DNA from: Planctomycetia bacterium
Lineage (GTDB): Bacteria; Planctomycetota; UBA8108; SXIK01
NCBI GenBank assembly: GCA_005772855.1
Contig: SXIK01000102.1
Span: 1-34,333 of the forward strand
Direction: 5' to 3'
DNA length: 34,333 nt
Position numbers and translations under genes: made by a program. Below are positions 1 to 34,333 of this stretch, in pieces (the stretch's first letter is position 1; each line of letters starts with the position of its first letter). The notes beneath the pieces are model-generated. The model searched no databases, was not told where the DNA came from, and saw only the letters and a program-made list of their open reading frames with translations.

Positions 1-29
1 AAATATGTTTCTAAGAAAATAACACAGCA
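1..29. other. Non-homologous AT-rich junction at window start
   Basis: The first 29 bases are AT-rich and do not encode NRPS sequence. From about base 30 the frame reads PGYPPERLAFML, the usual continuation of adenylation core A2, but the frame directly upstream contains a TAA stop at 12-14 in place of the expected LDP. The adenylation domain is therefore broken here. A contig-end assembly artefact or a real rearrangement or insertion would both produce this; the window alone cannot decide. Confidence 0.5.
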
Positions 30-59
30 CCGGGCTATCCTCCCGAACGCCTCGCATTC

Positions 60-2756
60 ATGCTTTCGGACGCGAAGGCACCCGTCCTCGTGACGCAGGC
101 AAGCCTGGTTGCGCAGCTCCCTCCGTTTGCCGGAAGGGTGGTTTGCGTGGATACGGGCCCTGACCGCGACGCGATCTTGCATGAGAGCTCGGACGGATTG
201 TCAGGGGGTTCGACCCCCGAGAGCCTCGCGTACGTGATCTACACCTCCGGTTCGACGGGAAAGCCCAAGGGGGTCATGATCGAGCACCGGAACGTGGTGA
301 ACTTCTTCGCCGGGATGGACGAGCGGATTGCGCGTGGACCCGAGGACTCATGGCTAGCGGTGACGAGCCTGTCGTTCGATATCTCGGTCCTGGAGCTCTT
401 CTGGACGCTCACGCGTGGGATCCGAGTGGTGCTTCATGGGGAACGGAGCCGTGGGCTCACCCCGGGCGGTGTCGGCTCTATTTCGACGAGGCCGATCCAA
501 TTTAGCCTTTTTTACTTCGCGAGTGACGAGCGCCAGACTGGCCGAGACAAGTATCGTCTGCTTCTCGAGGGAGCCAAGTTCGCCGACCAAAACGGATTCA
601 CCGCTGTGTGGTCGCCCGAGCGGCACTTTCACGCGTTTGGTGGTCTCTACCCAAACCCGTCGGTCGCGAGCGCCGCCATCGCGGCGATCACGGAGCGTGT
701 CAAGATTCGCGCGGGGAGTGTCGTTCTGCCGCTGCATCACCCGGTGCGCGTGGCCGAGGAGTGGGCACTTGTTGACAACCTCTCCAATGGGAGGGTTGGG
801 GTGTCGGTCGCATCGGGCTGGCACCCGGACGATTTCCTGTTTCGTCCCGAGAACCATGCTGACGCGAAGAATGTCATGATGCGCGAGCTTGATGTGTTGC
901 GACGGCTCTGGCGAGGCGAAAAGGTGGCCTTCCCTGGCCCCAAGGGCAAGGAGGTTACGGTGGCAACTCTGCCGCGGCCTGTGCAGAAGGAGTTGCCCGT
1001 CTGGATTACGACGGCCGGCAACCCGGAGACTTTCCGAATGGCGGGCGAGGCGGGCGCCAATCTGCTCACGCACCTTCTGGGGCAGAGCCTTGAGGATCTT
1101 GCGATGAAGCTTGGAGTCTACCGCGCCGCCTGGAAGGCAAAGGGCCATCCTGGCGAGGGCCACGTGACACTCATGTTGCATACGTTCGTCGGAACGGACG
1201 AGGAAGAGGTGCGTGAGATCGTCCGCAAGCCCATGACGGACTATTTGCGCAGTGCAGCCAGCCTCATCAGGGCGCAGGCGTCTTCCTTCCCAGCTTTCAA
1301 GAAGCGCGTCGAGGCCGGCGGTGAGGCGGACCAGGTTTTCCGCAATCTGAGCGATGCCGACCTGGAGGGGCTTCTGGCCCATGCATTCGAGCGATACTAC
1401 GAGACCAGCGGCCTCTTTGGGACCGCGGCGAGCTGTGTTGCGTTCGTGGATAAGGTCAAGGGGCTCGGCGTCGACGAGGTGGCTTGCCTGATCGATTTCG
1501 GCGTGCCCACGGAGCAAGCCCTTCGCGGGCTCCAGCAGTTGAATGAGCTTCGCAAACTCACTTCCGGAGCGCCAGGGGAGAACGAAGACCATTCGATTTC
1601 GGCCGAAATCAAACGCCACCGCGTGACGCATCTTCAGTGCACGCCGTCCATGGCAGGCATGCTCGCGATGGATCCCGATTCGCGGCGCGCTCTTGGCCAG
1701 GTGCGAAATCTCTTGGTTGGCGGCGAAGCGCTGCCTGCAAGCCTCGCCGACGAGTTGAAGGGAATCGTGCCAGGTTGCGTGACCAACATGTACGGCCCCA
1801 CGGAGACGACCGTCTGGTCGTCGACACACGCCCTGAGCGGATCGGAGGACCCGGTGCCGATTGGACGGCCGATCGCCAACACGCAGCTTTACGTGCTGGA
1901 TCGAGACGGCGAGTTGGTTCCTCCGGGATTGCCTGGGGAGCTTTTCATTGGAGGCGATGGGGTGGCCCGTGGCTATCTTGACCGTATCGAGTTGACTGCG
2001 GAGCGCTTCGTGCCGGATCGCTTCGGCCGCGCCGGCGGCCGGCTCTACAGGACCGGAGACCTTGTGCGGCAGCGGCCGGACGGCAGGGTGGAGTTTCTCG
2101 GGCGCCTGGACCACCAGGTCAAAGTCCGGGGTTATCGGGTCGAGCTGGGCGAGATCGAGGAACTCCTGCGGCAACATTCGGCGGTGAGAGAGGCGGTGGT
2201 GGTGGCAAGGGAGGATGCGCCGGGCGACAGAAGGATCGTCGCGTACTTCGTGCTCCGTTCGCCCGTCGATCCCAGGGAGCTTCGTGAGCATCTCAAGGAG
2301 CGGCTGCCCGAGTTCATGGTGCCTTCCCACATGGTGGCCCTCGACGCGTTGCCGCTTACACCGAACGCGAAGGTGGACCGAAAGCAGCTTCCTGCGCCCG
2401 AGTCGGTTGCGAGGACCGAGGAGCCAACGTTCACTGCGCCAGAAGGTGAGCTCGAGTCCACGATTGCCGGGATCTGGCAGGACGTCCTCAGCGTCCCAAG
2501 GGTTGGCGTGGACGACAATTTTTTCGACAGGGGAGGGCACTCGCTACTTGTCGTCCAGGTACTCGCGAAGTTGCGAGAGGCGACAGGGAAGAACCTGCCG
2601 ATTACCGACATGTTTCGCTTTCCGACGGTGCGCTCGCTCTCGCGCTACCTCTCGGCAGGTGAGGGCGAGGCGCCCAGTCTGGCTGGCGTGGAGGAGCGCG
2701 GCAGCTCTCGCCGAGAGCTGCTCCGGCTCCGTCAAACCCGAGCGCGGCTCCAGTGA
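60..2756 (+). CDS. NRPS fragment: adenylation domain interrupted by luciferase-like monooxygenase, plus carrier protein (5'-truncated)
   Basis: Nonribosomal peptide synthetase module activating an unknown acyl substrate and loading it on its own carrier domain. Residues (from ATG 60): A3 YTSGSTGKPKG 61-71, A4 FDISVLELF 106-114, an inserted flavin-dependent luciferase-like monooxygenase about 146-497 (ERHFHAFGGLYPNPS and SGWHPDDF are typical of the natural-product LLM family), then A5 NMYGPTETT 576-584, A6 626-640, A7 YRTGDL 663-668, A8 681-700, A10 NAKVDRKQL 769-777. The carrier motif is DRGGHSL with the phosphopantetheine Ser828. HLQCTPSMAGML before A5 is typical of this interrupted A-domain class. 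A1 and A2 are missing and coding similarity already starts near base 30, so ATG 60 is probably not the native start. No condensation or thioesterase domain follows; the basic tail (about 875-898) could be a docking region. The rest of the cluster must lie off the window. Substrate not predicted. Confidence 0.9.
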   Translation: MLSDAKAPVLVTQASLVAQLPPFAGRVVCVDTGPDRDAILHESSDGLSGGSTPESLAYVIYTSGSTGKPKGVMIEHRNVVNFFAGMDERIARGPEDSWLAVTSLSFDISVLELFWTLTRGIRVVLHGERSRGLTPGGVGSISTRPIQFSLFYFASDERQTGRDKYRLLLEGAKFADQNGFTAVWSPERHFHAFGGLYPNPSVASAAIAAITERVKIRAGSVVLPLHHPVRVAEEWALVDNLSNGRVGVSVASGWHPDDFLFRPENHADAKNVMMRELDVLRRLWRGEKVAFPGPKGKEVTVATLPRPVQKELPVWITTAGNPETFRMAGEAGANLLTHLLGQSLEDLAMKLGVYRAAWKAKGHPGEGHVTLMLHTFVGTDEEEVREIVRKPMTDYLRSAASLIRAQASSFPAFKKRVEAGGEADQVFRNLSDADLEGLLAHAFERYYETSGLFGTAASCVAFVDKVKGLGVDEVACLIDFGVPTEQALRGLQQLNELRKLTSGAPGENEDHSISAEIKRHRVTHLQCTPSMAGMLAMDPDSRRALGQVRNLLVGGEALPASLADELKGIVPGCVTNMYGPTETTVWSSTHALSGSEDPVPIGRPIANTQLYVLDRDGELVPPGLPGELFIGGDGVARGYLDRIELTAERFVPDRFGRAGGRLYRTGDLVRQRPDGRVEFLGRLDHQVKVRGYRVELGEIEELLRQHSAVREAVVVAREDAPGDRRIVAYFVLRSPVDPRELREHLKERLPEFMVPSHMVALDALPLTPNAKVDRKQLPAPESVARTEEPTFTAPEGELESTIAGIWQDVLSVPRVGVDDNFFDRGGHSLLVVQVLAKLREATGKNLPITDMFRFPTVRSLSRYLSAGEGEAPSLAGVEERGSSRRELLRLRQTRARLQ

Positions 2757-2779
2757 GTGGATCTGCTCCGGGAGGAGCT

Positions 2780-3352
2780 TCATGTCTCCATTCGGTTCCG
2801 GAGGAGCTTCATGGCTTTTTCCAGGCGTCGGTAAACCGTGCGCTTTGAGATCTTCAAGAGCTCGGCGAGCGAATCGGGCGTCACCCCTTCCTCGAGGTGC
2901 ACCATTGCGAAAGTGGCCATCGCCTCGGGGTATTGCGGAAAGAGCTCCAGGATCATCTCGAGCACCTTCAGCGACTCCTCGCAAGTGATCCGTTCATTCT
3001 CGTGCGCGTCATGGGCGCATGGCTCGCGGGTGTCCGTCGCAGTGGGCCGATCCCGCAGCTCGTCCCGCCGCTTCACTGCAATCTTGTGCCGGATGATCGT
3101 CCTTACCCAGGCATAGAACGAAGCGTCATTCTCGAGGCTCTGAATCTTGCGCATCGCCGTGGCGAAGGCCTCCTGGACGATGTCCTCGGAGTGATAGAGC
3201 CTGCGTAGCGGATCCTTCGGGCCCATGAAACGGCGGCAGAAGCGAACCATCTCCGCCTCGCAACGCCTGAAGAGCGCCTGCCAGGCCTCGGGCCGCTGTT
3301 TGCGGGCCTCGAGAACAAGCTCTACCGTTGCTCGTGAGTTCCAACTCTCCAT
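2780..3352 (-). CDS. ECF-type sigma-70 family RNA polymerase sigma factor
   Basis: 190-residue alternative sigma factor. Region 2 is visible around SEDIVQEAFATAMRKI and FYAWVRTIIRHKIAVKRR (roughly 55-98), and region 4 forms a C-terminal helix-turn-helix around SLAELLKISKRTVYRRLEKA (about 160-182). Regions 1 and 3 are absent, as usual for the ECF class. The gene converges with the NRPS gene, 23 bp apart. No anti-sigma factor gene is adjacent, so its control is unknown. The start ATG 3352 has only a weak Shine-Dalgarno but is preceded by a good promoter (3388-3416). Its target regulon cannot be told from sequence. Confidence 0.88.
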   Translation of the reverse strand: MESWNSRATVELVLEARKQRPEAWQALFRRCEAEMVRFCRRFMGPKDPLRRLYHSEDIVQEAFATAMRKIQSLENDASFYAWVRTIIRHKIAVKRRDELRDRPTATDTREPCAHDAHENERITCEESLKVLEMILELFPQYPEAMATFAMVHLEEGVTPDSLAELLKISKRTVYRRLEKAMKLLRNRMET

Positions 3353-3387
3353 GGCAGCCTGTTACTGGCAAAGTACAAGACGGGCAC

Positions 3388-3416
3388 ATTATGATCCCGA
3401 GGGCCGCTGGTAACAA
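3388..3416 (-). promoter_or_regulatory. Sigma-70-like promoter of the ECF sigma gene
   Basis: On the minus strand, TTGTTA (3416-3411) and CATAAT (3393-3388) are separated by exactly 17 bp, with 4/6 and 5/6 matches to the -35 and -10 consensus. The predicted transcription start near 3381 leaves about 30 nt before the ATG at 3352. Pattern only. Confidence 0.5.
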
Positions 3417-3852
3417 GAGGCAATGCTCGAGCAGTCCATGGAGGAGCACTCTTCCCACGAATTCTGCACCCAAATGGTGAATTGGCCTCGCATTTTCCCG
3501 GGCACGGCTGCGTGTGCAATGTCCCGGGCGGCTTCGGTGCGGTTTTCCGGTTCGCCGCCAGGGCTCGGCCGAGCACTAACATTCAAAAAAATGAGCCAGC
3601 GAATGCCTACGCTGGCACTCGCCGGCCTCTGAGTTGGGGCACGTTGGAAGTGGAAGGTCGCTACTGAACGACTTCCAATTAAGAAGAGACGCAGCTCTTC
3701 ACTGCGTGACAAAATCGTCTTGATTTTTTTTCCGCCGTAGCGGATGAAAAGGCTAACGTGACGGCTACCTCGAAGCCCGCAAGCGTTGAAGTTTTTGAAA
3801 AAGGCGCAGCCGGGTGGCGCTTCTATTCTCCTGACGCAGTAGAGGGAATTGC
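3417..3852. other. Intergenic region with three hairpins
   Basis: About 435 bp between divergent genes; no convincing coding sequence. It holds a perfect 7-bp hairpin GCCAGCG/CGCTGGC (3595-3616, 8-nt loop), a perfect 6-bp hairpin ACGCAG/CTGCGT (3689-3707) and AAAATC-gtctt-GATTTT running into a T-tract (3711-3731). The last could be a weak intrinsic terminator on the plus strand, which would imply an untranslated short transcript or a long leader of the cold-shock gene. A Shine-Dalgarno GAGGGA (3842-3847) precedes ATG 3853. No clear promoter was found. Confidence 0.35.
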
Positions 3853-4779
3853 ATGCAAGGCACTATTCACCGGTTGATCCGTGGGAAGGGTTTTGGATTT
3901 ATTCAAGTGGAGGAGCGGCAGTACTTTTTTCACCACAGCGAGGTTCGGGGAATCGAGTTTCGTCAGCTTTCGCTTGGTGACGTTGTTGAATTTCAGCCCG
4001 TCGAGGAGGAGGCAGGCAAGAATCCCAGGGCTGTCGAGGTTCTCGTGGTTGTCAAGGCCGTGGCGCCCCCGCCGCGAGCTCCCGCCCCGGAGGCCAAGGA
4101 AGCGGAGCCTGGCCCGCGCCGCGAGAAGCGTCCAAGGCGAGAGGCGGGTGGCGGTGGGACGGCAAGCCCGGGCGCCGGTCCGCGCCGGCCGGGTCCCCCG
4201 GGGCGCGCGCCCTCGGGGAGCTCCTTTGGAACCAGCTTCTGTGCCGAGGACAACTTCGGTGACCGCGCCCCTCCCTTTCAACCTGCCGATGGAGACCTTG
4301 AGTTCAGCGAGGAACTACCCTCTCACGGATCGGGCGCCTCGGATCTAAATCCTGGCCCGAATGGGAACATGGGTAACAGCCCGGAAGGGCGGACTCGTCG
4401 CGCGGAAGGCCGCACAAGTTTGCGGCGCGATGGTTTGGTGAGTAGTGTACGTCCGCGTCGTCCGACAGAAGGAGGCCAACCGATGCGAAGGCCGGCGGGG
4501 AACCAGAGGCGCCCTCAGGTTCGGTCGCGACCTCGGGACGACGAAAAGTCTCAAAGGGCGAAGGCTACTGGGACACCCGGTGAGCGAGGGGAAGGAGTCA
4601 TTCGCTCGATCAACATGGAGCGCGGATTTGGTTTCATAGAGACGGTTACCGGCGACATTTTTTTCCACCGTAGCGGCGTCAAGGCCGGCTTCGATGATCT
4701 CGGTATTGGCTCTCGTGTCGCGTTTGTGTTTGGTGAAGGTGATCGCGGTGCGAAGGCCGAGGACATCTCGGCGGTCTGA
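3853..4779 (+). CDS. Protein with two cold-shock domains joined by a Pro/Arg/Gly-rich linker
   Basis: 308-residue predicted single-stranded nucleic-acid binding protein. The N-terminal cold-shock domain (1-66) carries RNP1-like GKGFGFI (11-17) and RNP2-like YFFHHS (24-29). The C-terminal domain (246-308) carries RGFGFI (257-262) and IFFHRS (269-274). Between them lies a low-complexity, mostly basic linker of about 175 residues rich in P, R, G and E, presumably disordered. Ordinary bacterial Csp proteins are about 70 residues with one domain, so this is a duplicated, expanded architecture. It probably acts as an RNA chaperone or translation modulator; that role is inferred from the family. Start ATG 3853 has a GAGGGA ribosome binding site. 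It converges with the permease gene, 3 bp apart. Confidence 0.85.
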   Translation: MQGTIHRLIRGKGFGFIQVEERQYFFHHSEVRGIEFRQLSLGDVVEFQPVEEEAGKNPRAVEVLVVVKAVAPPPRAPAPEAKEAEPGPRREKRPRREAGGGGTASPGAGPRRPGPPGRAPSGSSFGTSFCAEDNFGDRAPPFQPADGDLEFSEELPSHGSGASDLNPGPNGNMGNSPEGRTRRAEGRTSLRRDGLVSSVRPRRPTEGGQPMRRPAGNQRRPQVRSRPRDDEKSQRAKATGTPGERGEGVIRSINMERGFGFIETVTGDIFFHRSGVKAGFDDLGIGSRVAFVFGEGDRGAKAEDISAV

Positions 4780-4782
4780 GAG

Positions 4783-6624
4783 CTACCCGTGCCTCTCATG
4801 ATCGTGCGAATGGCCGTGGCTTGAGGCGCGTGTTTCCTGAGTGCCAGAATCGCCGAGGCTTGCCTCACCCAGGAGCGAGCCCAGGAAGCGTCGGGGCCCC
4901 GTTCGAAGAATCGAGGCGGCAAGGAGCATGAGAAGGACGAGTGCGCTTGCAAAGTCGACCATGCCGGGGGTACAGGGGCCCTCCATGGCTGGCGTGGCTT
5001 GCGGCAATGCACTTGAGAGGCCGTTCATGATCCAGCCGAACGCCATGGCCAGGGCGAGCACCGTGAACGGCAACGCCAGGGCGCGGCGGCGCCCGTGAAG
5101 GCGCGACAAGAGGCCGAAGGTGGTCATGTTGGTGGTCGGGCCTGTAATCAAGAAAGCGAGCACGGCGCCTGCCGAGACGCCTTTCGACAGTAGCACTGCG
5201 GCCAGGGGAGTCGCGCCCGAGGCACAGACGTAGATTGGGAGGCCCAGTAGTGCGAGAATCGCCACGTCAGCACCCTGGGGGAGCTCGGCAATCCAGCCTG
5301 GTTGGATGAGCGGCTCGCAAACGGCCGCCAGCACCAATCCCGCGGTGATCCAGGCTCCCAGGTGATCCACCAAGTGGATCGTGGAATACTGCAGGGCGCT
5401 CTTGATCTTGCCCCTGAGCGATGCGGCCCCTGTTTCGAGGCTTTCGCCGCCAGCCGTCACGTCGCCCACGTCCGTTTCAACGTGCGAATAGAGCTTGGCG
5501 AGAATCATGGCAGCAGAGAGGGCCACGAGGAACGCCATGGCCAGGCGAGCCATGGTTACTTTCAAGCCCAACATCCGGTAGGAGAGGAAGAAAGAGTCGA
5601 GTCCTATTTCCGGGGTCGCGATCAGGAACGCAATGGCTGCCGCGGCCGGTACGCCCCGCTGAATCAGAGTTTGATAGATCGGGGTTACGCCGCACGAACA
5701 GATGGGGAGTGGAATTCCCAGCACGATTCCCCGCAAGGCCGAGTTGCATCGACTCGATCCCTGAAACCACTCGAGGCCCTTCTTGGAGACGAACGCTTGA
5801 AGGACTCCGGCCGCCAGAAATCCCAGGAGGATCGCGGGGGCGCTTTGAAGAGTCAGCTCCGTCAGCGCAGCGCGAAGCGCCAGGCCATGTCCATCGTGAT
5901 CCTCGACCCAATGCGTGTGGGGCAGCCAGGCCAGGAGTCCCAATCCCACCAGCGCCCCGGCCCCGCTCCAGAACGCCTGGCTCGAGCGAGGCACGCCCTC
6001 GGCGCCACCGGAGACGTGATGAACCACGACGTGGAGAAGGCCTCCAGCGACAAAGACCTGAAAGTAAACGACAGACGAATGCTCGACCAGCCCGAGCAGC
6101 TTGTCGCCAAGGACGAAGCCCAGCAGGGTTGCTCCCACAAGCCCCGAGAGCACCACGATCGCAGCCTGTAGGCCTCCAGCTTTCCTTGAGATTGCCCACA
6201 GGAGAAACCCCTTGGGTACTTGGTGTAGAATGATCGCAATCCCGAGGGTGGTGAGCGCGTACTGCTCTGCGTGTTCAGGGTCGCCGCCGCGACTAAGCGC
6301 TGCGCCGTCGAGGAGCTGGTGGATCACGAGCCCGAGTATGATGAGCGTGCTCAAGATTGTGCGGGGCGAGACGGGGAGGCTGTTGAGCCGGTGTTCAAGA
6401 AAGTGGGGAAAAACGAAGCCAAATACCGCGATTGGCAGCATCCACAGCCCAATGGTCGAGAAGGACTGCGGCAGGATCTCGAAGAGAACCATTCCGCCGA
6501 CGCCCACCAGCACGAATCCGTCCACGAAGGCATAGGTGCTCAGCTTGGCTCGTGCGAGCTGATAGATGACTGGGCCGAGAACCAATGCGGCTGTGCAGAG
6601 GACGAGGTCGGTGATGTGGGTCAA
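4783..6624 (-). CDS. ZIP-like domain fused to SO_0444-type Cu/Zn permease
   Basis: Multi-span inner-membrane protein, 613 residues from TTG 6624. The N-terminal half (about 1-235) has ZIP-transporter-like helices with HQLLDG (102-107) and HQVPKG (134-139), corresponding to the metal-site motifs HNxxDG and HEIPEG but with K where ZIPs have E. A His/Asp-rich loop (HTHWVEDHDGHG) links it to a permease half of the DUF318/ArsP type with the conserved ICSCGV motif (309-312 region) and FLIATPEIGLDS, as in Cu/Zn efflux permeases. The C-terminus is His-rich (HGHSHDHERHG). I chose TTG 6624 because AAGGGA lies just upstream and it begins 17 nt after the preceding stop; an in-frame ATG at 6717 would overlap the upstream gene by 77 nt. 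It is probably the third gene of the pabA operon. Metal and direction of transport are not shown. Confidence 0.8.
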   Translation of the reverse strand: MTHITDLVLCTAALVLGPVIYQLARAKLSTYAFVDGFVLVGVGGMVLFEILPQSFSTIGLWMLPIAVFGFVFPHFLEHRLNSLPVSPRTILSTLIILGLVIHQLLDGAALSRGGDPEHAEQYALTTLGIAIILHQVPKGFLLWAISRKAGGLQAAIVVLSGLVGATLLGFVLGDKLLGLVEHSSVVYFQVFVAGGLLHVVVHHVSGGAEGVPRSSQAFWSGAGALVGLGLLAWLPHTHWVEDHDGHGLALRAALTELTLQSAPAILLGFLAAGVLQAFVSKKGLEWFQGSSRCNSALRGIVLGIPLPICSCGVTPIYQTLIQRGVPAAAAIAFLIATPEIGLDSFFLSYRMLGLKVTMARLAMAFLVALSAAMILAKLYSHVETDVGDVTAGGESLETGAASLRGKIKSALQYSTIHLVDHLGAWITAGLVLAAVCEPLIQPGWIAELPQGADVAILALLGLPIYVCASGATPLAAVLLSKGVSAGAVLAFLITGPTTNMTTFGLLSRLHGRRRALALPFTVLALAMAFGWIMNGLSSALPQATPAMEGPCTPGMVDFASALVLLMLLAASILRTGPRRFLGSLLGEASLGDSGTQETRASSHGHSHDHERHG

Positions 6625-6640
6625 ATGGTTTCCCTTGAGG

Positions 6641-8143
6641 CTATGTTTCGGTGGATGCGCCTTGATTGTTGGGAGAGGAAACGAGGACACGGTCCGAGTC
6701 CAGGCCGAAACGCTCACGTATGCGGCCTGCGAGGTAGGCGCCCTCCTCCGCGCTTGCCACCACGGCGTGGACGGTGGGCCCCCAGGAGCTCTGGCCCGCT
6801 CCTGAAAACCCGAGGCTTCGGATGAAGCCTACAAGACTTGCGATCGCAGGGCTGGCAAAGGCGCCTCCCTGAACTTTCTTGAACAGTTCGCCCGATCGAC
6901 GCCCGTACTCGAAGAGAGCCTCCCCGAACGCACGGATGTCTTGCTCCATTAGCGCGGGTGCGACACCAAGCACGAGCAGGTGGCAGAGCGCCTCCGCGCA
7001 GCTTTGCGCGGAGGCCCTTTCAACCTCCCGAAACGAGGCCTCTTCGGCACGACCGGACAGGCCCTGGTAGCCCTCCGGGGCGGCCAGAACCAGCCGCCAG
7101 CTTGACGGGACCTCGATCCGGGTCAGGAGCGGCGCGATCGTCTCCCTGGGGCCTCGACCGCCATCAATGAGAAAGCCTCCCTGGGCGAACCCGTGGACTC
7201 CGATGGCCGAGCGTAGGCCCCGGCCAGCTCGGAGGGCCAATTCCGAGGCAGAATGGCTCTCGCCGCGCAGGGTTGATATGGCTTGCGCAATGGCCATGGA
7301 AAGTTGCGTTCCAGTTCCGAGCCCCGAGTGTTCCCTGGGCGCTTTTGAGATTTGAATTCCTAGCTGCGGTGATGGCTCGCCCATGATCCTGGAGGCCACG
7401 AGCTTCGCCCGCTGGGACAGCGGCCCCTGCACGTTGAACGTCTCGCTCCTCTCGACGGTGACATCGAGGGCAGGCTCGTCGACCATGAGCCCTGCCCCGC
7501 CGAACCGCCTGGGACCGCTTTCACCTGGCCAGATGAGACCGAAGTGGAGCCGGCTACCCGTGCGAACTCGGACCTTCTGTGGTGGGATTGTTGGCGCCGA
7601 CTGAATGAATGCGCAGAGGAAGCGGAATGCGCGCTCATCCGCCGGGTCTCCAGTCTTCTCGACGAGCGGCCGCAGTTCATCGAGCTTTGAGAGAATCTGG
7701 TTCCGCGGAATCAGGTGGAGACGTGTCGCCAGGATGGCCGCCTCCACGACTGCGTGTTTGGCTCGACTGAGACCGCAAAAGTCGCGCAGAGCCTCACAGC
7801 GAACGACCTCGGTCTCGAACGAGGCCCGTTCGAGAGTCTCGTTGACACTTCGCACTCGCAGCTCGTACGCACGACACGCGCCCTCCCAGATCCAGCCGCG
7901 TAGCGCCTTGGCTGGCTTCAAATCGACAGTTACCTCCTCCACTGCCGATCGGGCCAGGAGTTCCACGTCGTCGGTGACATGAAATACTGCTTCGCCGTGC
8001 GCCTTCAGGTTCTTGTACGTTTGGGAGGATCGAAACGGCCGCAGTGTCAAGGCGCCAAAATTCGGCGCAACCGATGGACCCATGGGAGAGATGTTGACCC
8101 GCCCCTCCTCTCCAATCGTCGTGATGATGCCTTCCAGGATCAT
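6641..8143 (-). CDS. mptG: DUF447 domain fused to beta-ribofuranosylaminobenzene 5'-phosphate synthase
   Basis: 500-residue fusion. Residues 1-185 match the DUF447 (flavin-reductase-like) family found beside methanopterin genes: MILEGIITTIGEEGRVNISP is its usual N-terminus. Residues 190-490 are a GHMP-kinase-fold beta-RFAP synthase: RTGSRLHFGL (194-203), HSGLGTGTQLS (272-282) and GRGLRSAIGVHGFAQGG (307-323). This enzyme joins PRPP with 4-aminobenzoate (or hydroxybenzoate) and commits it to tetrahydromethanopterin. Start: ATG 8143 overlaps the pabA TGA as ATGA, giving the family's normal N-terminus; a start at 8179 would add 12 foreign residues. The coupling to a pabA-type gene fits supply of 4-aminobenzoate. 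The family is archaeal and also found in methylotrophs and planctomycetes. Confidence 0.87.
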   Translation of the reverse strand: MILEGIITTIGEEGRVNISPMGPSVAPNFGALTLRPFRSSQTYKNLKAHGEAVFHVTDDVELLARSAVEEVTVDLKPAKALRGWIWEGACRAYELRVRSVNETLERASFETEVVRCEALRDFCGLSRAKHAVVEAAILATRLHLIPRNQILSKLDELRPLVEKTGDPADERAFRFLCAFIQSAPTIPPQKVRVRTGSRLHFGLIWPGESGPRRFGGAGLMVDEPALDVTVERSETFNVQGPLSQRAKLVASRIMGEPSPQLGIQISKAPREHSGLGTGTQLSMAIAQAISTLRGESHSASELALRAGRGLRSAIGVHGFAQGGFLIDGGRGPRETIAPLLTRIEVPSSWRLVLAAPEGYQGLSGRAEEASFREVERASAQSCAEALCHLLVLGVAPALMEQDIRAFGEALFEYGRRSGELFKKVQGGAFASPAIASLVGFIRSLGFSGAGQSSWGPTVHAVVASAEEGAYLAGRIRERFGLDSDRVLVSSPNNQGASTET

Positions 8144-8736
8144 GGTGTGGTGAAGGTCGCAGCCAGTGGCTGCCGGCAAAGGCAGAGGAAGTTTTCAAGG
8201 AGCTTGTGTCCGTGCTCCGTGAGCACGCTTTCCGGATGAAATTGGACCCCCAGCACGGGATAACGCTTGTGCTTCAGCGCCATGATGGTGCCGTCCTCGA
8301 GCCTTGCCGTCACCTCCAACTCGGAAGGGAAGTTCTGCTCGGTGACAACAAGTGAATGGTACCGCGCCGCAAGGAATGGGCTCGGGATGTCGCGAAAGAT
8401 CCCATCGCCCTCGTGATAGACCCTTGAAGTGCGCCCATGCACGGGGTTGCCTCGCACCACTGAGCCCCCATAAGCAGCCCCGATGGCCTGATGGCCGAGG
8501 CAGATTCCCAGAATTGGGATCTCGGACCCCAGGCGCCTTACAGCCGAGAGGCTGACGCCGGCCCTGAGTGGGTCGCAAGGGCCCGGCGAAATAACGATCC
8601 CTTCGGGAGCGAGCGCTCGAATGCCCGTCGCATCAATAGCGTTGTTTCTGACGACGACGGTGTCCTTTCCAAGCTCCTCGAAGTAGTGGGAGAGGTTGTA
8701 GACGAAGCTGTCGAAGTTATCGATGAGGAGTAGCAT
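8140..8736 (-). CDS. pabA: Glutamine amidotransferase, PabA/TrpG type
   Basis: 198-residue class I glutamine amidotransferase, the ammonia-supplying subunit of aminodeoxychorismate or anthranilate synthase. The N-terminus IDNFDSFVYNL and the oxyanion motif PGPCDP are present, with the catalytic triad Cys79 (ILGICLGHQ), His167 and Glu169 (QFHPES). No pabB/trpE partner is adjacent. Its stop overlaps the RFAP-synthase start by ATGA, so a role in 4-aminobenzoate supply for methanopterin is more likely than tryptophan synthesis; that is inference. No Shine-Dalgarno precedes ATG 8736, and a TATAAA -10-like box at 8778-8773 lies in the end of the repeat at 8775-8882. Confidence 0.87.
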   Translation of the reverse strand: MLLLIDNFDSFVYNLSHYFEELGKDTVVVRNNAIDATGIRALAPEGIVISPGPCDPLRAGVSLSAVRRLGSEIPILGICLGHQAIGAAYGGSVVRGNPVHGRTSRVYHEGDGIFRDIPSPFLAARYHSLVVTEQNFPSELEVTARLEDGTIMALKHKRYPVLGVQFHPESVLTEHGHKLLENFLCLCRQPLAATFTTP

Positions 8737-8774
8737 TGCGAGGAAGCCGTTGGGGACGACCGAGCGCGATACTT

Positions 8775-8882
8775 TATACTCCGCACGGCCATGCTTGGGA
8801 CATCTTTACCAAGGCTCACCCACAATCGGCGCCGGAGGCTCCCGGTGCGGGGGAGGTCTTCCTCCCCCTCGCGAGGAGTATA
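8775..8882 (+). repeat. Palindromic intergenic repeat, copy A (intact, with inverted termini)
   Basis: 108 bp bounded by perfect 8-bp inverted termini TATACTCC (8775-8782) and GGAGTATA (8875-8882). Inside are the family blocks GCACGGCCA, GGGACATC, TCGGCGCC and CCGGTGCG, then a perfect hairpin GGGGGAGG-TCTT-CCTCCCCC (8849-8868). It aligns along its whole length with copy B (12364) and, inverted, with copies D and E. The left terminus gives TATAAA pointing toward pabA; the right terminus gives TATAGT pointing toward the leader at 8991. Non-coding; looks like a MITE/REP-type element. Confidence 0.75.
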
Positions 8883-8990
8883 GTCGAGTCCCTCGGGAAT
8901 AAGTGATGAAAATCTCTTCGGGTCGCGTTGTCCTGAATCGGCATGCGCAGCAGGGTGATTGTGGGCTGGTGGGGTAGGTAAAAAACGGAA

Positions 8991-9156
8991 GGTCTTAAGT
9001 CTTTGTTGGGGCAGGCCGACTTTCCCAGTTGGTAGCGGCCCGAGGTCCTAAGTGCTTTACGCCAAAGCCGTAGCCCGAGGACGGTGAGGCCCATAACGTG
9101 GGCAGGCAGGCTACTTGCCTCAGCTTACTGCTAAAGCTTCTCCGGAGCGATTCCGG
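8991..9156 (+). promoter_or_regulatory. Structured leader of the FN3 lipoprotein gene
   Basis: The 5' leader holds consecutive hairpins: CCGT/ACGG (9068-9084), GCCCA/TGGGC (9089-9103), AGGCA/TGCCT (9104-9120), AGCTT/AAGCT (9122-9138) and CCGGA/TCCGG (9142-9156), the last directly before the Shine-Dalgarno AGGAGGA (9161-9167). Two similar segments GGTCTTAAGTCTTT (8991-9004) and GGTCCTAAGTGCTTT (9044-9058) suggest a duplicated element. It contains ACGCCAAAGCC, close to the ACGCAAAGCC core of GEMM/c-di-GMP-I aptamers, but the flanking helices do not fit. Candidate riboswitch or RNA thermometer of unknown class. Confidence 0.4.
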
Positions 9157-9170
9157 GGGGAGGAGGAAAC

Positions 9171-9728
9171 ATGACTCAGATTCAACGACAGGAAATTGAG
9201 GCCAAGGGGCGAGGGGTTGCGACAAGGCAGGCAGCACCACGGTTCTCACCGGCTCCAGCTGGGTTTCGCGTGGCTTGCTGGATCTCTGCGGTGGTTTTCG
9301 TCGCGTTCAGCGGCTTGTTCCTTCAAGGCTGCGCCCGCGAAGCGAGCGCAGAAGGTAACGTTTCGTCGTCGGGAGACGGAACGTCAAACCCGGTAGGCAA
9401 CGGACCGACAAGTCCAGAGGATCCGCCGGCGCCGCCACCCGAGGAGAATCCCGCCCCCCCGCCGCCTGGGGGTCCAGTAACGCTGCAACTGGGGTGGGAC
9501 GCGCCGACCCAGAGCGCTGACGGCACCACGCTCCGCGACCTTTCTGGCTATCGCATTTACCAGGGAAGCGTGGCAGGTAGGTACGATGTCGTTCAGGATA
9601 TTGGCAAGGTCACCAGCTTCGAGACCCAGCCCTTGACTCCCGGAACGTATTACTTTGCCTTGATCGCCCTCGATGGATCCGGTAACGAGAGCGATTTCTC
9701 CAACGTGGCTTCGGTCACGATCGAATGA
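9171..9728 (+). CDS. Small predicted lipoprotein with a fibronectin type III domain
   Basis: 185 residues. A hydrophobic segment (about 35-52) ends in LFLQGC with Cys54, an imperfect lipobox, so membrane anchoring is likely; the 34-residue stretch before it is unusually long. A Pro/Gly/Glu-rich spacer (about 60-97) leads to a single fibronectin type III-like beta domain (about 100-185: LQLGWDAPT, LSGYRIYQG, PGTYYFALIALDGSGNESDFSN). Such modules usually mediate protein or carbohydrate contacts outside the cell. The start is fixed by a strong AGGAGGA four bases upstream. The gene converges with the MfnE-like gene (12 bp apart) and has its own structured leader. No enzymatic function is seen. 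Confidence 0.75.
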   Translation: MTQIQRQEIEAKGRGVATRQAAPRFSPAPAGFRVACWISAVVFVAFSGLFLQGCAREASAEGNVSSSGDGTSNPVGNGPTSPEDPPAPPPEENPAPPPPGGPVTLQLGWDAPTQSADGTTLRDLSGYRIYQGSVAGRYDVVQDIGKVTSFETQPLTPGTYYFALIALDGSGNESDFSNVASVTIE

Positions 9729-9740
9729 AGGTTCATGGCC

Positions 9741-10358
9741 TTACACCGGCGTTCCAGTAGTTCTGAGCGCAACCTCTCTCGGAGCGTTCTCGCGCAGGTT
9801 GACAATGACGACACGTGGAATTGTCTGGGCAACCTGTGGAAAGTGAGGATCAACGATGCCTTGTACCGCCGCCTCTTCGAACGACAAGCCTTCTGTGGGT
9901 GTGATTGATTTGAGGAGGATCAGCTCGGGCGCGCCAAGCGTCACAGCCATCCGGGCGCCGATGGAGTCGCTCGTGACCCGCCAGCGGCGCGGGAGGGGGT
10001 CGTGGGAGCACTCGTCGATATCGAGCAGAAACCGGTAGGGGTCCAGCAGCGGCACCCGGCCGCGGTGCCAGGCCACCTGCAGAGCCTCGATGGTCTCGAC
10101 GTGCTCGACCCCTGGCAAGATACGCTCCGTCACGAGCGCGGTGATCGTGAGAGCCCGCACCGCGATCCAGTGTGACGGCTCCTCGCCGATCGCGTAAGCA
10201 CGGTCCCAGGCGCGGATTTGCTCCACGATCGAGCCGCCGCCGCACAGTAGCACGGGACGTGGGCGTGAGAAATCGGCGAGGAAGTTTCCAAGACGCTCTG
10301 GCAGGTCCGGCAGTTCGAGGAGGCTTCCGCCGAGCTTGATCACGCAGGAGGTATTCAT
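9741..10358 (-). CDS. mfnE: Amino-acid-kinase-family protein, MfnE-like (furan phosphate kinase)
   Basis: 205-residue member of the amino acid kinase fold: IKLGGSLL (7-14) binds phosphate, CGGGS (39-43) and the C-terminal TSDSIGARMAVTLGAPELILLKS region (129-151) match the ATP-binding half. Homologues in methanogens phosphorylate aminomethylfuran-methyl phosphate to the diphosphate in methanofuran synthesis, and homologues are found in bacterial H4MPT gene islands. The start ATG 10358 overlaps the stop of the MfnF-like gene by ATGA, and translation from there gives the canonical N-terminus; the frame is open further upstream but without similarity. Last gene of a three-gene operon. Symbol given by family and context. 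Confidence 0.75.
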   Translation of the reverse strand: MNTSCVIKLGGSLLELPDLPERLGNFLADFSRPRPVLLCGGGSIVEQIRAWDRAYAIGEEPSHWIAVRALTITALVTERILPGVEHVETIEALQVAWHRGRVPLLDPYRFLLDIDECSHDPLPRRWRVTSDSIGARMAVTLGAPELILLKSITPTEGLSFEEAAVQGIVDPHFPQVAQTIPRVVIVNLRENAPREVALRTTGTPV

Positions 10359-11383
10359 GCAGCCGATTGTTTCAAGTTGTGAAGGATTCTTGCAAGAGCC
10401 ACCGCGGGCGCCGCGGCGGATGCCTCGGGGCCCAGCTCGGTCGATAGCCGCACAAGTCGTTGTGCCACCCTCGTTGCCAGTGAGGCTGCGAGGAACTCTC
10501 CGGACCCGGAGACCACGGCAAAATCCGCCCGGGACCCCAGCGAAGCGACCCCTCGATCGATCGCACGGCCCAGAATCGTGGCTTGCGCCTCGGCGATGCT
10601 GCGCGCTGCCTGTGCGGCATCTTTCTGCGAAAACGTCGTGGAGTCCGCGCAGATCATGCGTGCCAGTCGATCGAGGGCCCTGGGTCGTGTCGCCTCCCGC
10701 CCATCCGCGGTCTGGCTTGCCTCGTCGCTCTCGGCGACAAGCCCGAGCGTGAGGTAAGCGTCGAGGGTCGTCGCGAAGAGCTCCGCGCTCACGGGGCAGC
10801 GCTTGCCCCGGTAAGGGAGGTCGCGAACCAGCGCGGCCACTGGCGTGCGGGAGATTCCGGTGTAGACGAGTTCGCGGGTGAGGAGCCTCTCCGTGTCGGT
10901 TCGGCCCCCCGGGGTGGGCTTGCCGGCGATGAGGGGCACGATGTCCGTTGTCGTCGAGCCCACGTCGATGAGGAGGCCGCGTCCCTCGGGACCGTGCTCG
11001 CAGGCGAGATATGCCAGGGCGAGCCAGTTGGCTGCGGCTGCGGGTAGCGGATCGTGTAGTGCCTCCCCGATGGGCACGAGTCGAGAGTCCGTGCGCCAGA
11101 CCAACGTCTCGAAACGCCCTGGCAAGGAATCGCAAGCCTCCTTCACGCTTTCAAGGATCCGTTGGACGCCCTCGGCCTTCGTCGCGAAGCAGTCGCACAG
11201 CTCGCCCGTCATCGTCACCGCGAGTGCGTCAAGAGGGCCCAGACGTTCGGCAATCGTGGAGCGGAGCACGGGCGCGAGCCGGTCGGGGTCTCGCCAGAGC
11301 GCGAAGGGCCTCGTGAAGGCCTGGCCTCCATGAAGCGCTCCTTTCAAGTTGGCGCCGCCGATGTCAAGAGCCGCGATCCTCAC
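10355..11383 (-). CDS. mfnF: H4MPT-linked C1 pathway protein, ASKHA/hydantoinase-like (MfnF-like)
   Basis: 342 residues from GTG 11383. The ASKHA-fold phosphate motifs are clear: DIGGANLKG (7-15), TMTGELCDCF (58-67) and DVGSTTTDIVPL (140-151). This is the family annotated as a hydantoinase/oxoprolinase-like protein of H4MPT-linked C1 transfer; the archaeal member MfnF condenses the furan diphosphate with the gamma-glutamyl-tyramine unit in methanofuran synthesis. In methylotrophic bacteria the equivalent product is methylofuran. GTG 11383 overlaps the upstream TGA as GTGA and gives the expected N-terminus; an upstream ATG at 11569 lies inside the preceding gene and adds 62 unrelated residues. 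Central gene of the operon. Confidence 0.8.
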   Translation of the reverse strand: MRIAALDIGGANLKGALHGGQAFTRPFALWRDPDRLAPVLRSTIAERLGPLDALAVTMTGELCDCFATKAEGVQRILESVKEACDSLPGRFETLVWRTDSRLVPIGEALHDPLPAAAANWLALAYLACEHGPEGRGLLIDVGSTTTDIVPLIAGKPTPGGRTDTERLLTRELVYTGISRTPVAALVRDLPYRGKRCPVSAELFATTLDAYLTLGLVAESDEASQTADGREATRPRALDRLARMICADSTTFSQKDAAQAARSIAEAQATILGRAIDRGVASLGSRADFAVVSGSGEFLAASLATRVAQRLVRLSTELGPEASAAAPAVALARILHNLKQSAA

Positions 11384-12351
11384 GGAGCTGTCTCCGAATG
11401 CTCGAGCGCGCCATCCGGTTGAAACTTGACACTGCCGGATCTCCAGAGAGGCGGCGCGGGAAACTCGCCATGAATTGTCCGCAGCCAGTGCTCGGCGAGG
11501 TTGGTCGTTGAGAGCGCTCGGAGGCCGACGTAGCTTGTCGTCAGGCGCGGGTTGATCTCGACGATGCAATCCTTGGGTTCATCGCGTGCGTCCACGTCGA
11601 GAATCATGTCGACGCCGACGAATCCAAGGAGCCCGGAGATTGAGTTCACCGCCCGCAGCGCGAGCCTGCGAGCCCTTGCCTCGAGCCGGGGGGGAAGGGG
11701 CAGGCGTCCGCCCTTGTATCGAAACCCGCCGTCCACCGAAAGAAGCTGCTCACCCGAGCGCAAGGGCAAAATACCCCGCGGCCCGGCGATGCAAAGCAGG
11801 CTCGCGGAGAGGCCGGCGACATACGGCGTCGCAATGCACTCGCGGGTCGGGACGGGTAGCTCGCAGTGGCTGCGGACAAGGCAAGTCTCCGTGGACCCTG
11901 ATCCCCACCGGGGCTTCACCACGGCCGGATACCCGAAGCTTGGGTCGCGTCCGGCGACGAAAGGCTCAGCTTCGACGGATGAAATTTTCAGCTGGCGAAG
12001 GAGGCGCGGAAGCTCGAGCTTGTCCGACGTGAGCGCAATCACCTCGTTCGAGGAGCCGAGTAAGCGTCCACCGACTGAGAGCACGCGAAAAGCGAGTGCC
12101 TTGAGGCAGCCGTCTAGCTCCGGAGCGATCAGCACGACACCATCTGAAACTCGGGAGAGGCGGTCAAACGCGAGCATGGACTCGTCGCCTCGGAGTCGCT
12201 CAGGGAGTGTCACAACGGAGATTCCCGGAACGTCCGCAAGATCCGTCACGAAAGCCTGGAGCATGGCTTGCCCTTCTTGTTCGAGGGACCTCGGAAACTC
12301 CCTCCCTGCGAATCCGCCGCCGGTCACATGCTCGTACACGAAGACTTGCAT
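11380..12351 (-). CDS. mfnD: ATP-grasp ligase, MfnD-like (tyramine/tyrosine-glutamate ligase)
   Basis: 323 residues from ATG 12351. ATP-grasp hallmarks: a TSDKLELPRLL stretch (108-118), VVKPRWGSGST (144-154) for nucleotide binding and FVGVDMILDVD plus EINPRLTTSYVGLR (about 272-285) for Mg-ATP. The N-terminus MQVFVYEHVTGGG is typical of the ATP-grasp proteins in H4MPT gene islands; the archaeal MfnD adds glutamate to tyramine for the furan cofactor side chain. First gene of the mfnD-mfnF-mfnE operon. A GTG at 12375 would start inside repeat copy B, so ATG 12351 is preferred. There is no Shine-Dalgarno, and TACAAT lies 8 nt upstream, which suggests a leaderless transcript. Confidence 0.78.
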   Translation of the reverse strand: MQVFVYEHVTGGGFAGREFPRSLEQEGQAMLQAFVTDLADVPGISVVTLPERLRGDESMLAFDRLSRVSDGVVLIAPELDGCLKALAFRVLSVGGRLLGSSNEVIALTSDKLELPRLLRQLKISSVEAEPFVAGRDPSFGYPAVVKPRWGSGSTETCLVRSHCELPVPTRECIATPYVAGLSASLLCIAGPRGILPLRSGEQLLSVDGGFRYKGGRLPLPPRLEARARRLALRAVNSISGLLGFVGVDMILDVDARDEPKDCIVEINPRLTTSYVGLRALSTTNLAEHWLRTIHGEFPAPPLWRSGSVKFQPDGALEHSETAP

Positions 12352-12359
12352 GGGTCGTG

Positions 12360-12367
12360 ATTGTATA
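12360..12367 (-). promoter_or_regulatory. -10 box in the end of repeat copy B, probably for a leaderless mfnD transcript
   Basis: On the minus strand TATACAAT contains TACAAT (12365-12360), followed by 8 nt and then ATG 12351, with no Shine-Dalgarno. The nadB gene has the same TACAAT-N8-ATG arrangement. No good -35 is present. The first bases come from the inverted terminus of the repeat. Confidence 0.35.
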
Positions 12368-12475
12368 CTCTGCACGGCCAGGATTGGGACATCCTGGCCA
12401 GGGCTCCCTCACCGTCGGCGCCCGAGGCGCGCCGCCAGGCGCCCAGGTGCGGGGGGTAGTCCTCCCCCGCGAGGA
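12364..12475 (+). repeat. Palindromic intergenic repeat, copy B
   Basis: Starts TATACTCTGCACGGCCA and aligns with copy A block by block: GGATTGGGACATCC, TCGGCGCC, a longer GC palindrome block (GCGCGCCGCCAGGCGC) and then the hairpin GCGGGGGG-TAGT-CCTCCCCCGC ending CGCGAGGA. The right terminus has lost the TATA end. Its left end overlaps the promoter region of mfnD. Confidence 0.65.
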
Positions 12476-12580
12476 TCACGACCAGACGGTCTCCCTCCTT
12501 GTGTATCCCCAGTCCTTTCGTACCCCTCTTCGGGAGTTCAGCGGGGCCGTGAACGATCGACAGCAGAAGCGGCCTCGCGG

Positions 12581-12609
12581 TTGACACCCGGTCCCAGACT
12601 TGTTACAAG
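12581..12609 (+). promoter_or_regulatory. Sigma-70 promoter of the HisA-like gene
   Basis: A perfect -35 TTGACA (12581-12586) is followed after 17 bp by TACAAG (12604-12609), preceded by TG at an extended -10 position. Predicted start near 12616, then GAGGGA (12639-12643 region) and GTG 12648. Confidence 0.55.
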
Positions 12610-12647
12610 CGGCGCTCCTGTCGTTCGTCTGGACTCGAGGGAACCGC

Positions 12648-13382
12648 GTGAACGTCTATCCCGTGCTTGACCTGAAAGGCGGGCTTGTCGTCAGGGGCCA
12701 GGGAGGCGACCGGGCCAGCTACAAGCCTGTTCAGAGCCAGCTCGTCGATTCCGCCGAGCCGTTGCGAGTTGCTCGAGCGTTCAGGGATTGTCTGGGGCTC
12801 GAGGAGCTTTACGTCGCTGATCTCGATGGGATCGGCGGCTCGGCGCCGGACTTCGCGACCCTGCGATGCTTGCTTCGCGACGGGTTCAGGCTCCTCGTCG
12901 ATGCCGGTGTTCGAGTGCCGGCGGACGCCACGGCCGTGGCTGTCCTGGGAGCCGAGACCGTGATAGCGGCTCTTGAAACTCTGCCGAGTCCGGATGCGCT
13001 TGCGAGGGTAGTGGAGGCTGTCGGATCGAAGCGTGTCATCTTTAGCCTCGACCTGAAAAACGGGGGCCTCCTCTGTGATTCCGCCGGTTGGCCCTTCGAC
13101 GACGCCCAGGCGGTGGCCAGGGAGGCCGTACGGCGCGGGGTGGAGCGCCTCCTCGTGCTCGATCTCGCCCAGGTGGGCAGTGGACGAGGTCCCGGCCACG
13201 TGGATTTCTTGACTCGATGGATCCGCGAATTCCCGGGAGTCGAAACGCTCTCCGGCGGTGGGGTACGCTCAGCCCGCGATCTTGAGGTCTTCGCCGCGGC
13301 GGGTGTGCACGGCGTGCTCGTGGCATCCGCACTCCACGATGGGTTGATAACGCGAAGCGAGATTGAACACCTCCGCGGCTAA
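12648..13382 (+). CDS. HisA/HisF-related TIM-barrel protein of the H4MPT gene island
   Basis: 244-residue TIM barrel related to the phosphoribosyl isomerase HisA. The first-strand Asp8 lies in VYPVLDLKGG; the second catalytic-type Asp is in LVLDLAQVGSGRG, and phosphate-binding loops appear as SGGGVRSARDLE and GVLVASALHDG. It belongs to the HisA/HisF-like group that occurs in methanogens and H4MPT-using methylotrophs and is distinct from true HisA; its reaction is not established. No other his gene is nearby, and the neighbouring divergent mfnDFE operon supports a cofactor role. GTG 12648 is chosen because GAGGGA lies just upstream and the protein then begins like its family; the frame is open from TTG 12600. 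Confidence 0.78.
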   Translation: MNVYPVLDLKGGLVVRGQGGDRASYKPVQSQLVDSAEPLRVARAFRDCLGLEELYVADLDGIGGSAPDFATLRCLLRDGFRLLVDAGVRVPADATAVAVLGAETVIAALETLPSPDALARVVEAVGSKRVIFSLDLKNGGLLCDSAGWPFDDAQAVAREAVRRGVERLLVLDLAQVGSGRGPGHVDFLTRWIREFPGVETLSGGGVRSARDLEVFAAAGVHGVLVASALHDGLITRSEIEHLRG

Positions 13383-13406
13383 TGTCTTGTCGATAAATTC
13401 CTGAGC

Positions 13407-15014
13407 ATGAAGACCCTGACCTCCCGAGTTCTCACGAGCCTTGTCTGGGTGTTCACCAATATTGCTGCCAAGAATGCTGTGCAGTTTACGCGAAACGTGA
13501 TCCTTTGGCGGTTACTCAGTCGGCGAGAGTTTGGGTTGAACGGAATGGTGTGGATCGCCATTAACGGGGCCACTCTACTCCAGGACCTGGGTTTCCAGGC
13601 CGAGCTGATCCAGCGGAAAAAGGAGATTGGTGGCGCGATCTCGGTGACCTGGTATGCAAACGTCGTCATTCGCAGTGTGATCTACGTGCTGCTTTACTTC
13701 CTTTCGCCACTTGTGGCCGCGCACTTCCGCGAGCCCGAGATCCAGAGCCTTCTCCAGGTGGCGAGCCTCGGAATTGTGGTGGGCGCCTTCGGCAGCGCCA
13801 ACGAGGCGATGCTCCGAAAGAATTTTCAGTTCAAGCGCCTTCTCGTGGTCGAAATGGTCGAGATGGTCACCCTGACGGTGGCGCAGATCCTTCTTGCCTG
13901 GCACGGTCTCGGCGTCTGGAGTCTGGTGTACGGTTCCATCTTTTCGAGTCTTGCGCGGTCCATCTGTCTCTGGTGGCTCGCCCCGATCCGTTTGGTGGGC
14001 TTTAACTGGCGGCTTGCGAAGGAGATGCTCCACTTCGGCAAGCACATGACGATCTCGACCCTGGGTCTCTGGTTCATCAAGAACATGGACTACTACTTTG
14101 TGGGTAAGTTCATGGGGGCCGCAGCGCTTGGGGTCTACACTCTGGCGTTCAAGCTGTCGGAGCTCATCGCCACCAATGTTGTGCGCAGCCTGGCGTCGGT
14201 GTTTTACCCCGCGTTCTCGGAAGTGGCCCACGACACGGAGCGGCTTCGCGGTGGTTGGTTGCGCGCTCTGCGCTATTCGATGCTGGTGGTGACGCCCATG
14301 GGGGTTGCCCTCATGCTTCTGTCAAGTGAGGTCATCCGTTCCTTTTACCCCGGCCAGGAGATCGCGACTGTTCCGATGACAATCCTTCTCCTCTTCAGCC
14401 TTTGCCGCGGAATCGGCACGCCGGTAGGCGATCTTGCGAAAGCCATCAACAAGCCGAGCATACTCACGAGGGCCGTGGAGATACATGCGCTGCTCATGGG
14501 CCCTACCCTTTACTGGATCACATCGCAATGGACGCCCCCGATTCAGCTCGATCTCATGGGCCCCCTGAACGCCGTCACAGTCTCGAATGAATGGCAAGGG
14601 CTCCTCATGGGCCCCGTGTTTCACTGTGCAATGGGCTTCTGGCAACCGGAGCTCGAGTGGGGTTTGATCCAGGTCTCCATCGTGGTGGCCGTGACGCCGC
14701 TTTTCGGTCTCGCAGTGAGCCTTTGGTTGACCTCACGGGAGGTGAAGTTCACCGCGCAGCAAGTCCTTGGCGCGCTGCTTCCCTCCGCGGTTTCAGCTCT
14801 CTTCATGGCTGTCAGCACGTTGGCCTTCAAGTGGGCCTGGTATGCGGCCCTGCCTGGGACTCCACCTCTCGTGGTGCTTCTGGTGCTGGGTCCGTTTTCC
14901 TGCATCCTCTATGGCCTGGGTTTGATCCTTTTCTTTCCGTCGGTTGCCGCGGATGTCAGGGCGCTTCTGGGTCGGGGGAGATCATCGAAGTCGAACGCCA
15001 GGGCTCCGGCGTAG
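13407..15014 (+). CDS. Oligosaccharide flippase (Wzx/WzxC-like) with an unusual internal repeat
   Basis: 535-residue polytopic membrane protein of the MOP/polysaccharide-transporter family, predicted to flip lipid-linked oligosaccharides across the inner membrane. The N-terminal TSLVWVFTNIAAKNAVQF and LLSRREFGLNGMVWIAI, the conserved FQAELIQRKK and the mid-protein GKHMTISTLGLWFIKNMDYY are characteristic; about 12 hydrophobic helices can be traced. Residues about 362-410 hold three copies of LMGP encoded by CTCATGGGCCC at 14493, 14553 and 14604, which look like an in-frame partial duplication between two membrane helices. It begins 24 nt after the HisA-like gene and may be cotranscribed. No glycosyltransferase or polymerase gene is adjacent, so the cargo is unknown. 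Confidence 0.85.
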   Translation: MKTLTSRVLTSLVWVFTNIAAKNAVQFTRNVILWRLLSRREFGLNGMVWIAINGATLLQDLGFQAELIQRKKEIGGAISVTWYANVVIRSVIYVLLYFLSPLVAAHFREPEIQSLLQVASLGIVVGAFGSANEAMLRKNFQFKRLLVVEMVEMVTLTVAQILLAWHGLGVWSLVYGSIFSSLARSICLWWLAPIRLVGFNWRLAKEMLHFGKHMTISTLGLWFIKNMDYYFVGKFMGAAALGVYTLAFKLSELIATNVVRSLASVFYPAFSEVAHDTERLRGGWLRALRYSMLVVTPMGVALMLLSSEVIRSFYPGQEIATVPMTILLLFSLCRGIGTPVGDLAKAINKPSILTRAVEIHALLMGPTLYWITSQWTPPIQLDLMGPLNAVTVSNEWQGLLMGPVFHCAMGFWQPELEWGLIQVSIVVAVTPLFGLAVSLWLTSREVKFTAQQVLGALLPSAVSALFMAVSTLAFKWAWYAALPGTPPLVVLLVLGPFSCILYGLGLILFFPSVAADVRALLGRGRSSKSNARAPA

Positions 15015-15048
15015 CAGGGCGATGCTTTCTTGACGAGATCTGGATTGG

Positions 15049-15125
15049 CTCCTCGCGGCCACGATGGGGACTTGCTGGCCAACGCTTCCCACCATCGGCG
15101 CCAGAGGCGCCCGGTGCAGGGGACC
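15049..15125 (+). repeat. Palindromic intergenic repeat, copy C (partial)
   Basis: Contains CTCCTCGCGGCCACGATG, GGGACTTGCTGGCCAACGC, CACCATCGGCGCC, then AGAGGCGCCCGGTGCAGGGGA, colinear with copies A and B and closest to copy D (shared block GATGGGGAC..TGGCCAACGCTTCC). The right hairpin and the TATA termini are missing. It lies between the flippase and the APH-like gene. A perfect hairpin GCACGG-AG-CCGTGC (15130-15143) follows, then CATAAT (15143-15148), a possible -10 for the next gene. Confidence 0.6.
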
Positions 15126-15165
15126 CATAGCACGGAGCCGTGCATAATGGATACCTGAAATCAAG

Positions 15166-16653
15166 ATGACAACGGATCCCACTCCCATCCACCTCCCCTG
15201 GCGTTCGGCCCTGCTTGACCCACGAACCTATCCGCATCCTGTGGACGATATCCAGGTGGTTGAGACTCACATCTCCGTGGTCGCGCTCACTGGGCCCTTT
15301 GCGTACAAGCTCAAGAAGCCTGTGAAGTTTTCCTTCATCGATTTTTCGACCCTCGCGCGGCGGCATTGGTTCTGCACGGAGGAAGTACGCCTCAATCAGC
15401 GCACTGCCCCGGATCTTTACCTCGATGTCGTGCCCCTCGTGCAGGCCGGGTCCGGGTACTGCTTCGGGGGAGAAGGGGAGATTGTGGAGCACGCTCTGCG
15501 CATGCGGCAGTTTGCGCCCCAAGACAGGCTGGATCGGGTCGCGGCTCGTGGACAGCTCGCGGACGCCCTCTTGATCCAGTTGGCGGACGAGGTGGCGAGG
15601 CTGCACTCCTTGGCCGGAGCCCATATTCCTTCGATTGCGGCCACTCATCCGGAAAGGCTGAGGAGGATCTTCGAGGAGAACTCGCTTCTTCTCCCCGACA
15701 CGCCACAGGAACAATCGCTCCGAGAACGCTTCGCGGCACGACTTCGGAAGCTCAGTGGGCTCCTCGGCGAGCGGGCCCGGTGTGGTCGAGTTCGGGAATG
15801 CCACGGGGATCTTCACCTGGGAAACATCTGCATGTGGAAGGGCCGCCCCGTACTTTTCGACTGCATCGAGTTCAGTGAGGACCTTCGCGTCATTGACGTG
15901 CTCTCGGACACGGCGTTTCTTTACATGGACCTGATCAACTCGGGCCTCCTTGACGGCGCGGTCGGGTTTCTGAATCGCTACCTCGAGAAGACGAGCGACT
16001 ACGGAGGGCTCGAGGCTTGGCCCCTTTTTCTTGCCTATCGCGCCCATGTCAGAGCCATGGTGGCACACTTGACCTCCCGGGCAGCGGACATCGATCCTGC
16101 AGCGCGGGAGGAACTTGAGGCCCGTCGGCAACGCTATCTTGCGTTCTCGGCTGAGGCTCTTGAGCCGCCAAGGCGCGGCATTGTCCTGACGGTAGGTTTG
16201 CCCGGGAGCGGCAAGTCCACAGAGGCCCTCCGAATCGCTCGCTCGGAGAGGGGCGTTCGCATTCGCTCGGATGTTGAGCGTAAGCGGATTCACTCCACCA
16301 ACCCGACGGCGGACCTTTACTCGGCGGAGATGAATCGACTCACCTACGAGGTCATGGTCGCCCATGCGCGTGCCGCCAGCATCGGCGGACTTCTCCCCGT
16401 GCTCGATGCCTCGTTTTTGCGCCAAGCGGACCGTGCCCGTGTACTTCGCTTGGCGTACGAACTCCAGGTTCCTCTCCGAATCCTGCACCTGACTGCCCCG
16501 CTGGACGTGCTGGAGTCGCGGATCGCTGCTCGTAGGTCCGAGGGCACGGACCCCTCGGACGCAAACGCCGGGGTGCTGAGGCAAATGGCCACTTGCTTGG
16601 AGCCCTTCACGCCCGAGGAAAAACTGTTCGTGACCGAACTTCGACAGGACTGA
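15166..16653 (+). CDS. APH-like kinase domain fused to a P-loop kinase-like ATPase
   Basis: 495-residue two-domain protein. Residues about 30-310 resemble aminoglycoside/choline-kinase-like enzymes: KLKKPVKFSFIDFSTL, the catalytic loop HGDLHLGN (213-220) and the metal-binding FDCIEF (231-236). Residues about 337-495 form a P-loop NTPase with Walker A GLPGSGKST (344-352) and an RSDVERK motif (367-373), as in the gluconate-kinase/zeta-toxin-like AAA_33 family. This fusion is a widespread, poorly characterised bacterial family; the phosphorylated substrate is unknown and antibiotic resistance should not be assumed. ATG 15166 lacks a clear Shine-Dalgarno. Cytoplasmic. Confidence 0.82.
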   Translation: MTTDPTPIHLPWRSALLDPRTYPHPVDDIQVVETHISVVALTGPFAYKLKKPVKFSFIDFSTLARRHWFCTEEVRLNQRTAPDLYLDVVPLVQAGSGYCFGGEGEIVEHALRMRQFAPQDRLDRVAARGQLADALLIQLADEVARLHSLAGAHIPSIAATHPERLRRIFEENSLLLPDTPQEQSLRERFAARLRKLSGLLGERARCGRVRECHGDLHLGNICMWKGRPVLFDCIEFSEDLRVIDVLSDTAFLYMDLINSGLLDGAVGFLNRYLEKTSDYGGLEAWPLFLAYRAHVRAMVAHLTSRAADIDPAAREELEARRQRYLAFSAEALEPPRRGIVLTVGLPGSGKSTEALRIARSERGVRIRSDVERKRIHSTNPTADLYSAEMNRLTYEVMVAHARAASIGGLLPVLDASFLRQADRARVLRLAYELQVPLRILHLTAPLDVLESRIAARRSEGTDPSDANAGVLRQMATCLEPFTPEEKLFVTELRQD

Positions 16654-16710
16654 ATCACGGTCTTGCAGGTCTGTTCCTCACGCCGGCGGGGTAAAGTCTC
16701 GAGGGCTTCC

Positions 16711-16867
16711 ATACTCCTCGCGGGGGAGAAAGACCTTGCTCGCACCGGCCGCCAGTTGGCGTCCTCCCCCTCCCCGGCGCTTGGTAAGCGCCGGGCGCCG
16801 CCGCGCCGACTTGTTCAACAGGCTGGTAAGGAAGCGTTGGCCAGGATGTCCCCATCTTGGCGGCAGT
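16711..16867 (-). repeat. Palindromic intergenic repeat, copy D (inverted orientation, long form)
   Basis: Read on the minus strand it runs GATGGGGACATCCTGGCCA, AACGCTTCC, GTCGGCGC, a long module and ends CCCCCGCGAGGAGTAT, in the same order as copy A. The extra module holds a perfect 10-bp hairpin CCCGGCGCTT-GGT-AAGCGCCGGG (16773-16795) followed by a G/C block also found in copy F. It lies between two convergent genes and reaches the stop of the universal stress gene, so it could serve as a bidirectional terminator. Confidence 0.65.
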
Positions 16868-17775
16868 TATTTTTTTGGAGTCTCGACCGCCAGGATGGGG
16901 CAAAGGGCCTTGCGGACCAGACGGTCCGTGGTGGAGCCCACCAGCATGCGGTCAATGAGGCTGTGTCCGCGCACGCCCACGACGACCAGGTCGATCTTGT
17001 TCGCCTGCGCATAGCGCGCCAACTCCTCGTGCGGGTTGCCGGTCGTGAACGCCGTCTTGATTTCGCACCACGCACGATCTTCCGCCGAGGCCAGTGCTTC
17101 GAGCTTGCCCCGTACCGTATTTTCCACAGCCTTTTCCAGCTCCTTCGCCAGCGCGCCCGTGGTGGCATCCATGTGCTTGTACAGCGTCGGCTCGATCGAG
17201 TGCAGGAGGTGAAGCTCGCTCTGGAATTCCTGGGCAAGGCTGAGCGCATACTCAAGAGCAAGGGCTGATCCTGGCGAGAAATCACAGCCCACGAGGATTC
17301 TTCGCGGCGTCCACTTTGTTCCCACTCCAGCGCCAGCGGGCTCGGGTTCTCGCAGGGTAAGGAGCGGACGGTGCAAGGTATGAAGCAGCCTCTCGACCAC
17401 GGATCCCAACAGGACCCTGCTCAAGCCAGATCTTCCATGAGTGGTCGCCACAACGAGGTCGGCTCCCTTTTCCTCCGCCACGCTGGCGATAGCCATCGCA
17501 GGGTCGCCCTCGATCACGAGGGCTTCCCAGGGAATGGTTTGACCACTCATCAGCTCCCGAATCTTGCGTTCAACATCCTCGGATAGCTCTTTCGATCGCG
17601 TCGGAAGAACAAGCATGCTGGCGTCGTAGAGCCCTGCGGTGGTGAAATCAAGAACGTGGCAGACTTGGAGCTTTGCCGAGAACTTTGCCGCGAGTGACAC
17701 AGCATAAGGCAACCCTCGATTGGATGACTGTGACAGGTCGGTAATGAACAAGATCTTTTGAAATCTCACGCGCAT
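16867..17775 (-). CDS. Universal stress protein with two UspA domains
   Basis: 302 residues with two tandem UspA folds (about 1-142 and 157-302). Each has the ATP-binding signature: THGRSGLSRVLLGSVVERLL in the first, RGHSLIDRMLVGSTTDRLV in the second, so nucleotide binding is predicted for both. These proteins support survival under starvation or other stress, by unknown means. Start ATG 17775 (MRVRFQKILFITDLS) fits the family; a GAGGAAAGG lies about 10 nt upstream, and the open frame beyond it shows no similarity. The stop abuts repeat copy D. Confidence 0.87.
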   Translation of the reverse strand: MRVRFQKILFITDLSQSSNRGLPYAVSLAAKFSAKLQVCHVLDFTTAGLYDASMLVLPTRSKELSEDVERKIRELMSGQTIPWEALVIEGDPAMAIASVAEEKGADLVVATTHGRSGLSRVLLGSVVERLLHTLHRPLLTLREPEPAGAGVGTKWTPRRILVGCDFSPGSALALEYALSLAQEFQSELHLLHSIEPTLYKHMDATTGALAKELEKAVENTVRGKLEALASAEDRAWCEIKTAFTTGNPHEELARYAQANKIDLVVVGVRGHSLIDRMLVGSTTDRLVRKALCPILAVETPKK

Positions 17776-18200
17776 TTTATTCTGCCTTTCCTCTTGAACT
17801 TCGCCCTTCCGCAGGCAAGGCGAGCACATGCCGTGCCCTTGCTGGCTGCCAGCCTGCCGAAAGCAAGAATCCTGCATGAGAAGACCCCCTGAGTCATCAG
17901 GGCCGGGTCGTTATGTCGCCAGGCGGCGAGAGTGCATGCGCAGACTGGAATCCCTGCGGGCAAGGGATGCCAGCGCAAACTTGCGATACGCCCCATTTTG
18001 CATGACCAAGGGGCGGAAAAACCCACTGAGTGGTAAATATTTCGCTGCGCTGCGGTCAGGAATTTCCCATCTTCAGCTTCGATAGCCATGAGCTTCAACT
18101 CGACGGAGAGCCTCGCTGAATTGCAACACGGAATTGTAAGGCAAAGATTCTCTCCGGTAGCATGTTAACCAGTCAATCATTCCCTTCCAGGAGATTCGCC
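17776..18200. other. Divergent intergenic region with two perfect inverted repeats
   Basis: About 425 bp between the divergent usp and DUF1080 genes, with no convincing coding sequence. It contains CCCTGA-GTCA-TCAGGG (17887-17902) and ATCCCT-gcgggca-AGGGAT (17950-17968), perfect inverted repeats that could be operators or short hairpins. Only weak promoter-like matches were seen. AGGAG at 18189-18193 serves ATG 18201. Confidence 0.3.
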
Positions 18201-20075
18201 ATGCCAAAGACTCTTGTGCGCATCGTGCTCTTATCCTTCCCAATGCTGTTGGGCATGTCGCTAGCCGTGGTCGCACAGCCGCAGGGATTCACTTCCTTGT
18301 TCAACGGCAAGGACCTCACTGGCTGGAAGGGTCGCGTCAACGACCCGCCGGGACGCGCGAAGATGTCCCCTGCGGAGCTTGCGAGGGCACAGAAGTCCGC
18401 TGATGAGAGCATGAACGAGCACTGGAGGGTCGAGGCTGGAGCTCTCGTCTTCGACGGGAAAGGCGACAACCTCGCCACGGTGAAGGATTACGCCGATTTT
18501 GAGTTGCTCGTCGAATGGAAGATCGAGGGAACCGGCGACAGCGGGATCTACCTGCGAGGCACCCCGCAGGTGCAGATCTGGGAAAGCCCCGTTGGGTCTG
18601 GTGGGCTTCACAACAATCTGAAGAATGCCTCGAAGCCAACGAAGAAAGCGGACAGGCCGGTCGGCGATTGGAATGCGTTCAGGATTCTGATGGTCGGCGA
18701 TCGTGTGACAGTGAATCTCAACGGCGAGCAAATTGTCGACAAGGTCGTGATGGAGAACTACTGGGATCGTTCCCAGCCGATTTACCCTGGTGGCGCGATC
18801 GAGCTCCAGAGCGAGGGAAGCAGGGTCCACTTTCGTAATATCTACGTCCGAGAGCTCCCGTGCGTGGAAGGCGGCAGGGCTCCCGACTGCGTGCTGAAGA
18901 AGGGAGCCCGTGTGGCCATTGTGGGCGACTCGATCACGGAGCAAAAGCTCTACAGCCGGTTCATGGAGGCCTACCTGATCGCGTGCCTTGCCGGGCTGGA
19001 CCTGCGCGTGATCCAGCTTGGATGGGGCGGTGAGCGGGCGCCGGGATTTGCAGCCCGCATGGAGAATGATCTCATGCCCTGGAAGCCGGACGTGGTGACG
19101 ACATGCTACGGCATGAACGATGGCTCTTACCGAAAGTATGAGAAACCCATTGGCGACGCTTACGAGAAATCGATGGCCGAAATCGTGCAGCGATTGAAGT
19201 CGGCTGGAGTGACTGCCGTGGTCGGCTCGCCGGGAGCCGTCGATTTCAATAGTTTCAAGAAGCTCTCCCCCACGGACTACAATGCCAACCTCGCTGAATT
19301 GCGCGACATCGCGAAAACCATCGCAAGGGCCGAGGGCATGCCCTTTGCTGACGTCCACGGCTCCATGGTCGAGGCCATGACAAGGGCCAAGCCAGTGCTC
19401 GGTGAGAATTACGATGTGTGCGGGAGCGACGGTTTTCACCCCAATGCGAACGGCCATATCCTCATGGCCTACGCGTTCCTGCGCGCAATGGGCTGCGATG
19501 GTGATCTGGGCTCGATCACAGTCGACATGAAGGGCTTTGCGACGGCCGAGGGCGGGCACCTCGTGCTTGCATCCTCGCCGGGCAGGGCGCAGGTCGAGAG
19601 CCGACGCTACCCGTTTTGCTTTGACGGCGATGGCAAGTCGCCCAGCTCGACGCGCAGCATCGTCCCCTTCACTCCCTTCAACGAGCACCTGAATCGGCTC
19701 ATCTTGACCGTGAGGGGGCTCTCGAGCGGCCGCGCGAAAGTAAGGTGGGGGAGCGCGGTGATGTCCTTCTCGAAGGAGAAGCTTGAGAAGGGGATCAACC
19801 TCGCGGCCGAGTTTCTCGAAAACCCCTTCAGCGAGCCCTTCCGAAAGGTGGACGAGCTCGTGGGGAACAAGCAGGCCTTCGAGACGCAGGTCATCAAGGA
19901 AGGCATTACAAGCTTCCGGAGAGTTCGTGATCTGCTGGGTGGCGAGGACGCCGAGGCCAGGAAGGCTCTCGATATCGTACGCCAGCGACTCTACGCGAAG
20001 GTGGACCCGCTGCACGAGGCTGTAAGGGCAGCCGTCACTCCGGTCCGGCACGAGATTGTGGTCGATGCGGAGTAG
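18201..20075 (+). CDS. Secreted DUF1080 domain fused to SGNH/GDSL hydrolase
   Basis: 624 residues. A signal peptide (1-25, MPKTLVRIVLLSFPMLLGMSLAVVAQ) is followed by a DUF1080 (3-keto-disaccharide hydrolase/concanavalin-like) domain at about 27-222: FTSLFNGKDLTGWKG, GDSGIYLRG and IELQSEGSRVHFRNIYVRE. An SGNH esterase follows at about 235-440 with GDSITE (nucleophile Ser244), the Gly block GWGGE (274-278), GMND (Asn306) and DGFHPN (Asp410, His413). The remaining C-terminal 180 residues are not recognised. Probably exported and active on polysaccharides or their acyl esters, a common planctomycete theme. ATG 18201 has AGGAG upstream; an earlier ATG at 18162 would disturb the signal peptide. Confidence 0.87.
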   Translation: MPKTLVRIVLLSFPMLLGMSLAVVAQPQGFTSLFNGKDLTGWKGRVNDPPGRAKMSPAELARAQKSADESMNEHWRVEAGALVFDGKGDNLATVKDYADFELLVEWKIEGTGDSGIYLRGTPQVQIWESPVGSGGLHNNLKNASKPTKKADRPVGDWNAFRILMVGDRVTVNLNGEQIVDKVVMENYWDRSQPIYPGGAIELQSEGSRVHFRNIYVRELPCVEGGRAPDCVLKKGARVAIVGDSITEQKLYSRFMEAYLIACLAGLDLRVIQLGWGGERAPGFAARMENDLMPWKPDVVTTCYGMNDGSYRKYEKPIGDAYEKSMAEIVQRLKSAGVTAVVGSPGAVDFNSFKKLSPTDYNANLAELRDIAKTIARAEGMPFADVHGSMVEAMTRAKPVLGENYDVCGSDGFHPNANGHILMAYAFLRAMGCDGDLGSITVDMKGFATAEGGHLVLASSPGRAQVESRRYPFCFDGDGKSPSSTRSIVPFTPFNEHLNRLILTVRGLSSGRAKVRWGSAVMSFSKEKLEKGINLAAEFLENPFSEPFRKVDELVGNKQAFETQVIKEGITSFRRVRDLLGGEDAEARKALDIVRQRLYAKVDPLHEAVRAAVTPVRHEIVVDAE

Positions 20076-20251
20076 CAGCCCACGCAAGAAGTCCATACGA
20101 ATCGTGCCAGGGCCTCCTGCAAGCACAGCAATACCTCCGGGTGCTGTCGTGTGATGGCATGTCTCCGTGCGCGTCCGGTGACTTGCAAAATAATGCGGGA
20201 ATCTCTGCGCCCGTGAAGGCTTCGACAGCGGTTACACTCTTTTGGGAGACG

Positions 20252-20276
20252 CCAACCCATGGGAGTTGGTAACTCC
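20252..20276 (+). promoter_or_regulatory. Overlapping hairpins in the leader of the lipoprotein-tatD operon
   Basis: CCAAC (20252-20256) can pair with GTTGG (20265-20269), while GGAGTT (20262-20267) can pair with AACTCC (20271-20276). The two stems share bases, so only one can form. They lie about 80 nt before the lipoprotein start, inside a 280-bp gap (20076-20355) that otherwise shows nothing. Possible switch or simple coincidence. Confidence 0.25.
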
Positions 20277-20355
20277 ACGAGCTGGTGCCTCTCAACAACC
20301 CCGCGATTCAGCGCCGGGCTGTGGGGCGACACCATGAAAGGAAGATCAAGAAGTG

Positions 20356-21219
20356 ATGGACAAACCGCGATGCTTCTCGGGAGCCATTCTGGCGGCCACC
20401 CTTGTGAGCTGCGCCTTGAGTCCGGAGCCGCCGCCCGGGGGGAGCGTGAGGCCAAGACTCCTGCGTGTGGGTTATCGTGTGGCGAATCAGTATCAGTACC
20501 TGGACATGGACCTGACGATTCGCGCGAAGCCAACTTTCTCCGCGCCGTGTGAATTGCCCCCCGGGGCGGTGCGGACTTATGAAGTCCTTGCTTCGAGTTG
20601 CGAAAGGAGCCATGTCCTCGCTCAGGTGGAGGCGAGTGCACAAGATGAACTCGCGCAAGAGCTCCAGACTCTCTCCCTCGAGGCGCTTCGAGTTTCCATG
20701 CAGTCACCGCGGCGGAAGCTGGATTGGCACTTCCTGGCCCTGGCCGCATACCTGGGGGATGTGCCAACGTTGCTCCGGGGCGAGGAAGTCGATGAGATCG
20801 TGAGGGCGCTTCATGTATTGCGCAATCCCGTGCCTCTCTTCGAGGCTCTCTATCCGTGGGCCCTCCATTTGAGTGAAGCTCACGTTGCAGAGTTCGTGCG
20901 CGATGATCGGGTGAGCGCACGCCTCCTGCCGCTGGTGAGATCGGCTCAGCTTGGGGATTTGTCATCGCTGAAAGAAATCTTTCGGCTCTCGCTGGAGTAC
21001 CATGCCGCGCTGCCCTCGTTTCACGCGGCGTTGCTGGCCCTGTTCCCCGTCGGGTTGAATGAAGAGCTCTACCTGACCGAGCCACACGATGGCTCTGGCC
21101 CCGAGACGGCGGCCTTCATCAACAAGCTGGAGGCCGGCCTCGCGCGTGCTGAATACAGGACGGTGCCCATCCTGGGTTGGCGTTTGGAGCGTGGGGCGAG
21201 GGATGGTTCCTCAAGATGA
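20356..21219 (+). CDS. Predicted lipoprotein of unknown function
   Basis: 287 residues. The N-terminus MDKPRCFSGAILAATLVSC is a lipoprotein signal peptide with lipobox LVSC (Cys19). The rest is soluble, mostly alpha-helical by composition, with no catalytic motif that I recognise; leucine-rich stretches such as LVRSAQLGDLSSLKEIFRL suggest a helical scaffold. The ribosome binding site AAGGAAG lies upstream; GTG 20353 is an alternative one codon earlier. The stop overlaps the tatD start by ATGA, so the two are cotranslated, but no functional link is evident. Confidence 0.7.
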   Translation: MDKPRCFSGAILAATLVSCALSPEPPPGGSVRPRLLRVGYRVANQYQYLDMDLTIRAKPTFSAPCELPPGAVRTYEVLASSCERSHVLAQVEASAQDELAQELQTLSLEALRVSMQSPRRKLDWHFLALAAYLGDVPTLLRGEEVDEIVRALHVLRNPVPLFEALYPWALHLSEAHVAEFVRDDRVSARLLPLVRSAQLGDLSSLKEIFRLSLEYHAALPSFHAALLALFPVGLNEELYLTEPHDGSGPETAAFINKLEAGLARAEYRTVPILGWRLERGARDGSSR

Positions 21220-21983
21220 TTGACTCCCACGCGCATCTCTATTACGAGAAGTTCGACGAGGACCGAGACCAGGTAGTCTTGCGGGCTCGGGAGGCGGGTG
21301 TCGTGCGGGTGATTAACATCGGTACTGACGTTGCCACCTCGGAGAAGTCCCTTGAGCTTGCGAAGCGTTACATGGGCTTTTACGCGACCGTGGGGTTGCA
21401 CCCGACCACAAAAGTTGTCGACCTCCTGCGCGATATCGCCCTCCTCGAAACTCTCGCCAAGGCCAATCCCGACCGAGTCGTGGGTGTGGGCGAGATCGGC
21501 CTCGACTATTACTGGAAGGATGTGGCGCCGGCCGCGCAGAAGGAGAGCCTCGCCGCCCAACTCGACCTCGCCCGGCGGCTTGGACTGCCCGTCGTCTACC
21601 ATTGCCGAGACGCCCTTGAGGACTTGTTTGCTTTTCTTCAGCAGGAGCGAATCCAGCCGCCTGGAGTTTTCCATTGTTTCTCGGGCGGCCCCAGCGATGC
21701 CGAGCGTGCGCTGGCGCTGGGTTATCACGTCAGTTTTGCAGGCAACGTGACGTATCCAGGGGCGGTCAATCTCCAGGCCGCCTTGCAGGTGGTGCCTGTG
21801 GAGAAGCTCCTGCTTGAAACTGACTGTCCGTTTCTTGCGCCGCAGCCTGTGCGAGGCAAGCGAAACGAGCCCGCCCACGTCGGGCACACCCGCGACTTTA
21901 TCGCGAAATCGAAGGGGATCGATCCCGGCGAGCTCGAGCGCATCACAGAGGCAACGACAGTCTCGCTATTTGGGCTGTCTTGA
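21216..21983 (+). CDS. tatD: TatD family metal-dependent deoxyribonuclease
   Basis: 255-residue TIM-barrel amidohydrolase-fold nuclease. Metal ligands are visible in MIDSHAHLY (His5, His7), GVGEIGLDYY (the conserved Glu), VYHCRD, FHCFSG and LLETDCPFLAP. Members act as Mg-dependent 3'-5' DNases and, for some, D-aminoacyl-tRNA deacylases, so the precise role here is open. ATG 21216 overlaps the upstream TGA by ATGA and gives the canonical N-terminus; an ATG at 21177 lies within the lipoprotein gene. Confidence 0.9.
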   Translation: MIDSHAHLYYEKFDEDRDQVVLRAREAGVVRVINIGTDVATSEKSLELAKRYMGFYATVGLHPTTKVVDLLRDIALLETLAKANPDRVVGVGEIGLDYYWKDVAPAAQKESLAAQLDLARRLGLPVVYHCRDALEDLFAFLQQERIQPPGVFHCFSGGPSDAERALALGYHVSFAGNVTYPGAVNLQAALQVVPVEKLLLETDCPFLAPQPVRGKRNEPAHVGHTRDFIAKSKGIDPGELERITEATTVSLFGLS

Positions 21984-22391
21984 TGCGGCTCTCGGCGCCA
22001 GGCTTCCTGACGTCAACTCGCTTTGCCTGGGGGCCACGCGCTGTAAACAGGCGTTGGGATTCTCTTGTGGGCGTGCGATCATCAGGCCAACAGGTCCCTG
22101 AGTACGATCCGAAAAGATCGCACTCCGATCCGATCGCCGCCCTTGCACGATGCCAGAGGTCGTGACTCCTTCAGCCTCGAACTGGTCGAATGTTACCGGT
22201 TTCCTGTCCTGCGCCCCTTCCGATCGGCCGAAAGATGGGAACCATTGAGGGGTATCGCGGCGGCAAGCTTTCCGGCAATCCCCCATGGATGAGCCAAGGA
22301 ATTCCGCGTCCTTGCCTCAGGCGTTGAGAGATATTCCTGAAGTACCCGCCAGCGATGCGTCGTACTATACTTCGTGAGGTAGGAGGAGAGC
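21984..22391. other. Intergenic region before rmlB
   Basis: About 400 bp with no coding sequence I can support. A TATACT -10-like box lies at 22366-22371 but no -35 is found at the right distance. AGGAGGAGAG immediately precedes ATG 22392 of rmlB. Confidence 0.35.
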
Positions 22392-23513
22392 ATGCAGAGC
22401 CAAGGAACTATCAGCGGGCCCACCTATGTTGTGACCGGAGGAGCCGGGTTTATCGGCTCGAACTTTGTGCGTCACGCGCTGAGGAAGACAGCCGCACGTG
22501 TCATAGTTTTTGACAGGCTGACCTATGCCGGAAGCCTCTTGAATTTGACCGAGGTCTCCAGCAGCTCCCGGTTCACGTTCGTGCAGGGAGACATCGCCGA
22601 TCGCGAGGCGGTTGATGCACTTTTTCGAGACTGGCGCCCCGACACGGTCGTCAACTTCGCGGCGGAGACGCACGTGGACCGATCCATTGACGGGCCCGGA
22701 GAGTTCATCAGGACCAACCTGGTCGGCACCTTTGAGCTACTCGATGCTGCGCGCCGCCAATGGGCGAATCTTGCAGATGAGGCGAAGCGGCGTTTCCGCT
22801 TTCTCCAGGTCTCGACCGACGAGGTCTACGGCTCCCTCGGCGATACGGACCTCTTCTGCGAGACAACGCCCTATTCGCCCCGGTCGCCTTACTCCGCGTC
22901 AAAGGCTGGCGCCGATCACCTGGTCTGCGCCTATCGGCACACCTATGGCCTTCCTACCCTGATCACCAATTGTTCCAACAACTATGGGCCGTTTCAGTTT
23001 CCGGAGAAGCTGATTCCGCTCACAATTTTGAATGCCGTCGAGGGCAAGGACCTCCCGATCTACGGCGACGGTGGTAACGTGCGGGACTGGCTCCACGTCG
23101 AGGACCATTGCTCGGGCATCTTGCTCGTGCTTGAGAAGGGCGAGCCCGGCGAGAAGTACAACATTGGAGGCGGCAACGAGCGCACCAACTTGCAGGTGGT
23201 TGATGCCATTTGCTCAGCCCTGGATCGAAGACTCCCGGCGTCGAGGAACCCCGCGCTGGTGACAAGGGGCCTCGGTAGCTACCTGGACTTGAAGACTTTC
23301 GTCACGGATCGACCAGGACATGACCGAAGATACGCCATCGATTCGAGCAAGATTCGCTCCCAGCTGGGTTGGAGCCAGCAGCATACTTTCGACGCTGGCA
23401 TCGAGGACACTGTGCGCTGGTATTTAGAGAATCGGGAGTGGTCTGAGAAGATTCAGGCTGGAAAGTACGAGCGTCAACGTCTGGGATTGGCTGAGATGGG
23501 AGTCCAGGCGTGA
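22392..23513 (+). CDS. rmlB: dTDP-glucose 4,6-dehydratase
   Basis: 373-residue extended short-chain dehydrogenase that converts dTDP-glucose to dTDP-4-keto-6-deoxyglucose, the step after RmlA in rhamnose and other deoxysugar synthesis. NAD-binding GGAGFIGS (16-23), NFAAETHVDRSI, STDEVYG (141-147) and the catalytic YSASK (Tyr167, Lys171) are intact; GNVRDWLHVEDH is also typical. It opens a three-gene operon with the PHP-STAS gene and rmlC; rmlA and rmlD are not in the window. Strong Shine-Dalgarno. Confidence 0.93.
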   Translation: MQSQGTISGPTYVVTGGAGFIGSNFVRHALRKTAARVIVFDRLTYAGSLLNLTEVSSSSRFTFVQGDIADREAVDALFRDWRPDTVVNFAAETHVDRSIDGPGEFIRTNLVGTFELLDAARRQWANLADEAKRRFRFLQVSTDEVYGSLGDTDLFCETTPYSPRSPYSASKAGADHLVCAYRHTYGLPTLITNCSNNYGPFQFPEKLIPLTILNAVEGKDLPIYGDGGNVRDWLHVEDHCSGILLVLEKGEPGEKYNIGGGNERTNLQVVDAICSALDRRLPASRNPALVTRGLGSYLDLKTFVTDRPGHDRRYAIDSSKIRSQLGWSQQHTFDAGIEDTVRWYLENREWSEKIQAGKYERQRLGLAEMGVQA

Positions 23514-23538
23514 ATCTGAAAGATTGGGTTGACGAAGG

Positions 23539-24717
23539 ATGGAGCGTGACGGCTTGGTGACTGACAGGATTCGAATTCCAGGGTTCTCACGTGCGGACCT
23601 TCATATTCACACGAATTACTCTGACGGCGTTGCCTCGCCGGAGGACGTTCTCAACTATTACGCAATCCATTCCGAAGCCAGCGTCATTGCGATCACGGAC
23701 CACGACACGATCGACGGGGCGCTTCACGCGAAGCGCCACGCTGAAAATCATGGCGACGTTTACGGGCACATCGAGGTGATCGTGGGGGAAGAGGTGTCGA
23801 CGAGCGACGGGCACGTGATCGGGCTCTTCATTGACCAGTGGATTCCTCCGGGCATGAGCGCCCGGAGAACTGTCGAGGTGATCCATTCCCAGGGCGGCAT
23901 TGCGATTGCGCCTCATCCCTACACGAGCTGGATGCGTTGGGCAGGGCTCATCGGCGTTGGGGACCTGATCAAGGAGATTCCGTTTGACGGTGTGGAGACA
24001 AGAAATTCCAACTTTACCGAGGTGTTCGCGAACCGTAAGGCCGTTCGGAACGCTGGCGATGTCGCTCGGCTGGGCAACTCCGACGGGCACTTTCTCGGGG
24101 CGGAGGGGCATTGCTTCACTGACTTCCCCGGCCGCACCGCCGAGGATCTGCGTCAGGCAATCCTCGAGCGTTCGACGCAGCCAGGGGGACGATGTTACGG
24201 CCTGTGGACGCTTTGCAAATTTGTGCTGGGGCAGGCCCGCGCGCGTGGCTCGATCTGGCCGCGCAGAGGAGACTTTCGACGAGAGTCTGCTGTGGGCGGG
24301 TTGCAGATTCGCATTCATCGGGAACCGGCTCAAGACATGGCGACCGTTGCGCCCCTGGGTCGCATTGATGCCCTGTCGATGCCGGAGCTCAAGGAAACGC
24401 TGCGACTCCTGGCGCAGGCACGACAGTCGGTCATAGTGGATCTGTCGTGCGTGGGCGGGGTCGATGCCTCCGGCGTGACGGCCCTTGTTGCCGGGCTGAG
24501 ACATGCCCGGGAAAACGGCGTCGGGTTCTGCCTTGCCGGCGTTCCACCGGTTTGCCAGCGTGCGCTGCGAGGCGCGGGGCTTTCGCGCGTGTTTCCGCAA
24601 ACGGGATCGATCGGAGGAGCCAGGGCTGTCGTGCTGGGACAGGCCAACAGCGTCCCCGGGGTGGTAAATGCCAAAGACGGTGGCGCGAGGAAATGCGTGG
24701 GAGGAGGCGTCCAGTGA
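23539..24717 (+). CDS. PHP phosphoesterase domain fused to a STAS domain
   Basis: 392 residues. The N-terminal PHP domain (about 17-225) keeps the metal-binding pattern [11 protein letters not shown] (His22, His24, Asp29), TDHDT (54-57), GEEV (83-86), PHPY (126) and GNSDGHF (Asp182, His184), predicting a metal-dependent phosphoesterase. The C-terminal segment (about 255-365) is a STAS domain like anti-sigma-factor antagonists: [15 protein letters not shown], then [17 protein letters not shown] with the DASG motif whose Ser311 is at the phosphorylatable position. PHP-STAS is not an arrangement I know. It sits between rmlB (25 bp gap) and rmlC (GTGA overlap), so it may regulate or process something in surface polysaccharide synthesis; that is inference. 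GTG 23557 is an alternative start. Confidence 0.8.
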
Positions 24718-25265
24718 AAGTCATCCCGGGCGAGCTGGAAGGGACGAAGATTCTCGAGCCCGTGGTGCATCGCGACCAACGAGGCTTTTTCCTTGAGACG
24801 TATCACGCCAGGAAGTATGCCGAAGTGGGATTGCCGACATTCGTGCAGGACAACCATTCTCGCTCTGGCTTTGGAACTCTGCGGGGTCTTCACGCGCAAC
24901 GGTGTCATCCACAGGGAAAGCTTGTGCGGGTGATCGAGGGCGAGATCTACGATGTGGCTGTGGATGTGCGGAAAGGTTCGCCGACCTTTGGCCGCTGGAT
25001 GGGTGTGGTTTTGTCAGCGGAGAACTTTCGTCAGATATACGTGCCTCCTGGTTTTTTGCATGGCTTCTGTGTCGTGAGCGAGATGGCACAGGTCGAGTAC
25101 AAGTGCTCAGACTTTTACGACCCGTCGGACGAACTCGCCGTAATCTGGAACGACCCCGGGCTCGCGATCACCTGGCCCGTGGCCAGGCCCATCCTCTCCG
25201 AGAAGGACCAGTCCCATCCGACGCTGGATCGGATCCTCGAGAAGCTGGCGACCTATCAACGGTAG
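24714..25265 (+). CDS. rmlC: dTDP-4-dehydrorhamnose 3,5-epimerase
   Basis: 183-residue cupin enzyme of dTDP-rhamnose synthesis. RGFFLETY (23-30), LRGLH with the catalytic His60, [18 protein letters not shown] (69-86) and PPGFLHGF (111-118) match the family, and the length is normal. The GTG start overlaps the PHP-STAS stop as GTGA; translation upstream is unrelated. The last gene of the rmlB operon. Confidence 0.92.
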
Positions 25266-25346
25266 GGCCGCGAGCCAGCCTTGAGGTTCACAAGTTCGGC
25301 ATCAACTCTGTCCGCAGTGACACCCGCGTTCGGTGGATTTGTGACT

Positions 25347-25505
25347 TCACTGTTCCAGGCGCGACTTGGAGTAGAGTGGCGGTGGACCTGGTTCTTACAG
25401 GACACGTTCACTATTGCCACCGGACGCGCCGCATTGGCCGGGCGTGGGACCCGAAGAGTGAATGCGTTTACCACATCACGACGGCAGCCGGAGGTGTGTC
25501 ACTCC
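25347..25505 (+). pseudogene. Remnant of a metallophosphoesterase, cut off by repeat copy E
   Basis: Translation from 25376 reads VAVDLVLTGHVHYCHRT then VYHITTAAGGVSLH, the C-terminal metal-binding core of calcineurin/purple-acid-phosphatase-type metallophosphoesterases (GHVH motif). The preceding piece LFQARLGVE (25350-25376) lies in another frame, implying a frameshift near 25375. The match ends exactly where repeat copy E begins (25506). No start or N-terminal domain is present, so this is a decayed fragment. Confidence 0.55.
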
Positions 25506-25562
25506 ATACTCCTCGCGGGGGAGGAAGACCTCCACCGCACCGGCCGCCTGGCGGCGTCCCTC
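25506..25562 (-). repeat. Palindromic intergenic repeat, copy E (inverted, right-end half)
   Basis: ATACTCCTCGCGGGGGAGG at 25506 followed by AAGACCTCCACCGCACCGG is the inverted right end of copy A, and it matches copy D for about 55 bp including the GCCGCC..GGCG..CGTCC block. The hairpin GGGGGAGG-aaga-CCTCCaCC is kept with one mismatch. The left half is absent. Confidence 0.65.
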
Positions 25563-25916
25563 CGTCTCGCGTCTTGTGCTCGCTCCGACCGTTGGAGCCA
25601 ATTTCAGTAGTCGCTCCTGGCTTCGGACGGCTGTACGCCCGCGATGCTGTCCCGCCGCTCTCTACGCCTTGTGCGGCACGGCTCGGACTTTTCGTACTCT
25701 CCGTATACGTCTTCGTCCTCGCTCCCGGGGTACCCGCGAGAGAGGGCCGAGCGGGCATTCGCTCGGCCTCGGGCCTTACGGATCGACTACTGAAATAGGC
25801 TCTTGGCCGCTTCGGAACGAGCCGTCTTCACGACGGATCGCCGACGTTCGAGCGGCAAGAGCGTCCCGGAACTTGCAAATTGGGCGGGCCGCTAGAGTGC
25901 CGCCCAGTGCGCTCGG
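25563..25916. other. Intergenic region with a strong hairpin
   Basis: About 350 bp between convergent rmlC and trxB, with no convincing coding sequence. A 9-bp perfect stem GGCCGAGCG/CGCTCGGCC (25745-25768, 6-nt loop) extends by two pairs past a bulge. It has no T-tract but could terminate transcription from either side. Confidence 0.4.
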
Positions 25917-26861
25917 TTACTCCACTCCATGTTCGGCAAGCCATCTCTCGCAGTCGAGGGCAGCCATGCAGCCAGTGCCGGCGGCGCTGACGGCCTGGCG
26001 GTAGACTTTGTCGACGACGTCGCCGCAAGCGAAGACGCCCTCAACGTTCGTGAGCGTCCGGCCCGGCCTCACCTTGATGTAGCCGACCTCGTCCAGTTCG
26101 AGCTGGCCAGCGAGGAACTTCGAGTTGGGATCATGGCCGATTGCGTAGAAAATTCCGCTGCAAGGTATTGACCGCGCCTGGCCGGTCTTCACGTTCCTGA
26201 GCCTGGCCCCCGTGACCTTGTCGGTCCCTTCGGCATCCTCCAGCACGCTGTTCCACACGAGCTCGATCTTGGGATGTTTGAGTGCTCGCTCCTGCATGAT
26301 CTTGCTTGCCCGCAGCTCATCGCGTCGGTGCACAAGATAGACCCTTGAAGCGAACTTGGTAAGGTAGGTCGATTCCTCGACCGCAGTGTCGCCCCCGCCG
26401 ATCACGACCAGGTCCTTGTTCCGGAAGATTGGGAGCGCCCCGTCGCACACTGCACAGGCGCTGATTCCCTTCGTCCAGAGCCTCTCCTCGCCAGGTACAT
26501 GGAGGCGCTTCGCATTGGCACCGGTTGCGACAATGACGGCGTGAGTCTCGACTTCCCGTTCGGATGTCTTTACGCGGAAGGGTTTCTTGGAGATGTCGAC
26601 GTGAACGACATCCTCCCCAACGCATCGGGTGCCGTAGTCGATCGCCTGCTTGCGAAAGTGCGCCATGAGCTCGGGGCCCGAGATACCGGGGTGAGGGAAG
26701 CCTGGGTAGTTCTCAACCTCGGTGGTGGTCATGAGCTGCCCACCCGGGATTCCGCCCGCCTGGAAACCCTCGAAGAGGAGCGGCTTCAAGTTGGCTCGAC
26801 CCGCGTAAATGGCTGCGGTAAACCCGGCGGGGCCGGAACCGACGACGACGACTTTCTCCAT
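25917..26861 (-). CDS. trxB: Thioredoxin-disulfide reductase
   Basis: 314-residue flavoprotein that reduces thioredoxin with NADPH. FAD-binding GSGPAG (8-13), the redox-active CAVC (136-139) in the usual CxxC position, the NADPH-binding GGGDTA (155-160), the HRRDELRA motif and the final FACGDVVD are intact. ATG 26861 has GAAGGA about 9 nt upstream; a TTG 18 bases earlier would overlap that site. Transcribed away from hsp20, with repeat copy F between. Confidence 0.94.
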
Positions 26862-27009
26862 TCGCTGTGTGTCCTTCAAAAACTACTTGAGTAGGCTGTT
26901 GGAAGCCCTGAGTTTAACCAGTTGCCGATACCTTCGCCAGGCAGGCCGAGGGAGGCATACCGCACGCGGGCAGTGATGAGATCTTTTGCAGCCTGCGAAA
27001 GGTTGCGGC

Positions 27010-27105
27010 TGCTCGCGCCAGAGGCGCCCGGCGCCCATCAGGCGCCGAGGAGGGGGAGGACGCGTGTCGCGGCCGACGTGGGGGAGGGTCCGCCTCCCCC
27101 ACCAG
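27010..27105 (+). repeat. Palindromic intergenic repeat, copy F (divergent long form)
   Basis: Contains GCGCCAGAGGCGCCCGGCGC, then GGCGCCGAGGAGGGGGAGGA (shared with the extra module of copy D), and ends in a perfect 10-bp hairpin GTGGGGGAGG-gtccg-CCTCCCCCAC (27078-27102). The flanks to about 27185 (GCGCGAGGTATAG) vaguely recall the GCGAGGAGTATA terminus. It lies in the divergent trxB-hsp20 gap. Confidence 0.55.
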
Positions 27106-27233
27106 CAGAAACGAGCAGCAGGCTTGAGATGGTCTTCCTCTGCCCATTCGGAATGTCTCATGTGTGGGAGCGCGAGGTATAGATAGTGGCTCATGACGCC
27201 TGGCGTATGCCCCTGGTTGCGCCACGTCCCGTT

Positions 27234-27261
27234 TGTCTTCTCTTGACGGCCAGCTTATATT
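27234..27261 (+). promoter_or_regulatory. Sigma-70-like promoter of hsp20-dnaJ
   Basis: TTGTCT (27234-27239), 16 bp, TATATT (27256-27261), giving 4/6 and 5/6 matches and a predicted start near 27268, about 30 nt before ATG 27299. No CIRCE inverted repeat is present. Confidence 0.4.
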
Positions 27262-27298
27262 CCTTTTTCGATTTGCAACCATGGATCAAGGAGCTTTC

Positions 27299-27748
27299 AT
27301 GCAACTGAAACCTTGGAACCCCTGGGAGGAGCTGGAGCGGATCCAGGCCGGGATGGACCAACATCTACGCGCCTTTCTCGACAGGCTGCGACAGACGGTT
27401 CCCGGAAATCCGATCGCTTTTGTGCCCCCGATTGACGTGGTTGAGTCGGACGACGAGTACCAGTTTTACCTGGCGCTTCCCGGCATGGTGGAGGAGGACA
27501 TCGACATCTTGGTTGAGGGCCGGCAGTTGATCATCAGGGGCGAAAGAGAGTGTTTCTATGAGCCAAGGCAATTGATCGTTCATCAAGCCCAGTGCAAGTA
27601 CGGCTTTTTCGAGCGGCGCATTGAGCTCCCCAAGGCGGTTTCAAGCGAGGGCATTCGGGCGAGCTACGAGGCCGGGGTGCTCTCGATCCACGTTCCGAAG
27701 ACGTCGCCTGCAGCGCAAGAAGAGAAAGTCGACGGAGGTCTGGCTTGA
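27299..27748 (+). CDS. Small heat-shock protein (Hsp20/alpha-crystallin)
   Basis: 149-residue ATP-independent chaperone that holds unfolding proteins. The N-terminus [16 protein letters not shown] is typical; the alpha-crystallin domain spans about 38-135 ([20 protein letters not shown], then a beta-rich core ending GVLSIHVPK). ATG 27299 has AAGGAG 7 nt upstream; the ATG at 27281 is an alternative. The stop overlaps the dnaJ start as TTGA, so holding and DnaK-linked refolding are coexpressed. Confidence 0.88.
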
Positions 27749-28797
27749 GCACCCAACTTGGCAAGGACTATTACAAGATCCTCGGGGTAAAGAAGGATGC
27801 AAGCGAGGAGGATCTGCGCAAGGCGTACCGAAAGCTTGCCCTCAAGTACCACCCGGACAAGAACCCCAACAACCCCGAGGCGGAGCGGAAGTTCAAGGAG
27901 GCCGCCGAGGCGTTCGAGGTGCTCTCGAACAAGGAAAAACGCGAGACCTACGACGCGCGTGGAGACGAGGGGTTGCGTGACATGGGCTTCGAGGGCTTTC
28001 AGACGAATGAGGACATCTTCTCGCACTTCGGCGATATCTTCGGCGACGTCTTCGGCCAACGCTTCTACCGCCGCCAGGCCGTTCAGCCTCAAAGGGGCGC
28101 GGACACCCGGTACTCGCTCAACGTCAGCTTTCTTGAGGCGGCGCTCGGCACGAGCCGGGATATTTCGGTTGAGGGGCATGTGACCTGCATGGACTGTCAA
28201 GGCACAGGTGCCGTGGGAGGCAAGCCGCAAGTTTGCTCCAAGTGTGCTGGTACGGGCCATCAGTCGCGCCGCGGCCGGGGCCAGGGTGGATTTTTCTCCG
28301 TCAGCTCCGAGTGTGACGCCTGCGGCGGGTCGGGTCAAAGCCCCGAAAAGGGCTGCCGTATCTGCGGCGGAAAGGGCAGGGTGTACCGTGAGAAGCGTTT
28401 GACGGTGAAGATTCCGCCGGGTGTTGCCGACAGCCAAGTCCTGCGATTGCCGGGACAGGGCGAGGCGGGAACCCATGGTGGGCAAGCCGGCGACCTGCTC
28501 CTGGAAGTGCATGTCGACTCGCACCCCGAGTTTACGCGGGATGGGCTCAACATTCGCTCGCTTGTGAAAGTGCCGGTGAAGACGGCTCTCCTGGGTGGTG
28601 ATGTCGAGGTCACCACGCTGCGCGGCACGCTCGCCTTGCGAGTGCCAAAGGGGACCTCTTCCGACTCCTGGCTCCGTCTTCGAGGTCAGGGAATCGAGAC
28701 GCGAAGCGACAAGGGAGACCATCTTGTACGTGTCGTGATCACGGTGCCCAAGGATCTCTCGCCCGAGGCGCTGGAGGCGGTGGGCAAGGTGCTCTAA
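27745..28797 (+). CDS. dnaJ: Chaperone protein DnaJ
   Basis: 350 residues. J-domain (8-72) with HPD (36-38) that activates DnaK, a short FG linker (about 80-108), a zinc-binding domain with four CxxCxGxG repeats (Cys148/151, 164/167, 190/193, 204/207) and the C-terminal substrate-binding beta domains. All key residues are present. The TTG start (27745) overlaps the hsp20 stop; GGAGG lies just upstream and no other start fits as well. No dnaK or grpE gene is in the window. Confidence 0.93.
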
Positions 28798-28845
28798 CGG
28801 CCCAGTCCGCAGACCGGAACGAGTCAGAACAACTACCAGCGGGTG

Positions 28846-30156
28846 TCAACCCACTTCCGGAGGCTCCGGCGGAAACCCCTCTGGATAGAGAGTGCGGAGC
28901 TTGCCGAGCCTTGCTGGCGACATGGCCGCCTTTACAAGAGCGCCCTCGGTGAGGTACTCGGTTGAGAGCAGGCGTCCATTTTCGCGAATGTAAGCGAGAA
29001 TCTCTCCACGGGAGTGCGGGATCAACACCTCCAAATTCCTGTCCTTCCCGTGAAGGCGGTCCACGAGCGCCTCACGAATCGCAGGGATGCCCTGGCTTGT
29101 GACAGCCGAAACCTCGAAGGCCCGCTCTCTCGGCAACAGGTGCTCCGAGAGGTTGCGGGCTTCGGGGAGGCGATCCGGCGGGATGGCATCCCACTTGTTG
29201 AAGAGAACCCACGTCTCTTTCTCCTGGCACTCGAGATCCTCAAGCACCCGCCTCACCGTCTTCATTTGCTGGAGAGCCTCCGTCGAGCTGGCGTCGACCA
29301 CGTGGAAGAGGAGGTCGGCGTATTGTGTCTCGGTGAGCGTGGCTTGGAAGCTCGCGACCAGGTGGTGGGGCAGCTCTCGGATGAAACCGACCGTATCGCT
29401 CACGAGCACGTGCCGGTTGTCCTCGACGAGCCAACGGCGGACGCGAGTGTCGAGCGTCGCGAAGAGCTTGTCCTCGACCAGCTCTTCCGAGCCTGTCAAA
29501 CGATTCAGGAGCGTCGATTTTCCAGCATTCGTGTAGCCAACGAGCGCGATCACAAATTCGTTTCTTCGGTGGAGAAACGACGCCTCCCTCTGTCCTTCAA
29601 GGTCCCGTAGATCTCGTTCTAGCTTCTGGACTCTTGTGCGGACGATCCGCTTGTCCTCCTCGAGTTGGGTTTCTCCGGGGCCTTGCATTCCGATCCCGCC
29701 CTCGTAGCGGGAGAGGTGCGTCCAGAGACGTTTCAAGCGAGGAAGGCTGTACTTGAGCTGCGCAAGTTCCACTTGCAGCTTCGCCTGACGTGTGCGGGCA
29801 CGTCGGCTGAAAATGTCCATGATGAGCTGGCTGCGATCGACCACCTTGCGCTCCGTGAGCTTCTCGAGGTTGCGCTCCTGGGCTGGACTCAGGTCGTTGT
29901 CCGTGATGACGACGTCGACATCGAGCGATTGCGACAGGCTTGCCAACTCCGTGACCTTGCCTTTTCCAATGTAAGTCGCCGGGTGAGGACGGGCGAGGTT
30001 CTGCACCATGGAACCAACGACAATCGCCCCGGCCGTTTCTGCCAGGCGAGTGATCTCGGCCAGTGGGTCCTCGATCTCTCTCCGGCCCTTGATCGTGGCC
30101 TTGACGATCAACGCGCGCTCGTTTTTCGCGAATCCCGAGGAGTTGTCGGCTTGCAT
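28846..30156 (-). CDS. hflX: GTPase HflX
   Basis: 436-residue ribosome-associated GTPase that splits stalled or heat-damaged ribosomes. The HflX N-terminal domain includes the signature GGIGMQGPGETQLEEDKR (153-170); the G domain has G1 GYTNAGKST (207-215), G3 DTVGFIR (254-260) and NKWD. Convergent with dnaJ. The start ATG 30156 lies 19 nt after the nadB stop, so nadB-hflX is probably an operon, though no clear Shine-Dalgarno precedes it. Confidence 0.93.
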   Translation of the reverse strand: MQADNSSGFAKNERALIVKATIKGRREIEDPLAEITRLAETAGAIVVGSMVQNLARPHPATYIGKGKVTELASLSQSLDVDVVITDNDLSPAQERNLEKLTERKVVDRSQLIMDIFSRRARTRQAKLQVELAQLKYSLPRLKRLWTHLSRYEGGIGMQGPGETQLEEDKRIVRTRVQKLERDLRDLEGQREASFLHRRNEFVIALVGYTNAGKSTLLNRLTGSEELVEDKLFATLDTRVRRWLVEDNRHVLVSDTVGFIRELPHHLVASFQATLTETQYADLLFHVVDASSTEALQQMKTVRRVLEDLECQEKETWVLFNKWDAIPPDRLPEARNLSEHLLPRERAFEVSAVTSQGIPAIREALVDRLHGKDRNLEVLIPHSRGEILAYIRENGRLLSTEYLTEGALVKAAMSPARLGKLRTLYPEGFPPEPPEVG

Positions 30157-30175
30157 TGTCTATATTGCGGGGCTC

Positions 30176-31840
30176 CTATGCCCCGGGCCGCCTGAGGTCA
30201 TCTCGTGTGACAGTCTGGTGTTTGTGCCAGCGGGCATCGTCCCGCCTGGGGAAGTCGGTTCGGAAGTGCACACCTCTTGACTCCTCTCTCCTCAACGCCG
30301 AGATCGTGAGCAGGTATGCCGTGACAAGCATGTTCTGTAAGGTCCAGCTTGGAACTTCATGGAAGTCGCTTCCGAGTACGTAGGGCACCCACGAAGCGAT
30401 CTGCTTGAGGGCGGAGCTGAGCTCGGGGCCGTTTCGCTCGAGCCCGACCTTGAGCCAGAGGAGGCTTTTCAAGCTGACTGTCAGATCGTTGAGATCCAGT
30501 GCCGGGGCCTTCGGGCCTGGGCTCGTCGGCGACCCTTCGACGGAGAATGGCTCCGGTGCCGCGCATCCTCTGGCTTCCGCGGCAGCCCTGCGTCCAGCTC
30601 TGTGACCGAACACGAGGCCTTCGAGGAGAGAGTTTGACGCCAGGCGATTGGCTCCGTGGAGTCCCGTCGACGAGACCTCGCCGGCGGCGAAGAGCCCTGG
30701 CACAGTCGTGCGGCCTTCAAGGTCCGTCTTCACTCCGCCGATTGAGTAGTGTGCGCTGGGTCGCACGGGGATTGGCTCCTTCAAGATATCGATCCCGAAG
30801 CCGCGCAGGATCTCAAGGATCCGGGGAAACCTGGCCCGGATTTTTTCCGGGGCGATCGCCGAGAGGTCGAGCCAGACCTTGTTTTCGCGCCGCTCGCGCA
30901 TGACGGTGACGATTCCTCGGCTCACGACATCGCGCGGTGCCAGGTCGCCGAGTGGATGGAAGCGGTGCATGAAAGTGTTGCCGGCGCCGTCGCGAAGGAC
31001 GCCACCCTCACCTCGGACGGCCTCGGTGATCAGGAAGCGGTCGGCGCCTGCGAGGTAAAGCGTCGTGGGGTGAAACTGCATGAACTCGAGGTCCTGGAGC
31101 GCGGCGCCGGCGCGAAAGGCCATGGCGATTCCATCTCCCGTGGTGACTTTCGGGTTGGTGGTCTCGCGGTAGAGGCGCCCGGCACCGCCCGTGGCCAGAA
31201 CTACGCGGCGAGCCCAGGCGCACTCGAGCTCGCTGTCGGGGCGGAGCAGCACGGCGCCCATTACCTCGCCACTGCGGGTAACAAGGTCCACCGCAAAAGT
31301 GTGCGCAAGGATGGTGATGTTCGGACGTTCGAGGACGGCATCGAGAAGCACCCGTTCGACCTCGCGTCCCGACGTGTCACCGCGATGGAGAATGCGTGGA
31401 TGTGAGTGGCCGCCCTCGAGGGTCAAGTGGATTTTGCCGCTCGGCTCCCGGTCGAAGTTGGCGCCCATCTCGAGTAGACGCTGGACTTCAACAACGCCCT
31501 CGGTGGCGGTGAGTTGCACCGCCTCCTCGTCAGCGAGTCCGTCCGAAGCGCTCAGTGTGTCCTTGACGTGGCTCGAAAGCGAGTCACCGGTCGCCTCCGG
31601 GTCAATTACCGCCGCCACTCCGCCCTGCGCGTAGATAGTCGCGGTTTCCTCCAAGGCATCCTTGGCCACCAGGAGAACCTCGATCCCCGGGTCATCGGAC
31701 GCGGCCAGTGCGGCGCTGAGCCCTGCCACTCCGCTTCCGATGATCAGGACATCCGTGAAGCGGTGTGGAATCTTTGAAACCCTGAACGAGACAAGGTAGC
31801 GCCGAAGGAGGTGCTGCGGGTGGTTCGAGGGCTCAGGCAT
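30176..31840 (-). CDS. nadB: L-aspartate oxidase
   Basis: 554-residue FAD enzyme of NAD synthesis that oxidises aspartate to iminoaspartate for NadA. FAD-binding GSGVAGLSAAL (about 35-45), the EGGHSHPRILHRGDTSG active-site segment, HPTTLYLAG, RGEGGVLRD and the conserved ARDVVSRG are present, with a normal C-terminal domain. nadA and nadC are not adjacent. No Shine-Dalgarno precedes ATG 31840, but TACAAT lies 8 nt upstream, suggesting a leaderless transcript. Confidence 0.92.
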   Translation of the reverse strand: MPEPSNHPQHLLRRYLVSFRVSKIPHRFTDVLIIGSGVAGLSAALAASDDPGIEVLLVAKDALEETATIYAQGGVAAVIDPEATGDSLSSHVKDTLSASDGLADEEAVQLTATEGVVEVQRLLEMGANFDREPSGKIHLTLEGGHSHPRILHRGDTSGREVERVLLDAVLERPNITILAHTFAVDLVTRSGEVMGAVLLRPDSELECAWARRVVLATGGAGRLYRETTNPKVTTGDGIAMAFRAGAALQDLEFMQFHPTTLYLAGADRFLITEAVRGEGGVLRDGAGNTFMHRFHPLGDLAPRDVVSRGIVTVMRERRENKVWLDLSAIAPEKIRARFPRILEILRGFGIDILKEPIPVRPSAHYSIGGVKTDLEGRTTVPGLFAAGEVSSTGLHGANRLASNSLLEGLVFGHRAGRRAAAEARGCAAPEPFSVEGSPTSPGPKAPALDLNDLTVSLKSLLWLKVGLERNGPELSSALKQIASWVPYVLGSDFHEVPSWTLQNMLVTAYLLTISALRREESRGVHFRTDFPRRDDARWHKHQTVTRDDLRRPGA

Positions 31841-31848
31841 GGGGGCAC

Positions 31849-31854
31849 ATTGTA
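31849..31854 (-). promoter_or_regulatory. -10 box of a probable leaderless nadB promoter
   Basis: TACAAT (31854-31849, minus strand) is followed by 8 nt and ATG 31840, exactly as at mfnD. No -35 is recognised. Confidence 0.35.
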
Positions 31855-31860
31855 TCTCAG

Positions 31861-31895
31861 GTCGCAGGTCTTTCTCCCTCGCAAGAGGAATCTAG
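31861..31895 (+). repeat. Degenerate right-end piece of the palindromic repeat (copy G)
   Basis: GTCGCAGGTCTTTCTCC followed by CTCGCAAGAGGAATCTAGT resembles the copy A right end (GGTCTTCCTCCCCCTCGCGAGGAGTATAGT) and copy D. Only this piece is recognisable, so the assignment is tentative. Confidence 0.3.
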
Positions 31896-32245
31896 TGAAC
31901 CAGGGGTTTGACCCGGATTCGGGCGGTCTTGAGCGGCCAGGCATGCTCCAGTAAACGGGACGAGAAGCTCTTTTCGTGTATTTTATTCAGTCACTGCGCT
32001 GTGTTCCCAAAAAACATTTCCGGCCCTGGGGGGCGAGTCAGGGCCCGGGTGGGAGGGCCAAGAGATGCGCCAGTCCCGGGAATCTCCGCCATCAAGCGTT
32101 TGCGGCGCAAGGACTTCAGGGCATCCGGTCGATAAACTGTGGGCTTGATATTCTGCCCGGTCAAAATGAGGCCCCAGGCTTGCACGGCATTTCACTGGTA
32201 GACGGCATATAGGCCCCCGAGAATACCCGTCTCTTCCGCTCTGAA
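31896..32245. other. Divergent nadB-gspK intergenic region
   Basis: About 350 bp without a coding sequence I can support. A 7-bp hairpin GGCCCTG/CAGGGCC (32022-32045, 10-nt loop) is present. No convincing promoter or Shine-Dalgarno for the plus-strand gene was seen. Confidence 0.3.
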
Positions 32246-34276
32246 ATGGAACGTAGACTTTCACTCAAGCAATCTCCGGACACTCCCTCGAGCCGCCAGG
32301 AAGGCATCGCCCTTCTCGTGGTGATGGTGGTGTTTGTGGTTCTTTACCTCGTGATCTATCAACTCCACTTTTCAACCAAGATGGAGGAAAACATCGCGCA
32401 GGCACGGTACGGCGAGGGCGAATCGTTCGTTGCTTGCTACTCCGCAGGCCTGTTTGTGATCACTCACCTGATCGAGGACTTGCGTAACGATCTGGGTGGC
32501 GAAATGGAGGGGCAGATAGCTCCGGGTCTCGCGGGAGCCCTGGGGAGCGGCGAGCTGCCCGCCGGTAATCGCAAGGTGGAGCCTAAAGCAAAGGATAGAG
32601 CGAAGACTGGAGCGAAGACTGGAGTCGGCGGCACCTTCAGCGATCTTGGCAAAGGCGGCAGCGACGGAGCTGGCAAGAAAGTCCACGACTCACTCTATGA
32701 GAACATCTTCAACGATAATCAGCAGCAGGTGGGGGACATCTCGGTCAAAATCTCCATCGTCGACGGCGAACGTATGTTCGACCTGAATCAGCTCTTTGAT
32801 TATGTTCACGTCCGTGGTGAGGAAGTTGCGGACGGCGATGCTGCCGTTTCCGAGGAGGATTTGGCCTCTGCTGTCACTGGCGCCAAGGACGGCAAGGAGG
32901 CTAGCGACCGCCTGGTAGGCAAAGTGAGCGAAAATATAGCCAGGAAGCGGGCTGAACGACGGGGCAAGACTTCCGGAACCGCCCCCAAGGACGAAGGAAT
33001 TTCGAGGGTCTCGGACCTGGACACTGCCAAGCTGGCAGATGTTGCCTACGGCGATTACGAGAGCCCCGAGTTTGAATCGCCCGACCTTGTGAGGGTCGAG
33101 GCGACCAAGAAGATGGTCGAGCGAGCGATCCTCATGATGTTCAGCATCAACGAGAACCGCTACGGGTATCGTTATCAACGCAGTCGACGCTATGACGCCG
33201 GCTTGATGGCTCAGCTAATCGTCGACTATGTCCTCGAGCGGCGCAGTGGTATCTTCCAGAACCGTATTTACCTTGTTACCGAGCTCTTGAACCTTTGCTC
33301 TCCCGGTGGCGAGGGGCCGGGCGATATCACCCCAGAGATTTTTTACGGGCCTTTTCCGCGCCTCGCGGGTGATGAAGACTATCCCGCGGGCGACGGTTTT
33401 ATTCTCAAGCGAGATGAGTTTGGCGACATCGTTCCCGAGTACCTCCAGGGGGACGACTTCGCTGCGGATAAAGAGGAGGAAAAACGACGCATCGCCTTCC
33501 TCGAGGAGACGCTTGGCCGCTTTGCGGACTTTGGCGGCAATGGCCTGAGCCGACTCGCAGGCAATGCCCTGACGCGCGGCATGAAGGACTTGCCGGTCGA
33601 CACGGACCTGAATGGCGAGGACTATGTCGTTGACGTCCCGAAGCCGATCGGCCTCAAGGATCTTTTCACCACCTACTCGACGGGCAAGATCAACATCAAT
33701 ACGGCTTCCGAGCCCGTCCTCGCAGGGCTGCTGCAGTCGATTTCGGACGAAGAGGCTGATTTTGTGGCCTCGAGCATCCGCAGCTGGCGCCAGCGCTTCC
33801 CCCCGGAAGAAGAAGAGACCGGGATCGACGATGTTGATTCCAATGAGGACCGGGCCGGCTCGAAGACGAGAAAGGGCCGATCGAAGAGCTCAAGCCGCTC
33901 CAGCGAACTGGGTCAGGGCCTCGCCCCTGAGGAGGAGGATCTTTCCCGTCGGTCAAGCTACCAGGAGCTGGAACTCAACTACTTCACCGACCTCGAGGCG
34001 GAGCTGGACCTTGTTGATGGCACCGATGAAGGCCGTGAGGACCTTCTCAGGAAGGACCAAGGCATAGAAAAGGTTTCCGAGGAGGATGACACCCTTTACC
34101 GGAAGGTTGTAAATGACCTCAAGAAGGTCACCGTTTACTCGAGCACCTACTTCAACGCTGAGCTCAAGGCGAAGCCGAGGGAAGGCAAGTCAGTCAAGAC
34201 GGGATTCCTCACTGTGCGTCGGGACTTGAAGCGGATGATTGTTGATGTGGTGATGTGGAAAAACCTTCAGAAATAG
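32246..34276 (+). CDS. gspK: GspK-like minor pseudopilin of a type II secretion system
   Basis: 676 residues, about twice the usual GspK length. A prepilin-type leader ends RQEG (Gly20) followed by the hydrophobic segment IALLVVMVVFVVLYLVIYQ (21-39), without the Glu5 of major pilins, as expected for GspK, which caps the pseudopilus tip. The C-terminal region has the GspK helix-hairpin-helix sequence GKININTASEPVL (about 478-490). Between and after these are extra charged stretches (about 110-150 and 520-580, Lys/Glu/Ser-rich) absent from typical GspK. ATG 32246 has no clear Shine-Dalgarno. Neighbouring gsp genes must lie beyond the window; the next gene starts at 34308. Confidence 0.7.
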   Translation: MERRLSLKQSPDTPSSRQEGIALLVVMVVFVVLYLVIYQLHFSTKMEENIAQARYGEGESFVACYSAGLFVITHLIEDLRNDLGGEMEGQIAPGLAGALGSGELPAGNRKVEPKAKDRAKTGAKTGVGGTFSDLGKGGSDGAGKKVHDSLYENIFNDNQQQVGDISVKISIVDGERMFDLNQLFDYVHVRGEEVADGDAAVSEEDLASAVTGAKDGKEASDRLVGKVSENIARKRAERRGKTSGTAPKDEGISRVSDLDTAKLADVAYGDYESPEFESPDLVRVEATKKMVERAILMMFSINENRYGYRYQRSRRYDAGLMAQLIVDYVLERRSGIFQNRIYLVTELLNLCSPGGEGPGDITPEIFYGPFPRLAGDEDYPAGDGFILKRDEFGDIVPEYLQGDDFAADKEEEKRRIAFLEETLGRFADFGGNGLSRLAGNALTRGMKDLPVDTDLNGEDYVVDVPKPIGLKDLFTTYSTGKININTASEPVLAGLLQSISDEEADFVASSIRSWRQRFPPEEEETGIDDVDSNEDRAGSKTRKGRSKSSSRSSELGQGLAPEEEDLSRRSSYQELELNYFTDLEAELDLVDGTDEGREDLLRKDQGIEKVSEEDDTLYRKVVNDLKKVTVYSSTYFNAELKAKPREGKSVKTGFLTVRRDLKRMIVDVVMWKNLQK

Positions 34277-34307
34277 CCATGATGGTTCGAAGCAGAGGAC
34301 CCGGTGT

Positions 34308-34333
34308 ATGAAAGTTAGTGCCACCCATCTTCG
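34308..34333 (+). CDS. Start of the next gene (partial)
   Basis: ATG 34308 opens a frame reading MKVSATHL to the window end. It lies 31 nt after gspK; a GspL-type secretion ATPase partner is possible by context only. Too short to identify. Confidence 0.25.

Follow-up and report, generated by a model that had tools for sequence, protein, structure and literature searches.

A predicted PHP phosphoesterase fused to a STAS domain with alanine at the canonical phospho-acceptor position, encoded between rmlB and rmlC in one Planctomycetota family

The window, which is the whole 34,333-nt stretch of Planctomycetota DNA that was analysed, contains at positions 23539–24717 a single open reading frame of 392 residues, free of internal stop codons and frameshifts, that encodes a PHP domain followed by a STAS domain (this gene, its parts, and the rmlB and rmlC genes that flank it lie on the forward strand). 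The start codon of this PHP–STAS fusion is uncertain, with in-frame TTG (23554) and GTG (23557) codons just downstream of 23539. Its direct neighbours are two genes of dTDP-rhamnose synthesis, with tatD coming next. Upstream, across a gap of 25 nt, lies rmlB (22392–23513), which encodes dTDP-glucose 4,6-dehydratase (TIGR01181, 483 bits against a cut-off of 365). Downstream lies rmlC (24714–25265), which encodes dTDP-4-dehydrorhamnose 3,5-epimerase (TIGR01221, 228 bits against a cut-off of 156) and whose GTG start shares bases with the TGA stop of the fusion in a GTGA overlap; the two genes are presumably translationally coupled. The original prediction had placed the gene inside an rml operon. 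Its position between rmlB and rmlC stands, but the genome carries rmlA and rmlD elsewhere, on contigs C44 and C112, and the locus is therefore an rmlB–fusion–rmlC cluster and not a full rml operon. A search for sigma-70-like promoters and terminators over 21900–25950 gave none above shuffled sequence, with a model that means little for the host organism, and no tandem repeats were found in 23300–25000. Elsewhere in the window, at 18162–20075, one frame combines a 3-keto-disaccharide hydrolase (PF06439) with a GDSL-type lipase/acylhydrolase (PF13472).

The N-terminal portion of the protein (residues 16–236; 23584–24246) consists of the PHP domain and its own C-terminal helix, and is recognized above the curated Pfam cut-offs by both PHP (PF02811, residues 20–89, 5.9e-9) and PHP_C (PF13263, residues 164–213, 7.6e-5). 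The metal-site residues, whose codons fall within 23602–24090, are all present: H22 (codon at 23602), H24 (23608), D29 (23623), H55 (23701), E85 (23791), H92 (23812), H126 (23914), D182 (24082), and H184 (24088). We take these nine residues to be the metal ligands by correspondence to CV1693 (2YB1). In an alignment of 23 PHP proteins, seven of them (H22, H24, H55, E85, H126, D182, and H184) are invariant and D29 is conserved at a level of at least 90%, while some distant relatives have E or D in place of H92. Nine-residue sites that hold three metals are described for PHP domains in PMC6616362. With the Pfam match and all nine residues in place, the PHP domain with an intact metal site that had been predicted is confirmed. 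A full-length AlphaFold model (mean pLDDT 82.6, pTM 0.79) has pLDDT values of mostly 87–98 in the PHP part, with lower values at about residues 131–140 and 221–240, and a Foldseek search with this part returns TM0559 (2ANU, 1.6e-12) and RNase AM (7UG9, 2.6e-10). The protein scores below every NCBIfam cut-off, namely those for CehA/McbA (55.6 of 80 bits), RNase AM (RNM; 47.3 of 375 bits), and nucleoside bisphosphate phosphatase (43.4 of 400 bits), and it is therefore not a member of those named PHP families. Judged from its sequence, the domain is probably a metal-dependent phosphoesterase, with catalysis predicted from the retained site.

A linker (residues 237–254; 24247–24300; pLDDT 51–70) connects the PHP part to the STAS domain (residues 255–370; 24301–24648), which was delimited using Pfam, with a core of residues 270–353, and a separate structural model. 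Two profiles match above their curated cut-offs, STAS (PF01740, residues 270–353, 1.1e-10) and STAS_2 (PF13466, residues 274–348, 1.4e-10); the model for anti-sigma factor antagonists, TIGR00377, scores below its cut-off (35.3 of 53.45 bits). An AlphaFold model of the STAS domain alone, made with 16 STAS rows, has a mean pLDDT of 89.2 and a pTM of 0.80, with the core at about 97. The closest structure found by Foldseek is TM1442 (1VC1, 2.6e-8, TMt 0.87), followed by RsbV (6M36, 2.8e-7, TMt 0.93), and matches to MlaB are weaker (3.5e-4 to 1.4e-3). TM1442 is also the best sequence match of the domain in the PDB (9e-9). The joining of a STAS domain to the PHP domain is thus borne out by profiles over their cut-offs and by confidently predicted folds, and the matches to 1VC1 and 6M36 settle the concern that the STAS fold might be lacking.

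A frameshift or an assembly error that joins two genes could in principle create such a frame, and the sequence does come from a draft assembly of 244 contigs. The answer is provided by an ortholog of 384 residues and 67% identity (L010, 1483–2637) in a genome from another genus of the same family (G001), where the rmlB–fusion–rmlC order and the GTGA overlap are both kept, and the linker motif WPRR.DF..E.AVGGL is conserved. Between the two copies, the Nei–Gojobori (NG86) method gives a dN of 0.16 and a dS of 1.45 for the PHP core (dN/dS near 0.11), and a dN of 0.30 and a dS of 1.61 for the STAS domain (dN/dS 0.19), with dS near saturation in both comparisons; purifying selection looks to act on PHP and STAS alike. 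As the same fusion, gene order, and overlap occur in a second genus and a different assembly, with signs of such selection on both domains, we regard an artefact as excluded for practical purposes and give it a negligible chance. In one Planctomycetota family, PHP and STAS are truly joined in a single protein. The G001 ortholog locus also holds an ECF-type-sigma-like frame, read by eye, that is convergent to rmlC (L194, 5362–6027), and the window has no counterpart there.

The distribution of the fusion is narrow. Among 59 genomes ranked by relatedness, the window's own included, a full-length match is present only in the window's genome (G000) and G001, and these are again the two with a match to both domains among 392 genomes drawn evenly from the same, larger phylum. 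The phylum of a Chloroflexaceae relative was sampled evenly with 251 genomes; matches at E ≤ 1e-10 occur in 221 of these, and among the matches listed none extends into the STAS part. At E ≤ 1e-20, a threshold that would miss a fusion with a divergent PHP domain, the phylum of a deltaproteobacterial relative has one matching genome among 297 evenly drawn from the larger group, in the PHP part only, and that of an Armatimonadota relative has none among 124, in a search run without a positive control. A wider search of genome contigs, which may exclude the window's own genome, gave 74 distinct loci, and the matches listed are all in the PHP part, with the farthest end at residue 262. Long open frames (629–864 aa) of some Chloroflexota PHP matches were considered as further fusions and rejected; their C-termini lack a STAS domain, and they are long because the frame stays open upstream of the gene in GC-rich DNA. 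Among the papers searched, we found no description of a PHP–STAS architecture, although a survey of the myxobacterial phosphatome (PMC2887360) may mention such a protein. We conclude that PHP–STAS is a new domain architecture of narrow distribution; the original prediction had not recognized it among described systems, a view with which the literature search agrees, and had called for a search of other genomes, which yielded the G001 ortholog.

The STAS domain contains the sequence D309-A310-S311-G312 (24463–24474), whose serine had been singled out as that of an anti-sigma antagonist. In SpoIIAA, the phosphorylated serine is reported as Ser58 (PMC3517971). When positions are counted in the PDB alignment, the motif of chain 1TH8_B is D57-S58-S59-G60, such that Ser58 comes directly after the motif Asp (DSSG). 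Chain 1TID_B is the same SpoIIAA protein and reads D-A-S-G, which we deduce from the two chains to be the S58A form. The motif of the fusion aligns with these SpoIIAA motifs, with Ala310 (24466–24468) in place of Ser at the acceptor position. The corresponding motif of the G001 ortholog is D-A-A-G, and the S311 position is not conserved. The serine of the DASG motif is therefore present as had been described, but it is not the phospho-acceptor, where A310 is found, and the ortholog does not keep it. In our 16-row alignment, both fusion rows have Ala in the acceptor column (two sequences from one family, to which the statement that the residue is always Ala refers) and all 14 other STAS rows have Ser. 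Ser also occupies this position in each of the seven remaining STAS proteins of the window's genome, six of them as rows of the alignment and the seventh (C13) read by eye from the motif INSTG. By eye, G001 has Ser there in its six further STAS domains too, one of them with a divergent motif (SSHA). With Ala at the acceptor position in both copies, canonical kinase switching is not supported. The fusion STAS domain has probably kept the anti-sigma-antagonist fold while becoming phosphorylation-blind at the canonical position, as its aligned residues suggest. Another residue, such as S311 in the window's copy, could be modifiable.

The genomic distribution of possible regulators points in the same direction as regards this gene. 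A search of the window's genome with PF13581, the profile of RsbW-type kinases, gives eight matches, six of them over the cut-off, and each of the six has a STAS domain no more than about 1 kb away (on contigs C164, C6, C10, C161, C157, and C13). The contig of the fusion (C77) has no PF13581 match and none of the genome's five SpoIIE phosphatases. Two of the eight STAS domains of the genome, that on C20 and that of the fusion, are without a PF13581 match on their contig. The partner kinase of the RsbW type that had been suggested was thus not found on C77, and each of the six strong candidates is accompanied by its own STAS domain. Any kinase partner would have to act in trans and, by the same alignment, would be unable to phosphorylate the canonical position. 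The C13 locus (L006, L218; G000) has a single 478-residue frame with an N-terminal STAS domain, which bears the INSTG motif, and a C-terminal RsbW-type kinase, placing antagonist and kinase in one chain. Separately, five Planctomycetota loci (L221, L223, L225, L230, and L232) have Pfam-confirmed trios of kinase (PF13581), STAS, and MlaE (PF02405) genes, and further trios of RsbW-type kinase, STAS, and MlaE permease are seen at L224, L226, and L229. These trios suggest phospho-regulated MlaB-like subunits, a question that PMC7367683 leaves open.

The nearest relatives of the PHP domain are stand-alone Chloroflexota proteins with about 35–48% identity over the domain, which have a similar C-terminal tail, end after the PHP domain's own helix, and carry no STAS domain. 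Stand-alone Planctomycetota copies (L195–L198) are more distant and have an N-terminal extension. In a PHP tree of 23 rows, the two fusions join each other (100/99) with no supported sister group. At one of the Planctomycetota loci (L195, 3740–7106; G187), the PHP gene is tail to tail with a STAS gene, with 14 bp between them, and a gene for a GAF–SpoIIE–HATPase protein comes after the STAS gene. We considered this convergent arrangement as an ancestral pair and rejected it, as the genes are tail to tail and the arrangement is absent at the PHP gene of a member of the same family (G213, L197).

The neighbours of the stand-alone PHP genes were inspected in 28 Chloroflexota genomes, of which 20 are the best matches and eight are a non-random choice made for long open frames. 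Glycolipid-type genes (acyltransferase, PimA-like, or CDP-alcohol transferase) are found beside PHP in 14 of the 28; in 12 genomes it is flanked by acyltransferase-like genes and a PimA-like glycosyltransferase, and in two by a CDP-alcohol phosphatidyltransferase. Loci with the acyltransferase-like/PimA-like setting are L183, L188/L203, L189/L204, L192, and L205–L212 (plus L186 and L187), and at L204 Pfam identifies two Lip_A_acyltrans, a Glycos_transf_1, and a CDP-OH_P_transf domain. No such gene set was detected in the other 14 neighbourhoods, many of which have only about 1.5 kb of flank; one of them (L190) has a weak glycosyltransferase match. None of the stand-alone PHP genes examined has rml genes beside it, apart from a weak RmlB-like match in L190, and the rml link is therefore specific to the Planctomycetota family of the fusion. 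The Chloroflexota neighbourhoods suggest that the stand-alone PHP protein is a candidate phosphatase of phosphoglycolipid synthesis, a reading that would fit the rmlB and rmlC neighbours of the fusion as another envelope glycan pathway.

We hypothesize that the fusion takes part in the synthesis of envelope glycoconjugates as a PHP phosphoesterase and carries a phosphorylation-blind STAS docking module, and we hold this to be about evenly balanced between right and wrong. The PHP domain, together with RmlB and RmlC, would serve the synthesis of an envelope glycan or glycoconjugate, where it may dephosphorylate an intermediate or a by-product that is a sugar phosphate or a glycolipid phosphate. 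The STAS domain would be an always-available docking module that tethers the enzyme to a protein partner, with no kinase-operated switch. Both the pathway and the constitutive docking are what we infer, and there are precedents for the parts. SypA S56A is reported to be active in biofilm formation (PMC4517449), STAS proteins that can act unphosphorylated and that concern polysaccharide are covered in a review (PMC8256260), and MlaB is reported to dock on MlaF, a non-sigma partner (PMC7367683).

Several other explanations compete with this docking proposal. The original prediction had suggested a possible link between partner switching and cell-surface sugar synthesis. In a classical switch of this kind, the STAS serine would be phosphorylated by an RsbW-type kinase and dephosphorylated by a phosphatase, gating the PHP enzyme or a sigma factor that controls rhamnose synthesis. 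Such a switch would agree with the proximity of the fold to TM1442 and RsbV, with the six above-cut-off kinases and five SpoIIE phosphatases of the genome, and with SypA–SypE as a reported case of STAS control over polysaccharide biofilm formation (PMC4517449). It is contradicted by the Ala at the acceptor position of both copies, by a contig that lacks kinase and PPM phosphatase genes, and by the prior pairing of every above-cut-off kinase with a STAS domain, such that we find serine-phosphorylation switching quite unlikely here. A second rival starts from the same alanine. Like SpoIIAA S58A, the STAS domain could bind an RsbW-type kinase permanently, and an anti-sigma factor would then be titrated according to how much enzyme is present or what state it is in. 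The DASG sequence is the motif of the S58A-type SpoIIAA chain crystallised with SpoIIAB (1TID), SypA S56A reportedly stays active (PMC4517449), and the genome offers candidate kinases; against this, none of them is nearby and every strong one adjoins a STAS domain. We consider such titration rather unlikely. Its extension, that the enzyme is itself a permanent, kinase-proof anti-anti-sigma factor whose abundance or substrate occupancy informs transcription of the state of rhamnose or envelope glycans, we consider a doubtful prospect.

Two further alternatives concern the partner and the substrate. The STAS domain might dock on the ATPase of an ABC transporter, as MlaB does on MlaF, and so bring the enzyme to an exporter of lipids or glycolipids. 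Among the Planctomycetota STAS proteins most closely related to this domain, several are encoded next to MlaE permeases, and MlaB is reported to bind MlaF in a manner weakened by the phosphomimetic T52E (PMC7367683). Among its direct neighbours, however, the fusion has no MlaE or ATPase gene, and its fold match to MlaB is weaker than that to RsbV, which leaves transporter docking improbable in our estimate. It would be less probable still, in absolute terms a very slim chance, that the PHP domain acts on phosphotyrosine in proteins, in the manner of CpsB, YwqE, or Wzb, and so controls a polysaccharide tyrosine kinase. PHP-type enzymes with this activity are reported from exopolysaccharide loci (PMC2364625, PMC10816263), but the top 50 Foldseek matches include no CpsB or YwqE structure, and the best sequence models, all below cut-off, are CehA/McbA, RNase RNM, and nucleoside bisphosphate phosphatase.

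If our docking proposal is true, the fusion would be a natural case in which the best-studied phospho-switch fold has had its switch removed and serves an enzyme simply as a docking tag. The fusion would also caution against reading every DxSG-bearing STAS domain as a partner switch, because the serine here is one residue off the working position. The PHP family behind the fusion, which in Chloroflexota often has genes for acyltransferases, PimA-like proteins, and CDP-alcohol transferases as neighbours, is a candidate envelope glycolipid phosphatase that lends itself to testing.

The fusion has the STAS fold and the motif position in common with SpoIIAA, RsbV, and TM1442; however, it has Ala in place of their phospho-Ser, an attached enzyme, and no kinase gene nearby. 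MlaB is a STAS protein reported to act through docking on its partner MlaF (PMC7367683), but as a free, minimal STAS domain with Thr52, in contrast to the enzyme-attached domain with Ala described here. SypA of Vibrio fischeri is a STAS protein tied to polysaccharide biofilm and reported to be active unphosphorylated (PMC4517449); unlike the fusion, it keeps Ser56 and is switched by SypE. On the enzyme side, TrpH, RNase AM, 3',5'-nucleoside bisphosphate phosphatase, and CehA/McbA share the PHP fold and the metal-site motifs, whereas the fusion has a shorter core with STAS appended. Compared with its closest PHP relatives, the stand-alone Chloroflexota proteins, the fusion carries a STAS domain and has different neighbours.
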